64,000 nt of DNA from Desulfococcaceae bacterium HSG8 (GTDB lineage: Bacteria; Desulfobacterota; Desulfobacteria; Desulfobacterales; 4be13): the NCBI GenBank assembly GCA_030378015.1, contig JAUCGG010000003.1:1-64000 (forward strand), in the 5' to 3' direction. How positions within the stretch are numbered: the first letter of the stretch is position 1; each line of letters begins with the position of its first letter. Below the pieces are notes generated by a model. That model worked only from the letters and a program-made list of their open reading frames with translations, was not told the DNA's origin and did not search any database. Positions 1-64,000 of the stretch are shown here, piece after piece. The position numbers were made by a program, and so were the translations under genes.

Positions 1-29
1 AACTGATGGAAAGAAAGGGGCGAAGAAGT

Positions 30-227
30 TTGAAGGCAATTCAGGTTAAGGTTTTCGATAACGACCTTGAAAAAGCCATGCGTATTTTGAAAAAAAAGAT
101 TCAGAACGACGGGCTTTTCAAAAGACTGAAGCTGAAAAAAAGTTATGAAAAACCAAGTGAATACAGACGCCGTAAACAGCGTGAAGCGCTGAGACGGCAG
201 AGAATAGCCGCTTCAAGAAACAGGTAA
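30..227 (+). CDS. rpsU: 30S ribosomal protein S21
   Basis: This encodes the small basic protein S21 of the 30S ribosomal subunit, which helps translation initiation. The sequence shows the family pattern: a short acidic/hydrophobic start (IQVKVFDNDLEKAMRILKKKI), then FKRLKLKK, the near-invariant YEKPSE, and a very basic tail (RRRKQREALRRQR). The frame is open from an ATG at position 6, giving 73 residues. A TTG at position 30 gives 65 residues, the usual length, and lies nine bases after an AAAGGGG ribosome-binding stretch, so I chose it; the ATG at 6 is possible because its upstream region is outside the window. A hairpin terminator follows at 262. Confidence 0.9.
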   Translation: MKAIQVKVFDNDLEKAMRILKKKIQNDGLFKRLKLKKSYEKPSEYRRRKQREALRRQRIAASRNR

Positions 228-261
228 GCAGCCTGTACATCTGTAATTCATGATTTTTTTT

Positions 262-294
262 ACCCGGCAGCAGAATAAGTTGCCGGGTTTTTTG
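262..294 (+). terminator. Rho-independent terminator after rpsU
   Basis: An 8-bp stem, ACCCGGCA at 262-269 with TGCCGGGT at 281-288, closes an 11-base loop and runs into a T-tract up to position 293. It ends S21 transcription just before folC, so folC needs its own promoter or read-through. Confidence 0.85.
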
Positions 295-299
295 TGGAC

Positions 300-1586
300 A
301 TGATGCAAGAAAATTATAATGAATGTTTGGAGACCATGTATGGTCTCAGAAGGTTCGGAATCATCCTGGGGCTTGATACAATCCTCAATATCCTTGACGG
401 ATTGGGGAACCCCCAGGAAAATTTCAAATGTATCCATGTGGCAGGAAGCAACGGGAAAGGTTCTGTTGCTTCCGCACTTGCCACAATCCTGCACCTGGCC
501 GGATATAAAACAGGGCTTTATACATCTCCCCACCTGGTAAGATTTAATGAAAGAATATGTATAAATAACCGGCCTGTATCTGATGAAGATGTTGTGACAT
601 CATACAAGGCAGTAAAAAAAGTTCATTACGGGGAACGTGAGCCGACTTTTTTTGAATTTGCAACAGCCATGGGATTTTACGAATTCGGCAGGCAGAATGT
701 CGAATGGGCAGTTATTGAAACCGGTATGGGCGGACGTCTGGACGCAACCAATATTGTTTCCCCCGCGCTCTCTGTCATAACCAACATATCCCTTGAACAC
801 CAGATGTACCTGGGGGATACCCTGGAAAAGATAGCTGAAGAAAAGGGCGGAATTATAAAGGAAAAGACACCGGTCATCACGGCTGCCGAACAGGAAAATG
901 TTGTTTCTGTACTCAGGGGCATTGCCAGCGCGAAATCAGCCCCGTTTTGCCGTATGGGAGAGGAATTCCGGGCAGAGCGGGATGAACGCGGGACATTCAC
1001 ATATTTCGGAATCGGGAATACATGGCACGATATGCGTACCAGCCTGCAAGGGAACTACCAAGTGGATAACGCGTCCCTGGTTCTTGCCGGATGTGAAATC
1101 CTGAATCAGAACGGGGCAGAAATTCCGTTGCAGAGCATCCGGGAGGGCCTTCAGGCAAACCGCTGGCCCGGAAGGCTGGAAGTGGTATCTGAATCCCCTT
1201 TTATCCTGTTGGACGGCGCTCACAATCTGGTTGCAGCGCGAAACCTTGCATCCTTCCTGTCCGATGCCCTGTCGGACCGTGACATAACCCTGGTAACGGG
1301 CATACTGGATGACAAGCCCTATGAGGACATGCTCAGTGTACTTCTCCCGGTGTGCAGCAAGGTCATACTGACCCGCGCTAAAATAGATCGGGCCTTACCG
1401 CCGGAAAAGCTTCATGCTGTGGCAAAAGGTATTGTTCCGGATATAGAAATCATCCCTGATGTGGGAAAATCCTTAGCTCACGCGATTGAAACCGCATCAC
1501 CCAATGCGGCTATATGCATTGCAGGCTCCCTTTATGTGGTCGGGGAAGCAAAGGAAAAACTCGAAAATTATCATTTTCAGACTTGA
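300..1586 (+). CDS. folC: Bifunctional folylpolyglutamate / dihydrofolate synthase
   Basis: FolC adds glutamate to dihydropteroate and to reduced folates in an ATP-dependent ligation in the cytosol. The P-loop GSNGKGS, typical of the Mur-ligase fold, lies near residue 50. It is followed by YTSPHLVRFNERI (folate loop), an ETGMGGRLDATN stretch, the TNISLEHQ motif with the metal-binding His, and LLDGAHN at the start of the C-terminal Rossmann domain. Length (about 428 residues) is normal. The frame also has a GTG at 294, but that lies in the T-tract of the rpsU terminator; ATG codons at 300 and 303 are more likely starts. None has a strong ribosome-binding site. The gene stands alone before the tRNA. 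Confidence 0.93.
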   Translation: MMQENYNECLETMYGLRRFGIILGLDTILNILDGLGNPQENFKCIHVAGSNGKGSVASALATILHLAGYKTGLYTSPHLVRFNERICINNRPVSDEDVVTSYKAVKKVHYGEREPTFFEFATAMGFYEFGRQNVEWAVIETGMGGRLDATNIVSPALSVITNISLEHQMYLGDTLEKIAEEKGGIIKEKTPVITAAEQENVVSVLRGIASAKSAPFCRMGEEFRAERDERGTFTYFGIGNTWHDMRTSLQGNYQVDNASLVLAGCEILNQNGAEIPLQSIREGLQANRWPGRLEVVSESPFILLDGAHNLVAARNLASFLSDALSDRDITLVTGILDDKPYEDMLSVLLPVCSKVILTRAKIDRALPPEKLHAVAKGIVPDIEIIPDVGKSLAHAIETASPNAAICIAGSLYVVGEAKEKLENYHFQT

Positions 1587-1661
1587 CTTATTCAGAATTT
1601 AGTGTTTATCTTTATATTCGTATTAAGGTTTCGGTATTTATCAGCATGATATGAATCTCGT

Positions 1662-1737
1662 GCGCCCGTAGCTCAGTGGATAGAGCGTCAGCCTCCGGAG
1701 CTGAAAGTCGCTGGTTCGAATCCAGCCGGGCGTACCA
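1662..1737 (+). tRNA. tRNA-Arg (anticodon CCG)
   Basis: A full cloverleaf can be drawn. Acceptor GCGCCCG (1662-1668) pairs with CGGGCGT (1727-1733). The D arm is GCTC/GAGC and the anticodon arm TCAGC/GCTGA with loop CTCCGGA, so the anticodon is CCG, reading CGG. The T arm is GCTGG/CCAGC around TTCGAAT. The 3' CCA is encoded at 1735-1737. No integrase or att-like repeat is visible next to it. Confidence 0.96.
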
Positions 1738-1836
1738 TTCTTGCCAGAGGCCTGTTCGGAGTTCGTGAACCAGCAGCCTGTTCTTTCCAGCATTTCTCAT
1801 TACCTCCTATGATTTGCATTCTCATTAAAATTTGCA

Positions 1837-2247
1837 GTTCGACAAGCTCACTGACCCTGCCGGCAAGCTCACTGACCCTGCCGGCAAGCTCACTGACCCT
1901 GCTGGCAAGCTCACTGACCCTGCCGGCAAGCTCACTGACCCTGCCGGCAAGCTCACTGACCCTGCCGGCAAGCTCACTGACCCTGCTGGCAAGCTCACTG
2001 ACCCTGCCGGCAAGCTCACTGACCCTGCTGGCAAGCTCACTGACCCTGCTGGCAAGCTCACTGACCCTGCTGGCAAGCTCACTGACCCTGCTGGCAAGCT
2101 CACTGACCCTGCTGGCAAGCTCACTGACCCTGCTGGCAAGCTCACTGACCCTGCCGGCAAGCTCACTGACCCTGCCGGCAAGCTCACTGTCCCTGCCGGC
2201 AAGCTCACTGACCTTCTGCCTTGGTCAGTGCCCTGAGCCTGCCGAAG
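1837..2247. repeat. 21-bp tandem repeat array (about 17.6 copies) bracketed by an inverted repeat
   Basis: The unit AAGCTCACTGACCCTGCYGGC is repeated without spacers from 1844 to 2200 (17 full copies; most variation is a C/T at one position), then a partial copy. Because 21 is a multiple of three, several frames stay open and give meaningless heptapeptide repeats such as KLTDPAG. The array starts with GTTCGACAAGCTCACTGACC (1838-1857) and ends with GGTCAGTGCCCTGAGCCTGC (2223-2242) followed by CGAAGGG, which is nearly its reverse complement. The array therefore looks like the expanded half of a REP-type palindrome. It sits between the tRNA and the ClpX-like gene. Confidence 0.9.
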
Positions 2248-2284
2248 GGGAATATCTCTTACTATTTGTAACAGTTTAAAAAAT

Positions 2285-4042
2285 ATGAAAAAAAACAAGG
2301 ATGAAAAATTGCCCAGTCCCAAAGAAATTGAAAAAGAAATCGGTGAATTTCTGGCTAAAAAATTCGGTGGCGAAGTCAAGGTTCTGTCTCCCATAAATCT
2401 GCCCCAGGAGGTTTTCCTGGAGGCAGCAAAGGAGCCTCTTGGCAAAAAAAAGAAAATCAAATTCAATTTAAAGCCCGAAGAACTGGTGGCATATCTGGAT
2501 CAGTATATTGTGAAGCAGGATGCTGCAAAAGCGGTTCTGTCCACAAAGATATGCACGCATTTCAATCGGATAAAACGCGCACAGGAATATCCTGAAGAAG
2601 CTGACAACCTGGTCGGGCGCATCAAAAATAATGTGCTGATGATCGGCCCCACAGGTGTGGGCAAGACCTACATGGTCAAGCTGATTGCAAAGAAGATCGG
2701 GGTTCCTTTTGTAAAAGGCGATGCGACCAAATTCAGCGAGACCGGTTATGTGGGGGGCGATGTGGAAGACCTGGTGCGGGATCTCGTCAGGGAAGCAGAC
2801 GGGGATATTGATCTGGCTCAGAACGGGATTATCTACGTTGATGAAATAGATAAGATCGCTTCCAGCCGCCATCTGGTCGGTGCGGATATCTCCCGGACCG
2901 GTGTGCAGCGCGCGCTGCTCAAGCCCATGGAAGAGACAGAGATCGAACTGAAAGTTCCCCATGACCCCATTTCCATGATCCAGGAAATTGAGCGATTCCG
3001 CAAGACTGGCCAGCGGGACAGGAACACGGTCAATACCAAAAATATCCTTTTTATTGTAAGCGGGGCTTTTGCAGATATATCTGAAATCATTGATAAGCGC
3101 ATCAGGAAACAGGGGATGGGCTTCGGCGCGCAGCTTAAAAATTCCCAGGAACAGTCCGACATTCTCAGAAACGTGAAATCAGAAGACCTGATCGAATTCG
3201 GTTTTGAATCGGAATTTGTCGGGCGACTTCCGGTTCACGCTGTTTTCGAGCGTCTGACCGAAGATGATCTGACTGATATCCTGAAAAACCCGAATAACCC
3301 GGTCATTCTTGGCAAAAAGCTGGATTTTGCGGCATACGGCATCCGGGCAAAATTTGAAGAAAATGTGCTTCGAATACTTGCACAGAACGCTTTCAAGGAA
3401 AATACCGGGGCCAGGGGGCTGGTCAGCGCGATTGAAAAAGCATTGCTTTTGTTTGAAAAATCACTGCCCTCGACAAATACCCGGGTATTTCCTGTTACAA
3501 AAGCAGTGTTCACCGAGCCTGAAGACTACCTTGAGATGTTCACGGGGTCGCAGGATCATCCCACCCTGGCCAGTGAGATTGAAAGGCTGGCAGATGATGA
3601 AAAAGAATTCATCAGGGAATATGTAAACACCAATAAAAAGAATCTGGCTGAAAAATACAACCTGACCCTGAGTCCCTACCGCATTGATGCCATTGCCGGG
3701 TATTATTGCGAACATATCATGGAAATCGGGGATGTTATAAGCAGGATCAAATTCTATGCTGATGAAATCAAGAAGATAGAACTGTATTTCTATAAAAACC
3801 ATGATATCAACATTGTAATGGAAGAAGAGGCCATTGATTTCATTATTGAGCAGTTTATCAATGCCAGCGCGGTTGATCTGGATGATGTGTATAAAAAGCT
3901 GACTGATGATTTCGAATACGGCCTGAAACTGGTTCGGGAGAAAACCGGGAGAAACCGCTTTTTTATTACAAGGAACGCGTTGGTGGCTCCTGAGGAGTTT
4001 ATTGGGAATATGCTTCGGGATGAATTGGGGAGTGGTTCTTGA
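2285..4042 (+). CDS. ClpX-like AAA+ unfoldase ATPase with C-terminal extension
   Basis: This is a AAA+ ATPase of the ClpX/HslU type, likely unfolding proteins for a ClpP-like protease or acting alone. Visible in order: a lysine-rich N-terminus without the ClpX zinc finger; the ClpX-like KPEELVAYLDQYIVKQ entry (about 63-78); Walker A GPTGVGKT (121-128); pore loop GYVG (154-157); Walker B IIYVDEIDK (182-190); TGVQRALLKPMEE; and sensor 2 GARGL (375-379). The ATPase core ends near residue 420, and about 160 extra residues follow, rich in charged helices. At 585 residues it is much longer than ClpX (about 420). No clpP is nearby. The last 86 codons are copied at 5029-5286 with about 97% identity. 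Confidence 0.85.
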   Translation: MKKNKDEKLPSPKEIEKEIGEFLAKKFGGEVKVLSPINLPQEVFLEAAKEPLGKKKKIKFNLKPEELVAYLDQYIVKQDAAKAVLSTKICTHFNRIKRAQEYPEEADNLVGRIKNNVLMIGPTGVGKTYMVKLIAKKIGVPFVKGDATKFSETGYVGGDVEDLVRDLVREADGDIDLAQNGIIYVDEIDKIASSRHLVGADISRTGVQRALLKPMEETEIELKVPHDPISMIQEIERFRKTGQRDRNTVNTKNILFIVSGAFADISEIIDKRIRKQGMGFGAQLKNSQEQSDILRNVKSEDLIEFGFESEFVGRLPVHAVFERLTEDDLTDILKNPNNPVILGKKLDFAAYGIRAKFEENVLRILAQNAFKENTGARGLVSAIEKALLLFEKSLPSTNTRVFPVTKAVFTEPEDYLEMFTGSQDHPTLASEIERLADDEKEFIREYVNTNKKNLAEKYNLTLSPYRIDAIAGYYCEHIMEIGDVISRIKFYADEIKKIELYFYKNHDINIVMEEEAIDFIIEQFINASAVDLDDVYKKLTDDFEYGLKLVREKTGRNRFFITRNALVAPEEFIGNMLRDELGSGS

Positions 4043-4316
4043 AATAGGAAGAATTAAATGAATACAGCGAATAAGATTGCTTTATGGGCCCTTTTATCTT
4101 GCAATATTCGGATTTCGAAGCTCTTCAATCGAAAAGTTGAAATTTAAGCTGACTTACGAAGATAAGGGAAAAATGCAAAGACGAAATCGGAAAAACATAT
4201 TTCTGATCATATTCACTTTCACTTTGAACTACGACAAATCGAATACGGAAAACGCGAAAAAGCTGTAATATGGCGTGATACTGCCCAAAAAGCGGGGCCT
4301 ATTGAATGAAAAGATT

Positions 4317-4598
4317 ATGATTAAATCATTCAAAGACAAAATTACAAAAAATATTTTTTACTCAAAGCATATCAAAAACGTAAGTACTCATTTGGTGAAG
4401 AAGGCCAAGAGGCGTATGGATTTTCTTCATGAAGCCGTTGATTTAGAGGATATGTATTTTCCACCCTCTAATAAATTTCATTCTTTAGAAGGCTTTACAC
4501 CAACTCGTTACGCAATATGTGTGGACAAACAATGGCGTATCACATTTGAGTGGCAAGATGGCAACGCATATGAGGTAGTTTTTGAAGATTATCATTGA
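4317..4598 (+). CDS. higB: HigB-type RelE/ParE-fold toxin (ribosome-dependent mRNA interferase)
   Basis: The product resembles HigB killer proteins, which cut mRNA on the ribosome. The start MIKSFKDK, the central FHSLEGFTPTRYAI, the KQWRITFEWQDGNAYEV strand pair and the ending VFEDYH are family hallmarks, and the 93-residue length fits. The frame extends upstream to 4275, but the ATG at 4317 matches the family N-terminus. The antitoxin gene follows after 14 bases, giving the toxin-first order typical of higBA. No truncation is visible, so it is probably functional. Confidence 0.88.
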   Translation: MIKSFKDKITKNIFYSKHIKNVSTHLVKKAKRRMDFLHEAVDLEDMYFPPSNKFHSLEGFTPTRYAICVDKQWRITFEWQDGNAYEVVFEDYH

Positions 4599-4612
4599 TA
4601 TAAGGAGAGGAA

Positions 4613-4906
4613 ATGAAGGATAGAAAACCGACCCATCCCGGAGAATTTGTGCAGGAAGACATTCTGAATGAATTCGGTATCAGTCAGGAGCAGTTAGCCG
4701 AAGCCCTGGGCATATCAGAAGAAACCGTCAATGAACTCATTAACCAAAAATGCGGATTAAGCTCTGATATAGCACTTAGAATTGGAAAATTTACAAACAC
4801 AAATCCTAAAACTTGGATGAATATACAAATTTCCTGGGATCTGTGGATTATGGCAAATTCGAAAGAAGCCGAATCAATTGAGAAGATTCAGCCAGTTGCA
4901 GCATAG
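4613..4906 (+). CDS. higA: HigA-type XRE-family antitoxin
   Basis: A 97-residue helix-turn-helix protein that should bind HigB and repress the higBA promoter. The start RKPTHPGEFVQEDIL is the classic HigA signature. The HTH covers roughly residues 20-60 (SQEQLAEALGISEETVNELINQK), and NPKTWMNIQISWDLW is the conserved dimer helix. A strong ribosome-binding site, AAGGAGAGG, lies just before the ATG. It is the immediate partner of the upstream toxin. Confidence 0.9.
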   Translation: MKDRKPTHPGEFVQEDILNEFGISQEQLAEALGISEETVNELINQKCGLSSDIALRIGKFTNTNPKTWMNIQISWDLWIMANSKEAESIEKIQPVAA

Positions 4907-4983
4907 CCGGACTGCTGTGAGCCATCATTTCGACTCAGAAGAATCAGGTTATCATTATTGATTGTCTTCTGATAATAACCTGT

Positions 4984-5286
4984 GTGTTGGAAATCAATTT
5001 GCCGGATGATGTTGTTGAAGAGATATATCTGTATTTCTATAAAAACCATGATATCAATATTGTAATGGAAGAAGATGCCATTGATTTCATCATTGAGCAG
5101 TTTATCAATGCCAGCGCGGTTGATCTGGATGATGTGTATAAAAAGCTGACTGATGATTTCGAATACGGCCTTAAACTGGTTCGGGAGAAAACCGGGAGGA
5201 ACCGGTTCTTTATTACAAGGAACGCGCTGGTGGCTCCTGAGGAGTTTATTGGGAATATGCTTCGGGATGAGTTGGGGAGTTCTTGA
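4984..5286 (+). pseudogene. Chimera: antitoxin-like N-terminus fused to the tail of the ClpX-like ATPase
   Basis: This 100-codon frame begins GTG and its first 13 codons (MLEINLPDDVVEEI) match the start of the antitoxin at 11421 (LKISLPDDIVEEI), including the upstream ACCTGTGT bases. From 5029 onward it is a copy, about 97% identical in DNA, of positions 3782-4042, the last 86 codons of the ClpX-like gene, including its stop. It therefore looks like a recombination product in which an antitoxin gene lost its body and gained the ATPase tail. It could be translated, but neither half is complete. Function unknown, most likely none. Confidence 0.75.
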
Positions 5287-5454
5287 AAACAGAAAAGCAT
5301 TACTACTATGAAATTCAGCAAGAAGCCGAACGCGCAGGAAAATCATTTGCGCTAATTGCTCAACAGCGATTAAAAGGAAGGGCGAAAGTTCGGACTGTTA
5401 TTAGCCCCGCTGATAGCATTCCAGATATTGCAAAAAGAACAGTGCATAAAAGAT
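5284..5454 (+). CDS. Small hypothetical protein (56 residues), low confidence
   Basis: A short frame starting TTG at 5284, overlapping the stop of the chimera by three bases, reads LKTEKHYYYEIQQEAERAG and ends TVHKR before TGA. I do not recognise it. It may be the fused remnant of a longer gene cut by the recombination that made the upstream chimera. It ends just before the palindromic element at 5459. No ribosome-binding site of its own is convincing. Confidence 0.25.
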
Positions 5455-5458
5455 GAAC

Positions 5459-5563
5459 TATGGCGAGTTTCACATGACTTCATACTATTTCGACGCATCT
5501 CATTAGCTATTTTCAAATACTTAATACCAGATTTCAGTATCAAGTCATGTGAAACGCGCCATA
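5459..5563. repeat. 105-bp miniature element with 22-bp terminal inverted repeats
   Basis: Left end TATGGCGAGTTTCACATGAC (5459-5478, continuing TT) is the reverse complement of the right end (5542-5563) with one mismatch in 22. The interior of about 60 bases is AT-rich and has no frame. No target duplication is obvious. It looks like a MITE or the two ends of a deleted insertion sequence. It occupies the spacer 5287-5700, in which I otherwise see only the weak frame at 5284. Confidence 0.65.
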
Positions 5564-5700
5564 ACTGAAAAAAACTGAGTATCCCGCTGTGAAGATTAGC
5601 TGACCGGACAAATCCGGGACAGAGCAACCGGGAAGTCGATTATTCCCAATAATATCTGATATCTAATATATTCAGCAAAAAATAAAATCAGGAGGATTAA

Positions 5701-6228
5701 ATGGAATCTGAAAATAAACCTTCAACAGCCAAAAAATGGGCAACATACGCTGCCGGATTAGGTTGTTTAGCAGGAGTCAATGCCGGGATAAAAGGGCATG
5801 TTGGTATTTTAGGAAGTGCTACCTTCGGACTAACAGTTGCTATGGCATTTGGGGTAGGTGTTTATATAATTGTTTTTATAGTAGTAAAAATAAGACAATC
5901 TGCTATATCTGCTACAGGCAATAGTGACGTTGATATTGATAATCAAACAAAGAAATGTCCATTCTGTGCAGAAATCATAAAATTTGAAGCAATAAAATGT
6001 AGGTTCTGCGGTGAAAGACTAGATTTGAAAGATTTGAAAGACTTTGATACTAAACATAAACAATCTGAACCATCGCATCAATTAAATAATACTGATAGTA
6101 TTAATATCAAGGTTGAAAATAGACCTGAGCTAACATTGTCGCAACGTCAATTTTCTGAAGATTTAAAACGATTAGAACGCCGAACTTTGGCTCGTATTAA
6201 ATCTATAAGGAATAAAGGAGGAAGCTAA
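5701..6228 (+). CDS. Membrane protein with cytosolic zinc ribbon, function unknown
   Basis: The 175-residue product has two hydrophobic segments (about 13-29 and 36-63), then a double CxxC zinc ribbon, CPFCAE (C86, C89) and CRFCGE (C100, C103), of the type found in UPF0547-like proteins. The C-terminal third is polar and ends with a basic helix (LKRLERRTLARIKSIRNK). A strong AGGAGG ribosome-binding site precedes the ATG. The zinc ribbon should lie on the side opposite the N-terminal hairpin. I can give no specific role. Confidence 0.7.
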   Translation: MESENKPSTAKKWATYAAGLGCLAGVNAGIKGHVGILGSATFGLTVAMAFGVGVYIIVFIVVKIRQSAISATGNSDVDIDNQTKKCPFCAEIIKFEAIKCRFCGERLDLKDLKDFDTKHKQSEPSHQLNNTDSINIKVENRPELTLSQRQFSEDLKRLERRTLARIKSIRNKGGS

Positions 6229-6611
6229 CCAGCCTCATAGAAGATTTCCGACTCGGCAGACTGAAGCCGGTTGTCTCGGAACTCGTATCTGCCGAAATTG
6301 AGGACGCTCCCGAACATGTGAAAAACAAATATGCCGAAATTCTCGCCCTCAGTCCGGAGATACTTGAAATTAACGAACAGGTTTTTGCGTTAGCCGATAT
6401 TTATCAGGAGCGGAATATTCTGACCCCGAAATTCTATGATGACGGAGTGCATATCGCATCCGCATCTGTGGCGGAGACAGATGTTCTTGTCAGTTGGAAT
6501 TTCAGACATATCGTACATTTCGACAAGATACGCATGTTCAACGCCGTCAATCTGGAACTCGGCTACAGGCAACTACAGATATATTCTCCCCCGGGAGGTG
6601 ACGACTTATGA
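6216..6611 (+). pseudogene. N-terminally truncated PIN-domain protein (VapC-like toxin remnant)
   Basis: The frame is open from 6216, but its first usable start is GTG at 6318. Residues upstream of that GTG (FRLGRLKPVVSELVSAEIED) still look like PIN-domain sequence. The downstream part keeps DDGVHIASASVAETDVLVSWNFRHI, which matches the DALHLAIASFHKMDYLLTWNCNHL block of the intact PIN protein at 10695. The first conserved acidic region expected near the N-terminus is missing, apparently lost where the previous gene (ending 6228) now abuts. A small partner gene overlaps its end by four bases (ATGA). Confidence 0.7.
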
Positions 6612-6790
6612 ATAGTGATATCAATATAAAAACATTGGAAATGACCCGCCGGATTCGGGATGCGAACTATGAAAAACTCAGTGGAAAGCCCCCTCATGAA
6701 CGGATATCTTTTTATCGTGAAAAAGCACAGCGTTTATACAATAAGATCGGGGGAAAATTCCCAATTCTGACAGCAGCTAAAGCCGAATAG
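6608..6790 (+). CDS. Small PIN-associated protein, putative antitoxin
   Basis: A 60-residue soluble protein whose ATG overlaps the stop of the PIN fragment (ATGA), implying coupled translation. The core MTRRIRDANYEKLSGKPPHE followed by RISFYREKA suggests a helical partner protein. The intact PIN gene at 10695 is likewise followed by a 50-residue protein in the same position (11167). From the context I infer an antitoxin-like role; the sequence alone does not prove it. Confidence 0.6.
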   Translation: MNSDINIKTLEMTRRIRDANYEKLSGKPPHERISFYREKAQRLYNKIGGKFPILTAAKAE

Positions 6791-6831
6791 GAGTTTTACG
6801 CGTTACTTGAGCCATATGCGGGAGAGCAGAT

Positions 6832-7911
6832 GTGAATTCAAGCGAAAGGACAAGATTGATGCCAAACAGTGATTTCATAGGAACTTCTGAACAAAATCTA
6901 TTCTCCATCAAGGATACTCGCGAGCGTGCTGACAAGCTGAAGGAACTGCTTGCTCCCAAACTCATGATTCTCCTTGAAAAAGCTTGTGATACGATTCACA
7001 AAGTCTATGGTGCGGACGCACTTTTATCTTGCAGAAAAATGACTACGCCCGCCCATCGCCGCGATGCAAAGAAGACAAAGCCTTTTGAAATGGCAACAGC
7101 CGGACTGGCTGTGAATGTGAAGGGAAAACGTACGCATTTCCGACAGAGTTTTGAATGTACTACAGATAGCTTGTATGTAATTTTTTTCGGAGTAAGAGGG
7201 TCAGAAGCCAATCCTATTATCCAAGTAATGAAGAAGCATGCAAAATATATTGTCCCGCTTCTGGAACATGGCGGATATTCAATTTACTCTGATGCACCGA
7301 AAGAAACTGAATATTTAAAAACCGCTGATTTTATTAATGAACTGGAACCATATTTTGGAAAAGGTTGGAGAGCCATTAAGGGGATATCCGTAGATATTCC
7401 TATTGAGGACACAGATGCAGCACAACCCGTGATTGACAGTTTCGTCAAACTCTTCCCCGTTTTTCGTGCTGTCATAAATGTGCTTCTCGGCGAGGATGAT
7501 TGTTTTGAGAAGTATTTGGAATGTTATCGGAATTGGCAGGAATCTTTAACCACTGCCGGTCTTTTTCCTGATGAAGTAGATTTAGCACAAGTATTTAGCG
7601 AGGGAGCAGTACGACGGGTCTCAGTCAATGCCTACGAACGAGATAAGGAAGCCCGACAAAAATGCATTGATCATTATGGTTCGGCCTGCTCAGTTTGCGG
7701 TTTCGATTTTGACAAAACCTTCGGAGAACGGGATAAAGGTTTCATTCATGTTCATCATCTGATACCTGTTTCAGAGATAGCAGAGGAATACGAAGTTGAT
7801 CCCGTAGAAGATTTACGCCCTGTCTGTCCGAACTGCCATGCCATGATCCATCGTCGTCCACCGCTGAGTATTGAAGAAATCAGGACATTGTTAAACTCCG
7901 CTGCAACTTGA
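6832..7911 (+). CDS. HNH endonuclease, copy 1
   Basis: A 359-residue protein with a C-terminal HNH nuclease domain: CSVC (C286, C289), HVHHLIP (H308, H309), and CPNCHAMIH (C332, C335, H336). This is the ββα-metal arrangement of McrA-like restriction nucleases. The domain is preceded by EGAVRRVSVNAYERDKEARQ, the linker often seen before such HNH units. The N-terminal 230 residues are probably the target-recognition part; I do not recognise the fold with certainty. The GTG start follows GGGAG at about six bases. No methyltransferase is nearby, which would fit a modification-dependent enzyme, but this is inference. A paralogue lies at 8786 and a decayed third tail at 10406. Confidence 0.8.
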   Translation: MNSSERTRLMPNSDFIGTSEQNLFSIKDTRERADKLKELLAPKLMILLEKACDTIHKVYGADALLSCRKMTTPAHRRDAKKTKPFEMATAGLAVNVKGKRTHFRQSFECTTDSLYVIFFGVRGSEANPIIQVMKKHAKYIVPLLEHGGYSIYSDAPKETEYLKTADFINELEPYFGKGWRAIKGISVDIPIEDTDAAQPVIDSFVKLFPVFRAVINVLLGEDDCFEKYLECYRNWQESLTTAGLFPDEVDLAQVFSEGAVRRVSVNAYERDKEARQKCIDHYGSACSVCGFDFDKTFGERDKGFIHVHHLIPVSEIAEEYEVDPVEDLRPVCPNCHAMIHRRPPLSIEEIRTLLNSAAT

Positions 7912-7989
7912 TATATAACCTACTGTATTCATTTTATAAACAGGCATAGGGGAACATCGCCGAAGCCTGCGGAAGCATGTTTTCCGCCG

Positions 7990-8053
7990 ACGGATTTTTC
8001 ACGACGTCTTACCGTTGCGTGAGCCGTATGCGGGGGAACTTGTATCCACAGTT
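7990..8053 (+). ncRNA. Possible relic of a group II intron domain V (uncertain)
   Basis: GAGCCGTATGCGGGGGAACT at 8020-8039 closely matches the 5' strand and loop of group II intron domain V as generally known, but the 3' strand that should pair with it (here TATCCACAGTTTT) is degraded. Weaker versions of the same block, TTACTTGAGCCATATGCGGG and TTACTTGAGCTATATGCGGG, stand directly upstream of both HNH genes (6804 and 8757). No reverse transcriptase frame is present. Confidence 0.3.
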
Positions 8054-8089
8054 TTCATATATATACATCCTGTAAGAAAAGGAGCATCG

Positions 8090-8620
8090 GTGTCAGAAAC
8101 AGATTGGAAAATTGAGTTATTTCCTTATGGGGAAATATGGGCGGAACGAATTGATTTCTCAATAGGCGGGCATGACTTTCTGATGGTTTTCACACCCATG
8201 AGTGAGATCAGCGATGAGGATACATTGGCGCAGAAGTCCGAGGATGTCGGTTTTAACATACCTGAAAATAGTTATGACGTGAAATTTGACAGGGCGGAGA
8301 ACTTTGAGTCAGGTGACTTCTATGCCCCGTCATCTTCCAAAATAAATTTGAAACAACTGAACAGACTGGGTTTGATAATAAAACAGATAATAGAATTCCA
8401 TTATTCCTTGAAAAATACGGAGGTGTACTTTGCCGGCGCTGAGAATCTCAGACTGGCACGATACTACGACAGACTTGTCAGAACATATGCCGGGCAGTTG
8501 CAATTTGAAGTGGTGGCAAGGCTCGGAGAGGAGGGATTAGACTATGCAATCAGAACGCCAAAATACAAAAACAAAAGAAAAAAAGATCGAAGGCATGAGG
8601 AAGATCAAAGAGGCTTATGA
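8090..8620 (+). CDS. Hypothetical protein, 176 residues
   Basis: I do not recognise the family. The GTG at 8090 is chosen because AAAAGGAG precedes it by about six bases; the frame extends upstream to 8015 but that part carries the repeated leader sequence. The product is soluble and acidic in the middle, with WKIELFPYGEIWAERIDFSI at the start, a DTLAQ...IPENSYDVKFDRAENFESGDFYAP core, a YFAGAENLRLARYYDRLVRTYA helix and a very basic tail. It lies between the two HNH genes, and a second short gene overlaps its 3' end in another frame. Confidence 0.65.
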   Translation: MSETDWKIELFPYGEIWAERIDFSIGGHDFLMVFTPMSEISDEDTLAQKSEDVGFNIPENSYDVKFDRAENFESGDFYAPSSSKINLKQLNRLGLIIKQIIEFHYSLKNTEVYFAGAENLRLARYYDRLVRTYAGQLQFEVVARLGEEGLDYAIRTPKYKNKRKKDRRHEEDQRGL

Positions 8621-8672
8621 GGCTGCTAAAAAAGCCGGCAAAATCAAAAGATACAGAATCCGGGTTGCCTGA
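8544..8672 (+). CDS. Overlapping 42-residue basic peptide
   Basis: An ATG at 8544 opens a frame of 43 codons ending TGA at 8670-8672. It overlaps the last 77 bases of the 8090 gene in another frame. A GGAGAGGAGGG purine run stands nine or so bases before the ATG, which is unusually strong for a chance overlap. The peptide is highly charged (MQSERQNTKTKEKKIEGMRK, then IKEAYEAAKKAGKIKRYRIRVA) and likely one helix plus a short strand. It could be a partner of the 176-residue protein; no homologue is known to me. Confidence 0.45.
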   Translation: MQSERQNTKTKEKKIEGMRKIKEAYEAAKKAGKIKRYRIRVA

Positions 8673-8785
8673 CACGGAACAGATCGAAAAAGTAGGCAAA
8701 TGAGTTGTCATAATGGGAGTCTCTCAGAATTTTTGCCGAATAGGAGTTTCACGCTTTACTTGAGCTATATGCGGGGAGAGCAGAT

Positions 8786-9883
8786 GTGAATTCAAGCGAA
8801 AGGACAAGATTGATGCCAAACAGTGATTTCATAGGAACTTCTGAACAATATATCTTCTCCATCGAGGATACTCGCGAGCGTGCTGACAAGCTGAAGAAAG
8901 TGCTTGCTCCCAAACTCATGATTCTCCTTGAAAAAGCTTGTGATACGATTCACAAAGTCTATGGTGCGGACGCACTTTTATCTTGCAGAAAAACGACTAC
9001 GCCAGCCCATCGTCCCGGGGCAAAGAAGACAATGCCTTTTGAAATGGCAACTGCCGGTCTTATTGTGAAGGGAAAACCTTGGTATTTCCAACAGAGGTTT
9101 GAATGTACCGCAGATAGCTTGTATGTAAGCTTTTTCGGATTAAGAGGGCCAGAAGCCAATCCGATTATCCAAGTAATGAAGAAGCATGTAAAACATATTG
9201 TCCCGCTTCTGGAGCATGGCGCAGATGGACTTTACTCTGAGGCAATCGCATCACCGAAAGGAACTGAATATTTAAAAATTTCTGATTTAATTAATGACCT
9301 GGAACCATATTTGGGAAAAGGTTGGAAAGAAACCAGCATTAAGGGGCAATCCGTAGCTCTTCCTATTAAGGACTCAGATGCAGCACAGCCGGTGATTGAC
9401 AGTTTCGTCACACTCTTTCCTATTTTTCGTGCTGCCGCAAATGTGCTTCTCGGCGAGGATGATTGTTTTGAGAAATATTTGGAATGCTATCGGAATTGGC
9501 AGGAATCTTTAACCACTGCCGGATTTTATCCTGATGAGGTAGATTCAGCGCAAGTATTTCGCGAGGGAGCAGTACGACGGGTCTCAGTCAATGCCTACGA
9601 ACGAGATAAGGAAGCCCGACAAAAATGCATTGATCATTATGGTTCGGCCTGCTCAGTTTGCGGTTTCGATTTTGGCAAAACCTTCGGAGAACGGGGCAAA
9701 GGTTTCATTCATGTTCATCATCTGATACCTGTTTCAGAGATAGCAGAGGAATACGAAGTTGATCCCGTAGAAGATTTACGCCCTGTCTGTCCGAACTGCC
9801 ATGCCATGATCCATCGTCGTCCACCACCGCTGAGTATTGAAGAAATCAGGATACTGTTAAACTCCGCTCATGGTTCTGTCTGA
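8786..9883 (+). CDS. HNH endonuclease, copy 2
   Basis: A 365-residue paralogue of the gene at 6832. The first 75 residues and the last 140 are almost identical to copy 1, including CSVC, HVHHLIP and CPNCHAMIH, whereas the middle (about residues 85-230) differs more and holds several small insertions such as EAIASPKGTEYL. This pattern points to either selection on a recognition region or gene conversion at the ends. The upstream leader with GAGCTATATGCGGGGAGAGC and the GTG start are also shared. All predicted zinc and catalytic residues are present. Confidence 0.8.
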   Translation: MNSSERTRLMPNSDFIGTSEQYIFSIEDTRERADKLKKVLAPKLMILLEKACDTIHKVYGADALLSCRKTTTPAHRPGAKKTMPFEMATAGLIVKGKPWYFQQRFECTADSLYVSFFGLRGPEANPIIQVMKKHVKHIVPLLEHGADGLYSEAIASPKGTEYLKISDLINDLEPYLGKGWKETSIKGQSVALPIKDSDAAQPVIDSFVTLFPIFRAAANVLLGEDDCFEKYLECYRNWQESLTTAGFYPDEVDSAQVFREGAVRRVSVNAYERDKEARQKCIDHYGSACSVCGFDFGKTFGERGKGFIHVHHLIPVSEIAEEYEVDPVEDLRPVCPNCHAMIHRRPPPLSIEEIRILLNSAHGSV

Positions 9884-9943
9884 CAGAAGAAATCCCGAAG
9901 CAGGAATTCGAAGATGACCTTTGAAGAGAAAAGGCAACGGACT

Positions 9944-10234
9944 GTGTATGAATGAGATAACATCAAAGCAGAAACAAACATCAGAAAGCACGGTGTAAAT
10001 TTTGAAGAGGCTCGGACTGTTTTCAGAGATCCTCTGTCCTTTATATCTGATGATGAAGCGCACTATCTAAACGAAAGACGGGAAATCATCATCGGGCATT
10101 CTGAAAATAATCGTCTGCTGATAATGTGTTTTACCGAAGAAACGGAAGGTGTTGTCCGTATTTTCAGTTCACGTCCGGCAGTCAGAAAGGAACGGAAAGA
10201 TTATGAAGAAAATACAATGTTCCGAATCGGATGA
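9944..10234 (+). pseudogene. brnT: BrnT-type toxin with Trp codon 4 changed to TGA
   Basis: Read through one TGA, this frame gives the whole BrnT ribonuclease toxin: VYE-stop-DNIKAETNIRKHGV, then NFEEARTVFRDPLS, ERREIIIGHS, LLIMCFTEE, VVRIFSSRPAVRKERKDYEE. BrnT proteins normally begin with YEWD, so the TGA (9953-9955) replaces the conserved TGG by one transition. The rest has no frameshift. An in-frame restart is not evident because no start codon follows closely, so the toxin is probably not made at full length. The antitoxin gene overlaps its 3' end, as in intact brnTA operons. Confidence 0.8.
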
Positions 10235-10406
10235 TATGCTCCCGGAATATAATTTTGATTACAGCAAAGCCCGCCCCAACCGCTTTGCAAAAAGTCGGGC
10301 AATAATACTTGAGCCTGATGTCGCAAGGGTTTTTAATACATCCGACTCTGTCAATAAAATTCTCAGGGCAGTTATTTCCGCCATGCCTGACGCACATCAG
10401 GCATGA
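10203..10406 (+). CDS. brnA: BrnA-type antitoxin
   Basis: A 67-residue protein with the hallmark DMLPEYNFDYSKARPNRFAK and the block VVILEPDV-like (here AIILEPDVARVFNTSDSVNK) followed by a short ribbon-helix-helix-type end. It starts ATG at 10203 inside the 3' end of the brnT frame. In the family it binds BrnT and represses the operon. Its stop TGA is immediately followed by the remains of a third HNH gene, which may have clipped a few C-terminal residues. Confidence 0.78.
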   Translation: MKKIQCSESDDMLPEYNFDYSKARPNRFAKSRAIILEPDVARVFNTSDSVNKILRAVISAMPDAHQA

Positions 10407-10552
10407 TAGCAAAGGAATACGAAGTTGATCCTGTAAAAGATTTACGCCGTTTGCCCGAACTGCCATGTCATGATCCATCACCATCCACCACCGCTGAGTA
10501 TTGAAGAAATCAGGACATTGTTAAACCCCGCTCATGCTTCTGCTACCTGACA
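10406..10552 (+). pseudogene. Relic of a third HNH nuclease C-terminus
   Basis: From ATAGCAAAGGAATACGAAGT onward this stretch matches the 3' ends of the HNH genes at 6832 and 8786 (same codons for EYEVDPVEDLRP, CPNCHVMIH, PPPLSIEEIRTLLN), but a frameshift occurs at the CPNC region (DLRRLPELPCHDPS in one frame) and the rest of the gene is missing. The bases after the stop, AAGAAATCCCGAAGC, also match those after copy 2, so the duplicated unit included 3' flanking DNA. Confidence 0.8.
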
Positions 10553-10601
10553 TAAGAAATCCCGAAGCCGGATCATCCTGGGAAGATGTTTACAGAAAAA
10601 C

Positions 10602-10658
10602 ATGAAATATGAGCTGATTATCAGGCCGGAATTCGAAGATCACCGAAACTTTCAATAA
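10602..10658 (+). pseudogene. Possible N-terminal stub of a RelE/ParE-type toxin
   Basis: An 18-codon frame, MKYELIIRPEFEDHRNFQ, resembles the first strand and helix of ParE-family toxins (MKYELIIRPEAE-type starts) and then stops. Its central bases GGAATTCGAAGAT recur at 9903-9915 after HNH copy 2. It is too short to be sure of. Confidence 0.25.
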
Positions 10659-10694
10659 AGCATAAAGCAAATCAGCAAGATCAGGATACAATAA

Positions 10695-11165
10695 ATGAAG
10701 TCAACAGTTTACCTTGAGACCACTATCCCCTCTTTTTATTACGAAACAAGAACAGATGCAGAATTCGTGGCAATGCGGAATTGGACGCGCCAATGGTGGA
10801 ACGAAAGAAAAGACAATTATAATTGCTTCATTTCAATTGCAGTTATGGATGAGTTAGAAAACGGAAACCACCCGAAAAAAGAAGAAAAGATACTTCTTCT
10901 GACCGGAACTGAATATCTCGAAATCAACGATGAAATTGAAGAAATCGTTGAGGTTTATATTGCAAATTACCTCATGCCCGAAGACGTTGTGGGAGATGCT
11001 TTACACCTTGCTATTGCCTCATTCCATAAAATGGATTATCTCCTGACATGGAATTGCAATCATTTGGCAAATGCAAACAAGAAAAAACACATCCGGCGGA
11101 TTAACGAACGCTTAAGGTTATCTACCCCTGAGATTATCACACCATTAGAAGTAATGGAGGACTGA
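10695..11165 (+). CDS. PIN-domain protein (VapC-like), probable toxin nuclease
   Basis: A complete 156-residue PIN-domain protein. The N-terminus KSTVYLETTIPSFYYETR is typical of this PIN subgroup, with E8 in place of the usual Asp. Further acidic positions lie in VMDELENG, DALHLAIAS (D near residue 98) and LTWNCNHLANA. PIN domains are Mg2+-dependent ribonucleases and often toxins. A 50-residue protein gene follows one base after the stop, the same layout as the truncated copy at 6216-6790. No inactivating change is visible. Confidence 0.8.
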   Translation: MKSTVYLETTIPSFYYETRTDAEFVAMRNWTRQWWNERKDNYNCFISIAVMDELENGNHPKKEEKILLLTGTEYLEINDEIEEIVEVYIANYLMPEDVVGDALHLAIASFHKMDYLLTWNCNHLANANKKKHIRRINERLRLSTPEIITPLEVMED

Positions 11166-11166
11166 C

Positions 11167-11319
11167 TTGAAAGACAATGCGACCATAAAAGAAATACGGG
11201 AAACAAGGAAAAGGATTTCCGAGCGATTCGGACATAACCCGAAGCGTCTTGTTGAATACTATAAAAAAAAACAATTGGAAAAAACGGAGCTTGATAAATC
11301 ACGCAAGCAAGCATCCTGA
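11167..11319 (+). CDS. Small PIN-associated protein, putative antitoxin
   Basis: A 50-residue, strongly basic helical protein that starts TTG one base after the PIN gene stop (TGAcTTG). It contains KEIRETRKRISERFGHNPKR then LVEYYKKKQ. The arrangement parallels the 6608 gene behind the other PIN copy. It is missed easily because of its size and TTG start; the GGAGG just upstream (within GTAATGGAGGACTGAC) supports translation. An antitoxin role is inferred from position only. Confidence 0.55.
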   Translation: MKDNATIKEIRETRKRISERFGHNPKRLVEYYKKKQLEKTELDKSRKQAS

Positions 11320-11420
11320 ATGCGCAGTTCAGGTATGCATCTTATCACTGATGCCTTGTCTGGACTTGAAAAATCAGAGATAGTGAAACCTGCTGTATTC
11401 TGACAACAAAAGGTGAAATC

Positions 11421-11675
11421 ATGGGAACCTGTGTATTGAAAATCAGCTTGCCGGATGACATTGTGGAAGAAATAGAAAAACATAAACAACTCCGGCAGAA
11501 ACAGAGTATCGAAGAAGCTGTTATAGACCTGATTGATTATGCTCTGAGGCTTCCCCGCCATTTTATGAATTTTGACTGGAAAAAAGCCGAAAATGAAGCT
11601 GACCATGAAATATCTTCCGGTAAAACCGAATCATTCGATACGGTCGAAGACTTTATTGCGGATCTGAAAAAATGA
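11421..11675 (+). CDS. Antitoxin of a RelE-type pair
   Basis: An 84-residue protein: an N-terminal strand and helix (VLKISLPDDIVEEIEKHK) like a ribbon-helix-helix domain, a leucine-bearing middle helix, and a C-terminal acidic tail ending FDTVEDFIADLKK, which is where such antitoxins wrap the toxin. The toxin frame starts at 11672 in an ATGA overlap. Its first codons are copied in the chimera at 4984, so a second copy once existed. Confidence 0.7.
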   Translation: MGTCVLKISLPDDIVEEIEKHKQLRQKQSIEEAVIDLIDYALRLPRHFMNFDWKKAENEADHEISSGKTESFDTVEDFIADLKK

Positions 11676-11932
11676 GAATTGTCCGTACCGAAGGATTTAA
11701 GAAAGATTTTAAGCAGCTTCCGAAGCCTGTTCAGAAAAAATTCGGAAAAAAATTCGAATTGTTCATGAAAAATATCAGACATCCTTCTCTCAGAGTTAAA
11801 AAGATGGAAGGCCATAAAAACAGGTGAGAAGCAAGTATTGATATGTTTTACAGATTTACATTTGAAATACATGATGATTTTTATATGTTGCGCCGTATCG
11901 GTCCTCATGACAGAGTATTAAACAATCCCTGA
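11672..11932 (+). pseudogene. RelE-type mRNA interferase toxin interrupted by TGA at a Trp position
   Basis: The frame reads MRIVRTEGFKKDFKQLPKPV ... RVKKMEGHKNR, then TGA at 11825-11827, then EASIDMFYRFTFEIHDD, FYMLRRIGPHDRVLNNP and a proper TGA stop. Relatives have WEASI or WEISI at this point, so TGG became TGA by one transition. Both halves are otherwise in one frame and well conserved. The C-terminal half carries the strands and the Arg residues needed for activity, so the encoded 51-residue piece should be inactive. The antitoxin upstream is intact. Confidence 0.8.
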
Positions 11933-11945
11933 CATACGAAATAGC

Positions 11946-12179
11946 CTGATTATAACGGATTTAGGGGAGGCACTTTCCCGGCACTTTCCTGTCCCGGAGG
12001 GACACCTGAAAATAGCCCGGCAATTCATTGCCGGGGTAAGGCATCAGCATCTCCCTGAGTCCCGGAGGGACGACTGATTCAGTCGTCCCTCCGGGACTCC
12101 CGCAGGCTGCGGGGGCCTTGTCGGCAATGAATTGCCGGGCTGTTTTCAGATGTCCCTCCCCGAAATCCGTTATAATCAG
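11946..12179. repeat. 234-bp palindromic element with 25-bp terminal inverted repeats
   Basis: The left end CTGATTATAACGGATTT followed by AGGGGAGG is matched, with one mismatch, by the reverse complement of the right end (12155-12179). Inside are further nested inverted repeats: CCCGGCAATTCATTGCCG near both ends and a perfect GTCCCGGAGGGACGACTGA hairpin in the centre. Parts of the interior recur at 55350-55470. No frame is present. It fills the spacer 11933-12298 upstream of yefM. Confidence 0.8.
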
Positions 12180-12298
12180 AACATTTCTATGGGCATCGGA
12201 AACAAGGGCTCGGAGAAAACATCGGAGATGAGACATCCGCATCTCTTTGGTCTTTATTTAGTATAATCAACTGTACGTCAGAAAAAAGAAGGCTCAAC

Positions 12299-12565
12299 AT
12301 GGATGCAATAGCTTATTCAACCATCGGAAAAGATTTTGTTTCTGTAATGGAAAAAGTGTGTGATGATCATAACCCTGTAATTATAACCCGTAAAAATTCA
12401 GAATCCGTTGTGATAATGTCACTTGAAGACTACAACGCCATTGAAGAAACAATGTACCTGTTACGCAGTCCTGCCAATGCTGCCCGTCTGCGTGCCAGTA
12501 TTGCCGAATTCGAGGCCGGTAATTATAAAATACGGGACATTACTGATGATGATTGCATGGACTGA
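12299..12565 (+). CDS. yefM: YefM/Phd-family antitoxin
   Basis: An 88-residue Phd/YefM protein. AIAYSTIGKDFVSVMEKVCD is the N-terminal DNA-binding part and NPVIITRKNSESVVIMSLED the hallmark strand pair. YNAIEETMYLLRSPANAARL leads into the toxin-binding helix, and the acidic tail ends DDDCMD. It should repress its own promoter and neutralise YoeB. The toxin gene starts inside its last codons (17-base overlap), so the two are translationally coupled. Confidence 0.9.
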   Translation: MDAIAYSTIGKDFVSVMEKVCDDHNPVIITRKNSESVVIMSLEDYNAIEETMYLLRSPANAARLRASIAEFEAGNYKIRDITDDDCMD

Positions 12566-12800
12566 CCAAGCCTGGAATGAATATCTGTATTGGCAGAAGC
12601 ATGACAAAAAACTTCTTAAACGGATAAACAAACTGATACGGGACATAAAACGTCATCCGAAAGAAGGCATAGGCAAACCTGAATCCCTCCGCTTTGAGCT
12701 GTCAGAAAAATGGTCGCGCCGGATCACTCAGGAACACAGACTCGTATATCAGATTGTTGATGAGATGATAGTCATTTTCCAGTGTCGCTATCATTACTGA
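12549..12800 (+). CDS. yoeB: YoeB/Txe-family toxin
   Basis: An 83-residue ribosome-dependent endoribonuclease. IAWTDQAWNEYLYWQKHDKK, KRINKLIRDIKRHPKEGIGKPE, LSEKWSRRITQEHRLVYQI and the terminal CRYHY are all family signatures; the Glu, Arg and C-terminal His-Tyr of the active site are present. The ATG at 12549 (or the adjacent one at 12546) matches the family start. In contrast to two other toxins in this island, it is intact, including its tryptophans. Confidence 0.9.
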   Translation: MIAWTDQAWNEYLYWQKHDKKLLKRINKLIRDIKRHPKEGIGKPESLRFELSEKWSRRITQEHRLVYQIVDEMIVIFQCRYHY

Positions 12801-13032
12801 TCATTTTGGCCGCTTCGGCGAATCCGGAAATCTTCAGATCCGTCCGAAACCGGGTATAAATGGCTTTTACAGCGATTACTTTTAACATCAGGTTAATGAT
12901 TATTAATTAAAAGAATGTTGCTTATATTTAACGTGTTATTGATTATCCTGCAAGCAAAATCTGTCCGGATCATAATTTATGGGCCTTCGGAGTTCAAAGC
13001 TTGCTTTGTGAGTGGCCATTCGTCTGAACCAC

Positions 13033-13225
13033 GGGTGTAATTAAAACTGTCAGGTAGTCAGTCCCGTGTTCCCGGACTCCGTTCGGGAACACGCCTGCAT
13101 GCAAACTCTGTTTGCAGCTACCTTACATTTCACGCAAAACCGGAGTTTTGCAGGCAATTGCGTTTCCAAACGGAGTTTGGGAACGAGGACTGGCGGCTTT
13201 ACCCCTGACACTTTTAATTACACCC
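13033..13225. repeat. Miniature inverted-repeat element, family A copy 1
   Basis: Ends GGGTGTAATTAAAA and TTTTAATTACACCC are inverted. They continue with CTGTCAGGTA and a broken GACA form at the other end. The interior holds TTCCCGGACTCCGTTCGGGA hairpins and the block CAAACTCTGTTTGCA. It is flanked on both sides by the 8-bp duplication TGAACCAC, evidence of insertion. Related copies are at 17878, 21002 and 29891. No protein frame is believable. Confidence 0.85.
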
Positions 13226-13479
13226 TGAACCACGATTTGCAGGATTAAGGAAATCCTGCTTTCAGATTGCGCCTGAGGGGCGCATTCTGAAAGAATGCAG
13301 TACGATCATGGCCGGGTAAGCATTTCTTAACTATTTTTATTTATATACAGTTATACATTTTCAACCCGCCTTGCGGAAGTAGAAAAAAACTTTTACTGGC
13401 TAAAAAATGTTTGAAGTTTCCATGTGTATGTGTAATTTATGATTTATGATTTACGATTTACGATTTACGATGGCGCATT

Positions 13480-13690
13480 CCCGAAAAGTAGGAAATTCTC
13501 GTTCCCAGGCTCCGCCCCACTGCCATTAAGTTAATATTTCAGTAAGTTATGCCTCATTATCAGGTCGCTCCGACTCTTAACTTAATGGCAGTGAGGCTCC
13601 GCCCGGGAATGCATTTCAGGAGGCTCTGCCTCGTGTTTCAGGGTAAGACCGATGAGTCAGTCCAAGGAGGAGCCTGGGAACGAGTAACAT
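13480..13690. repeat. Hairpin repeat split by a later 76-bp element
   Basis: The stretch from GCGCATTCCCGAAAAGTAGG to GAGCCTGGGAACGAG is an imperfect palindrome (GTTCCCAGGCTCCGCC with inverted partners) related to one at 29157-29290. It is interrupted by the 76-bp element at 13518-13593. The rest of the spacer 12801-13804 has short AT-rich direct repeats (GATTTACGATTTACGATTTACG near 13450) and no gene. Confidence 0.55.
13518..13593. mobile_element. 76-bp miniature element with perfect 17-bp ends and 11-bp target duplication
   Basis: The ends CACTGCCATTAAGTTAA and TTAACTTAATGGCAGTG are exact reverse complements. On both sides stands the same 11 bases, AGGCTCCGCCC (13507-13517 and 13594-13604). 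This is the structure of a non-autonomous transposon. The 11-bp duplication length fits the IS4 group of families as generally known, but no related transposase is in the window. Confidence 0.85.
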
Positions 13691-13804
13691 ATTGAATTTT
13701 ATGATTTGTATATTCAACATATTCAACCTGCTTTTTGGGAGTGCTCCCATTTACGATTGGATTAGTGTAGCAACTTGTAAATTCGTCATCAGAAGGAAAA
13801 AATA

Positions 13805-14164
13805 ATGGAACTCGACCCCCTCCGTGATTATCTTCTCACAAAAGCAGGTGCATATCAGGACTTTCCTTTCGGACCCGATGCAATGGTCTTCAAAGTTATG
13901 AAAAAAATGTTTGCCCTTGTGGCTTGGGGAGAAGATCCCCTGCGTATAACCCTGAAATGTGACCCTGATCTTGCCCTGTCGCTTCGGGAAGTTTATGAAT
14001 CGGTCAGACCGGGATATTATATGAACAAAAAACACTGGAATACCGTCACACTGGACGGTACTGTACCGGATGATGAAATCTTTGCAATGATTGATGATTC
14101 ATATCAACTGGTTGTAAAAACTCTCAGGAAAGCAGACAAAGAAAAGCTTAAAAATACCCAGTAG
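13805..14164 (+). CDS. MmcQ/YjbR family protein
   Basis: A 119-residue protein of the MmcQ/YjbR (CyaY-like fold) family, sometimes described as DNA-binding; its cellular role is not settled. AYQDFPFGPDAMVFKVMKKM, FALVAWGEDPLRITLKCDPD, and VRPGYYMNKKHWNTVTLDGT-VPDDEI are the standard blocks. A weak AGAAGGAAAA precedes the ATG. Its TAG stop lies inside the first bases (CAGTAGATCGAAAA) of a repeat element, so the repeat may have replaced the native 3' end. Confidence 0.88.
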   Translation: MELDPLRDYLLTKAGAYQDFPFGPDAMVFKVMKKMFALVAWGEDPLRITLKCDPDLALSLREVYESVRPGYYMNKKHWNTVTLDGTVPDDEIFAMIDDSYQLVVKTLRKADKEKLKNTQ

Positions 14165-14664
14165 ATCGAAAAAATTCGTAGTACAACTTGTAAATTCCTC
14201 CCCCCTTTCTTAAAGGGGGGCCGGGGGGAATTTTTGTCGCAACAGCCTTTTTTCACAGCGGAAAATCCCCTCAGGCCCCTTTAAGAAAAAAGGGGGACGA
14301 ACTTGTAAGTTGCTGTAGTACACCACTTTTTAAGTTCGTCCCCATTTTTAAAGGGGGCCGGAGGGATTTTACGTTGCTAAAAAAAGGTGTTACGGCAGAA
14401 ATCCCCCCCCTTTAAAAAAGGGGGGAGGAATTTACGAATCGGTGTAGTAGTAGTACTACACCACTTCGTAAATCCGTCACCCCCCTGTACCGGGGTTAAC
14501 CCTTTAAATTTATTAAGAGCCGGAGGGGTCACGAACTTAAAAAGTGGTGTAGTACCGCCTTCAGGCGGGCTGTTCTGCCGGGATAACCATCTGATTTAAA
14601 AGGAGCCGCCTGAAGGCGGTACTACAAACTCTGCTGAATTTTTCAGAGGTTTTCGATCTGCTGA
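14159..14664. repeat. Family B palindromic element containing four nested hairpin repeats
   Basis: The outer ends CAGTAGATCGAAAA (14159) and TTTTCGATCTGCTG (to 14664) are inverted. Between them lie four hairpin units joined at GTAGTAC sequences: two C/G-rich ones with CCCCCTTT and AAAGGGGG arms (about 14178-14321 and 14315-14460), a third at 14449-14554, and a CCGCCTTCAGGCGG unit at 14549-14627. No gene lies in this spacer. Confidence 0.7.
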
Positions 14665-14711
14665 TACTTCATAGATATGGGGAATTCGTACAGTCAGGAA
14701 AGATATCAGAC

Positions 14712-16049
14712 ATGGAAAATCTGTTCAAAATATTAATTGTTGACGATGCGCCGATTAATATGGAGGTTGTGTCAAATATTCTCCAGGATGAGGGATATCA
14801 CCTGTCATTTGCCGAAAACGGAACATCCGCTCTGAATCAGATCAGGGATGAACATTTTGATCTTATTCTTCTTGATATTATCATGCCGGGAATCAACGGA
14901 TTCGAGGTCTGCCGGCGGTTAAGAGAAAATCCCGATACCAGGTATATGCCTGTCCTGTTTCTTACTTCCATCTCCGATACCGAAAGCGTGGTAGAAGGTT
15001 TCGAAGTGGGTGCGATGGATTATGTGACAAAGCCTTTTAATGAAACCGAATTATTGGCCAGAGTGAAGACCCACCTGGAATTAAATCGTTCAAGAGAAAA
15101 ATTAAGAAAAATTAATACCCGGCTGTATAAAGAAATCGCGGAACGGAAGCAGGCAGAGCGGCGCTATCGGGAGATGTACGAAAACGCGGTCCAGGGAATG
15201 TTTCAAAGCACCCTTTCCGGCAGGATTCTCAGTGCCAATCCTGCCTATATCCGCATCCTGGGATATGACTCAATAGAAGAAGTGCTTTCCATCAGAGATG
15301 TGACCCGGAAAATTTACAAGCACCCAGAAGACCGGGGAAAAATGATCCGGATGCTGAAGGAAAAAGGCGTAATCACAAATTATGAAGTGAATATCCGGCG
15401 CAGGGACGGTGCTTCAGCGTGGCTCCTGATGAACGCCCGTCTGGCTGAAGATGCTGACGGCGATCTTTTTATCGAGGGAATAGCGACAGATGGTACAGCC
15501 AGGAAACTTGCCGAAGAAGAACTCAGACGCAGTGAAACGGAATTTCGCTATCTTGCTGTTCATGATAACCTGACCAGTCTCTATAATACCCGTTACCTTT
15601 ACCAGTCTCTTTCGGAAATAATAGAGAAATCTTCGAGAGATAACGCATCGTTCTCACTGATTTTTATGGATATGGACAATTTTAAGAAAGTGGTTGACAC
15701 TTACGGACATCTCAACGGCAGCCGTGCCCTCCAGGAGGTAGCAGAAACGATCCGGGAAACCCTTACCCGGCCAGCTTACGGCGTGGCTTACGGGGGGGAT
15801 GAATTTGTCATCGTTCTGCCAAGCTATGACAGGGATCAGGCTGTAAAAAAAGCTGAAGAAATCCGCCTTCGGATGAGCCAGACCGTCTATCTTTCCGCGT
15901 GCGGCCATAATGTAAAACTCCGGGCAAGCTTCGGGATATCCACCTACCCGCAGGATGCTGACGACATGACCGGTCTGCTTACCGCAGCAGACAAAGCAAT
16001 GTTCGGAATAAAGGAAAAAGGCAAAGATGCCGTAAGCAGCGGAATCTGA
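14712..16049 (+). CDS. Response regulator with PAS and GGDEF domains (diguanylate cyclase)
   Basis: The 445-residue protein likely makes cyclic di-GMP in response to phosphorylation. Receiver domain 5-125 has acidic pocket DD (11-12), phospho-acceptor D55 in LLDIIMPG, and K107 in KPF. A coiled linker (125-155) leads to a PAS domain (155-270). The GGDEF domain (285-440) has intact GGDEF at 361-365; the inhibitory RxxD site is degraded to RPAY, so product inhibition is likely weak. It stands alone between repeat-filled spacers, so its cognate kinase is not defined. All domains are cytosolic. Confidence 0.92.
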   Translation: MENLFKILIVDDAPINMEVVSNILQDEGYHLSFAENGTSALNQIRDEHFDLILLDIIMPGINGFEVCRRLRENPDTRYMPVLFLTSISDTESVVEGFEVGAMDYVTKPFNETELLARVKTHLELNRSREKLRKINTRLYKEIAERKQAERRYREMYENAVQGMFQSTLSGRILSANPAYIRILGYDSIEEVLSIRDVTRKIYKHPEDRGKMIRMLKEKGVITNYEVNIRRRDGASAWLLMNARLAEDADGDLFIEGIATDGTARKLAEEELRRSETEFRYLAVHDNLTSLYNTRYLYQSLSEIIEKSSRDNASFSLIFMDMDNFKKVVDTYGHLNGSRALQEVAETIRETLTRPAYGVAYGGDEFVIVLPSYDRDQAVKKAEEIRLRMSQTVYLSACGHNVKLRASFGISTYPQDADDMTGLLTAADKAMFGIKEKGKDAVSSGI

Positions 16050-16079
16050 CGCCATATGCAACTTTTTTCAAAATTTAAA

Positions 16080-16192
16080 CAGACAGATAATGCCATAAAG
16101 ACACGAAGACACAAAGAAACACAAGAGACTTCACCTTTGTGAAACTTCGCGCCTTTGTGCCTTTGTGGCATTATAAGTTGCACATCGCGTGA
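16080..16192. repeat. Inverted repeat spacer element
   Basis: ATAATGCCATAAAGACACGAAG (16087 on) pairs with CTTTGTGCCTTTGTGGCATTAT (to 16174), with outer TGCAACTTTTT and AAGTTGCA. Similar outer ends occur at 63085 and 63253. No frame. Confidence 0.5.
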
Positions 16193-16245
16193 ATATCATA
16201 AATCTAAATCTCAACTAACAAATAAATCACGGCGTCTTTCATAGA

Positions 16246-16449
16246 ATCAGCAGATCGAAAACTTTGGCAAACAGTGGATTCCGGGTTAAAATCGGAAGAT
16301 ATTCATCTTCCGATTTTTCCCGGAATGACAGTACGTTAAAGTGTCATTCCGGGGAAAATTAAAAAACGGATGTTTTTTACCTGATCTTAAATTCGGTAAC
16401 CCGGAATCCACTGTTCACAGGCTTAAACGGTGACTTTTCGATCTACTGA
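16246..16449. repeat. Family B palindromic element, copy 2 (204 bp)
   Basis: Ends ATCAGCAGATCGAAAA and TTTTCGATCTACTGA are inverted. A second inverted pair, CAGTGGATTCCGGGTTA and TAACCCGGAATCCACTG, lies inside with GAATGACA between. Copy at 29297 has the same design. A separate hairpin follows at about 16500-16540 (AACGACTTTTCAAGTCGTT, ACGATTTGAAAAATCGT). The rest of the spacer to 16635 shows nothing else. Confidence 0.75.
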
Positions 16450-16635
16450 GAATTCATAGAAGCTGAAAGCAGTTTACACTTTTTCTGGCTGCGGAACGAC
16501 TTTTCAAGTCGTTAGGAACGATTTGAAAAATCGTTCTACAGGAAATCAGACATAAAAATAAAAAGCAGTAGAATTTATTTGAGATTTGGGATTTGTAATT
16601 TGTAATTTGGATTTTGATTTATATGGGAGTATTCA

Positions 16636-17805
16636 ATGAAAAAGATACGTGACGATATATTAAAATGCCTCTGCGATTTTGCTGATGATGATGAAAAGCT
16701 CATACAGCAGCTTGAGCTTATCATAGAAAAACAAGGGAAACAGGCATATCCGATTATATTCCATATACTGACACATCTTGATCTGGAAAGCGATAATGCC
16801 GAAGAATGCTGGTATGAGGTTGTCGCTCACCGCGAAATCATGGGGGATGCACTGGGACGGAGGGTTAACCTGAGAACAGCAATCTGCGATTATTTCTGTT
16901 CCATCAACAAATCCCTGAAAAATCCCAAAGTTGTCGAACTTCATGTGTTTGAAAGTAAAGCAAATATTTCCAAATATGATTACCTTACCGGGCTTTATAC
17001 CCGCGGTTCGTTCGAAGGATTCCTTGTACGGGAACTGGCAAGATCCAAACGCCATGACAAAGAAACATCTGTTTTATTTTTTGATATTGATGATTTCAAA
17101 GCAGTTAATGACACTTTCGGACATCTCGCGGGCGATGTCGCATTAAAGCGCATTGCAGAAATAGTAATGAATGAAACCAGATCCGAAGATATCGCTGCGA
17201 GATACGGCGGGGAGGAAATTGTCATCATCCTCCCTGAAACAGGGAAAGCCGAGGCCCTTATCGTTGGAGAGAGGATTCGTGAAAAGGTGGAACAGGTCCG
17301 CATCGAATACCTGGGGCACTCGGTCCGTCTCACTATCAGCGGGGGACTGGCTTCCTTTTCCATAGATGCTAATGAGGCATCCAACCTGGTAAGATGCGCT
17401 GATGACGCGCTTTACAGGGCTAAAAGTTATGGTAAAAACAACATTGTCCTGTATTCTCACGACAAGCGGCGTTATTTCCGCCTTGATTTTAATACTGAAA
17501 TCAGGATTCGCCAGATCGGTTTCAGTGATACTTCGGAACTGACAGCCACCTGTAAAAATATCAGTGTAAACGGCATTCTTTTTGAAAGCGACCGCCTATT
17601 GGATATCGGCACCAAGGTGGAGCTTCATGTACCTATCAATGCCGGATCCGAACCGTTTGTGATCATCGGAGTCGTGGTTCGTATTGAGCTTTTTGATTCG
17701 GATCACTACGATATCGGGGTTTCATTTATTGAAATGGATCGAACCATAAAAGATGAGATTTCCCGGTATCTGGTAAAGCAGTTACGGCGGCTGGCTCATT
17801 CATAA
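16636..17805 (+). CDS. Diguanylate cyclase with C-terminal PilZ domain
   Basis: A 389-residue soluble protein that probably both makes and senses cyclic di-GMP. The N-terminal 110 residues are helical and unassigned. The GGDEF domain (115-275) has the active-site variant GGEEI at 191-195, with Ile replacing the usual Phe, and a good inhibitory site RSED at 182-185. The PilZ domain (about 277-385) has the binding motif RRYFRLDF and the later NISVNGILFE (NxSxxG type). The fusion suggests feedback by its own product. The gene has its own GGGAG ribosome-binding site and no operon partners. Confidence 0.92.
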   Translation: MKKIRDDILKCLCDFADDDEKLIQQLELIIEKQGKQAYPIIFHILTHLDLESDNAEECWYEVVAHREIMGDALGRRVNLRTAICDYFCSINKSLKNPKVVELHVFESKANISKYDYLTGLYTRGSFEGFLVRELARSKRHDKETSVLFFDIDDFKAVNDTFGHLAGDVALKRIAEIVMNETRSEDIAARYGGEEIVIILPETGKAEALIVGERIREKVEQVRIEYLGHSVRLTISGGLASFSIDANEASNLVRCADDALYRAKSYGKNNIVLYSHDKRRYFRLDFNTEIRIRQIGFSDTSELTATCKNISVNGILFESDRLLDIGTKVELHVPINAGSEPFVIIGVVVRIELFDSDHYDIGVSFIEMDRTIKDEISRYLVKQLRRLAHS

Positions 17806-17877
17806 GACGCAAAGGAATTGTTAATCCGGAGTACCGTTTTTAAAGTTCTGCAGGCCCTATAGCATTTTTAGCGTAAC

Positions 17878-18044
17878 GGGTGTAATTAAAAGTGTTAGGA
17901 AGTCCTCGTTCCCAAACTCCGTTTGGGAACACACCTTGCCCTGGCAAACTCTGTTTGCCTGCAAAACGGAGTTTTGCCTGCAATTGCGTTCCCAAACGGA
18001 GTTTGGGAACGAGGACTGCTTACCTGACACTTTCAATTGCACCC
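17878..18044. repeat. Miniature inverted-repeat element, family A copy 2
   Basis: Ends GGGTGTAATTAAAAGTGT and ACACTTTCAATTGCACCC mark the copy. The interior has TTCCCAAACTCCGTTTGGGA and its inverse plus CAAACTCTGTTTGCC. The flanks share AGCGTAAC, with two extra bases on the right. Downstream to 18224 a separate set of GCTCCGTAGGAGC hairpins fills the spacer before the LolA-like gene. Confidence 0.82.
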
Positions 18045-18224
18045 CGAGCGTAACATATTTTTAGCTCCGTAGGAGCGATATATTTGTAGTAGTAGCACAA
18101 GAATCCATCTGTTTTTAAAGCTCCGTAGGAGCTTTGAAAACTATGTGGCTCCGGCTCCTGCTATAATATACCGCTCCTGACGAGCTTTTAAAAACCTGAT
18201 TATCCAGAAATAGGAGTTAAAAAA

Positions 18225-18989
18225 ATGAAATGTAAAATAGCAATACTTTTCTTCTGTATCCTCGTATTTTTTAATATGCAGGTATTTTGTGAGAATCCTT
18301 CCTCAACAACAACACTGCCTGATGCAAATTCTACTACTACCACAACCACAGTCACATTGCCTCAGGATTCTTCTGTAACGACAACTTTGCCCACAGAAGA
18401 AATCCCTCCTTCCCTGGAAGCAATCCTGAACGGCGTTGAAAAACGATACGCCGGCCCGGGATTTATCGCCAGTTTTGATCAGAAATCAACTTTGAAAGCA
18501 ATGGAAATCACGGATACGGCTCTCGGAAAAGTATTCATCAGACGCCCGGGCATGATGAGATGGGAATACGAAACCCCGGAAAAGCAGATCATCATTACAG
18601 ACGGCAGAACCCTGTGGATGTACAGACCCGATGATAATCAGGTTATGATCGGTAATGCTCCTTCATATTTCGGAGACGGAAAAGGTGCTAATTTTCTTTC
18701 AGATATAAAAATGATTCGTGAAAGTTTCAATGTGATCATAGAGAAAAAAAATGATCCTCACTTCCATATCCTTAAGCTTCTGCCAAAAGAAGGAAAGTTG
18801 GATATATCCCATATTTACCTGTGGATTTCAAAGCTTACATCAGATGTGGTCAGGGTTATCACCTATAATTCATACGGGGATGAAACCATCATTGATATGA
18901 ATAATCTCCAGTTCAATCAGAACCTGGATAGCAGCCTTTTCACATTTAAGGTACCGGAAGGAACGGATATATTACAGCTTGAAGATTGA
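18225..18989 (+). CDS. LolA-like outer-membrane lipoprotein carrier protein
   Basis: A 254-residue exported protein. Signal peptide 1-22 (hydrophobic AILFFCILVFFNMQVF, cut near FCE). A Thr/Ser/Pro-rich spacer (25-60) is unusual and probably flexible. The LolA fold follows: YAGPGFIASFDQKST, GKVFIRRPGMMRWEYETPEKQ, IIITDGRTLWMYRPDDNQV and later DETIIDMNNLQFNQNLDSSLFTF with VPEGTDIL at the end. LolA shuttles lipoproteins across the periplasm. AGGAG precedes the ATG. It lies 79 bases before the DUF362 gene. Confidence 0.85.
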   Translation: MKCKIAILFFCILVFFNMQVFCENPSSTTTLPDANSTTTTTTVTLPQDSSVTTTLPTEEIPPSLEAILNGVEKRYAGPGFIASFDQKSTLKAMEITDTALGKVFIRRPGMMRWEYETPEKQIIITDGRTLWMYRPDDNQVMIGNAPSYFGDGKGANFLSDIKMIRESFNVIIEKKNDPHFHILKLLPKEGKLDISHIYLWISKLTSDVVRVITYNSYGDETIIDMNNLQFNQNLDSSLFTFKVPEGTDILQLED

Positions 18990-19068
18990 AGTTTGAAGTG
19001 TGAAGTGTGATTGCTTCAAACTTCGCACTTCAATCTTCAAACTTCACACTTCAGAAAGGGGAATAATT

Positions 19069-19998
19069 ATGGAAAAAATAAGCCGTCGTACTTTCATTAA
19101 AAAGAGTGCTGCTATAGGCGCGGCTTCGGTGCTTGGCAGCGGGATTATTCCGGGAAGCAGGATAAATCTGCTTCACGCTGCACAAGCTGATCTTTCAATA
19201 GTAACCGGCGATAACTATTTCAAAAATACTGTTGCGGCAGTTGAAGCACTTGGCGGAATGAAGACTTTTGTGAGCAAAGGGGCAAAGGTCGGTGTTCTCA
19301 TCAATTGCCCGTTCAGAAACCCCGGAACCCATGTGAACCCGGATGTTGCCCTTGCTGTGATAAAGATGTGTTACGATGCAGGCGCGAAAGAGGTATGTTG
19401 TCTGAAAAACGAACCGGACGGATATTGGGAGAAAAGTACTCTGGCAAACGATTTTAAAGATGTAATCAGTAAGTTAAAACCCTCCGCCGGGACTTATATT
19501 ACGCATAAAATCCCGGGTGCGAAAGCTCTGAAGGAAGCGGATATTATCAGAGAGTTGTTCGAATGCGACCTGTTTATCAATATTCCTGTTACCAAAAACC
19601 ACGAGGGGACGAACTTCTCATGTGCATTGAAAAATATGATGGGAGCGGCCCCGCATTCGACGAACCGTTTTTTTCACCAAGGCACGGGTACACAGGGATG
19701 GTACGGCGATCTTGATCATATGAATCAATGTATTGCAGATATAAACCTGGTCAGGAAAACGGATCTCTGCGTTTCTGATTCAACGGAATTTATCACAACC
19801 AACGGGCCTTTCGGCCCCGGCAAGATCATCAAACCGAAAAAAGTGGTTGCAGGTGCGGACAGCGTACTTGTTGACGCGTACTGTTGCAAACTGTTAGGGC
19901 TTAAACCTGAAAATGTCGGGATGCTTGATAAGGCAGTTGCACACGGATTGGGAAAGACAGACCTGGAAAAAGTAAATATACAGGAAACAAAAATCTGA
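19069..19998 (+). CDS. Tat-exported DUF362 domain protein
   Basis: A 309-residue protein with a Tat signal: SRRTFIKKSAA and a hydrophobic stretch to about residue 40. The mature part matches DUF362, with FINIPVTKNHEGTNFSCALKN followed by MMGAAP and a late VDAYCCKLLGL; several Cys may bind an iron-sulfur cluster, though the 4Fe-4S motif of longer members is absent. The frame runs open to 19000, but AAAGGGG before ATG 19069 and the Tat motif fix the start. The molecular function of the family is not known to me. Confidence 0.85.
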   Translation: MEKISRRTFIKKSAAIGAASVLGSGIIPGSRINLLHAAQADLSIVTGDNYFKNTVAAVEALGGMKTFVSKGAKVGVLINCPFRNPGTHVNPDVALAVIKMCYDAGAKEVCCLKNEPDGYWEKSTLANDFKDVISKLKPSAGTYITHKIPGAKALKEADIIRELFECDLFINIPVTKNHEGTNFSCALKNMMGAAPHSTNRFFHQGTGTQGWYGDLDHMNQCIADINLVRKTDLCVSDSTEFITTNGPFGPGKIIKPKKVVAGADSVLVDAYCCKLLGLKPENVGMLDKAVAHGLGKTDLEKVNIQETKI

Positions 19999-20451
19999 TA
20001 TATGCGGAGTGTCAAACTTACAGTTTGGCATTGCACAATCAAGCGCAGCGAAGCTTGCGCATACACACAGTTTTTTCCGACCCACATCGGAGTGCAAAGC
20101 TTGCTTTGCGAGTGATTTGGGCATTAATCTTCGTTTCGCCCATTTGTCTGAACCACGATTTGCAGGATTAAAGGATAACATTCTGTAAATTTTGTTTATC
20201 CTTTAATCATTCAAATCCGGGTTCGGACAATATGGCCGAAACGAAGATCAGATTTGCAATAAAAAACAAATTCAGGAACACTGACAGTTTGGCATTGCGC
20301 AAATCCCCGCCCCGGGTTCGGATTTGTCAATCCGAACCGAGCACGAGCACACGAGCAGGAGATGGGGTGGAGCGAAGCGGAATCCACCACATAATCACGG
20401 TGGGTTCCGCTTCGCTTCACCCACCCTACAGTATGCACTTACGGAGAAACA
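19999..20451. other. Repeat-rich spacer without gene
   Basis: The spacer contains inverted pieces related to GCAAAGCTTGCTTTGC (20093), CAAATCCGGGTTCGG and GGATTTGTCAATCCG-type hairpins (about 20320), and a GTGGAGCGAAGCGGAATCCA block paired with its inverse near 20400. I see no coding sequence; the frames at 20211-20507 are repeat-derived. Confidence 0.5.
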
Positions 20452-20970
20452 TTGAAGATAAAAACCGTTATTACTATCGCGCCCCTCCTGTTATTGCTTT
20501 TAATTAACTGTATTTATGCAAAAAATTCAGAATATAAAAGTAATATATCCCTGTATCTGCCCGGGTCTGCGGATCTGAAAAACTGGGAGCTTCAAGGCTC
20601 CCCGCAAAAGGCCAGAGGGGAAGACCTGTTTGTGCTTATAAACGGCGGGGCAGAAATATATCTCAGATACGGATTTGAGCAGGCTGTTTTCGCCACATAT
20701 AAAAGTACAAGCGGCAAGCGCATTCATCTTGAAATATTCGAAATGAAAGCACCGGCCGGCGCCTCCGAGGTCTATGCCCGTAAAAAGGGAGATGAAAAAA
20801 AAGAAACCGGACTCGGAGATGATGCATTGCTGGCAGATTATTATCTGATCTTTCGGAAAGATCAGTTTTATGTGGTACTGACCGGTGATGATTCGGAAAA
20901 GGAAACCAGGGACGGGCTGACGGAGGTTGCGAAATATGTTGAGAAAAGAATTGAACTGCATAGGAAATAG
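20452..20970 (+). CDS. Secreted protein resembling DUF6599
   Basis: A 172-residue protein with a signal peptide (residues 1-23, LLLLLLINCIYA) and a mature domain with LPGSADLKNWELQGSPQKAR, DLFVLINGGAEIYLRYGFEQ and IFEMKAPAGASEVYARKKGD. This matches the DUF6599-type proteins I know of from sulfate-reducing bacteria near DUF362 genes; the role is unknown. The start is TTG at 20452 after ACGGAGAAAC; no better start is in frame upstream. It follows the DUF362 gene after 453 bases of repeats. Confidence 0.7.
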   Translation: MKIKTVITIAPLLLLLLINCIYAKNSEYKSNISLYLPGSADLKNWELQGSPQKARGEDLFVLINGGAEIYLRYGFEQAVFATYKSTSGKRIHLEIFEMKAPAGASEVYARKKGDEKKETGLGDDALLADYYLIFRKDQFYVVLTGDDSEKETRDGLTEVAKYVEKRIELHRK

Positions 20971-21001
20971 CCGGTTGTCAGTTGCAACTGACAACCGACA
21001 A

Positions 21002-21172
21002 CTGGTGCAATTAAAAGTGTCAGGTACTCGGTCCTTGTTCCCAAACTCCGTTTGGGAACACACCTGCAGCTACCTGACATTTCAATGCAAAACCGGAGTT
21101 TTGCGGGGCAATCGCGTTCCCAAACGGAGTTTGGGAACAAGGACCGAGTACCTGACACTTTTAATTGCACCA
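21002..21172. repeat. Miniature inverted-repeat element, family A copy 3
   Basis: Ends TGGTGCAATTAAAAGTGT and ACACTTTTAATTGCACCA are perfectly inverted and extend inward through CAGGTACTCGGTCC. The interior has the shared TTCCCAAACTCCGTTTGGGA hairpin and its inverse. The 8-bp duplication CCGACAAC flanks it on both sides. This is the cleanest of the four copies. Confidence 0.87.
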
Positions 21173-21187
21173 CCGACAACTGACAAC

Positions 21188-21559
21188 TCAGTTTCCTAAC
21201 AACTCTTTTACCTTTTCCACCACTTCCGAATTAGAAAAGGGTTTGGTAATATAAGCGTCTGCGCCAAGTGCCAGCCCCTTAGTGATATTTACTTCATCCC
21301 GTCCCATGGCAGTGATGAGGATAATCTTCGTATCCTGCCAGTCCGGATTTTCACGCACCATCTGACAAACCCCGAAGCCGTCAAGAACGGGAAGCATGAT
21401 ATCTAACAAAATCAGGTCAGGTCTGAATTCCGGTACGATGTCCATGGCCTGTTCGCCGCTTTCGGCAACCATGACATCATAACCGTTCTGCTCCATCAGA
21501 AACTGAAGCGGCACAACAATATTCGGTTCATCATCAACAATCAGTACTTTAAGAGGCAT
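21188..21559 (-). CDS. Single-domain response regulator (CheY-like)
   Basis: A 123-residue receiver: acidic pair DDE (near 9-11), phospho-acceptor D in LLDIMLPVLDG (about D54), T in ITAMG, and K in TKPFS. No output domain. The frame continues upstream to 21724, but only through the heptamer repeat, so the ATG at 21559 (MPLKVLIVDDEP) is the start. It lies downstream of the symporter unit on the same strand but separated from it by the repeat; its kinase is unknown. Confidence 0.88.
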   Translation of the reverse strand: MPLKVLIVDDEPNIVVPLQFLMEQNGYDVMVAESGEQAMDIVPEFRPDLILLDIMLPVLDGFGVCQMVRENPDWQDTKIILITAMGRDEVNITKGLALGADAYITKPFSNSEVVEKVKELLGN

Positions 21560-21574
21560 CGGTAAACCTCGGAA

Positions 21575-21780
21575 GTGAAACGTGAGAGAAGTGAAAGGTG
21601 AGAGGTGAGAAGTGAAACGTGAAACGTGAAACATGAAACGTGAAACATGAAACGTGAAACGTGAAACGTGAAACGTGAAACGTGAAACGTGAAACGTGAA
21701 ACGTGAAACGTGATTTGTACACATATTTCACCTTTCACGTTCCATCTTTTCACGTTTCACGCATCACGTTTCACGCATCA
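21575..21780. repeat. 7-bp tandem repeat array (GTGAAAC)
   Basis: GTGAAAC heptamers run nearly perfectly from about 21612 to 21715, with looser copies either side and inverted copies (TTTCACGTTTCACG) at 21729-21780. Read on the minus strand it encodes FHVSRFTF-type peptides, a known artefact of this repeat. It separates the receiver gene from the symporter unit. Confidence 0.85.
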
Positions 21781-21794
21781 CTTCTCACCAATTT

Positions 21795-21881
21795 TTATCC
21801 CCAGAGTCCCCATCCGAAGGATGCGGTAAACAGAATACAAAACGTAACAATTCCTATCATCCAGATATCTTCAGCTTTCAT
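21795..21881 (-). CDS. 28-residue membrane peptide, symporter small accessory protein type (copy 2)
   Basis: A 29-codon gene starting ATG at 21881 with GGAGGT eight bases before it. The peptide begins MKAEDIWMIGIVTFC and ends ASFGWGLWG, one transmembrane helix. An almost identical peptide (I6 replaced by F) is encoded at 23971-24057 after the other symporter. Conservation at the protein level with DNA changes in third positions, strong ribosome-binding sites, and identical placement after each SSS gene show these are real genes. A role as small symporter subunit is inferred from this pairing. Confidence 0.8.
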   Translation of the reverse strand: MKAEDIWMIGIVTFCILFTASFGWGLWG

Positions 21882-21952
21882 TGAATGACCTCCGCTTCCG
21901 GCTGTCTGAGAATTGAGAATCCGCTTCGATTCTCAATTCCCAGTATAAAAAT

Positions 21953-23755
21953 TTAAGATTCCTTGACCACAATCATCTGCTCTTTATCTGCACGAGCAAT
22001 CTGTTCTTCATTTGTGGTGGACATTTCAGCCTTGAAGCAAAGGGCCCACATCATCACGACACCCAGGATCCACCAGAAAATCTGCCAGGACCAGATGGGC
22101 GGAAAACCGCAGAACTGGAAGGGTTGGCCGGTGCCGAAGAAATTTATCGTGCCGTTACCCAGAAGACATGCCGGGCCAATGGCAAAAACATACCACAGGG
22201 GAACTATGATCTTCATAGCACCCCGCCACTGTCTTCCGGCCGGACTAGGCGCATCAACGTCATCAAGCCATTTCCGTACTTCTGCCTGCCTTTCGATGGT
22301 TTCCTGGGTGTCTTTTATGCCCATGAATCTGCACAGGTATGCAACGGTAAGTCCTGTAAATGTGCCCCAGAATGCACAATGCATGGAGAGCGGGCTGGGC
22401 CATATTTTATAGGTGAGAAACACCGCCAGCATACCCGATATCACGCCGAGCATTGCTCCGACAGAAGGAAATCTGAAGCCCCATATAACGCCTGCCAGAA
22501 GCACATACATGACAAATCCGAACGCTGTTGCCAAAGCCCCCAGGATAACCAGAGCGGCTGTTGAGGTCAGTCCTACTGCCAGTGCTGCGATCGTAAGCAG
22601 GGTTGCCAGAATTCTGTTCACCCAGATCTGCTCTGCATCGCTCATGTTCTGTTTTTTGATATAACGCCAATAGACATCCCGCAGGAGGATTGATCCGCCT
22701 GTACCGATGTAAGGTGCTGCCGTGGAATGAATCGCGGCAATTGCTCCCATAAAAACAACTCCCAGCATGACCGGCGGCAGGAAGGTCTGCATCAGCAGCG
22801 GTACAACAGATTTATCTGTCAGTGCGGCAAATGTCGTATGGCCTGACATCTGCAATACTTTCGCTCCCATGCCCTGAAAAGCAGTAAAGAAGAACAGCGC
22901 GAATCCCACCACAAAGGTGGACATAAACGCCTGCTGCCAAGCAAGGGGTTTGGGAGATTTGATGCCGAATGTCCACATGGTAAACGCGGGAGAGGACTGG
23001 ATCCCCATCAGCGCGAACATATAGCTCAGAATCATAACACCTGTCCATCCTCCTCCGAGTCCCACATTAATGACCATAGGTACCTCAAGGAGTTTCTTAT
23101 CAATCGTGCTTACCTGTGCAGAGAACTTGCTCCAGCCGCCGAAATCTTTGAGCACATAAGCACCGAGAATGATGATACCTCCTACAAGGAGGATAAACTG
23201 GATTACGCCGACCCAGGTACTTGCTTTCAGACCGCCTGTACAGACATAAAACCACACGATGAACGCAAGAAAAATCGCGCCGAATGTGAAGTCAACCCCT
23301 GTGATTACGTTAAAGAGCGCACCGGCTGCCATAAGCTGAACCGCGGAATAAAACATGGAATACAACACCGCAGTGACCACAACCAGCCAGCGGATCACTT
23401 CATTGTTATAGTAATAGGCGTACATGTCGCCGGGGGTAATAAATCCGTATCTTTTGCCCAACAGCCATGTTCTCTTTGAAAAGAATGTTCCTGTAATAGG
23501 AATGGTGAGAACATAGAATGAGGCAAACGCATACGCGAGACCATCCCGCCAGATAAGGCCAGGATGGCCGATAAATGTCCAACCGCTGAAGGAAGCGGCT
23601 GTTGCTGCCATGAGAAAAGCAGCAAAAGGAATGGATCGGCCTGCAATCGCATAGCCAGCGGAGGTTTTTTCGGTGAAGTATCCCTTCAACCCCCAGTAAA
23701 AGCAGTAAATAATGTAAATCCCCAGCATGATGTAAACCCATGTGGTTCCAGTCAT
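21953..23755 (-). CDS. Sodium:solute symporter (SSS family), copy 2
   Basis: A 600-residue inner-membrane transporter with about 13 predicted helices, first YIMLGIYIIYCFYWGLKGYF. SSS hallmarks include TAASFSGWTFIGHPGL near the N-terminus, GGLKASTWVGVIQFILL and AAIHSTAAPYIGTGGSILLRDV. The C-terminal 90 residues are partly cytosolic and end EQMIVVKES. Relatives carry acetate and other short carboxylates with Na+; the acetyl-CoA synthetase upstream supports such a substrate. It is a tandem duplicate of the gene at 24082. Confidence 0.9.
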   Translation of the reverse strand: MTGTTWVYIMLGIYIIYCFYWGLKGYFTEKTSAGYAIAGRSIPFAAFLMAATAASFSGWTFIGHPGLIWRDGLAYAFASFYVLTIPITGTFFSKRTWLLGKRYGFITPGDMYAYYYNNEVIRWLVVVTAVLYSMFYSAVQLMAAGALFNVITGVDFTFGAIFLAFIVWFYVCTGGLKASTWVGVIQFILLVGGIIILGAYVLKDFGGWSKFSAQVSTIDKKLLEVPMVINVGLGGGWTGVMILSYMFALMGIQSSPAFTMWTFGIKSPKPLAWQQAFMSTFVVGFALFFFTAFQGMGAKVLQMSGHTTFAALTDKSVVPLLMQTFLPPVMLGVVFMGAIAAIHSTAAPYIGTGGSILLRDVYWRYIKKQNMSDAEQIWVNRILATLLTIAALAVGLTSTAALVILGALATAFGFVMYVLLAGVIWGFRFPSVGAMLGVISGMLAVFLTYKIWPSPLSMHCAFWGTFTGLTVAYLCRFMGIKDTQETIERQAEVRKWLDDVDAPSPAGRQWRGAMKIIVPLWYVFAIGPACLLGNGTINFFGTGQPFQFCGFPPIWSWQIFWWILGVVMMWALCFKAEMSTTNEEQIARADKEQMIVVKES

Positions 23756-23854
23756 TTTTTCCTCCTGTCAGTTAATAAAAACATTAATTATTACGGGACG
23801 TGAGAAATACTTTCTCACGGGCATCCTTCATTTGTCACTTTACAATTTAATGTG

Positions 23855-23915
23855 GATGCAGAACAATTTTTCAAATTGTTTTAAACAATTTGAAAAATTG
23901 TTCTGCAGCCGGAAA
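23855..23915. repeat. Hairpin between symporter units
   Basis: CAGAACAATTTTTCAAATTG pairs with CAATTTGAAAAATTGTTCTG around a short loop. It lies in the spacer between the 28-residue peptide gene (23971) and the second symporter start (23755) and may attenuate read-through or stabilise mRNA. Confidence 0.6.
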
Positions 23916-23970
23916 AATTGTAACTACTTTCAGCTTTTATGAAAGATGCCCTCACGTCCCGGGCATTCAT

Positions 23971-24057
23971 CTATCCCCACAATCCCCATCCGAACGATGC
24001 GGTAAAGAGGATGCAGAATGTCACAATTCCTATCATCCAAAAATCTTCGGCTTTCAT
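23971..24057 (-). CDS. 28-residue membrane peptide, symporter small accessory protein type (copy 1)
   Basis: Starts ATG at 24057, eight or so bases after GGAGGG, and ends TAG at 23971. The sequence begins MKAEDFWMIGIVTFC and ends ASFGWGLWG: a single hydrophobic helix with Trp-Gly-rich end. It follows the first symporter by 24 bases and so is almost surely in its operon. See the twin at 21795. Confidence 0.82.
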   Translation of the reverse strand: MKAEDFWMIGIVTFCILFTASFGWGLWG

Positions 24058-24081
24058 CAGTCTATTCCCTCCGTTTTGTAA

Positions 24082-25884
24082 TTAAGCTTCCTTTACAACA
24101 ATATTCTGCTCTTTGTCAGCACGCTCAATCTGTACCTCATTTGTGGTGGCCATTTCAGCCTTGAAACAAAGAGCCCACATCATCACGATGCCGAGAATCC
24201 ACCAGAATATCTGCCATGACCAAAGACTCGGAAAACCGCTGAATGAAAATGCGTTATTTCCTATGATACATGCCGGCCCGATGGCGAAGAAGTACCATAC
24301 CGGTACCACAATCTTCATAATCTTACGCCATTGTTTCCCGGAATCAGTCGGCTCATCAACATCCTCAAGCCATTTTCTCACCTCTGCCTGCCTCTGGCTG
24401 GTTTCCTCATCATCCTTGATTCCCGCGAATTTGCATATATATGCCGCCGCAAGCCCTGTAAATGTGCCCCAGAATGCGCAATGCATGGAGAGCGGGCTGG
24501 GCCATACTTTATAGGTGAGAAACACCGCCAGCATACCCGATATCACGCCGACCATCGCTCCTTTGGATGGAAATCGGAATCCCCATATCACTCCCAAGAG
24601 CAGGACGTACATGACAAATCCGAACGCGGTCGCCAAAGCTCCTAGGATAACCAGCGCCGCCTTTGATGTCAGCCCGACGACAAGCGCGGCAATTGTGAGC
24701 AGTGTTGCCAGAAGCCTGTTCACCCAGATCTGTTCCGCATCACTCACATTCTGCTTCTTGATATACCGCCAATAGACATCCCGTAAAAGGATTGATCCGC
24801 CTGTGCCGATATAGGGTGCTGCTGTGGAATGGATAGCGGCAATCGCTCCCATAAAAACAACTCCTAACATCACCGGCGGCAGGAATCTTTGCATAAGAAG
24901 CGGTACAACGGATTTATCTGTTAACTCGGCAAACCCCTCAACACCTGTCACCTGGAGAACCTTTGCTCCCATACCCTGGAATGCGGTAAAGAAGAACAGC
25001 GCGAATCCGACCACAAAGGTGGACATAAAAGCCTGCTGCCAAGCAAGCGGTTTCGGGGATTTGATGCCAAAAGTCCACATGGTAAACGCGGGAGAGGACT
25101 GGATACCCATCAGTGCGAACATGTAACTCAGTACCATTACCGCTGTCCATGCACTCTCCCCGGAGGCACCTCCGAGCCCGAAGTTTATCACTCTCGGCAC
25201 AGCCATCTGCTTGGGATCAAGCTTGGCAACTGCTGCGGAAAAGCCTGACCAGCCACCGAACATGGGATGGTTCACCACGTAAAAACCGAGGATAATGATG
25301 CCGCCCACGAGAAGTATGAACTGGATTACGCCGACCCATGTACTTGCTTTCAGCCCGCCTGTACACACATAAAACCACACGATAAAAGCAAGAAAAATAG
25401 CACCGAATTTAAACGGTACACCCGCGATCACATTAAAGAGCGCGCCGGCCGCCATCAACTGAACCGCAGAATAAAACATGGAATACAGAACAGCCGTGAG
25501 TACAACCAGCCAGCGGATGACCTCGTTGTTATAATAATAAGCGTACATGTCGCCCGGGGTAATAAACCCGTAACGTTTGCCTAAAAGCCACGTTCTTTTG
25601 GAAAAAAATGTTCCTGTAATGGGAATCGTGAGAACATAGAATGAAGCAAATGCATACGCCAATCCGTCCCGCCAGATCAGGCCAGGATGGCCGATAAACG
25701 TCCAACCGCTGAAGGAAGCGGCTGTTGCTGCCATGAGGAAAGCAGCAAAGGGAATTGATCTGCCTGCAATTGCATATCCAGCGGAGGTTTTTTCCGTGAA
25801 ATATCCTTTCAATCCCCAGTAAAAACAATAAATGATATAAATTCCGAGAAAAATATAGACCCAGGTGGTTCCACTCATTTTCAT
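24082..25884 (-). CDS. Sodium:solute symporter (SSS family), copy 1
   Basis: A 600-residue SSS transporter, very similar to the one at 21953. The most divergent parts are a loop (about residues 215-250, NHPMFGGWSGFSAAVAKLDP here against KDFGGWSKFSAQVSTIDK) and the stretch after EEVRKWL. All core motifs (SGWTFIGHP, GLKASTWVGV, AIHSTAAPYIGTG) are kept. The frame starts with ATG 25884 (MKM) or 25878; AGAAGGAGATG stands just before. It is 159 bases downstream of the acetyl-CoA synthetase, consistent with an acetate uptake operon. Confidence 0.9.
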   Translation of the reverse strand: MKMSGTTWVYIFLGIYIIYCFYWGLKGYFTEKTSAGYAIAGRSIPFAAFLMAATAASFSGWTFIGHPGLIWRDGLAYAFASFYVLTIPITGTFFSKRTWLLGKRYGFITPGDMYAYYYNNEVIRWLVVLTAVLYSMFYSAVQLMAAGALFNVIAGVPFKFGAIFLAFIVWFYVCTGGLKASTWVGVIQFILLVGGIIILGFYVVNHPMFGGWSGFSAAVAKLDPKQMAVPRVINFGLGGASGESAWTAVMVLSYMFALMGIQSSPAFTMWTFGIKSPKPLAWQQAFMSTFVVGFALFFFTAFQGMGAKVLQVTGVEGFAELTDKSVVPLLMQRFLPPVMLGVVFMGAIAAIHSTAAPYIGTGGSILLRDVYWRYIKKQNVSDAEQIWVNRLLATLLTIAALVVGLTSKAALVILGALATAFGFVMYVLLLGVIWGFRFPSKGAMVGVISGMLAVFLTYKVWPSPLSMHCAFWGTFTGLAAAYICKFAGIKDDEETSQRQAEVRKWLEDVDEPTDSGKQWRKIMKIVVPVWYFFAIGPACIIGNNAFSFSGFPSLWSWQIFWWILGIVMMWALCFKAEMATTNEVQIERADKEQNIVVKEA

Positions 25885-25984
25885 CTCCTTCTGTCAGGCC
25901 GGCAATGCTGGCCAGCAATCAGAAATTTTTCTGACTTACACCCCTTACTCATGACCTTATTTAAGATCCGGTTTCATCACCTCC

Positions 25985-26042
25985 TTAAAATTGAATTGAA
26001 GACCGAAGGTCATCCCCGGCCTTCAATCTCAATTCAGTGATT
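25985..26042 (-). other. Hairpin between acs and symporter
   Basis: On the minus strand, TTGAGATTGAAGGCC and CCTTCGGTCTTCAATTCAA form a stem directly after the acs stop, followed by TTTTAAGG rather than a long T-run. It could be a weak terminator or a processing stem that lets expression of acs and the symporters differ. Confidence 0.45.
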
Positions 26043-26043
26043 C

Positions 26044-28080
26044 CTAATTCTGAACCATTTTTGTAATCTCCTCAACAACTTCCGGATTTGCCAGCGTCAT
26101 GGTGTCCCCTACATCGCCCTTGTTCGATATGGCTCCGAGTACCCTGCGCATGATCTTCCCGGAACGGGTCTTGGGCATGTCAGGCACAATCCAGACCTTT
26201 CTCGGCCTTGCAATCGCGCCGATCTCATCCACAATAGCCTTGGATATCTTGGCAGCAATTTCGTCGCTGCCCTCAATCCCGGGCTTCAGAGCAACATACA
26301 GATCCGGCTCTATACCCTTGATATCATGCTTAACCGGAACAACAGCCGCCTCCGCCACTTCCTGTACAACCAAGGCAGCAGATTCGAGCTCCTTGGTTCC
26401 CAAGCGATGGCCTGAAACATTGATCACGTCGTCAATCCGGCCCAGGATACGGAAGTAACCGTCTTCTGCCTCGACTGCGGCATCACCGGTGAGATAGGGC
26501 CAGTCCTCCCAGTTCTTGCTGTTCTTATCCCTGCAGTACCTTTCATAATAGGTTGACACAAAACGATCTCGGTCTCCCCATATGGTCTGGAATCCGCCGG
26601 GCCACGGGTTCCTGATGCAGATGTTCCCGGCCTTGCCCGCGCCCGCAGGAAGCTCTTTCCCCTCATCATCATAGATGACCGGATGAATTCCGGGCATTCC
26701 GGGGCCTGCGCTGCCGGGCTTCATGGCTTTAAGTGCAGGAATCGTGCTGCACAGGAAGCCGCCTGTCTCTGTCTGCCACCAAGTATCCACGATGGCTGCC
26801 TCACCTCTTCCCACAACATTATAGTACCACTTCCAGACTTCGGGTTCGATGGGTTCGCCCACTGTGGTCATGTGTTTGAACTTGTAGTTGTATTTCGCGG
26901 GTTCATCGGGCCCGACTTTCCTCAATGCACGGATAGCAGTGGGTGCGGTGTGGAAGATGTTGACATCCAGATCCTGGGCAATCCGCCAGCAGCGTCCTGC
27001 ATCAGGATAGGTGGGAATTCCTTCATAAATTACGGTGGATGCGGCCAGGGCCAGGGGGCCATAAACAATGTAGGAATGGCCCGTGATCCATCCGATATCT
27101 GCCATACACCAATAGACATCTTCGGGATGAATGTCCTGCACAAACTTGGATGTGCCGGTAACGTAAGCAAGATAGCCGCCTGTGCCGTGCTGACAGCCTT
27201 TGGGCTTTCCGGTCGTACCACTGGTGTACATCAGGAAGAGCGGTGCTTCGGCCGGCATTCTGACCGGCTCAACTATTTTCCCGTAATAATTCTTCAGCAC
27301 GTCATTGGTAAAATAGTCAAGACCTTCAACCATCGGCGTCGGAGTTGAGTTTTTCCCCGGATAGCGCTGCCATACCAGGACTTTATCAACGGTCTGCCCC
27401 GCTTTTTTGGCCTCTGCAACCGCTGTATCAGCCTTTTCCTTGTGGTCAATAAGCTTGCCGCCGCGGTAATAAGAGTCCGCCGTGATCAGAACATTGCTTC
27501 CGGAATCCACGATTCTGTCTGCACAGGATTTGCCGCTGAAACCGCCGAACACCTGGGAGTGAATCACCCCGAGCCGGGCACAGGCCAGCATGGTGACGGG
27601 AAGATCAGGGGTCATCGGGAGATGAAGCGTAACACGGTCTCCTGCTTTCAACCCGCAAAAATCCTGCAGAAGCGCGGCCATCTCGTTCACCCTTACATAA
27701 AGCTCCTGAAAGGTGACATGCTCGGTCTTTTCTTCTTCAAGTTCCGGGACAAAATGGATGGCTGTTTTGTTTTTGTGCTTGGCAAGATGCCTGTCCACAC
27801 AGTTATAGCTAGCATTGACCTTTCCGCCCACAAACCATTTCCAGCAGGGTGCGTCGCTGGTATCAAGGATTGTGTCCCAGTACTCATACCAGTCAAGAAG
27901 ATCGGCATACTCCTTGAAACAGTTAGGAAAGTTATCCAGACTGAACCTTTCATAAATTCCCGAGTCCGTCATATTCGCTTGGGCAATAAACTCTGCAGAC
28001 GGCTCATAATAAGCCTCTTCTCCCCAATGAACAGCAATCTGAGCTTCTGATGTTTCTACAACTTCTTTTTTTTCTGCCAT
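26044..28080 (-). CDS. acs: Acetyl-CoA synthetase (AMP-forming)
   Basis: Makes acetyl-CoA from acetate, ATP and CoA in the cytosol. At 678 residues it has the normal length. The acyl-adenylate motif YTSGTTGKPKG is at 285-295, the second core DTWWQTETGG follows, then YLTGDAAVEAEDGYFRILGRIDDVINVSGHR with the hinge region, and the catalytic Lys in KTRSGKIMRR near residue 645. This Lys is the usual acetylation site for control. The N-terminal 20 residues are longer than in E. coli. It is transcribed with the TetR gene (78-base gap) and ahead of the symporters. Confidence 0.96.
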   Translation of the reverse strand: MAEKKEVVETSEAQIAVHWGEEAYYEPSAEFIAQANMTDSGIYERFSLDNFPNCFKEYADLLDWYEYWDTILDTSDAPCWKWFVGGKVNASYNCVDRHLAKHKNKTAIHFVPELEEEKTEHVTFQELYVRVNEMAALLQDFCGLKAGDRVTLHLPMTPDLPVTMLACARLGVIHSQVFGGFSGKSCADRIVDSGSNVLITADSYYRGGKLIDHKEKADTAVAEAKKAGQTVDKVLVWQRYPGKNSTPTPMVEGLDYFTNDVLKNYYGKIVEPVRMPAEAPLFLMYTSGTTGKPKGCQHGTGGYLAYVTGTSKFVQDIHPEDVYWCMADIGWITGHSYIVYGPLALAASTVIYEGIPTYPDAGRCWRIAQDLDVNIFHTAPTAIRALRKVGPDEPAKYNYKFKHMTTVGEPIEPEVWKWYYNVVGRGEAAIVDTWWQTETGGFLCSTIPALKAMKPGSAGPGMPGIHPVIYDDEGKELPAGAGKAGNICIRNPWPGGFQTIWGDRDRFVSTYYERYCRDKNSKNWEDWPYLTGDAAVEAEDGYFRILGRIDDVINVSGHRLGTKELESAALVVQEVAEAAVVPVKHDIKGIEPDLYVALKPGIEGSDEIAAKISKAIVDEIGAIARPRKVWIVPDMPKTRSGKIMRRVLGAISNKGDVGDTMTLANPEVVEEITKMVQN

Positions 28081-28157
28081 GCTTTCCCTCCTTAAAAAGT
28101 TATGTAAGTGTTTCAGTGTTCGATGTTTCGCGGTGTAACACAGGACACCGAATTTGC

Positions 28158-28790
28158 TTATTTCCTTATCCCGCGTCCGAATATTTCGAATGCGGTTTCA
28201 AGAGTTTCCTTAAGGTAGTTCTTATCATCATCAATCAGGCGTTTGCTCTCTTCCCAAAGAACAACACCTGAAAATATCGCCCATACGATGTCTGCGAGGG
28301 CCACAGGATGTTTATCTATGAAATCTCCTTTTTTTATTCCCTCATCAAATATTTTTGACATCAGGTTTAATGAGTTCCGGGATAATTCTTTGAGATCGGC
28401 AAGTAGCTGAGGAGATAAATTCTTCAAGGTATCACTGGACTGGAGGTGGAACATGTTGATCAGTATCAGGGGATCAAATTCATAAACATCATACATGATA
28501 TCCCTCAGTTCCCCGATCCTTTCGTCAGCCACGAACTCCTTTTCATCGTTTACCAGATGTTCCAACCTGAGATTCAGATATTGGAGGATTCTGATGGAGA
28601 GGGATGAAAACAGTTCATCCTTATTTTTGAAATAGAGATAGAGAGTGCCGGGACTGAGTTCCGCCTCCTTGGCAATATCTTCCATTGTGGCCTTGTTAAA
28701 GCCCCTGACAGAAAAGACTCTCTTTGCAGCAACCATTATCTGCTGACGTCTTCTTTCCCTTTCCCGCTTTTTTCTTTCCTGTATTCCCAT
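28158..28790 (-). CDS. TetR/AcrR-family regulator
   Basis: A 210-residue regulator. The N-terminal HTH (about residues 15-62) shows [46 protein letters not shown], the classic TetR pattern. The C-terminal half is all helical and would bind a ligand. It lies directly upstream of acs on the same strand, so it probably controls the acetate unit and itself, with an acyl-CoA or fatty acid as a plausible ligand; this is inferred. The AT-rich upstream region (28800-28900) may hold the promoter. Confidence 0.88.
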
Positions 28791-29296
28791 AATTTACTGA
28801 ACCGGATTTATTTGTTAGAGCGCAATATGGATTATATTCTCTGTTTAGTCAAGAAAAAAAATTCATTTTTTTTAAGTTGCCTGATTTTTTTATCAGGTAT
28901 TAAATGATTACAGGCTCTTTTCAATCTGTTTACAACTCTTTAGCTCACATGTTCAGAGTCAGAAAACCTGACCACGCAGCTCGGATGGCAAATCCGGACC
29001 ATGTCAGGAAAATTGATCGCGGGAGCAGAGCAGGTTACAGCCGAAAATCCTTTCCCTGAAAACTGCTTCCTGAGGCCATGATCTTCGTTCGGCCATGTGG
29101 CTCGGCTCGGATTGGCAAATCCGAGCCACATCCGGATTTGGCAATCCGGCGGGAGCATAGCGCATTCCCAAAAAGTAGGAAATTCTCGTTCCGGAATGCA
29201 TCCTGAGAGGCTCTGCCTCGTTTTTTGTTTTAAAACAGACAGGTTAAGCGAAATGCCCTGCAAGGCAGAGCCTTGCGCCTGGGAACGAGTAAAATT
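28791..29296. other. Gene-free spacer with hairpin repeats
   Basis: The TetR upstream region is AT-rich to about 28900. From 28975 the spacer holds a chain of inverted blocks: GCTCGGATTGGCAAATCCGAGCC (as GGCTCGGATTGGCAAATCCG, 29099-29118), TCCGGATTTGGCAATCCGG, then GCATTCCCAAAAAGTAGG to GGGAACGAG (29157-29290), related to 13480-13690. No gene is visible; the frames here come from the repeats. Confidence 0.55.
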
Positions 29297-29463
29297 CAGT
29301 AGATTGAAAATTTTTGCAGACAGTGGATTCCGGGTTAAAACCGGAATGACAGTACGTTAAATTGTCATTCCGGGTTAAATTAAAAAACATCCGTTTTTTA
29401 ATTTTCCCCGGAATGACAGCTTTAACCCGGAATCCACTGTTTGCAGAAGTTTTCGATCTACTG
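29297..29463. repeat. Family B palindromic element, copy 3 (167 bp)
   Basis: Ends CAGTAGATTGAAAA and TTTTCGATCTACTG are inverted; inside is the pair CAGTGGATTCCGGGTTAAA and TTTAACCCGGAATCCACTG, as in the copy at 16246, with GGAATGACA and GTCATTCCG stems in the centre. Confidence 0.78.
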
Positions 29464-29547
29464 ACTACCGCTCGCTTGAGATTGACAAATCCCAAGCATT
29501 TCAGGAAAATTTGTCAATCCATTGAGGGGTTCAGGGGCATTTTCCAT

Positions 29548-29693
29548 GTACTACACCACTTTTTAAGTTCCTCCCCCTTTTTTAAAGGGGGGTCGGGGGG
29601 ATTTTATGTTACAAAAAAAAAGGGGGGGTTGCGGCAGAAATCCCCCCGGCCCCTTTAAAAAAGGGGGGAGGAATTTACAAGTTGATGTAGTAC
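29548..29693. repeat. C/G-rich hairpin repeat (146 bp)
   Basis: Starts GTACTACACCACTTTTTAAG and ends GTTGATGTAGTAC, with CCCCCTTTTTTAAAGGGGG-type arms and GGGGATTTTATGTTAC in the centre. The same design occurs at 14178-14460 and 45431-45569. A 40-bp hairpin of family B ends only (AGATCGAAAAGTTTCC and its inverse) follows at 29736-29775. Confidence 0.65.
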
Positions 29694-29890
29694 TGATATT
29701 CAACAATGTTTTTAACCTGGATTATCCATGAATTTCAATAGATCGAAAAGTTTCCGGAAACTTTTCGATCTGCTGGTAGCTGGTAGGAACTCCAAATAAA
29801 TAAAATACCCGATTCCGGAAAATGCAGGGTGTAACCCACCATCTTTGTTGGCGAATGATGCGATGGTGGGTTACGCTTCGCTCCGCCTAC

Positions 29891-30085
29891 CGGGTGCAAT
29901 TAAAAGTGTCAGGTGAAGCCGCCGTCAGTCCTCGTTCCCAAACTCCGTTCGGGAACGCGATTGCCCGCAAAGCTCCGGTTTTGCATGAAATGTCAGGTAT
30001 CTGCAAACAGAGTCTGCCTGCAAGTGTGTTCCCAGACGGAGTTTGGGAACAAGGCTGAAGTACCTAACACTTTTAATTACACCCC
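29891..30085. repeat. Miniature inverted-repeat element, family A copy 4
   Basis: Ends GGGTGCAATTAAAAGTGT and ACACTTTTAATTACACCC are inverted; interior hairpins TTCCCAAACTCCGTTCGGGA and CAGACGGAGTTTGGG follow the family plan with the order of inner blocks altered. CGCCTACC, 8 bases, is duplicated at both sides. It lies between the 3' end of the chemoreceptor gene and the older repeats. Confidence 0.83.
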
Positions 30086-30115
30086 GCCTACCCTACATTT
30101 TCGGGTATTTTATTT

Positions 30116-31846
30116 TTAGAATCCCTTACTCAAACCATGCTTCCACCCCACCAGAACTGCAAGTTCGTCAACAAAGCCTTTCAATTGCCCGGCTTGGGCG
30201 CGCATATCTTCGGATGCGCCCGCTGATTCCTCGGCATTGGCCGCATTCCGATGCACCACACTATCAATTTCTGCTATTGCAATATTCATTTGTTCAATGC
30301 CATGTGCCTGTTCATCCGATCTGACAGCGATTTCGTCCGCCAGTGAAGCCATCTTGCCGACAATTTCAGAGATACCTGTGAATTCAGTGGCGGTAAAGGT
30401 CATCAGTTCCGAACCTTCCCTGACTTTCTTCACAGTGCTCTCTATGAGATCGCCCGTGCTCCCTGCCGCATGGGCCGCCCGCAGTGCAAGATTTCTGACT
30501 TCATCGGCCACCACGGCAAACCCGGCCCCGGCTTCCCCTGCCCTGGCAGCCTCAATAGCGGCATTCAGCGCGAGGAGATTGGTCTGGAATGCGATCTCAT
30601 CAATAGTCTTGATTATTTTGGAGGTCTCCTCCGCTGATTCGGATATTTCCACCATTGAGCCGGTCATCAGACGCATTGAGCCACTGGCGTTGCCTACAAC
30701 CTCCCTGGCTTCCCTGGCAAGCTTATCCGCCTCACTTGCATTGCTCGCGTTTTGCCGGGTCATGGACGACACCTTTTCAAGGGAGGAAGATGTCTCTTCG
30801 ATGGATGCCGCCTGCTCAGATGCTTCCTCGGCAAGGGTATGGCTGGCGGAGGACACCATCGCCGAAGCCGAAGCCACCTTGTCGGCACTCTGGTTCAGCC
30901 CCTCAACAACATTGTTGACGGATCTGACGACCGCGTTTGCAGTTAAAAAAACCGCCAGGCCTGCAAACATAGCCACAATGACTGAGACCATCAGGTTAAT
31001 GCGGCCGAAGGTACTCACCGGTTTCATGATCTCGGAATTCACGGCGCTCACCCCGATGATGCATTCCAACTCATCAATGGTTTTCATAGCCACCGTTTTT
31101 TTGTCACCCTGCCAGGGATAGGTCATAAGACCGTCACCCTTCATCATTTCTTTTCCGAAACTGAAATCGTTGACATTGAGTTTCAGGATATTCTTCTTAT
31201 CGGGGTGGGCAAGCATATAACCGTCATGATTGATGAGATAGGCATACCCGTTCTGACCGACCTTGACGGGATCAATGAATTTGGCGTTGAAAACGCTCAT
31301 ATCCAGAACACCGAAGAACACCCCCGCGGGATTCCCGTTTTCCTTGACCGGCGCTGCGATAATAAATACCGGCATCCCGGTTTTTTCGCTCTTTACCACT
31401 TGGGAAATGGTCAGTTTACCCTCCATGGCGGCCTTGAAATATGCCTGATCTCCGACAAAGCTATCATCGGCAACGGCCGCGGCAACTACATTTCCTGACG
31501 GATCAGCAAGACAGATATTCTGGTAACATCCGTAATCCTCCTTTAATCCGGCCATGATCTGATTGGCGGATTTCCGGGCCATCCTGCCCATATAGGAATC
31601 TTTAATGGCTGCATTGTAAACCTGCTGACGGCTCCAATTACTGATGTCTAATTTGCGGTCGGTTAACCAGGATTCCATGACCAGTTCAATATTGCCAGCC
31701 ATCTGTTCCAGTTCCCTGACCAAAGCTGTTCTAAGCGCGTCCCCGGCCTTATAATAGGATATGCCGGACGTCAGCCCCATCCCGATGACAATCAATCCCA
31801 GCGTGGGAATGAGAAATTTACTTCTGATGCTCCATTTCGTTTTCAT
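30116..31846 (-). CDS. Methyl-accepting chemotaxis protein with Cache sensor
   Basis: A 576-residue transmembrane chemoreceptor. The start is ATG 31846 ([17 protein letters not shown]), with AAGGAGAAAGCC before it; the frame extends further upstream without reason. TM1 about 10-30; periplasmic Cache domain with [22 protein letters not shown]2 near 285-305. The cytoplasmic part has the conserved tip [20 protein letters not shown] then [21 protein letters not shown] recognisable HAMP domain is short. It follows the binding-protein gene by 10 bases, so the two are co-expressed; ligand presentation by that protein is a reasonable inference. No CheW/CheA is in the window. Confidence 0.92.
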
Positions 31847-31856
31847 GGCTTTCTCC

Positions 31857-32840
31857 TTATTCAATGATCGTAGCCATTTGCAGAATAGTATAGGGAATTT
31901 CAATTCCCAGTTTTTCGGCAACGCTGACATTAATAGAAACTTCATAACGATCTGAGAATTCAATGGGAATCTCATTCGCCGGTGTTCCTTTCAACACTTT
32001 GTCAGCCTTGTCCGAACACATCTCCCCGGCGCGGTGCCAGTCGGTTTGAATACCAACCAAAGCCCCTTCCCTGACATGATGTAAAATAGCTGTGATGACC
32101 GGAAAATTTTTGGCTTTTGCAGCATCGAGAATCGTCTTTTCAACCCCGTGTAAAGCCATGCAGTTGGTCGTAAATAAAACATCAGTGTCTTTAATCGCTT
32201 TGTTTACCGCTTCTCCGATGTCATTTTTGCCGTTATATGGGCAATTGACAACCTTTAAGCCGACTTTGCCAGCTTCTTCGGCGATTTCGGATTCCGGGCG
32301 CTCGGTGGGAGTACCAGGAGAATAAAGATAAGCCATCTTTTTGGCCTTTGGCATTGCGTCATGCACAAAATCGGCAATGGCCTTAATGGAATAGCCGAAA
32401 ATGGTGCCTGTGGCATTGCCGAGAATATATTTTTTATTGTTCTTTTCCACCGCATATTTCAGAATGAGGGGGGACAGAAAAACCGCATCTATGATGGGGA
32501 TTTTGATACCTCCGTCCTTCAGACCATGATACATGGCGGTGCAAAAGATCAATTGCGCTCCGGCCGCCTCCATTCGCTTGGCTTCCTCAATGCCGCGCCG
32601 GATATAGGCATCTGGATACGACACGATATCGGCGTCAAAAATACCAATAACTTCAACATTATATCCCTTCAACTTCATGCCATTGAGGAATCCCTGCCGC
32701 AGTTCAATATGATCAAGGTGCTTTCCCAGTATATGAATGACGCCGACCTTCACTTTTTCTGCTGCATCAGCGGCCAAAGCGGCAACCGCTCCCCCCAAAA
32801 CAAAAAAACAAATGAGAAACAAAATTTTCAATCTTTTCAT
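31857..32840 (-). CDS. ABC-type substrate-binding protein (orphan, TrpX-like family)
   Basis: A 327-residue periplasmic protein with signal peptide (1-23, ending ALA-AD). [20 protein letters not shown], a two-lobed repeat pattern ([13 protein letters not shown] and [14 protein letters not shown]) and [20 protein letters not shown] match the ABC_sub_bind type. No permease or ATPase is adjacent; the chemoreceptor follows after 10 bases. It may thus serve as a sensor protein rather than for uptake. AGGAGAATGAACC precedes the ATG. Confidence 0.85.
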
Positions 32841-33007
32841 GGTTCATTCTCCTTTCGTACATAATAAATAAGTTTCCCAGCACGGGTTTGCAAGCAGATG
32901 GCGTAGCGCGACGGGTTGGGCCATGCAGCTCGGCTCGGATTGACGAGCCATGTCCTCGCCGGATTTGTCAATCCGGCGCGAGCAGCGTATTGACTGGCCG
33001 AAATGAA

Positions 33008-33232
33008 GATCGAAGTTCGTAGTTCCGCCTTTAGGCGGTGTTATGCAGCCTAAAGGCGGAACTACAAACTGGCCCCGGGTATATTTTTTTTCGGAAATCA
33101 CCTAAGATGATTTCCAATAAAAAACATACCAGATCGAAGTTCGTAGTTCCGCCTTTAGGCGGTGTTATGCAGCCTAAAGGCGGAACTACAAACTGGCCCC
33201 GGGTATATTCCTTCCTGGAAATCACCTAAGAC
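33008..33232. repeat. Tandem duplicate of a hairpin repeat (124-bp period)
   Basis: GATCGAAGTTCGTAGTTCCG at 33008 recurs at 33132. Each copy contains the palindrome CCGCCTTTAGGCGG and CCTAAAGGCGGAACTAC, then CTGGCCCCGGGTATATT and GGAAATCACCTAAGA. The spacer 32841-33265 otherwise holds a GGATTGACGAGCC / GGATTTGTCAATCC hairpin near 32937-32973 and no gene. Confidence 0.75.
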
Positions 33233-33265
33233 CCCGGAAGTCTCAGCGTCAAAAACCAGGTTTTT

Positions 33266-36200
33266 TCAGTCACTATCCAGAACTTCCCGCACCTTGGCGG
33301 CCATGGCCTTTACGGAAAAAGGTTTCTGTATGAATGCAATTCCTTCGTCAAGCACACCGCATTGGGCGATCACGTTGCCGGTATAGCCGGACATGTAAAG
33401 CACCTTCAGGCCCGGATATTTTTCGGCGGCTTTTGCAAACAGTTCTTTGCCGTTCATACCGGGCATGACCACATCGGTCAGCAGGAGATGCACATGACCG
33501 CCGTGTGACGCCAGAACTGCCAGAGCTTCGGCGCCGTTCCCTGCCATAAGGATCGTGTATCCCTGCCGTTCAAGAATGGTATGGGTAAGATCGCGCACCT
33601 GTTCGCTGTCTTCCACCAGCAGGATGGTCTCGGAGCCACGCTGGTTCCGGGCCGGTTTTTCAAGTGGCTCTGTTTCGACATGGACATCCTCGGAGACGGG
33701 CAGATAGACCTTGAAAGTCGTGCCCTTTCCTGGTTCGCTGTAAACCCAGATATTACCCCCGTGCTGTTTGACGATGCCGTAAACCGTGGCAAGTCCCAGG
33801 CCGGTGCCTCGCTCGCCCTTGGTGGAAAAAAACGGTTCGAAAATCTGCCCGCGGGTTTCCTCATCCATGCCGCTGCCGGTATCGCTGACGGCCAGCATGA
33901 CGTATGAGCCAGGCTGAACCCCGGGGCGGGATGCCGCGTATTCTTCATCAAGTTCCGCCATCGCTGTTTCCATGATCAGTCTGCCGCCTTCGGGCATGGC
34001 GTCCTGGGCGTTGACGGCCAGGTTCATGATCACCTGCTCGATCTGGCCGATGTCCGCGCGGACGGGCCGGATGTCTGGCGACGGAATGATTTCGATCCCG
34101 ATGTCTTCCCGGATGGTACTCCGTAGCAGATTTTCAAAGCCCTCGATAATTTTGTTCATATCCAATGTCCTGTACTCAAGGGTCTGCTTGCGGCTGAAAG
34201 CCAGAAGCTGGCGTACCAGATCCCTGGCTCTGAAACCGGCGTTCACAATTTCTTTTACAGATTCCAGCCGCGCGTCACCCGGATTGAAATCATCCGCCAG
34301 CATCTCGCCGTACCCCAGGATAGGAGAGAGCAGGTTGTTCAGATCATGGGCCACTCCGCCGGCCAGTCTGCCGATAGCTTCCACTTTCTGGGCCTGGCGA
34401 TATTGGTCCTCGATTCGGGCTTTTTCTTCCTCGGCCAGCTTGTACTCAGTCAGATTCTGAGCAAGCGAAAGGAGGCGCTCCCTGCCTCTGATTGTGATTA
34501 TTACAGCACTGTACATACAGATTATCTTCTTTCCGCATTTGGCCCTCAGTGACACTTCCATTCCGTCTATTCGTCCATTCGAGCGAATGGTTTCAGCCAA
34601 GCGCGCCCGCTCCTCCGGCTCAATCCATCTCAATAACTCAACGGACGTCTTCCCAATCGCTTCTTCCCGGGTGAATCCGGAGACCTTTACAAATTCCTCA
34701 TTCACCTCGATGCAGGTGCCGTCTTCCACATTGCTTATTGTAATCAATAAGGGCGCATTGTGGAAAATTTTTGAGAATTTCTCCTCACTTTCCCGCAATG
34801 CCTCTTCTGCCAGCTTTCGATCAGAGATATCACTCACAACACCTTCATAATATAGAATATCGCCATCATGATCGGCAACAATCCGGGTACTATTGGTAAC
34901 CCATACCTCCGAACCGTCTTTTCGGCGGGCTTTGAACTCAAATTTATCCACAGTTCCCTTTTCCTGAAGGATCTGAATATATCTTTCACGGTCATCAGTG
35001 TAAACATAATACTGTTTCGAAATGTCGGAGATGGCTGATATGAGTTCTCCAGGTGAATCATATCCGAATATCCGGGAAAATGCCGGATTACAGTTTATAA
35101 ATTGCCCCTGCGGTGTACTTTGGAAAATGCCCCACACAGCATGACTGAATATCTCCCGGTATTTCTTCTCACTCCTTAGTAATGCATCTTTTGTCTGCCT
35201 GTGCTCGGTGATATCATCCGCCGAACATACCACATATTCGACCTCACCGTTTTCATCGAGTTTGGGCGATTTCATGATGGAGATCAGCCGCCTCTCACCG
35301 GAAACATGGGGAGCCCATTCCTCGGTTCGGAACGCCTTGCCGGTTGTGAATATCTCGATATTGCCCTGCCGGCAAACCTCAACCACATCCTGCGGAAAGA
35401 TATCGTACATGTCCTTAAAGGCCAGGTCTTCAGTCTTAACGCCGTTAAACTCCGCATGTGCCTTGTTCACCGCACCGTAAGTATGGTCGTCTGTCAGATA
35501 CCATACCTGGGTCAGGATGTTGTCCAGCAGGATGCGCTGGTTGGTCTCGTTTTCGGCCAGATCAGCTTGCTGCACACGGATGCTTTGGTCGATTCGCCGC
35601 AGTAAGGCATGAAAGAACCCGAACAGCCCTGCCAGAAAAGCCAATGTCACCCCTGATGCAGCGGCAAGGATCCGATAAAAGGCAGCCTTGGCCTCGGAAA
35701 TGTCGTGCAAAACGATCAGGTCGCCCACCTCGGTGCCGGACGCATCCGCCAGCGGTTTTGTCATGACTCGCCACGATTTGCGGTTGAAGACTGCTTCGGC
35801 ATGAACATCGCCATGTTCATGGCTCTTCTCACCATGAATGAATCGCTCGCATTCGGACGGAAAATTGGGCAGGGACGAGTAGATCAGCACGTCATCAGAA
35901 AACCTGTCCCAGTCGGCATCCCTGCCGAACAACTTCATGCCAGCTTCCCAGTTTTTCCGTTCCAGAGTACTTTTGCGGATGGACACCGCCAGTTCAACCC
36001 CGTACTTTTCATGAAGATCGGTCAGAATGTCCTCAATCTCCCTGCCCAGTTCCAGGTAGCCAGTGAGGATGTTGCCATCGAAGACCGGCCGCACCGCCCG
36101 CAAGGTAAAAGTGCCCAGCGATCCCAGCTCGATGCCCGAGGCTGTCTTGCCAGTGCGCTCTGCTTCGCGCGCGGTGAATCGGTCAATGCGGCCGCCGCGC

Positions 36201-36649
36201 TTTTCCGGATTATATACCCGCAACAGATTCACCCGATCAGGCCCGTGGAAGTAGAAGTGCGTGATGCCATACTCCGCCCGGAGCCGCGTGAAAAGGGCTT
36301 CATAATTGGCAAGCAGGCGACCCCTGTCCCGGGCCTTCAGCGCGTCGCTCAGACCCGCGTCCAAGATCATGACCTCCTCAAGAGCGGCCAAGACACGGGC
36401 TTGCCTGGTCAGACAATCTTGAAGCCCGTCAGAAGCCACATCCAGTTTCTCCTGGCTTGATTGATTCATGTAGTTTTGCTGCATGGTTATCATAACCGCC
36501 CCGAACCCGCCGACCAGCAGCATCAGCACAGCGGCGAGCGGAACCAGCAAACGGTGTCTGACCGGGCTGTACGGGACCGCCGCCCTCTCTTTTTTATCCC
36601 ACTTTTTTAAAGAGGGATTTCGTTTCAGGTCTTTGCCTGCTTTACTCAT
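33266..36649 (-). CDS. Hybrid histidine kinase: dCache-TM-PAS-PAS-PAS-kinase-receiver
   Basis: A 1127-residue membrane sensor. TM1 33-55; periplasmic domain 56-320 with FYFHGPDRVNLLRVYNPEKR, the pattern of double-Cache_3 sensors; TM2 about 327-350; PAS domains about 370-475, 490-605 and 615-735. The dimerisation helix has the phospho-acceptor His in GGVAHDLNN; the ATPase domain has SDTGSGMDEETRGQIFEPFF and GTGLGLATVYGIV. The C-terminal receiver (about 1005-1125) has Asp in LLTDVVMPGMNGKE. It is 34 bases downstream of the next hybrid kinase, so the two likely form one operon with the 39145 receiver. Confidence 0.93.
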   Translation of the reverse strand: MSKAGKDLKRNPSLKKWDKKERAAVPYSPVRHRLLVPLAAVLMLLVGGFGAVMITMQQNYMNQSSQEKLDVASDGLQDCLTRQARVLAALEEVMILDAGLSDALKARDRGRLLANYEALFTRLRAEYGITHFYFHGPDRVNLLRVYNPEKRGGRIDRFTAREAERTGKTASGIELGSLGTFTLRAVRPVFDGNILTGYLELGREIEDILTDLHEKYGVELAVSIRKSTLERKNWEAGMKLFGRDADWDRFSDDVLIYSSLPNFPSECERFIHGEKSHEHGDVHAEAVFNRKSWRVMTKPLADASGTEVGDLIVLHDISEAKAAFYRILAAASGVTLAFLAGLFGFFHALLRRIDQSIRVQQADLAENETNQRILLDNILTQVWYLTDDHTYGAVNKAHAEFNGVKTEDLAFKDMYDIFPQDVVEVCRQGNIEIFTTGKAFRTEEWAPHVSGERRLISIMKSPKLDENGEVEYVVCSADDITEHRQTKDALLRSEKKYREIFSHAVWGIFQSTPQGQFINCNPAFSRIFGYDSPGELISAISDISKQYYVYTDDRERYIQILQEKGTVDKFEFKARRKDGSEVWVTNSTRIVADHDGDILYYEGVVSDISDRKLAEEALRESEEKFSKIFHNAPLLITISNVEDGTCIEVNEEFVKVSGFTREEAIGKTSVELLRWIEPEERARLAETIRSNGRIDGMEVSLRAKCGKKIICMYSAVIITIRGRERLLSLAQNLTEYKLAEEEKARIEDQYRQAQKVEAIGRLAGGVAHDLNNLLSPILGYGEMLADDFNPGDARLESVKEIVNAGFRARDLVRQLLAFSRKQTLEYRTLDMNKIIEGFENLLRSTIREDIGIEIIPSPDIRPVRADIGQIEQVIMNLAVNAQDAMPEGGRLIMETAMAELDEEYAASRPGVQPGSYVMLAVSDTGSGMDEETRGQIFEPFFSTKGERGTGLGLATVYGIVKQHGGNIWVYSEPGKGTTFKVYLPVSEDVHVETEPLEKPARNQRGSETILLVEDSEQVRDLTHTILERQGYTILMAGNGAEALAVLASHGGHVHLLLTDVVMPGMNGKELFAKAAEKYPGLKVLYMSGYTGNVIAQCGVLDEGIAFIQKPFSVKAMAAKVREVLDSD

Positions 36650-36683
36650 GATACGTTCCTCTGATAATGATTTTTACTTCCGT

Positions 36684-39152
36684 TCAGCCCTTGTTCCCGT
36701 CAATGATGTTCCGCACTGTTTCCGCAAGCTCGTCCATGATCACCGGCTTTTGGATATACCCCTCGACGCCATGTTCGCGGCTGCTTTCCCGGGAAATGGT
36801 TTCGTTGTAACCGGAACAGATAACTATTCTGATCCCTGGGTTTAACTCTTTCAGTTTTTCCGCCAGTCGGACACCGGTCATTTTCGGCATGGTCATATCT
36901 GTGATGACCAGGTCGAACCGCTCCGGCGAGCCTTCAAAAATCGTTAACGCTTCATCCGCCTTATCTGTAGCCGTTACGAGGTAACCCAGCGCTTCCAGCA
37001 TCTCCTTTTCAACCGCCACTATAACCTCCTCGTCGTCCACCAGCAGGATGTGTTCATTTCCACCCGGGATCTGGGATTCGAGTTTTTCCTGTTTGCCATT
37101 AGCATTATCATCCGCGGCCGCAACCGGCAGATACACTTCAAATTCAGTGCCCGAGCCAATCTTGCTTTTTACAGTAACTGTTCCCCCGTGGCTTCTGACA
37201 ATACCATGCACTACGGACAGCCCCAGGCCGGTCCCCTTGCTTTTTTCCTTTGTAGTGAAATAGGGATCAAAGATCCGGGCCAGGTTTTCACGCGGAATCC
37301 CGGGGCCGCTATCGGAGACCGTCAGTTTTACATATCCGCCCGGGGGTATTCGGAGTGGCACGGCAGATTCTCCTCCTATTTTTACAATCGCCAGGGAGAG
37401 ATCAAGTACTCCTCCGGAGGCATACATTGCGTGGTTTGCATTGGTGCATAAATTCATGATGACCTGATGTATGCGGGTCGGATCGCCAAGTATCGTGCAA
37501 TTTTTATCAATGCGTTGCTGAATTTCAATGGTGGACGGGATGGCTGGCCGGAGCAGTTTCAAGGCCTCCCGGAGTATCAGATCCACTCTGACTGGCGAGG
37601 CTACCTGCTCTTCAGCGCGGCTGAAGGCCAGTATCCGGGCCACCAGATCGCGGGCGCGCTCCCCGGATTTCCGGATTGCTTCCAACTTGTTCATGACCGG
37701 GTTCCCGGGATCGGAACCCATAAGTCCCAGTTCCGCGTACCCCAGGATACCCGTCAGGATATTATTGAAATCGTGGGCGATACCGCCGGCAAGAGTACCG
37801 ATGGCTTCCATTTTCTGCGACTGGCGCAACTGATCTTCGATTTCCAGGTCGCGAGTGATATCCCTTGCGATGCCGATCACGGACTTGCTGTCCAGTGGCA
37901 CCATGCTGAACTTGGCGATCCGATGGGTGTTATCCGGCCTGTGATAGGTCACTGTCCCCAGGTCCGCGGTTTCATCGGAATCAGCAATAGCCAGGAGCCG
38001 TTCGGCCCCTTCAGGTGTAACATCCCGGGTGGTCAGGCGTCTCAGTTCCTCCAAAGGACGCCCGGCCAGTTCTGCTGCGGCTTTATTGGCGTCCAGGTAT
38101 CGCCCCGTGTTTCTCTCCACGATAAAAATGGCATCGTTTGTCTTCTCGAATAATGTCCGATATTGTCTTTCACTTTTATGCAGGGCTTCAAAGGCCCTTA
38201 CCGCGCGCAGTGTCTCGCAGGAGTATGAGGCCAGGATAGCCCCGATTTCCCTGTCTTGGTCGAGAAAGGGCGGGAGGGCCTTGTTATGCAGCGTCAGGAC
38301 GCCGACAATATCTCCCTGTTCGTTGGGGAGAGGAAATGCCAAGACAGAACCGTCCTGATAACCGCTCCATCCGCTGGGTTCGATACCGGGTTCCCGGGCC
38401 ACATCCCGGATCAGGAAAGTCCTTTTTTCATCAATCGTCCGCCTGAAAATCGAACCCTCTTTCAGGGGAAAGGGGATGAACGGGGGCGGATGCCCGGGGG
38501 GCAGCGCATGCAGCAACCGCAGGCCTTTATCTTCAACCATATATATGCTTCCGCCGGATGCCAGCATATGCTCTGCAAATTCATCAAGCAGTCTGGAACC
38601 GAAGCGGTTTACATCCGCACAAACCGAAAGTCTGCGCGTTGATTCGACGATCTTGTGCAGCCGTACATTGATGTTCGCCAAATCAGTGTTGGCCTCTTCG
38701 AGTTCCGCGGTCCGTTCATGTACCAGTGCCTCCAGGTGATCCTGATACGCGCGGTTCTCCCGAAGCAGCCGCGCCTTTTCCAGGGCTTTATCCACCGCGT
38801 GCCCCAGTATGGAGAGATCTTTTACCGGCTTGATCAGGTAGTCCCACGCCCCGAGCCGCAGGGCCTCCACCACTTCATCAATGCGGTTTGCCCCGGAGAC
38901 CACGATTTTAGGCGTGTCCGGAGCAATTTCCCTGCCGCGCCCGAGTACTTCAAGACCGTCAGCTTCCGGCATGCGCAGGTCCACCAGCACCACCTGCGGC
39001 TGTTCACGCTCTAAGAGTTCCAATCCGATGCGCCCGTTTTCCGCTGTCAGCACCATGAATTCCAAGTCTTCCAGGTAGTCGGCAAAACTCTGCCTGATGG
39101 CTGCCTCGTCATCAATGACGAGAATTTTTGCAGGGTTTATGTTGTTATTCAT
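36684..39152 (-). CDS. Hybrid histidine kinase: receiver-GAF-PAS-kinase-receiver
   Basis: An 822-residue soluble kinase. N-terminal receiver 8-125 with Asp in VVLVDLRMPEADG; coiled linker 125-165; GAF-like domain about 165-320; PAS about 325-440; His in GGIAHDFNNILTGILGYAEL; ATPase motifs SDSGPGIPRENLARIFDPYF and [14 protein letters not shown]-terminal receiver about 700-820 with Asp in LVITDMTMPKMTG. No membrane segment, so input is cytosolic or through its first receiver. Its ATG overlaps the end of the preceding receiver gene by 8 bases, giving a phosphorelay-like pair. Confidence 0.93.
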   Translation of the reverse strand: MNNNINPAKILVIDDEAAIRQSFADYLEDLEFMVLTAENGRIGLELLEREQPQVVLVDLRMPEADGLEVLGRGREIAPDTPKIVVSGANRIDEVVEALRLGAWDYLIKPVKDLSILGHAVDKALEKARLLRENRAYQDHLEALVHERTAELEEANTDLANINVRLHKIVESTRRLSVCADVNRFGSRLLDEFAEHMLASGGSIYMVEDKGLRLLHALPPGHPPPFIPFPLKEGSIFRRTIDEKRTFLIRDVAREPGIEPSGWSGYQDGSVLAFPLPNEQGDIVGVLTLHNKALPPFLDQDREIGAILASYSCETLRAVRAFEALHKSERQYRTLFEKTNDAIFIVERNTGRYLDANKAAAELAGRPLEELRRLTTRDVTPEGAERLLAIADSDETADLGTVTYHRPDNTHRIAKFSMVPLDSKSVIGIARDITRDLEIEDQLRQSQKMEAIGTLAGGIAHDFNNILTGILGYAELGLMGSDPGNPVMNKLEAIRKSGERARDLVARILAFSRAEEQVASPVRVDLILREALKLLRPAIPSTIEIQQRIDKNCTILGDPTRIHQVIMNLCTNANHAMYASGGVLDLSLAIVKIGGESAVPLRIPPGGYVKLTVSDSGPGIPRENLARIFDPYFTTKEKSKGTGLGLSVVHGIVRSHGGTVTVKSKIGSGTEFEVYLPVAAADDNANGKQEKLESQIPGGNEHILLVDDEEVIVAVEKEMLEALGYLVTATDKADEALTIFEGSPERFDLVITDMTMPKMTGVRLAEKLKELNPGIRIVICSGYNETISRESSREHGVEGYIQKPVIMDELAETVRNIIDGNKG

Positions 39153-39540
39153 CTGCGACCTCCTTTCCGTGTATATTCCTGATCGTCCGGATGATCTCCT
39201 TTTCCAGATTGTCCATCCGGGTCACCGGTTTCTTGAACAGGCGGTCTGAAACACAGGGCACTTCCATCAGATCCGGCGGCACAAGATACTCGGGCGACCC
39301 CGTGCAGATAATAAAGGCCGTCTCCGGGTTCAGCGGGTATGCTTTCCGAATAAAATCATTGCCGTCCATGCCGGGAAGCCGCACATCCACCACAGCGGCG
39401 TCCGGAGATTCGGTTTCAAGCAGATCCAGTGCATCTTCGGCGCTTTCTGCCCGGATAGGCAGCCACAGGCGGTCTTCAAAATAGTCCGCAAAACTGTCGC
39501 GCACGGCCTGCTCGTCATCAATTATCAGTATGCTTTTCAC
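39145..39540 (-). CDS. Single-domain response regulator
   Basis: A 131-residue receiver: DDE near the N-terminus, Asp in [13 protein letters not shown], and Lys in KKPVT. The GTG at 39540 is chosen because AAGGAGG precedes it by about six bases; the frame extends upstream only into a relic of a kinase gene. CTG replaces the usual Thr/Ser region with CTGSPE. Its end overlaps the following hybrid kinase by 8 bases. Confidence 0.85.
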
Positions 39541-39714
39541 AGCTTGCCTCCTTATCTTTCCAGCGGAAGGCGAATGATGAATGTCGCCCGTTGCCGGGTT
39601 CTGATGATACATTCATGGTTCCCCCGTGGTTTTCGGTGATGATGAAATAGGACACGGAAAGCCCCAGTCCCGTGCCCACGCCTACGGGCTTGGTGGTGAA
39701 AAACGGCTCATGAT
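39541..39714 (-). pseudogene. Relic of a kinase ATPase C-terminus
   Basis: The minus strand here reads [40 protein letters not shown] and then drifts out of frame ([17 protein letters not shown] against the intact ...TFIIRLPxxxKEK). It is a second copy of the 3' end of the kinase at 39708, lying directly after that gene's stop, with frame damage near its end. No start codon for an independent protein is convincing. Confidence 0.8.
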
Positions 39715-41714
39715 TTCCTTTCAACAGGCAGGCTGATAATAAACGTCGTTCCCTCGCCGGGAACAGACTTCACGCTCATTTCGCCGCCGTGGTTTTCGGT
39801 GATGATGAAATAGGACACAGAAAGCCCCAGTCCTGTGCCCTCACCCACGGGCTTGGTGGTGAAAAACGGCTCGAATATCCGCTTACGAACGGCTTCGTCC
39901 ATGCCCGGGCCGTTGTCCTCAATCTCAATGCGGAGACTGCCCGCCTCCTTTTCATGCGCCAGCCGCAGGATGAAGCAAGGCTTTTTGCCCTTCCTTATTC
40001 CGTTTTCATCATTCCCTGTTTCCTCCTGCATGGCCTCTGCGCCATTGCGAAGGACGTTCAGCAGCACTTGTTGAATCTTGGTATCTTCGCACGGCACAAG
40101 AGGCAAGTCTGAATCGTATTCTTTCACGATATCAATGGTCTTGAAGTCGTATTGCTTCTTCAAATCGTAATCGGTGGAAGCCAGTTCCAGAGTCCTGTCC
40201 AACAGGGACGCTATATCATAGGTATAGGCAGACGAATCGCTTTTCCGGGCAAAACTGAGCATATTGTTCACAATATCCGCCATTCGCCGACCAGATTCGT
40301 TGATGGTAGCGATCATGCGCAGGATGCCCCGGGTTTCCATAAAGGCGCGAATGGCCTCCGTACTGACCCCGATCTCTTTCGCGGCGCGTTGATTTGCCGG
40401 AAGATTGATATTTGCCAAGCGGCTGGACATAACGCCCGCGGTCTGCATCATGCTGGCCAAGGGGTTGTTGATCTCGTGGGCCATGCCCGCGGCCAGTCCG
40501 CCCACCGAGAGCATTTTTTCGCTCTGCACCATCATCTCTTCCAGGCGCACTTGTTCGGTCACGTCATCCACCCGGATCACTGCTCCTTCCACGCCGTCTG
40601 TGATCAGGGGATAGATCAGCACGTCTTCGTAGCGGCGTTCGCCATCATGAATGTAGATCCGTCCGAGGTCGGAGCGCACTTCCCGCGTATGCATGGCCTC
40701 GCGTACCCTTTCCATCTCGGCGGCCAGTCGAGGAAAGATTCGCGCCAGGGGATGTCCCACGGCATCCGCAGCAGAAACTCCCGTGGCCCGCTTCGCTTCG
40801 CTGTTCCACTGCGTTACTTTGCCGTCGGAATCCACGCCTACCAGCACCGACGGCATGGAGTCAATGATGTTGGAAAGGTAGTTGCGCAAATGATGATTCT
40901 CCTCTTCCGCATGTTTGAGATCTGTGATATCTGTGATATTTCCCACAAAGCCGATTATTTCATCATTTGAATCTTTCATGGCCACAGCCTGTCCGATTGC
41001 CCACGTCACCTTACCCTTCCGATCCACAAAGCGGCATTCTGATCTGAAGTCTGCCCGCGCTTCGGCACTCTCATACCATTCATACCATTCACTTAACACA
41101 TGTTCCCTATCATCCGGGTGTATGCCATCGGCCCATCCTGTATCTTTGCCCTCATCGGTTGACATTCCTGTGATCACACATAGTCGGTCATTCCAATAAG
41201 TGATTTTTCCATCAGCATCAGAGACGAATATTCCGACAGGCGAGATCTGCGACAGTACACGAAACTGTTCCTCCGCCCGCCTCCGCTCCTCGCTCTCCCG
41301 AAGTGCTTTCTCGGCTGCTTCTTTTTCTTCGATGAGATGCTTGCGTTCAAGCAGTCGTTCTATGATCCCGGGCAATGTTTCAAAATATTTGCCGTCAACA
41401 TCTTTAATGACGTAATCGCCGGCTCCCATTTTCATGGCTTCAACAGCTATCGTCTCACTACCCTTACCCGTTATCATTACGATCGGCGGCAATGGTCCAC
41501 GGGAGGCCAGAATTCTGATAACTTCAAGACCGCTATAGCCCGGCATCTCCTGGTCCATGGCAATTACATCGTATTGCCCGTTCAGATACATTTCCAAACC
41601 GATTTTACCGTCCCGGGCGATATCCACATTATAGCCAGCGCGCTTCATTCGTTTTTGAACGAGACTCGCCAATCCGGGGTTGTCTTCCATGTAGAGGATG
41701 CGAACAGATTCCAT
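39708..41714 (-). CDS. Receiver-PAS-PAS histidine kinase
   Basis: A 668-residue soluble kinase. Receiver 4-125 with phospho-acceptor D54 in [12 protein letters not shown]; two PAS domains (about 150-270 and 285-395); kinase cassette from [20 protein letters not shown] (His near 425) to [10 protein letters not shown]. The cassette, including [10 protein letters not shown]-type insert between the helices, is shared with the kinases at 45708, 55628 and 59852. The PAS 1 DNA is nearly the same as that of the 45708 gene, except for a 9-base in-frame duplication giving WYEWYE. The ribosome-binding AAGGAG is 17 bases from ATG, unusually far. Confidence 0.92.
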
Positions 41715-41793
41715 AATATTTAATTAATTAACTCCTTTCCGGCAATAACAGAAAAAATCTGAGTTTCAAAATAGCCGCTGAGAGTTTTTTCAT

Positions 41794-43374
41794 TCATGAC
41801 GGATACTGTCTCAGGATCTCGTTGTACTCATCAAGTGAGTCGAGGAAAATATCGACAACCCGTGGGTCGAAGTGCTCACCGCGCTCTTCTTTGAGTAATC
41901 TGATTACTTTATCCATATCCCATCGCTCTTTGTAGCATCGTTTGCTTGTCAGAGCATCGACAACGTCAGCCAAAGCAGTTATTCTGCCGTAGATGTGTAT
42001 TTCTTCACCTTTAAGCCCTTTAGGATATCCTTTTCCATTCCATTTTTCATGATGCTGGTGGGCAATGATCGCCGCGGATATCATCATTTCACTGGCCGAA
42101 TTCCTGAATATATTATAGCCCAGTTCTGCGTGTTTTTTTATGATTTCATATTCTTCGGCTGTCAGTTTACCTGGCTTTTTAAGAATCGAATCCGGCGTAC
42201 CCACTTTTCCGATGTCATGCATTGGCGTTGCAAGCCGTACCATCTCTACTTCGTGGTCACTCAGCCCTATTTTTTTTGCAATCATGCATGCAACAGCGGC
42301 AACGCGACGGATATGGTTGGCCGTCTCTTTTGAACGTCCTTCCACCACTTCTGACAATGTGAGAATCACTTCTTTCTGAGTTTTTATTACCTCGTTATTC
42401 AGCGAGATGTTTTCGAATGCTATAGCAACATTTGTGGCAAATATCGATATCAGGTCACGATCAACCTCTGTCAGGGTTCTTTGCCACTGAAGGTACAGAA
42501 GGTGGCGTTCTCCTTTTCTAGTTTCGAAATAACCTGTGTAGGTGGTATCGGTAAAGATGCTCTCATGTTTGCTGGCGGCCTCCAGCAGACGGGTGCGGAT
42601 ATCTTTCGGCACAACTTGATCAACGGAACAATTCTCTTTTCCTGCAAAATCTCCGGTTGCGGCCAGAATATTATATTCATATTGGCCGATATCCCTTAGG
42701 GCTGAAAGGCTTGAGCTATTTGCATAAAGCGAGCTTTCGTCGAGCCGCAGAATTGATGTGAGCTGCTGTAATATTCCGGTGGCAAAAAGACTGAACGATC
42801 TGAGTTCGAACAGGCTGTGGGAAGCTGTTATTATATTTTCAAGGGCGCGCCTGTTCTGGTCTATCGTTTTTATTTGTCTGTATGACCTGAGCGATGCGGT
42901 GACCACTGTAAACAACTTTTGCGATGTTAGCTCTGTCTTTGCTTTATAGTCGTTGATGTCGTAGTTGACAATCACTTCCTGTTCCGGAGCCTGCCCCGGC
43001 TGTCCTGTCCGCAGGATTATTCTTACTGTGTGATTGTTGAGTTCCTCACGAATATCCCTTGCGCATTTCAGACCTGCATCATCTGTTTCCATGACAACAT
43101 CAAGCAATACAATGGAAATGGCTTTCTCTCTGGCAAGAAATTCAATGGCTTCTTTCCCTGAATATACGCTGAACATCAGAAGAGGACGGTTTTCAAACGA
43201 ATAATCGGCCAGAACCATTTTCGTGAGTGCATGAATTTCTTCATCGTCGTCAACAATCAGAAGTTTCCAGGGAATCTCTTTCTTTTGTAAAACATTGTCG
43301 CCCGAAAACTCAAATGGCTGATTGCCAGTTAAACTATCATCGTCTGAAAATACCATTACATCATCTTTTGTCAT
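41794..43374 (-). CDS. Response regulator with DUF3369 and HD-GYP domains (c-di-GMP phosphodiesterase)
   Basis: A 526-residue protein that likely degrades cyclic di-GMP when phosphorylated. Receiver about 35-165 with Asp in IVLLDVVMETDDAG; DUF3369 (about 175-325) with the common GQYEYNILAATG region; HD-GYP domain 335-520 with HDIGKVGTPDSILKKPGKL, HAELGYNIF, HQHHEKWNGKGYPKGLKG and DVVDALTSKRCYK. All metal-binding His/Asp positions are present. It is the natural counterpart of the two diguanylate cyclases at 14712 and 16636. Confidence 0.93.
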   Translation of the reverse strand: MTKDDVMVFSDDDSLTGNQPFEFSGDNVLQKKEIPWKLLIVDDDEEIHALTKMVLADYSFENRPLLMFSVYSGKEAIEFLAREKAISIVLLDVVMETDDAGLKCARDIREELNNHTVRIILRTGQPGQAPEQEVIVNYDINDYKAKTELTSQKLFTVVTASLRSYRQIKTIDQNRRALENIITASHSLFELRSFSLFATGILQQLTSILRLDESSLYANSSSLSALRDIGQYEYNILAATGDFAGKENCSVDQVVPKDIRTRLLEAASKHESIFTDTTYTGYFETRKGERHLLYLQWQRTLTEVDRDLISIFATNVAIAFENISLNNEVIKTQKEVILTLSEVVEGRSKETANHIRRVAAVACMIAKKIGLSDHEVEMVRLATPMHDIGKVGTPDSILKKPGKLTAEEYEIIKKHAELGYNIFRNSASEMMISAAIIAHQHHEKWNGKGYPKGLKGEEIHIYGRITALADVVDALTSKRCYKERWDMDKVIRLLKEERGEHFDPRVVDIFLDSLDEYNEILRQYPS

Positions 43375-43402
43375 AATATCCTCTCTCTTTACTTTCTGGC
43401 TT

Positions 43403-43542
43403 AGTGCTGTGTTTCAGAATTAATGTCCGGGTTATAAATTCCGCGGAGTGCAAAGCTTGCTTTGCAGGAATCCCGCAGTGGCGCAAAGCAAGCTTTGCAC
43501 TCCTCCGTTTTAACCCGGACATTATTTATGAAACAGAGTACT
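43403..43542. repeat. Family C miniature element, copy 1
   Basis: Ends AGTGCTGTGTTTCAGAATTA and TAATTTATGAAACAGAGTACT-like sequences are inverted, with ATGTCCGGGTT / AACCCGGACAT next to them. The interior holds GTGCAAAGCTTGCTTTGC and GCAAAGCAAGCTTTGCAC as nested arms. Nearly identical to copy 3. Confidence 0.78.
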
Positions 43543-43543
43543 T

Positions 43544-43704
43544 AGTGCTCCGTTTCAGAAATAATGTCCGGGTCGGAAAGGACACAATGTAACGTAATCT
43601 TTCAGATTGCGCTCTCCGCTTTGTTTATCCGTGCGCAATCTGAAGGATTACGTTACAGACGGGCCGTGTAATTAATCCGAACATTATTTCTGGAACAGAG
43701 CACT
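43544..43704. repeat. Family C miniature element, copy 2
   Basis: Same ends (AGTGCTCCGTTTCAGAAATA and its inverse ending GAACAGAGCACT), but a different interior: TGTAACGTAATCTTTCAGAT pairs with ATCTGAAGGATTACGTTACA. It starts one base after copy 1 ends. Confidence 0.75.
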
Positions 43705-43776
43705 TAGTGTTTCATAAATAACGTCCAGGCTTTACTCTTAATTTTAATCTTACTTCTGATCGCAATCTCATTCCTG

Positions 43777-43916
43777 AGTGCTCCGTTTCAGAAATAATGT
43801 CCGGGTTATAAATTCCGCGGAGTGCAAAGCCTGCTTTGCGGGAATCCCGCAGTGGCGCAAAGCAAGCTTTGCACTCCTCCGTTTTAACCCGGATATTATT
43901 TATGAAACAGAGCACT
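43777..43916. repeat. Family C miniature element, copy 3
   Basis: Ends AGTGCTCCGTTTCAGAAATA and ATGAAACAGAGCACT, interior as copy 1 with a few base changes. After it come GAGCCTGCCGAAGGGG, also seen at the edge of the array near 2235, and an AGAGCAAAAGCAAGAGC repeat running into the end of the next gene. The spacer 43375-43976 has no gene. Confidence 0.78.
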
Positions 43917-43976
43917 GAGCCTGCCGAAGGGGGGAACCCTTTCATATAAAGAGCAAAAGCAAGAGCAAGAGCAAAA

Positions 43977-45392
43977 TTAAGATTCCGAGGAGTTCAATGC
44001 TTCGTAATCACATGGGAATCCGAGTTCGAATTGTGTTCCTTCCCCGACGACGCTGCTGCAATGTATAGTACCTCCAAGAGTTTGAGTGATCAGGTTATAT
44101 ACAATATGCATACCGAGTCCGCTGCCGCCTTGACCACGTTTTGTGGTAAAAAATGGATCAAATATTTTACTGATGTTTTCTTCGGATATTCCGCGACCCG
44201 AATCCTGGTAGGACATTTTTACGTTTTCAGCTTTTTTAAGGATTTCAATTGAAATGGTTCCCTCATCAACTCCTTCAAAACCGTGCTTGAGCGAGTTGAT
44301 AAGAAGGTTTGTCAGAATCTGGGAAAATGCGCCGGGAAAGCTGTTGATAGCAAAATCATCAGGACATTTTACCTTAATTTCATAACGCGTTTTTTTGAAT
44401 TTCGGGTGCAGACTTGCCAGAATTTCATATACGTACTTTTTGATCCTGAACCGACGTAGCTCTTCGCTTGACTGGTCAACCGCAACCTGCTTGAAACTTT
44501 GTATCAAATCTGCCGCACGGTTCATGTTTGATAAGATCATCTTTGAACTTTCCATTGCAACATTGATATAGCTTTCAAAATCTCTGCGTGAGAGATTGCC
44601 GGTCTTATACACTTTTGTAAATTTTCGGGTTTTATCTTCCAAGTGGGAGGCTGCCGTAACACCTATGCCGACCGGGGTGTTGATCTCATGGGCAACGCCT
44701 GCAACCAGCCCGCCCAGTGCTGCCATTTTTTCAGATTGTATCAGATAATCCTGCGTACGCTTCAGACTTTCCAAGGATTCTTTAAGTTCTTTTGTTCTTT
44801 CGTTAACCAGATCCTCAAGATGGTCTTTATGATGTATCAATTCCTCATTGGCTTCAGAAAGCTCATCAGTTCGCAACCGCAGTTCCTCCTCAACCCGCTT
44901 GCGCTCGTTCAGTTCAATGCGCAAATGATCGTTGGCCTGTTTTAATTCCTCTGTCCGATCGGCCACCATATACTCCAACTGCTGCTGGTATTTGCGGTTC
45001 TCCAGCTTTAGCCGCGCCTTTTCCAGGGCATTTGTCACCGCATGCATCAAAACCGAAAAATCCTCAATAGGTTTAAGCAAATAATTCCAGGCGCCCTTGT
45101 GCAGGGCATCTACGGCATCACCGATCACGCCGGTCCCCGATACCACAATCAACGGTGTTTCCGGCGAAAGCTCCCCGGCGCGACGCAACACTTCCAGTCC
45201 GTCCACCTCGGGCATGCGCAGGTCCGTCAGCACCAGATCCACCTTTTCACGTTCGAGAATCTGAAGACCGATGCGGCCGTTTTCCGCTGTCAGAATTCGG
45301 TAGTCCATGTCTTCCAGGTAGTCGGCATAAGTCTGCCGGATGATAGCCTCATCATCAATGACAAGAATTGTTGTTTGGCAGTTGTTATCCAT
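43977..45392 (-). CDS. Receiver-coiled-coil histidine kinase
   Basis: A 471-residue soluble kinase: receiver 8-125 (Asp in LVLTDLRMPEVDG, Lys in LKPIED), a long coiled coil (130-225) and a catalytic part 225-465. The His is in GVAHEINTPVGIGVTAASHL, the pattern of kinases with HEINTP boxes; the ATPase has YQDSGRGISEENISKIFDPFF, TKRGQGGSGLGMHIVYNL. Receiver and linker closely resemble the kinase at 36684, the catalytic part does not, so its domains were recombined. It has no PAS or membrane segment. Confidence 0.92.
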   Translation of the reverse strand: MDNNCQTTILVIDDEAIIRQTYADYLEDMDYRILTAENGRIGLQILEREKVDLVLTDLRMPEVDGLEVLRRAGELSPETPLIVVSGTGVIGDAVDALHKGAWNYLLKPIEDFSVLMHAVTNALEKARLKLENRKYQQQLEYMVADRTEELKQANDHLRIELNERKRVEEELRLRTDELSEANEELIHHKDHLEDLVNERTKELKESLESLKRTQDYLIQSEKMAALGGLVAGVAHEINTPVGIGVTAASHLEDKTRKFTKVYKTGNLSRRDFESYINVAMESSKMILSNMNRAADLIQSFKQVAVDQSSEELRRFRIKKYVYEILASLHPKFKKTRYEIKVKCPDDFAINSFPGAFSQILTNLLINSLKHGFEGVDEGTISIEILKKAENVKMSYQDSGRGISEENISKIFDPFFTTKRGQGGSGLGMHIVYNLITQTLGGTIHCSSVVGEGTQFELGFPCDYEALNSSES

Positions 45393-45430
45393 CTGACTCC
45401 TTTTTTTGTTTCATCTTCGCAATCATCAAT

Positions 45431-45569
45431 AGTACACCGATTCGTAAATTCCTCCCCCCTTTTTAAAGGGGGGCCGGGGGGGATTTCTGCCGTAACACCT
45501 TTTTTTTAGCAACGTAAAATCCCCCGGCCCCCTTTAAAAAGAGGGGACGAACTTAAAAAGTGGTGTACT
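45431..45569. repeat. C/G-rich hairpin repeat
   Basis: AGTACACCGATTCGTAAATT to AAAAAGTGGTGTACT with CCCCCCTTTTTAAAGGGG arms; same family as 29548 and 14178. A second hairpin, CCGGCGGCTCGGATTTGCC with the inverse AATCCGAGCCGAGC, lies at 45610-45660 between GTACTAGTGT-type ends. No gene in 45393-45707. Confidence 0.65.
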
Positions 45570-45707
45570 AGTACACTGAGGCAGAAATTCGTTACCCCTT
45601 TCTGCTCCCGCCGGATTGACAAATCCGGCGGCTCGGATTTGCCAATCCGAGCCGAGCGAGGGGTAACGAACTTCTGCCTTGCTGTACTAGTGTCTTCACG
45701 GATTCGC

Positions 45708-48596
45708 TCATGCTTTCCCATTTTCCAATGGCAGGCGGATGATAAATTTCGCGCCGGAGCCGGGTCCGGATTCAACAGCCATCTCACCCTCGTGATTTTC
45801 GATAATGATGAAATAGGAAACGCTCAACCCCAGGCCGGTGCCTACTCTTACAGGCTTGGTGGTATAGAAAGGCTCAAATACTCGTTTGCGAGTTTCTTCA
45901 TCCATGCCTGGGCCGTTGTCCTCAATCTCCGTACAGACCATTTTCCGCTCTTTTTCAACCCGTGTTCGGATGATAAACCGAGGTTTTTCTGTTCCCGCGT
46001 CCTGCATGGCCTGGGCGCCATTGCGCAGGATGTTCAGCAGCACCTGCTGTATCTTGCCTCCCTCACAGGGCACAGGGAGCAGGTTATCTTCGTACTCCTT
46101 TTTAACTTCGATCAGCTTGAAATCGTAGTGCTTTTTGAGATCATAGTCGGTTGCCGCCAATTCCAGGGTTTTGTCGAGAAGTTCGGAAAGAGCATGGTAA
46201 GAGACCTTGGCCTCGCTCTTGCGGGCAAAACTGAGCATGTTGTCCACGATATGTGCTGCACGCCGGCCCGATTCGTTGATTGCCCTGATCATACGCGGGA
46301 TACCTCTTTTTTCCATAAAGGCTCTGATGTCATCCATACTGATGCCGACTTCATCCGCGGCACGCATGTTGGCCGGCATCGCAAGATCGGTCAGACGATT
46401 GCTCATGACATCGGCGGTCTGCATCATACCGGCCAGGGGATTATTTATCTCGTGGGCCATCCCCGCAGCCAGCCCTCCGACAGAAAGCATTTTCTCGCTC
46501 TGGATCATCATCTCTTCCATACGCACCTTATCGGTCACATCGTCAATGCGGATCACCGCGCCCTCCACGCCGTTCGCGATCAGGGGATAGATGGTTACGT
46601 CCTCGTAACAGGTGCCGTTCTCCGACACGCGGGGCCTCTTCTGTTCCTGTTTTGTTTCCCGGGTCCTGATGCTTTCGGCTATTTTTTCCATCTCCGATGC
46701 CATCCTGGGAAACACATCAGAAAGAGTTTTTCCCTGTGCCACGCAGGCAGAGACCCCCGTGGTCTGTTCCGCTGTCTTGTTCCACTGGCTTACTTTGCCA
46801 TCAATGTCCACCCCGACCAACACAGACGGCATGGAGTCAATAATGTTGGACAGGTAGTTGCGCAGATGACGGATTTCTTCCTCAGCCTGCCGGCGATCTG
46901 TGATATCTGTAATATTTCCCACAAAGCAGATTATTTCATCATTTGAATCTTTCATGGCCACAGCCTGTCCGATTGCCCACGTCACCTTACCCTTCCGATC
47001 CACAAAGCGGTATTCTGATCTGAAATCTGCCCGCGCTTCGGCACTCTCATACCATTCGGCAAACACACGTTCCCTGTCATCAGGGTGTATGCCATCGGCC
47101 CATCCTGTACCTTTACCCTCATCGGTTGACATTCCTGTGATCTCACGTAGTCGCTCATTCCAATATGTGGTTTTTCCATCAGCATCGGCGATGAATATTC
47201 CGACAGGCGATATCTGCGACAGTACACGAAACCGTTCCTCTGCCTCCCTGCGCTCGGTGATATCCATGATCACACCGTCAAGGTAGTGCAGGTTCCCGCC
47301 TTCGCCAAAGACACCTTGCCCTTTCTCAAAAACCCAGCGGATATCCCCGTCGGCGCGAACAATGCGATACTCGATGGTGAAGGTCTCTTTCCTGTCTATT
47401 CTGCCCAAAACGATGTCCTCGACCAGTTGTACGTCGTCGGGGTAAATAATCGAAGCGTATGAACGCTTCTGGTTCGAAAGGAAGTCCGACGCGGGATAGC
47501 CGCTGAGCACTTCAATTTCATTGCTGATGAATTCCACACTCCAGTGTTTATCACATGCACAGCGGTAGCCCACACCGGGAATGTTCCCCACGAGCGTACG
47601 AAACCGCTCCTCACTTGCCCTCAGTTGCTTATTGGATTCATCCAGTTTTGCAGTACGCTGCCCGACCTGATGCCTTAGTATCCTGTTCCATAAAAGGATT
47701 ATTAAAATGACCAAAAATGCTGTGCCAGACAGGCCAGATAATATAAACCAGAATTCCCGGGAGTTATAAAAGGGCTTCGTCTCCAGACGTATCCATTTAT
47801 TGTAAATAATTTCTCTCTCCTCATGGGTGACCAGGGAAAGCCCCTTTTCGAGAATACGGTTCAGTACAGGCAAGTCCTTTCTCGAAGCAAGGCAAAGGTT
47901 CCATTCAAATCCCACATTGCCAGCCACTTTAAGGTTGGATATTCCAAGTTTTTCAATATAATATGAGGCAACAGCAGTATCGGTGACAAAAGCATCAGTT
48001 CGCCCAAAGGAAACCCTCTGCAACCCCTCTGTATTATCCTTTACCGGCACGATATCAATAAGAGGATTTTTTTGTTTTACAAACTTGTAAGTGGCATATC
48101 CCTTTACAATTGCCACTTTTTTTTCCTTCATCCTATTCAATATAAGCGGCCCATCTGCATCCTTTTTCACTATGATGACATTGGGCACAGTAATATAGGG
48201 TCTTGTGAAATCCAAGAATTCCCTTCTCTCAGGCGTATCCTGAATTGAACCGATAATATCAGCATCATGGTTCTCTACTGCTTCAACCATCTCATTCCAA
48301 GTATTAACATAAACTCTCTTTACTCTGAAATCAAGCTTTCTTTCTATGGCGCTGATAATATCCGTTGTAATACCTTTCTGGATCCCATCTTCATCAAAAA
48401 AATCAATCGGAGGATATGCGGAGCTTGGGACGAGTCGTATTTTGTCATCATGCTTGTTGAGCCAAGCTCTTTCTTCCGCGGTAAGCGGATCCTCCATATG
48501 TCCTTTACAACCTGTAATAGTCGTAAAGAAAGAAGTGGCAACAAGAATCACTGCTATTGCTGATCTGATTTTTATTATTCTTTTTATTCTTTTCAA
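45708..48596 (-). CDS. Histidine kinase with periplasmic amino-acid-type binding domain
   Basis: A 962-residue membrane sensor. An N-terminal signal with lipobox ITGC (about residue 30) is followed by a SBP_bac_3 domain (about 45-270: YPPIDFFDEDGIQKGITTDI, DIIGSIQDTPERREFLDFTR). TM near 283-303. Three PAS domains follow (about 330-450, 455-580, 590-705) and then the shared kinase cassette with His in [12 protein letters not shown] and ATPase [14 protein letters not shown] binding domain fused to a kinase, BvgS/EvgS-like, senses a small solute directly. A lipid anchor plus TM would be unusual; the Cys may also be chance. Confidence 0.92.
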   Translation of the reverse strand: MKRIKRIIKIRSAIAVILVATSFFTTITGCKGHMEDPLTAEERAWLNKHDDKIRLVPSSAYPPIDFFDEDGIQKGITTDIISAIERKLDFRVKRVYVNTWNEMVEAVENHDADIIGSIQDTPERREFLDFTRPYITVPNVIIVKKDADGPLILNRMKEKKVAIVKGYATYKFVKQKNPLIDIVPVKDNTEGLQRVSFGRTDAFVTDTAVASYYIEKLGISNLKVAGNVGFEWNLCLASRKDLPVLNRILEKGLSLVTHEEREIIYNKWIRLETKPFYNSREFWFILSGLSGTAFLVILIILLWNRILRHQVGQRTAKLDESNKQLRASEERFRTLVGNIPGVGYRCACDKHWSVEFISNEIEVLSGYPASDFLSNQKRSYASIIYPDDVQLVEDIVLGRIDRKETFTIEYRIVRADGDIRWVFEKGQGVFGEGGNLHYLDGVIMDITERREAEERFRVLSQISPVGIFIADADGKTTYWNERLREITGMSTDEGKGTGWADGIHPDDRERVFAEWYESAEARADFRSEYRFVDRKGKVTWAIGQAVAMKDSNDEIICFVGNITDITDRRQAEEEIRHLRNYLSNIIDSMPSVLVGVDIDGKVSQWNKTAEQTTGVSACVAQGKTLSDVFPRMASEMEKIAESIRTRETKQEQKRPRVSENGTCYEDVTIYPLIANGVEGAVIRIDDVTDKVRMEEMMIQSEKMLSVGGLAAGMAHEINNPLAGMMQTADVMSNRLTDLAMPANMRAADEVGISMDDIRAFMEKRGIPRMIRAINESGRRAAHIVDNMLSFARKSEAKVSYHALSELLDKTLELAATDYDLKKHYDFKLIEVKKEYEDNLLPVPCEGGKIQQVLLNILRNGAQAMQDAGTEKPRFIIRTRVEKERKMVCTEIEDNGPGMDEETRKRVFEPFYTTKPVRVGTGLGLSVSYFIIIENHEGEMAVESGPGSGAKFIIRLPLENGKA

Positions 48597-48599
48597 TTT

Positions 48600-48905
48600 T
48601 CATGCTTCTCCTTTCCTCCCCGGCGGCAATCTGATAATGAACGTCGTTCCCCCGCTGGGGCGGACTCCATGCTCATCTCGCCCCGTGGTTTTCGGTGATG
48701 ATAAAATACGATACACTCAACTCCAGGCCAGTACCCACATGGTGGTGAAAAACGGTCCGAAGATACGTTTGCGGGTAGTCTCGGGCTAGCTGTTCCTGAT
48801 CTCCACGCGGAGCATATCGGTCTTTGTTCTTTTGCCAGCATAAAGAGCGGCTTGTTCTTTTCATCCTTCCTCAGCGCTCCTGCATGGCAGGACACATATG
48901 GCAGA
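48600..48905 (-). pseudogene. Decayed kinase catalytic domain
   Basis: Minus-strand fragments in shifting frames resemble the shared cassette: LPYVSCHAGALRKDEKNKPL, then [19 protein letters not shown], then GTTFIIRLPPGRKGEA. Several frameshifts and a deletion separate them. It lies between the 48906 kinase stop and the 45708 kinase start and resembles the 3' end of the 55628 gene (KNKPRFILRLAKE) most. Confidence 0.82.
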
Positions 48906-50900
48906 TTATATTTCTTCTCCGTTTTCTCTCGATGATGACGGAGGATCGCCCAGTGCCTTTGCCAAGGCATCCTTCAAGGTCTTCATCCCATAGGGTTTTT
49001 GCAAAAAAAACTGAACCCGCTCGCCGGGCTTTTCGTTCATCACCCGGGCCTCGTCGTACCCGCTGGCCAGAATCATCGGAATATCGGCGCAGATGCGCCT
49101 TATGGCCGCCAGGGTTTCCCAGCCGTTCATGATCGGCATGGACAGGTCGGAAATCACAACGCTGATATTCGCCTGTTTTTCACGGAATATCTCCACGGCC
49201 TCGGCCCCGTTTCCGGCGGCGAGTACTTCAAAACCGATCCGCGTCAGCATGGCCTCCGCCACGATGCGCACACCGTCCTGGTCGTCCACCAGCAGAACGA
49301 CGCCACTCTTGATCGGCGGCGTCTGTGCGGTGATATCTTTTGGCCGGGGAATGTTTTGTTCTGACAGGGGCAGAAACACCCGGAACACGCTCCCCCGCTT
49401 CAATTCGCTCTCCACGGTGACGCCCCCGTTGAGGGCTTTTACAATGCCCAGCACAACAGCCAGACCCAGGCCCCGGCCTGTGAACTTATCGGTAAAAAAC
49501 GGGTCGAATATATTCTCGATATCCTCGGGTTTGATCCCGCACCCTTTATCCGCCACTTCCAGGCAGGCATGGGCATTGCCTTGGGGTTGCCAGTCCGGAG
49601 GAAAGCGGCCAGAATCCGGGATATCCGCTGATGAAACCGTTCCTACGGAAAGGCGGACGCTGCCCCGGCCTTTGTCCGCAGCTTCCCAGGCATTGGTTGC
49701 CAGATGAATAAGGACCTGTTGCATGCGAGCGGTATTCACTTTGACCGCGGGCCCGGGAATAGGGAAATCGGTCTCCAGCTTTATACCTTTGGACATGGCA
49801 GATCGAAGCTCAGGCAGGCTTTCGCGGCAGATATCGGCAAGATCCGCTATCTCAAGTTTGACGGTCGTTTGTCCGAGTAAGGTCAGCATCAGTCCGCTCA
49901 TATCCGCGGCCCGGAGAGTCGCCTGCAATGCCTCTTCCAGCTTTCCGGTGGATGCGGCATCCCGCGGCAGATCATCCATAGCCATCTCCAGGTTACCCAT
50001 CACAGTAAAGAGCTGGTTGTTGAAGTTGTGGGCGATGGCCCCGGTCATACGGGCCAGGCTTTCGGCTTTTTGAAGTTGCCGATTTTTTGCCTCGAGTTTC
50101 TCCTTCTCCTCCTCGGCTTGTCTGCGCTTTGTGATATCTCTCCCGACAGCGACAATTTCCACCACCTGACCTTCATCGTCGAGTACGGCAGTATTCAGCC
50201 AGGCCTGCCAGCGCCATCCGTCCTTCGTCATAGCCTGTTCTTCCACATAAGCGGTAAATGACGGTTTGTACACATTATCTATCGCCTTTGCGACATTTTC
50301 ACGGTCATCTTCATGGATGAGAGGCATAAATGTCTTTCCGACCAGTTCTTCCTGGGTCTTCCCAAATGTTTTGCAGTACGACGGGCTGACATAAAGGAGC
50401 CGGCCTTCCGGATCAAACTTTACAATCAGGTCAGTCTGATTTTCAATAAGCAGCCGGTATTTCTCCTCACTTTCCCGGAGGGCATTCTCGACCGCTTTTT
50501 TTTCTTTAATGAGACGCTGACGCTCAAGCAGCCGTTCGATAATCCCGGGCAGGGTTTCAAAATATTTGCAGTCAACATCTTTTACGAGGTAATCCCCGGC
50601 CCCGATTTTCATAGCTTCAACAGCTACGAGTTCACTGCCCTTACCCGTGATCATTATGATCGGCGGCAATGGCCCCCGGGAGGCCAGGATCCTGATAACT
50701 TCAAGGCCGCTATAGCCCGGCATCTTCTGGTCCACAGCAATGACATCGTATTGGCCGGTTTGATACATTTCCAAACCGATTTTACCATCGCCGGCGATAT
50801 CCACGCTATAGCCGGCCCGCCTCATTCGTTTCTGAACAAGACGCGCCAGTCCGAGGTCGTCTTCCATGTAGAGAATACTGACAGATTCAGATTTATTCAT
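48906..50900 (-). CDS. Hybrid histidine kinase: receiver-PAS-kinase-receiver
   Basis: A 664-residue soluble kinase. The first receiver (5-128, Asp in VIAVDQKMPGYSG) is nearly the same as that of the 39708 kinase. PAS about 145-270; phospho-acceptor His in GAIAHNFNNQLFTVMGNLEM; ATPase with ADKGCGIKPEDIENIFDPFF and TGRGLGLAVVLGIV; final receiver about 545-655 with Asp in VVISDLSMPIMNG. It follows the Rcp-like receiver by five bases, so it is probably part of the same message. Confidence 0.92.
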   Translation of the reverse strand: MNKSESVSILYMEDDLGLARLVQKRMRRAGYSVDIAGDGKIGLEMYQTGQYDVIAVDQKMPGYSGLEVIRILASRGPLPPIIMITGKGSELVAVEAMKIGAGDYLVKDVDCKYFETLPGIIERLLERQRLIKEKKAVENALRESEEKYRLLIENQTDLIVKFDPEGRLLYVSPSYCKTFGKTQEELVGKTFMPLIHEDDRENVAKAIDNVYKPSFTAYVEEQAMTKDGWRWQAWLNTAVLDDEGQVVEIVAVGRDITKRRQAEEEKEKLEAKNRQLQKAESLARMTGAIAHNFNNQLFTVMGNLEMAMDDLPRDAASTGKLEEALQATLRAADMSGLMLTLLGQTTVKLEIADLADICRESLPELRSAMSKGIKLETDFPIPGPAVKVNTARMQQVLIHLATNAWEAADKGRGSVRLSVGTVSSADIPDSGRFPPDWQPQGNAHACLEVADKGCGIKPEDIENIFDPFFTDKFTGRGLGLAVVLGIVKALNGGVTVESELKRGSVFRVFLPLSEQNIPRPKDITAQTPPIKSGVVLLVDDQDGVRIVAEAMLTRIGFEVLAAGNGAEAVEIFREKQANISVVISDLSMPIMNGWETLAAIRRICADIPMILASGYDEARVMNEKPGERVQFFLQKPYGMKTLKDALAKALGDPPSSSRENGEEI

Positions 50901-50905
50901 AATAC

Positions 50906-51349
50906 TTAACTCCTTTCCGGTACACTGGCTACCGATAAAAGCAATCCGAGTTTCTGAACAGCCTCTGAGAATTTTCCATAATCAACAGGTTTTGTTACGT
51001 AAACATTACAACCCAGCTCGTAGCACCTGGATATATCATGGTTGTCATCGGACGTAGTCAGAATGATAACCGGTATCAGTTTGGCGGAATCATTTTCTCT
51101 CATACGCCTGAGCACTTGGATGCCGCTGAATACCGGTAAATTCAGGTCAAGCAGCACAAGTAACGATGAAGCGCGTTTTTGGCCGGCGTATTCGCCTTCT
51201 TCAAACAGATAATCAAGTGCCTGCCTGCCGTCAGTTACTTTAATGATTCCATTTTTCACATTGGCGCGACGCAGGTTTTTTTCGATTAAGCGACTATGCC
51301 CGGGATCATCCTCGATTATAAGGATTGTAGCATTATTAACATCAGTCAT
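50906..51349 (-). CDS. Rcp-type single-domain response regulator
   Basis: A 147-residue receiver of the type paired with phytochrome-like kinases: IEDDPGHSRLIEKNLRRANV, LLVLLDLNLPVFSGIQVLRR with the phospho-acceptor Asp, ILTTS and VTKPVDYGKF. Two ATGs stand in a row (51352, 51349); AAGGAG spacing favours the second. It follows the kinase at 51464 with 114 bases between and is probably its partner. Confidence 0.9.
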   Translation of the reverse strand: MTDVNNATILIIEDDPGHSRLIEKNLRRANVKNGIIKVTDGRQALDYLFEEGEYAGQKRASSLLVLLDLNLPVFSGIQVLRRMRENDSAKLIPVIILTTSDDNHDISRCYELGCNVYVTKPVDYGKFSEAVQKLGLLLSVASVPERS

Positions 51350-51463
51350 CATGGTCTCCTTTCTGAAATTGGTCTTCATCATCGTTTCGGCCACCCGTCG
51401 GATTGGCAAATCAGGTGGATGGCTTGGATTTAGCAATCCAAGCCGAGATGGACCGGACAATGA

Positions 51464-52666
51464 TCATAACCCTGAAATTCTTTTGGAAATAGAAAAGGTG
51501 AAGGTTGTGCCCGCACCGTGTTCAGACTCGCACTTTATGCGTCCACCATGACGGCGCACCATGGTTTGCACATAAGCAAGTCCCATGCCATCGCCCGGAA
51601 CATTTTCCTCGCCTGCGCGCCGAAAAGGCGCGAAAACCTTATCCATATCATCTTTGGCGATCCCGCGCCCATTATCGCGAACATGGATGACAGTTTCATT
51701 TTGGGATGTCTCGGCCATGATTTCAATTTCCAGGGGGCGCTCAGGCTCCCAGTATTTAACGGCATTATTTAACAGATTGCCGATTATCTGTTCCATGGCG
51801 GTCTGGTCCGCAATGACCGATGGCAGGGACCCCATGGTCACCCTGGTCTTACGTTCTTCAATCTGGTGGGCGATGTCTTTCAAGACGGCTTCGACAACCG
51901 AGCGTATATTGACTTCCACCGGTTTGAGTTCATGCCGCCCCAAACGCGAAAGTCTTAAAAGCGAATTTATGAAACTGTCCATGCGATTCACGGATGATTC
52001 GATAAAATCAAAAGCTTCCGGTATATCCTCCTCAAGGGCAATGTTCACGGATTCCTTCTGCTTTTCATCCAGATGGGGAATCGCTGATTCCATGACTGAA
52101 TTAATTTCATCCAGGCCGTACCGAAGCTCGGCGGAAAAACCCTTTATATTGACAAGGGGGGCCCTCAGATCGTGAGAAATGATATAGGCGAACTGTTTCA
52201 CCTCTTCATTGGCCATCTCCAGTTCCTTGGCGTATTGTTGCAGCATTGCCTGGGTTCGTTTGAAATCGGTCACATCCCGCCAGATGCTGATGATAACTCC
52301 GCTTTCCTCATCAGCCACCTGATCCAGGAGGGAGGCATTCACACTGTAATAATTTACACCATCCGGTATGGTCATCATAAACTCCGTATTACGGCAGGCC
52401 CCTTCAGTCCGCACACGCGCCTCCAGCTTGCCCCATGTGTTCAAAGCACCGCTGTCTAATTGTTCAAGCCATAGAAACAGGCTGGTTTCAACCATATCTC
52501 CCCATTGGCTTCCGAATATGGAACAGAACGCTTCATTGACAACGATTATATTCTGGGTTGTGTCCGTAATTACGATGCCGTCCGTCGAAGCCCTGAGCAG
52601 GGTTTCAAAGAACTTAACCGTCTGCTGCGTGGCTTCCGACCTGTTTTTCATGGACTGTTTGTTCAT
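51464..52666 (-). CDS. PAS histidine kinase (phytochrome-like catalytic type)
   Basis: A 400-residue soluble kinase. PAS domain about 15-140; dimerisation helix with phospho-acceptor His in AYIISHDLRAPLVNIKGFSA; ATPase with NLLNNAVKY, RDNGRGIAKDDMDKVFAPFR, GDGMGLAYVQTMVRRHGG. The HDLRAPL box and downstream Rcp-like receiver form a usual two-gene unit. ATG 52666 follows GGGAG by seven bases; a TTG precedes it. Confidence 0.92.
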   Translation of the reverse strand: MNKQSMKNRSEATQQTVKFFETLLRASTDGIVITDTTQNIIVVNEAFCSIFGSQWGDMVETSLFLWLEQLDSGALNTWGKLEARVRTEGACRNTEFMMTIPDGVNYYSVNASLLDQVADEESGVIISIWRDVTDFKRTQAMLQQYAKELEMANEEVKQFAYIISHDLRAPLVNIKGFSAELRYGLDEINSVMESAIPHLDEKQKESVNIALEEDIPEAFDFIESSVNRMDSFINSLLRLSRLGRHELKPVEVNIRSVVEAVLKDIAHQIEERKTRVTMGSLPSVIADQTAMEQIIGNLLNNAVKYWEPERPLEIEIMAETSQNETVIHVRDNGRGIAKDDMDKVFAPFRRAGEENVPGDGMGLAYVQTMVRRHGGRIKCESEHGAGTTFTFSISKRISGL

Positions 52667-52718
52667 CAATTTTCTCCCTGAATTGAAAAGTTGAAAAGAC
52701 TTGTTTTTACCCCTTTGA

Positions 52719-52899
52719 CCTATGAAAGCGGCCCGTATCTTTACCGCATTGAACTTCCATGCTGTGCCCCAGCGTATCGTTCACTTTCTTACTCTTGCTC
52801 TTACTTTTACTCTTGCTCTTACTCTTAAAATTTACAGCGTTATAAGATTAAGAGCAAGAGCAAGAGCAAGAGCAAGATTTTCGAGGTTGTCCCTTGGAC
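52719..52899. repeat. Palindromic hexamer array between duplicated gene ends
   Basis: CTCTTG/CTCTTA hexamers at about 52788-52835 and their inverses AAGAGC/AAGAGCAAGAGC at 52848-52877 form a large hairpin. On both sides lies the same gene tail: minus-strand TGGAAGTTCAATGCGGTAAA (52752 down) against TATAAATTCAGTGCGGTGCA (52938 down), each followed by TTTCATAGGTC. The outer copy is a degraded duplicate of the last codons of the oxidoreductase. Confidence 0.7.
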
Positions 52900-55002
52900 C
52901 TATGAAACAGGCCGAATTTGCACCGCACTGAATTTATATTCCGGCTGTTTGGAGTGTATATCACACACCGTACTGGTGATCAGGTTAACTGATTTCCCCT
53001 CTCCGACCCATAGCGCGCTTCCGTAATGCCAGGGGATGAAGACAGTGCCGGTGAGAAGACGGTCCGTCAATCGGACGGGAAGGCGGAAGCTTCCCCGGCG
53101 TGAAGAAATCTCGGCCTCCTGTCCCTCTGAAATATTCAGCTTCAGAGCGTCTTCAGGATGGATTTCAATGAATGCATCAGGCGCCATTTTGTTGAGTTGC
53201 GGAGAACGTCCGGTGCGGGTGCGGGTGTTGAACTGCCCTGCCAGACGTCCGGTGATAAGTGCGAACGGGTATTGCTCATCTAACGTGTCGCCGGGTGCTT
53301 TGTAATCACGCGGCAGGAGCGCGGCCCGGCCATCAGGACGGGGAAAACGCCAGTCCGTAAACAGGCGCGGAGTCCCAGGATGATCCGCGTCAGGGCAGGG
53401 CAGTTGAGGGCCGATATTGCCCCGCAGGCGTTCATAAGTGACTCCGTTCATATCACATAAACGTCCTTTGGTGATTTTTTTGAACTCCTCAAAAACTTCC
53501 TCCGGCGATGTATAAGGGAATTCTTTTTCAAAGCCCATGGCGCGCGCCATAAGCCAGATAATCTCATAATCGGGTTTGGCTTCACCAGGAGGATCAATCA
53601 CGGCCTGTACCAGTTCGATGCGTCGTTCTGCAGAGATAAACGTACCTGTCTTTTCACACCATTGCGCGGCCGGAAAAATCACATCCCCCAGTAAAGTCGT
53701 CTCGGTCGGATGAAAGATATCCTGGACAATAAGCAATTCAGCTTTTCCAAGGGCTTCTGTCACCCATCGCGTGTTGGGAATCGAGGCGGCCGGGTTGGTG
53801 GTCATCACCCATAATGCACGTATATCTCCGGTGTGAAGCCCCTTGATACTATCCATAATGGAACGACCGGGGGCCTGCGAAATATTATCCGCGGGGATTT
53901 TCCAAAAATCGGCGACTTCCTTTCGGTGTTGGGAATTCGCCACCATCCGCATACCTGGCAAAAGGTGAGCCAGCGAACCAACCCAACGGTTTCCCATGGC
54001 ATTGGCTTCACCCGTAATCGAAAGCGGGCCGGCTCCCGGGCGGCAGAAGTTTTCCGTCAGAAGTGATAAATTATGTAAGGTATTGTTTTTATACACAGCC
54101 TGTGAGGAATGATTGTAACCCTGAAACCAGAAGGTGAGCATCGCTTTGGCGCTGCCGATGGCACGAGCGGCCTCGATTAACTGATTTTCAGGGCATCCGG
54201 TTATCTGGGCGCCCCGTGAGGGCGGATACTTTTCCACCAGCGCTTTCAGGTCGCGCAAACCAGAGGCATAATGCTCGACACGGTCTTCGTTGACAAAACC
54301 CTCTTTCAACAGGATGTGAGCCAGGGTGTGGTTCAGGGGCACGTCCGTTCCGGGTTTCAACTGGAGATGAATATCCGCAATGTCTGCGGTTGCGCTCCTG
54401 CGGGGATCAATGACAATGACTTTGACATTGTTTTTTTCCTTGGATGCTCTTACACGCTGGAACAAGACCGGCACGGAAACAGCCATATTATTACCAGCAA
54501 TCAGGAAAAGGTCGGCCTTTTCAATATCAGCGTAACAAGCAGGAGGGGCGTCCGCGCCCAAGGTGGACACAAATCCGACGGCCGTACTGGCCATGCACAG
54601 GCGTGTGCTGCATTCCATGTTGTTTGTGCCGATGGCCGCCTTCATCAGCTTATTCATGAGGTAGTACTCTTCAGTCAGATTAATCGCACCGCCATAAAAA
54701 GCTACCGCACCCGGACCATGTTCAGCGATGATTTGTCTGAGAACGGATGCGACATGGCTGATGGCCTCATCCCATTCAACGGGGACAAGTTTACCGTCAC
54801 GTCGCAGCATAGGGTGTTTCAGGCGGTCCTTATCGGTGAAAATCGGCGGATAATTCGCTGGAAGGATGCATGTCTTTCCTTTATTTGTCGGATGATCCTC
54901 CATCCCCTTAACCTTAACGACCTTCCCCTGCTCAACGCCAACCATCAGGCCGCAGCCAAAACCACAATAGGGGCATGTTGATTTGTGCCATTGAATTGAC
55001 AT
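52900..55002 (-). CDS. Molybdopterin oxidoreductase, assimilatory nitrate-reductase type (NarB/NasA-like)
   Basis: A 700-residue enzyme. The N-terminal [4Fe-4S] motif is CPYCGFGCGLMV with the fourth Cys in KGKTCILPANYP. STRLCMASTAVG supplies a Cys typical of Mo coordination in Nas/Nap enzymes. Later GYNHSSQAVYKNNTLHNLSL, GEANAMGNR and the C-terminal cap with QFNTRTRTGRSPQLN fit. There is no signal peptide and no [2Fe-2S] tail. The frame reaches 55026, but AAGGAGGT before ATG 55002 decides. No partner, transporter or cofactor gene is near, so the true substrate is open; nitrate is the best guess. Confidence 0.85.
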   Translation of the reverse strand: MSIQWHKSTCPYCGFGCGLMVGVEQGKVVKVKGMEDHPTNKGKTCILPANYPPIFTDKDRLKHPMLRRDGKLVPVEWDEAISHVASVLRQIIAEHGPGAVAFYGGAINLTEEYYLMNKLMKAAIGTNNMECSTRLCMASTAVGFVSTLGADAPPACYADIEKADLFLIAGNNMAVSVPVLFQRVRASKEKNNVKVIVIDPRRSATADIADIHLQLKPGTDVPLNHTLAHILLKEGFVNEDRVEHYASGLRDLKALVEKYPPSRGAQITGCPENQLIEAARAIGSAKAMLTFWFQGYNHSSQAVYKNNTLHNLSLLTENFCRPGAGPLSITGEANAMGNRWVGSLAHLLPGMRMVANSQHRKEVADFWKIPADNISQAPGRSIMDSIKGLHTGDIRALWVMTTNPAASIPNTRWVTEALGKAELLIVQDIFHPTETTLLGDVIFPAAQWCEKTGTFISAERRIELVQAVIDPPGEAKPDYEIIWLMARAMGFEKEFPYTSPEEVFEEFKKITKGRLCDMNGVTYERLRGNIGPQLPCPDADHPGTPRLFTDWRFPRPDGRAALLPRDYKAPGDTLDEQYPFALITGRLAGQFNTRTRTGRSPQLNKMAPDAFIEIHPEDALKLNISEGQEAEISSRRGSFRLPVRLTDRLLTGTVFIPWHYGSALWVGEGKSVNLITSTVCDIHSKQPEYKFSAVQIRPVS

Positions 55003-55627
55003 AGTAAACCTCCTTTTTCTATTCATGAATCATATCATATAGTTAAATCTTTCCAGAAATTTTTTTCCTGATCTGTAAGCCCCTGTTAAGCAGGGATTCA
55101 TGAAATCTCATTTATGTAGAAGCTGTTATTAACCGGGTTTTTCAGCTTTCAGCTTATTGTAAATATGTCTTTTTTTCCTGAAAGGTTACTGATCTGTCAG
55201 CTTCTGATTATCATATATTTTAACCACGAAACACACGGAATACACGAAAAAAAGAGAGCGTCCTCCATTTTTCGGTTCGCGGTTCCGCGCTCAGGCGGTT
55301 GCCGAAGAGGGAACTGCAAACCGGGCGTATTTACAAGTCAGGGGAGTGATTTTCAGTCCCGGAGGGACGACTGAAAAATAGCCCGGCAATTCATTGCCGG
55401 GTGAGATTCCGGATCATCACGTCCCGGAGGGACGACTGAAAAGCTTTCAGTCGTCCCTCCGGGACTGCTCCCCCAAGTTGTAAATGCGCCCCTGCAAACC
55501 CGGAGTGTCAGCTACCTTTATGCCGATATGAAAGATACCGAAAAAAGAATATATTTTCGTGTTTTTCGTGTCTTTCGTGGTTAAAACTTTCGCGGTTAAA
55601 ATCAGTTTTATAATTTGGGAATATATA
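55003..55627. other. Spacer with palindromic repeats
   Basis: Contains a palindrome of the type seen at 11946 (55330-55490): GTCCCGGAGGGACGACTGAA and CAGTCGTCCCTCCGGGAC, with AGCCCGGCAATTCATTGCCG and outer TTTACAA/TTGTAAA. Also an AACCACGAAACACACGGAA / TTTCGTGGTTAAAA pair (55219 and 55577). No gene. Confidence 0.6.
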
Positions 55628-58390
55628 TTATCTGTTTTCTCCGAAATCTCGTTTAATCTCCTTTTTCACCGGCAGTTTGATAATGAATTTCGTCCCTTTC
55701 CCTGGTGAAGATTCCACACTCATCTCGCCGCCGTGGTTTTCGGTGATGATGAAATAGGACACGGAAAGTCCCAGTCCCGTACCTTCTCCCATTGGTTTGG
55801 TGGTGAAAAACGGCTCGAAGATGCGTTTGCGAGTGGCTTCGTCCATTCCTGGGCCATTGTCCGCGATCTCCACGCGGAGCATCCCGGTTTCCGTCTCTTT
55901 TGCCAGCCGCAGGATGAAGCGCGGCTTGTTCTTTTCATCCTCCCGCGCCTCCTGCATGGCCTGGGCCCCGTTGCGCAGAATGTTCAGCAGCACCTGCTGA
56001 ATCTTGGCCCCCTCGCAGGGCACGTATGGCAGGTTATCTTCATATTCCCTCATGATTCCGATGGTTTTGAAATCATACTGTTTCTTGAGATCATAGTCGG
56101 TGGCGGCCAGTTCCAGGGTCCTGTCCAGCAGACCGGCCATATCATGAGATGAGACAGAGGCGTCGCCCTTTCTGGCGAAACTGAGCATGTTGTCCACTAT
56201 ATCCGCCACGCGGCGGCCCGATTCGTTGATGGTCCCGATCATGCGCGGGATACCCCGGCTTTCCATAAAGGCGCGGATGGATTCCATGCTCACGCCGGCC
56301 GCTTCCGCAGCACGCATATTTGCCGGAATATCTGCATTTGTCAGGCGGTTAGCCATGTTAGCAGCGGTCTGTATCATGCCGGCAAGGGGATTGTTGATCT
56401 CGTGAGCCATGCCCGCAGCCAGCCCGCCCACTGAAAGCATCTTTTCGTTCTGCACCACCATTTCTTCCATCCGCACCTTGTCGGTCACATCATCAATGCG
56501 GATCACCGCGCCCTCCGCGCCGTTGACGACCAAGGGATAGACTGTCACATCTTCATACCGTGTTTCGCCGTTTTCCGATATGCTGGGCATTTTCCGTCCT
56601 TGCCTTGTTTCCCGGGTTCGGATGCTTTCGGTTATTTTTCCCATCTCCGACGCCATCCGAGGCAACACATCGGAGAGGGTTTTTCCCTGTGCCACGCTGG
56701 CAGAGATCCCTGTGGTCTGTTCCGCTGTCTTGTTCCACTGAGTCACTTTGCTTTTGGTGTCAACTCCGATAAGCATGGAAGGCATGGAGTTGATGATGTT
56801 TGAGAGATAGTTGCGCAGGTGGCGCAGTTCCTCTTCTGTCAATTTTCGCTCGGTGTCATCCGTGACAATCCCCTCGATGGCAATTGATCGCCCGCCATCA
56901 TCACTGACCAGCACGTTCCGCTGATACAACCATCTTGTCTCTCCCGATTTGTGGATGATCTGGTACTCATAAGACGGCGGCATATCGCCAACTACGAGTC
57001 TGCCCCACCGTTCCTCAAAATACTGCTGCCAATCGGGGTGAATGGCTTTCTGTATCAACATTGGCGAGTCATAGAACTCGCTCGGCGCATATCCGAACAG
57101 ATCAACCGACGCCGGACTGACGTATTCGTAACGACCGTCAGGTAGAGACATGCGATAAATCATGTCTCTGGCATTCTCTGTCAGGCGACGATAGCGTTCC
57201 TCGCTCTCCCGCAGTGCCTCCTCCGCCAGCTTGCGATCTTTCGACATTTCATTGAAGGATTCCGCAAGATCGCCGATTTCATCCCGACTTCTGATACGAA
57301 CATGTCCCCCTAATTCGCCAGTCCGCATCTGCTGCATGGCATCTCGCAGATATGTGACCGGATGAACAATACTGCGGGCAAACAGAAAAGAAACGAAAAA
57401 TATAATCAGAACAGAAACAATCGCCACCGCGCATGTAGTTATCAAAAGTGAGTTTACTGCTTCAAAGGCTTCGGAAGACTCCGTTTCCGCGATCAGCGCC
57501 CATTTCATATCCCCTACCCTGACCGGAGAATAAGCTGAAAGAACCTCTTTCCCCGCGTAGCTGGTGATGATCTTCCGGCCGCTTTTCCCTGAAATCGCCT
57601 CGCGGCTGGCCTGGGTGTCAATCTTTCTTTTTTCCGCATTTATAAAAGGTGCCTTCACAGAATGATTGACGGAATCAAGAAATGTGTCGGACCGCATCAG
57701 CATATCGCTTCCTACCAGATATGTCTCTCCGGTTTCACCCATTCCGGATCGTTCCAGCATGATTTTGTTTATCGGAGCCGGGGTTAAGCTGAGTATGACA
57801 ACACCCAGGAACTCGTTCCGAAACTCATCAGTGACAGGCGCGCCCAAAAAGGCGAAACACCGATTATCACAAATGGCGTAAGGTTTGAAATCCTGAAAGA
57901 AGACACCTCCCATGCTGTTTTGAAAACATTTGCTCAGAGGGGAGTTCTTTAACTTGCCGGTCCTGACATTCTGTCCTTCATCCGGTTTATGAGCTACGGA
58001 GAAAACAATATTTCCCTCCTTGTCCGCCAGATATAAATCGTCGAATTTATACTGGTTTACAAATCGCTCCATAGCGTTTCCGTATTTTAACTGAGCATAC
58101 AAATAGGGAGCGCCTCCGACTTTACCATCATCTGCCCGGAAAGCCCCGGCAAACCTGCTCAGGCCGGTTACGATAGTGGTTGATTTGGAAAGAACAAGGA
58201 CATTGCCGAAGCGTTCTGCCCAAAAATTTTCAATCTGTCCTTTTTTGACTTCCCGAACGCTTTCCAGATGGCTGAACGCCTGTTTCGAAAGAGCATTGCT
58301 CGATTTCACCAGAGCGATCACACAGACGGAAATAAAGGGAATAAGGCTGATAAGGAGAAATGCTATCAGCATTTTGCTTCCAAGTTTCAT
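55628..58390 (-). CDS. Membrane histidine kinase: dCache-HAMP-PAS-PAS-kinase
   Basis: A 920-residue sensor. The ATG at 58390 (MKLGSKMLIAFLLISLIPF) follows GGAGGGG; the frame runs further upstream without sense. TM1 7-28; periplasmic double Cache 35-345 (LYLADKEGNIVFSVAHKPDE, GETGETYLVGSDMLMRSDTF); TM2 about 350-372; HAMP 373-425; two PAS about 440-560 and 570-680; the shared kinase cassette with His in [12 protein letters not shown] and ATPase [20 protein letters not shown]. It follows the TRAP binding protein with 134 bases between, suggesting the pair detects the same solute. Confidence 0.92.
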   Translation of the reverse strand: MKLGSKMLIAFLLISLIPFISVCVIALVKSSNALSKQAFSHLESVREVKKGQIENFWAERFGNVLVLSKSTTIVTGLSRFAGAFRADDGKVGGAPYLYAQLKYGNAMERFVNQYKFDDLYLADKEGNIVFSVAHKPDEGQNVRTGKLKNSPLSKCFQNSMGGVFFQDFKPYAICDNRCFAFLGAPVTDEFRNEFLGVVILSLTPAPINKIMLERSGMGETGETYLVGSDMLMRSDTFLDSVNHSVKAPFINAEKRKIDTQASREAISGKSGRKIITSYAGKEVLSAYSPVRVGDMKWALIAETESSEAFEAVNSLLITTCAVAIVSVLIIFFVSFLFARSIVHPVTYLRDAMQQMRTGELGGHVRIRSRDEIGDLAESFNEMSKDRKLAEEALRESEERYRRLTENARDMIYRMSLPDGRYEYVSPASVDLFGYAPSEFYDSPMLIQKAIHPDWQQYFEERWGRLVVGDMPPSYEYQIIHKSGETRWLYQRNVLVSDDGGRSIAIEGIVTDDTERKLTEEELRHLRNYLSNIINSMPSMLIGVDTKSKVTQWNKTAEQTTGISASVAQGKTLSDVLPRMASEMGKITESIRTRETRQGRKMPSISENGETRYEDVTVYPLVVNGAEGAVIRIDDVTDKVRMEEMVVQNEKMLSVGGLAAGMAHEINNPLAGMIQTAANMANRLTNADIPANMRAAEAAGVSMESIRAFMESRGIPRMIGTINESGRRVADIVDNMLSFARKGDASVSSHDMAGLLDRTLELAATDYDLKKQYDFKTIGIMREYEDNLPYVPCEGAKIQQVLLNILRNGAQAMQEAREDEKNKPRFILRLAKETETGMLRVEIADNGPGMDEATRKRIFEPFFTTKPMGEGTGLGLSVSYFIITENHGGEMSVESSPGKGTKFIIKLPVKKEIKRDFGENR

Positions 58391-58524
58391 TGTTTTCCCC
58401 TCCTCAAAATCAAAAGTAAATAACGCGATTTCAGATTGATCCGTTTTGCAGTATTTAAGATAATGTTTGTCAGGATGGAAACCAGGTTTCCTGAAAAAGA
58501 CTGGCTTCTTCAGGACAATTTTTA

Positions 58525-59622
58525 TTAAAAGCTCTGTTTTCTTACGGCGTCGATATATGCCCATTCAGAGGCTTCCATCCACTCGTTGAAACCGGCCTGG
58601 AAGTTTTTCAGCGAATCATATACTTTTCTGAATCTGGGATTCTTCGATGCTTCTTCCTCCATCACCTCATCGGTCAGCCGGCGGAGTTCCCTGAGAACAT
58701 CGTCCGGAAACTTTCTCAGTTTGATTTTGTATCTCTCCAGCAGGCTTTTAAGCACGGTGCCGTTTTGCGCGTCGGCTGCGGCCAGGGTCCAGCTCGTACT
58801 CTCAGCGCAGGCCATTTCAACGCACATTTTCAGATCATCAGGCAAGGCTTTCCATGAATCCGAATTGACGATAAAGGCAACAGTCGTTGCCGGCTCGTGC
58901 CAGCCAGGATAATAATAATAATTGGCCGCGCCCTGAAGATCAAGTGCGGCATCGTACACAGGCGCGACCCATTCGGCCGCATCAAGTACTCCCTGCCTCA
59001 TGGAAATAATAACGTCCCTGCCGGGTACGTGGATTACGCTGACGCCTGCCCGTTTCAAAACCTTCCCGGGAATTCCCGGAATGCGCATCTTCAAGCCCTT
59101 CAGATCAGCCAGGGATCTGATCTCTTTACGGAACCATCCGCCCATCTGAGTACCAGTAGCCAGCATGACAAACGGATAGAGATTGTGGGGTTTGTACATT
59201 TCCCTGAAAAGTTCCATGCCGCCTCCGCAGTATAGCCACGCCAGTTTGCCTCGGTTTGTCATTCCGAACGGATAATCGGAGAAGAACTGGGCTTCCGGCG
59301 TTTTGTCCGCATAGAAATACGGCGCGGTTGAACCGCTCTGGATCACTCCGCTGCTGACGGCCTCGAAAACTTCCAGTGCCCCGACCAGTTCGTTGGCTGC
59401 ATAGACATTCATTTTTAAGCGTCCTCCGGTCATTTTCTCTATATTTTTGGCCATCCGAACTGTACTCTCCTGCAGAATCGGGAACTGAGGCGGCCAACTG
59501 GTGGCCAGTTTCCATGTAATCGGTTTTTCCTCGGCCAGAACCTTGCCGGCCATCATGGGACCAGCCAATCCTGCCGCAGCCACTCCTAATCCCATTTTTC
59601 CCATAAAATCTCGTCGTTTCAT
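58525..59622 (-). CDS. TRAP-type solute-binding protein (DctP family), orphan
   Basis: A 365-residue periplasmic protein with a Tat-like signal (KRRDFMGKMGLGVAAAGLAG, cut near VLA-EE). ITWKLATSWPPQFPILQEST, GLKMRIPGIPGKVLKRAG-VSVIHVPGRDVIISM and GVLDAAEWVAPVYDAALDL are DctP signatures; the Arg in KMRIPG binds a carboxylate in the family. No DctQ or DctM permease is present. With the kinase downstream it likely acts in sensing an organic acid. AGGAGGT precedes the ATG. Confidence 0.9.
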   Translation of the reverse strand: MKRRDFMGKMGLGVAAAGLAGPMMAGKVLAEEKPITWKLATSWPPQFPILQESTVRMAKNIEKMTGGRLKMNVYAANELVGALEVFEAVSSGVIQSGSTAPYFYADKTPEAQFFSDYPFGMTNRGKLAWLYCGGGMELFREMYKPHNLYPFVMLATGTQMGGWFRKEIRSLADLKGLKMRIPGIPGKVLKRAGVSVIHVPGRDVIISMRQGVLDAAEWVAPVYDAALDLQGAANYYYYPGWHEPATTVAFIVNSDSWKALPDDLKMCVEMACAESTSWTLAAADAQNGTVLKSLLERYKIKLRKFPDDVLRELRRLTDEVMEEEASKNPRFRKVYDSLKNFQAGFNEWMEASEWAYIDAVRKQSF

Positions 59623-59651
59623 TACAACCTCCTATTATCAATTGTCAATAG

Positions 59652-59855
59652 CTAAAACTGCATTCCCCAATCTTTTCGACTCTTCAGGCTGTTAACAACA
59701 AGCGTCACATCATCCGGCTTTTCCATGCAGTGATTATGTTTCTGTGTACTTGGGAAGCTGGACGGCCGGCTCTGATCCTCGAAGAAGTCAGCCAGACTTT
59801 CCCGCACGGCGTCATCGTCGTCGAGAATCAGCACAATTTGCATTTGCTCGCTCAT
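59652..59855 (-). pseudogene. Internally deleted response regulator (67 residues)
   Basis: The frame starts as a receiver (MQIVLILDDDDAVRESLADF FEDQ) and ends like one (MEKPDDVTLVVNSLKS, the Lys-Pro loop and last helix), but the phospho-acceptor Asp region is missing; about 50 residues are deleted and replaced by a short linker SRPSSFPSTQKHNHC. It overlaps the upstream kinase stop by four bases (ATGA). It cannot act as a normal receiver. Confidence 0.75.
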
Positions 59856-62584
59856 GATTTCCTCCTTTCAACAGGCAGGCTGATAATAAACGTCGTTCCC
59901 CTGCCGGGAGCGGACTTCACGCTCATCTCGCCGCCGTGGTTTTCGGTGATGATGAAATAGGACACGGAAAGTCCCAGCCCCGTGCCCTCGCCCACGGGCT
60001 TGCTGGTAAAAAACGGCTCGAATATTCGCTTGCGAACGGCTTCGTCCATGCCCGGGCCGTTGTCCTCAATCTCAATGCGAAGAATGCCCGTCTCCTTTTT
60101 GTGCGTCAGGCGCAGGGTGAAGCCCGGCTTTTTGTCCTTCCTCCTTCCATTTTCCTCATTCTCAGCTTCCTCCTGCATGGCCTCGGCACCGTTGCGCAGG
60201 ATGTTCAGCAGCACCTGCTGGATTTTGCCTCCATCGCAGGGCACAAGTGGCAGGTTATCTTCGTATTCGCGGACGATTTCGATCTGGCGGAAGTCGAATT
60301 TCTTCTTCAGGTCGTAGTCACTGCCGGCCAGGTCCACTGTCTGATCGAGCAGTTCGACCAAACTGCGGGTCGAGAAAGAAGAGTCGCTCTTTCGGGCGAT
60401 GTTGAGCATGTTCGCCACGATCTCTGCGGCGCGCCTGCCCGATGCGCGAATGCTTTCCATCATCCTGATGATGCCGCGTGCTTCCATGAAAGCGCGGATG
60501 GCTTCCATCGAAACTCCGGCCTTCTCGGCAGCACGCTGATTGGCCGGCATCTCCAAGTTGGTCAGACGACTGCTCATAACATCGGCAGTCTGCATCATCC
60601 CGGCAAGGGGATTGTTGATCTCGTGAGCCATTCCCGCGGCAAGGCCGCCCACCGAGAGCATTTTCTCCGATTGGATCATCATTTCCTGCATGTTTCTGTA
60701 TTCCGTCATGTCAGTTGCCATAAACAGAAGATTTTTTCGCTTTCCTGCCCGAAGGGGAACCAACTGGCAGTCAACTATCACTCTTTTCTCAAAGGTGCTT
60801 ATCACATCAATTTCCTTACGCTGGGGAGCATTTTCTGCCAACGCCCTTTCGGCCAGATCAAGCAGTCCTGCCTGCTTCCAGGGTCCTATGGTCCTGTAAT
60901 TCTGTTGCAATATCTGCTCCCTGCTTGCCCCGACGATTTCTGCAATTGCCTGATTTGCGGCGATACACTGTCCGGATTCATCATATATGGACATCCCGAT
61001 CGGGGATTTTGCAATAATCTTTTCATTAAACTGCATTGCTTCGATCATTTTTTCCTCCGCCTGCTTGCGCTCGGAGATGAATCGCGCCTGCTGCACGTTC
61101 TGGTAGGCGGTGGTGGACAGTTGTTTGGCAATGGTGAAGAGCGCTTGGGCAACCTGCCCGAATTGTTCGCGCGACATGGCGGGCACTTCGCTGAATGCCT
61201 CGACAACGGCTTCTTCGTCGGCTCCGATTTCCCGGGCATACTCACGCATCTTCTCCTTGCTCTGGGTATCGTCGCGCACTTGGCCGATCAGCCAGTTGGC
61301 GATGAGTCTCCCGCCGACCGAAATCGAAGTGCCGGCATCCCAAAGTCCGCCGCTCATGCATGGCCGGATGGTGGGTCCTTCGGGATTGAAGCGGCCCATC
61401 GCGGCGTCGGACTTGAAGCAGTTGGCGCGTCCCTTATCTGTTTTGCGAATGATGTCGTTACACAGCCGACAGAAATTGCTTGGCCGGGTGATGGGCGTCC
61501 CGTTTGTACTTGTGATAATGGATGCCACGCCGGCTGCCCGCGCGAGGTCATCCTGAAGGCGTTGGATATCGTCCATATTGAACAATTCTTCGAAAATGAT
61601 ACTCCCGGCGTCATCCAGTGGACGGGTCAGCGCCACAATGCGCTTTTCCATTGCTTTTTCCGCCCGCACCAGATCTGTGATATCTGTGTGCGTACCCGTG
61701 AATCGGACAGGGCATCCGTTTTCATCGCGTTTGAATATTTTCCCCTGGGCGAGAATCCACATCCATGCGCCGCTTTTGGTTTTAAACCTGAATCTGGCTG
61801 CATAAATCTGTGTATTTCCGGATAAACATGCTTCCATCCCTGTTTCTGCCCGCACAAGGTCATCAGGATGAACCCTTTTTTTCCATTCATTGAAATCATG
61901 ATCGAATTCATTCGGTTCATATCCGGCTATTTTGAAATAGTTTGCGTCAAAGAAACATTCCCCGGTTTTTACATTCCGATCCCATATGCCGCTATTCGCA
62001 GCCTGCAACGCAAATAACAATCTTTCTTTGCTATTACGCAGGGCTTTCCCGCTCTCCGATAATTCCTTTGTACGCATATACACCAGTTCTTCAAGCTGAT
62101 CCCGATGTCTCCTGATTTCTTGCTCCATCAGCTTGTGCATGGTGATATCAATGATCAGAACCAGAACTCCGGTCAATTCCCCGGTTTTATCCCTGATCGG
62201 CGTGGCGACGTGGTCAATATAGATTGTTTTCCCGGATGCATCAATACGCTGATGCTCGGACCTTCCGCTGTCATGTCCGTCATAAACCACTTCTGCCGGG
62301 CATTCTGGGCAGACTGAGCATCTGTCGGCCGCGACAAAATAGCAGAATTTACCAATTGAGTCCTCTCCGTATATTTCCCTTGCTTTTCTATTTGAAGCGA
62401 TAACGCGGTAATCCAAATCAAGTTCCCACATTGCGATGTCCATGACTTCAATCAGATTGAAAAAAACTTCGCTCAGTTCGGGACTCATACTGTCTTGGCT
62501 TTTCGATTTTTTGTATTCACGGATCTCGCTTTCCAACTCAGCGATCCTTTGTTCCAATTCTTTGTAAGTTGGTTTTTCAAGCAT
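59852..62584 (-). CDS. Soluble histidine kinase: PAS-PAS-PocR-PAS-kinase
   Basis: A 910-residue kinase with a coiled N-terminus, PAS about 40-150 with a Cys cluster (CSVCPECP, perhaps metal-binding), PAS about 185-310, and a PocR ligand-binding domain about 330-500 (FCRLCNDIIRKTDKGRANCF, RPCMSGGLWDAGTSISVGGR). A fourth sensor, PAS about 520-640, precedes the shared cassette with His in [20 protein letters not shown] and ATPase [20 protein letters not shown]. PocR domains sense small hydrocarbon derivatives. No membrane segment. GGGAG lies nine bases before the ATG. It is coupled to the deleted receiver downstream. Confidence 0.92.
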   Translation of the reverse strand: MLEKPTYKELEQRIAELESEIREYKKSKSQDSMSPELSEVFFNLIEVMDIAMWELDLDYRVIASNRKAREIYGEDSIGKFCYFVAADRCSVCPECPAEVVYDGHDSGRSEHQRIDASGKTIYIDHVATPIRDKTGELTGVLVLIIDITMHKLMEQEIRRHRDQLEELVYMRTKELSESGKALRNSKERLLFALQAANSGIWDRNVKTGECFFDANYFKIAGYEPNEFDHDFNEWKKRVHPDDLVRAETGMEACLSGNTQIYAARFRFKTKSGAWMWILAQGKIFKRDENGCPVRFTGTHTDITDLVRAEKAMEKRIVALTRPLDDAGSIIFEELFNMDDIQRLQDDLARAAGVASIITSTNGTPITRPSNFCRLCNDIIRKTDKGRANCFKSDAAMGRFNPEGPTIRPCMSGGLWDAGTSISVGGRLIANWLIGQVRDDTQSKEKMREYAREIGADEEAVVEAFSEVPAMSREQFGQVAQALFTIAKQLSTTAYQNVQQARFISERKQAEEKMIEAMQFNEKIIAKSPIGMSIYDESGQCIAANQAIAEIVGASREQILQQNYRTIGPWKQAGLLDLAERALAENAPQRKEIDVISTFEKRVIVDCQLVPLRAGKRKNLLFMATDMTEYRNMQEMMIQSEKMLSVGGLAAGMAHEINNPLAGMMQTADVMSSRLTNLEMPANQRAAEKAGVSMEAIRAFMEARGIIRMMESIRASGRRAAEIVANMLNIARKSDSSFSTRSLVELLDQTVDLAGSDYDLKKKFDFRQIEIVREYEDNLPLVPCDGGKIQQVLLNILRNGAEAMQEEAENEENGRRKDKKPGFTLRLTHKKETGILRIEIEDNGPGMDEAVRKRIFEPFFTSKPVGEGTGLGLSVSYFIITENHGGEMSVKSAPGRGTTFIISLPVERRKS

Positions 62585-62641
62585 TCTTCAGATCTCCCGC
62601 CTATATTCCCATCTGGCCATATCTGGCCTCGGATGGTTGTT

Positions 62642-62731
62642 ATCAGCAGATCGAAAAGTTCCCGAAAGCCATGCAAAGCGTGGAAACAAGTGTTCAGCGT
62701 CTCCTGTCCGGAACTTTTCGATCTACTGATT
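62642..62731. repeat. Family B palindromic element, copy 5 (90 bp)
   Basis: Ends ATCAGCAGATCGAAAAGTT and AACTTTTCGATCTACTGAT are inverted over 19 bases with two mismatches; the interior is short and unstructured. It lies upstream of the 59852 kinase. Confidence 0.75.
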
Positions 62732-63292
62732 ATCGGAAATAATCATCATACATCAGTTCTGATATCGGTTCAATTTTTTTCAGATTTCGGATCTGACAAA
62801 GCATCACAAAAGTGTGATGCTATAAAATACATTATAGTAAATGCCAATGTGTTCCTATAGTTTCGTATTTTTTGATATATAATATATTTTATTATGCTAT
62901 CTGAGCTACAATGTCAACCGAATTATCAGAGATTGCCATGCATCATTTTTTCCCTTTGGTATAGCAATATATCTGAGCTTTTTCAGATCAGCCTTTATCG
63001 TTCCTGCAAAAATCAGAAATATTGACAAATCATCCGCCAAGTGTTATGTGATTCAGAAAATCGGGTCTGTTTTAACGCTTATATGCAACTTTTTTTAACC
63101 GCACAGAGCGTTATGCAACAATTTCTCCTCGGCCTCTGTAGCTTCTGTGGTTAAGTAGCTCGAAAAGTTTCCGGAATTTTGCGGGCAATCGCGTTCCCGG
63201 AATGACACTTTAACCCGGAATCCACTGTCTGCAAAAGTTTTCGATATACTAAAAGTTGCACATTCCTGTAAAAAATAGGGAGGGAAATCATA
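62732..63292. other. AT-rich spacer with a family B remnant
   Basis: 62800-62910 is very AT-rich and may hold divergent promoters for the kinase and the 63293 gene. At 63153-63251 a degraded family B element has AGTAGCTCGAAAAG and TTTTCGATATACT ends and the inner CGGAATGACACTTTAACCCG stretch. No gene is visible. Confidence 0.5.
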
Positions 63293-64000
63293 ATGTCTGA
63301 CATACTGAACTTCACAGTAGCGGACATGACAGCCTGCGGCAAACTTTTTCGAGAGTTTGAAACAAAAAGCAAATCCATGGAAGAAGTCGCCGCATCTCTG
63401 GTCAATACCTTATACAATGATTTTATCAATAAAAGCACAAATGAAAAGAATTTTGTTCTTGTCCGATTTTTTAAAACCCATTCATATGGGAAACTGCCCC
63501 CGGAGCTTCAGGATTTTCTTATAAAAACTTTCGGAGACAAACCCGGTTTTGAAGATAAACCGACCCATGACACAAAATGTCTGACATTACTGGCAACACG
63601 CGGGGATAAGCCGGAATGGAATGATCGGAGAAAATCCGGGACTCACCAGGCAATTCCTTTATACAGCGAGATACTGGTAAGTAAGCTGCCGATGGTATCG
63701 GGGCTGATTGATCAGTTCGGACTGTCTGTATCAGAGGTGATCAAGCCGGACAGATCCATACAGGTAGGGGAAGGGGATAAAACCTATAATGTGTTCTACG
63801 TTCCCCGGGCCAAGGATAGTAAGTTTATCCCTGCCCAGGAAGATTTTGTCATTCCTTCCGGTGTTGAGTCGGTTTTAGGGTTCGGCGGACTCCACCCGAA
63901 CGGGGATATGTTCGGGATTATCATTTTTTCAAGGGTTCCTATTCCTGAAAATGTCGCCGTCATGTTCAAAACCATATCGCTGAGTGTCAAAACAGCAATT
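63293..64000 (+). CDS. N-terminal part of a probable sensor protein (cut by window end)
   Basis: An open frame of 236 codons starting ATG at 63293, eight bases after GGGAGGG, runs off the window. It begins MSDILNFTVADMTACGKLFR and contains FVLVRFFKTHSYGKLPPELQ, DTKCLTLLATRGDKPEWNDR, HQAIPLYSEILVSKLPMVSG and VLGFGGLHPNGDMFGIIIFS. This looks like a cytosolic GAF-type sensor head; similar regions precede PAS-kinase or GGDEF modules in related bacteria. Output domain unseen. It is the only plus-strand gene after 20970. Confidence 0.75.
   Translation, partial: MSDILNFTVADMTACGKLFREFETKSKSMEEVAASLVNTLYNDFINKSTNEKNFVLVRFFKTHSYGKLPPELQDFLIKTFGDKPGFEDKPTHDTKCLTLLATRGDKPEWNDRRKSGTHQAIPLYSEILVSKLPMVSGLIDQFGLSVSEVIKPDRSIQVGEGDKTYNVFYVPRAKDSKFIPAQEDFVIPSGVESVLGFGGLHPNGDMFGIIIFSRVPIPENVAVMFKTISLSVKTAI

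Follow-up and report, generated by a model that had tools for sequence, protein, structure and literature searches.

A 28-residue single-helix peptide encoded directly downstream of one clade of bacterial SSS symporters and its candidate role as a transporter subunit

In one clade of bacterial SSS symporters, the symporter gene and the gene for a 28-residue hydrophobic peptide occur together, and the linkage of the peptide gene to the 3' side of the symporter gene is near-obligate. SSS proteins are sodium/solute symporters, and the clade belongs to sulfate reducers. From sequence, we consider it probable that this peptide is translated on its own, as a single-helix membrane protein, and serves as a dedicated small subunit of this one SSS clade.

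A tandem symporter-peptide locus

The window, namely the whole stretch of 64,000 nucleotides that we analyzed, hosts two tandem SSS genes downstream of acs (Table 1). The first-pass annotation had described each of them as followed by a gene for a 28-residue peptide, with one residue differing between the two peptides. Coordinates and translations confirm this arrangement, with residue 6 (F or I) as the sole amino-acid change. The first SSS gene starts 159 nt 3' of acs, and the two peptide ORFs lie 24 nt and 71 nt 3' of the stop codons of the first and second SSS gene, respectively. At the nucleotide level the SSS genes are approximately 79% identical, and their products score 123.8 and 126.2 bits against PF00474, the gathering score of which is 22.8.

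Table 1. Features of the symporter-peptide locus in the window (SD, duplex energy in kcal/mol)
Feature	Position	Strand	Remarks
TetR-type regulator	28158..28790	-	PF00440; 5' of acs, synteny kept in close relatives
acs, AMP-forming acetyl-CoA synthetase	26044..28080	-	PF00501, PF13193, PF16177
SSS symporter gene 1, 600 aa	24082..25884	-	PF00474, E 2e-36; relatives 84-90% identical
28-aa peptide gene 1, MKAEDFWMIGIVTFCILFTASFGWGLWG	23971..24057	-	homologs in the order; SD -10.0
SSS symporter gene 2, 600 aa, tandem paralogue	21953..23755	-	PF00474, E 1e-35
28-aa peptide gene 2, MKAEDIWMIGIVTFCILFTASFGWGLWG	21795..21881	-	96% identical to peptide 1; SD -10.2

The two peptide genes differ at 12 nucleotides. 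Ten of these differences are synonymous and the remaining two, both in codon 6, are non-synonymous, which gives a pN/pS of 0.05. The selection that had been argued from such silent changes is strongly supported, and it extends as purifying selection to the homologs described below. The ribosome-binding sites had also been called strong, and they are: the mean SD energy at random sites is -2.9 kcal/mol. The window contains 134 ORFs of 24-32 codons that begin with ATG; only four of them have an SD energy below -9 kcal/mol, and two of these four are the peptide genes.

Several repeats lie in and around the locus. Directly 3' of the second peptide gene, GTGAAAC, a 7-nt repeat, and its complement form arrays (21575-21788) that extend into the upstream part of a response-regulator ORF. 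A palindromic repeat based on GTTCCCAAACTCCGTTTGGGAAC is dispersed, with copies at 17896-18046, 21003-21174 and 29925-30086; its arms at 21003-21172 are 57 nt long and perfectly paired. Between the first peptide gene and the second SSS gene (about 23857-23905) there is a long A+T-rich palindrome formed by GAACAATTTTTCAAATTGTTT and its complement, and a similar piece is found on contig C116 of the same genome (L032, near 8030).

Coding signature and conservation of the module

We compared 73 complete peptide coding sequences, derived from 71 loci and the two window copies. All 73 are exactly 28 codons long, and they start with ATG (71) or GTG (2). Their pN/pS is 0.11 for pairs with 90-100% identity and reaches 0.26 for those with 70-80%, whereas the alternative frames return values of 1.4 (+1) and 2.0 (+2). 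Variability at the three codon positions is 0.79, 0.59 and 1.40 bits, and therefore highest at the third. The mean SD energy of the peptide genes is -9.8 kcal/mol, compared to -2.9 at random sites, and 96% of them fall below -7 kcal/mol, compared to 8% of random sites. The peptide genes are under purifying selection.

At the protein level, M1, G25 and G28 are invariant, E4, D5, F14, F22 and G23 are kept at 90% or above, and the C-terminal G-x-G-x-x-G is conserved. The mean Kyte-Doolittle value over residues 6-24 is 1.8-1.9, as for a single hydrophobic helix. Positions 18 and 27 form an anticorrelated pair, being F/W or W/F in 64 of the 73 sequences, apparently a size exchange within the helix.

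To measure how widely the module occurs, we relied on two surveys. Within 58 genomes of the same order, the peptide was detected in 22 (E <= 5e-6), with a weaker, syntenic match in G044 besides, and homologs of the window SSS in 23 (E <= 1e-100). Nearly all peptide matches lie directly 3' of such a homolog and have an ATG start, a strong SD and 28 codons. SSS and peptide are found together in 22 genomes of the order. A single genome is SSS-only, and its SSS gene is cut by the contig end (G007). A single genome is peptide-only (G002): a short SSS remnant lies between acs and the peptide, and the 28-mer behind it is intact and has a strong SD (L178, 4341-4853, minus strand); acs and the TetR gene are conserved at this decayed locus.

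In the wider survey, we scanned 84,980 species genomes with an SSS alignment and obtained 80 related SSS loci. They belong to Desulfobacterales and other Desulfobacterota-type genomes, plus one MAG labelled SAR324 and one Nitrospinota, and their carriers include the cultured species Desulfosarcina widdelii, D. alkanivorans, Desulfatitalea alkaliphila and Desulfofustis glycolicus. The first-pass annotation had made its reading depend on conservation beyond the two window copies. This conservation is found, as the peptide lies directly 3' of the SSS gene in 73 of the 80 loci, and the symporter-peptide module is strongly supported. Five of the seven remaining loci are cut by contig ends, either with less than 45 nt of sequence 3' of the SSS gene (L065, L077, L100 and L113) or inside the peptide gene (L125). 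As for the other two, in L106 (genome G035) the peptide lies on another contig, while L120 has a clade SSS without peptide; the other SSS of that MAG (L104) does have one. Over 74 pairs, the peptide gene starts a median of 33.5 nt after the SSS stop codon; two of the 74 values are near 3 kb and were apparently counted from a second SSS gene (L082 and L091).

The module can decay, as indicated by L120, by the remnant in G002 and by a third, broken peptide copy on contig C116 of the window's own genome (L032, about 6130-6360, minus strand). This copy has no SSS gene nearby, and an insertion of roughly 130 nt splits its N-terminus, MKPED, from the rest of the helix. Since L120 and L106 have no adjacent peptide, the peptide is not strictly indispensable.

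Peptide and symporter also diverge together (rho 0.47, with none of 200 permutations as high). Where one genome has several SSS paralogues, as in Desulfosarcina widdelii and D. alkanivorans, each has its own peptide type, and this type resembles that of the nearest SSS relative and not that of the genome neighbour. Two loci whose SSS is 61-62% identical (L142 and L143) still have a 28-mer of the same plan; judged by eye, the gene after it resembles CBS plus nucleotidyltransferase (DUF294-like). Downstream of SSS genes at 41-50% identity (L151-L156), no peptide-like ORF was found where the 3' flank is readable (64 nt in L154, 180 nt in L155-L156).

Sixty-four loci have sufficient upstream sequence to look for acs, and 46 of them have a same-strand acs-family gene less than 700 nt 5' of the SSS gene. 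This neighbour points to a short-chain acid, acetate for instance, as the substrate, and the SSS clade probably transports acetate or another short monocarboxylate activated by acs. Operons of acs and SSS genes for acetate are found in Haloferax and E. coli (PMC7746861). As acs is absent at several peptide-bearing loci, the peptide goes with the SSS and not with acs.

Possible roles of the peptide

The frame is continuous from SSS to peptide in 24 of the 74 pairs, which is the one third expected by chance. This excludes the peptide as a read-through tail behind the SSS stop codon and suggests that it is translated independently of the SSS. Purely as a modelling device, we folded with AlphaFold the SSS-TAA-peptide read-through of the window. 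In this model the peptide forms a helix at residues 610-630 with a pLDDT of about 50-60 and has no reliable contact with the SSS; within the modelled SSS itself, a C-terminal helix spans residues 551-573. When compared to SGLT2 from an SGLT2-MAP17 entry, the window SSS model aligns over 510 residues (Z 27.8, rmsd 3.9). This comparison, in which the alignment covers the SSS and not the peptide, places the protein among SSS structures. A tree-based search for co-change between peptide and SSS positions returned a best z of 4.9 among 5859 pairs, with no helix clearly enriched.

In the mechanism that we propose, the peptide would be translated separately and would insert in the membrane as a single helix beside the transporter. 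It may then bind the SSS and aid its folding, stability or movement, much as MAP17 does for SGLT2. The resulting transporter would probably take up acetate or a short monocarboxylate, to be activated by acs. The genomic association is firm; cellular translation, membrane insertion, SSS binding, a stabilising role and the substrate are what we infer. Of the roles that the first-pass annotation had suggested, stability (or assembly) seems likelier than substrate range, because the peptide accompanies SSS paralogues both with and without acs.

The peptide could also be a regulated modulator that either shields the SSS against proteolysis or targets it for proteolysis, or that alters its activity or substrate choice in the style of MgtU, MgtR and AcrZ, although we hold this to be unlikely. 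One-helix transporter regulators of 28-31 aa are indeed known (PMC10710835), and with its own strong SD the dose of the peptide could be set apart from that of the SSS. However, in nearly every genome the peptide is encoded right behind its target. Known one-helix regulators of transporters, instead, are often encoded elsewhere and respond to other signals.

A quite improbable reading is that of a helper for insertion or early folding, which departs once the SSS is in place. Such a helper would be well served by being translated immediately behind the SSS, probably on a shared message, but this reading leaves the conserved C-terminal G-x-G-x-x-G without a reason, and we know of no precedent for a helper in the form of a dedicated 28-mer. 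We give very little credit to a small hydrophobic toxin of type I adjoining SSS genes by chance: size and hydrophobicity are similar to those of known one-helix toxins, but in many families and paralogues the peptide gene keeps a fixed position 3' of a single SSS clade, which speaks against it. Finally, a location flanking a gene on its 3' side would suit a non-coding element, such as a 3' UTR structure or a regulatory RNA that stays open by chance, but this reading is refuted by the coding signature, with its third-position variability, a pN/pS far below 1 in the peptide frame only, and the conserved start codon and SD.

If the peptide is indeed a dedicated subunit, such a micro-subunit would change the way in which this SSS clade is expressed and assayed, as heterologous expression without the peptide may fail. 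With the module, SGLT-MAP17 would also gain a minimal model in bacteria, and annotation would gain a small-protein family that it has overlooked. The module is testable because several carriers, among which the four species named above, are cultured.

Comparison with known families and transporter partners

The first-pass annotation had stated that most gene finders skip peptides of this kind, and our data strongly support that this one has been overlooked. Prodigal, a common gene finder, has a default minimum of 90 nt, and 28 codons plus stop amount to 87 nt; falling just under this limit would explain the absence of the peptide from annotation. It is absent from Pfam and NCBIfam as well. The window peptides have no match in Pfam-A over the gathering score, other members have only scattered matches there (all E > 0.009), and no NCBIfam model exists for our set of 76 peptides. 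Weak NCBIfam matches to NGO_0222_fam and spr0155_permease (best E 0.0024) look like the result of common hydrophobic-helix composition. We found no description of the peptide in the open-access literature.

NF045580, the 'symporter small accessory protein' (symport_access), is a similar case: it is a short one-helix protein, its gene adjoins an SSS gene, and it is also present in this phylum. We rejected the identity of the two, given the lack of a model match, the different SSS and the opposite side of the gene. Searched against the genome of the window (E <= 10) and against the 76 peptides (criterion > 35 bits), the NF045580 model has no match, and hhalign between the peptide and NF045580 aligned 2 columns with a probability of 1.2%. 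The NF045580 members found here have about 50-60 aa, a YGxxxW motif and an acidic tail, whereas the peptide has 28 aa. Their gene lies 5' of the SSS gene and that of the peptide lies 3'. The SSS associated with NF045580 is only about 22-31% identical to the window SSS, and NF045580 occurs in other families. Sodium symporters (SSS, NSS) also have small membrane proteins such as DUF4212, YjcH/DUF485, YhdT/DUF997 and MetS encoded next to them. All are longer than 28 residues, and their models are absent from the Pfam and NCBIfam matches of the 76 peptides.

In size, the peptide is like MgtU, MgtS, MgtR and AcrZ, single-helix proteins of 28-49 aa that bind or tune transporters; MgtU, with 28 aa, shields the MgtB transporter from FtsH (PMC10710835). 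The transporters and sequences of these four proteins and of KdpF differ from those of the SSS-peptide module. KdpF is another single-helix small partner of a transporter, and to our knowledge none of the five partners an SSS.

As a rule, SSS carriers of bacteria are regarded as machines made of one polypeptide. The words subunit, accessory and MAP17 are all absent from a review on prokaryotic SSS transporters published in 2021 (PMC7918813). By analogy, MAP17 on SGLT2 is the closest structural precedent for the peptide: MAP17 (PDZK1IP1) on human SGLT1 and SGLT2 joins one transmembrane helix to a transporter of the SSS/SLC5 fold, as is predicted for the binding of the peptide. MAP17 differs in being longer, eukaryotic and encoded elsewhere than its transporter. 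On SGLT2, the one helix of MAP17 is bound to TM13 and is counted as belonging to the fixed scaffold (PMC10803289). On balance, and with somewhat less confidence than we place in the subunit role itself, we favor the view that these peptides form a family that had not been described before, that of obligate 28-residue subunits of bacterial SSS, missed below the length limit of gene finders. They would be perhaps the shortest partners of an SSS and a bacterial counterpart of the SGLT-MAP17 pair.
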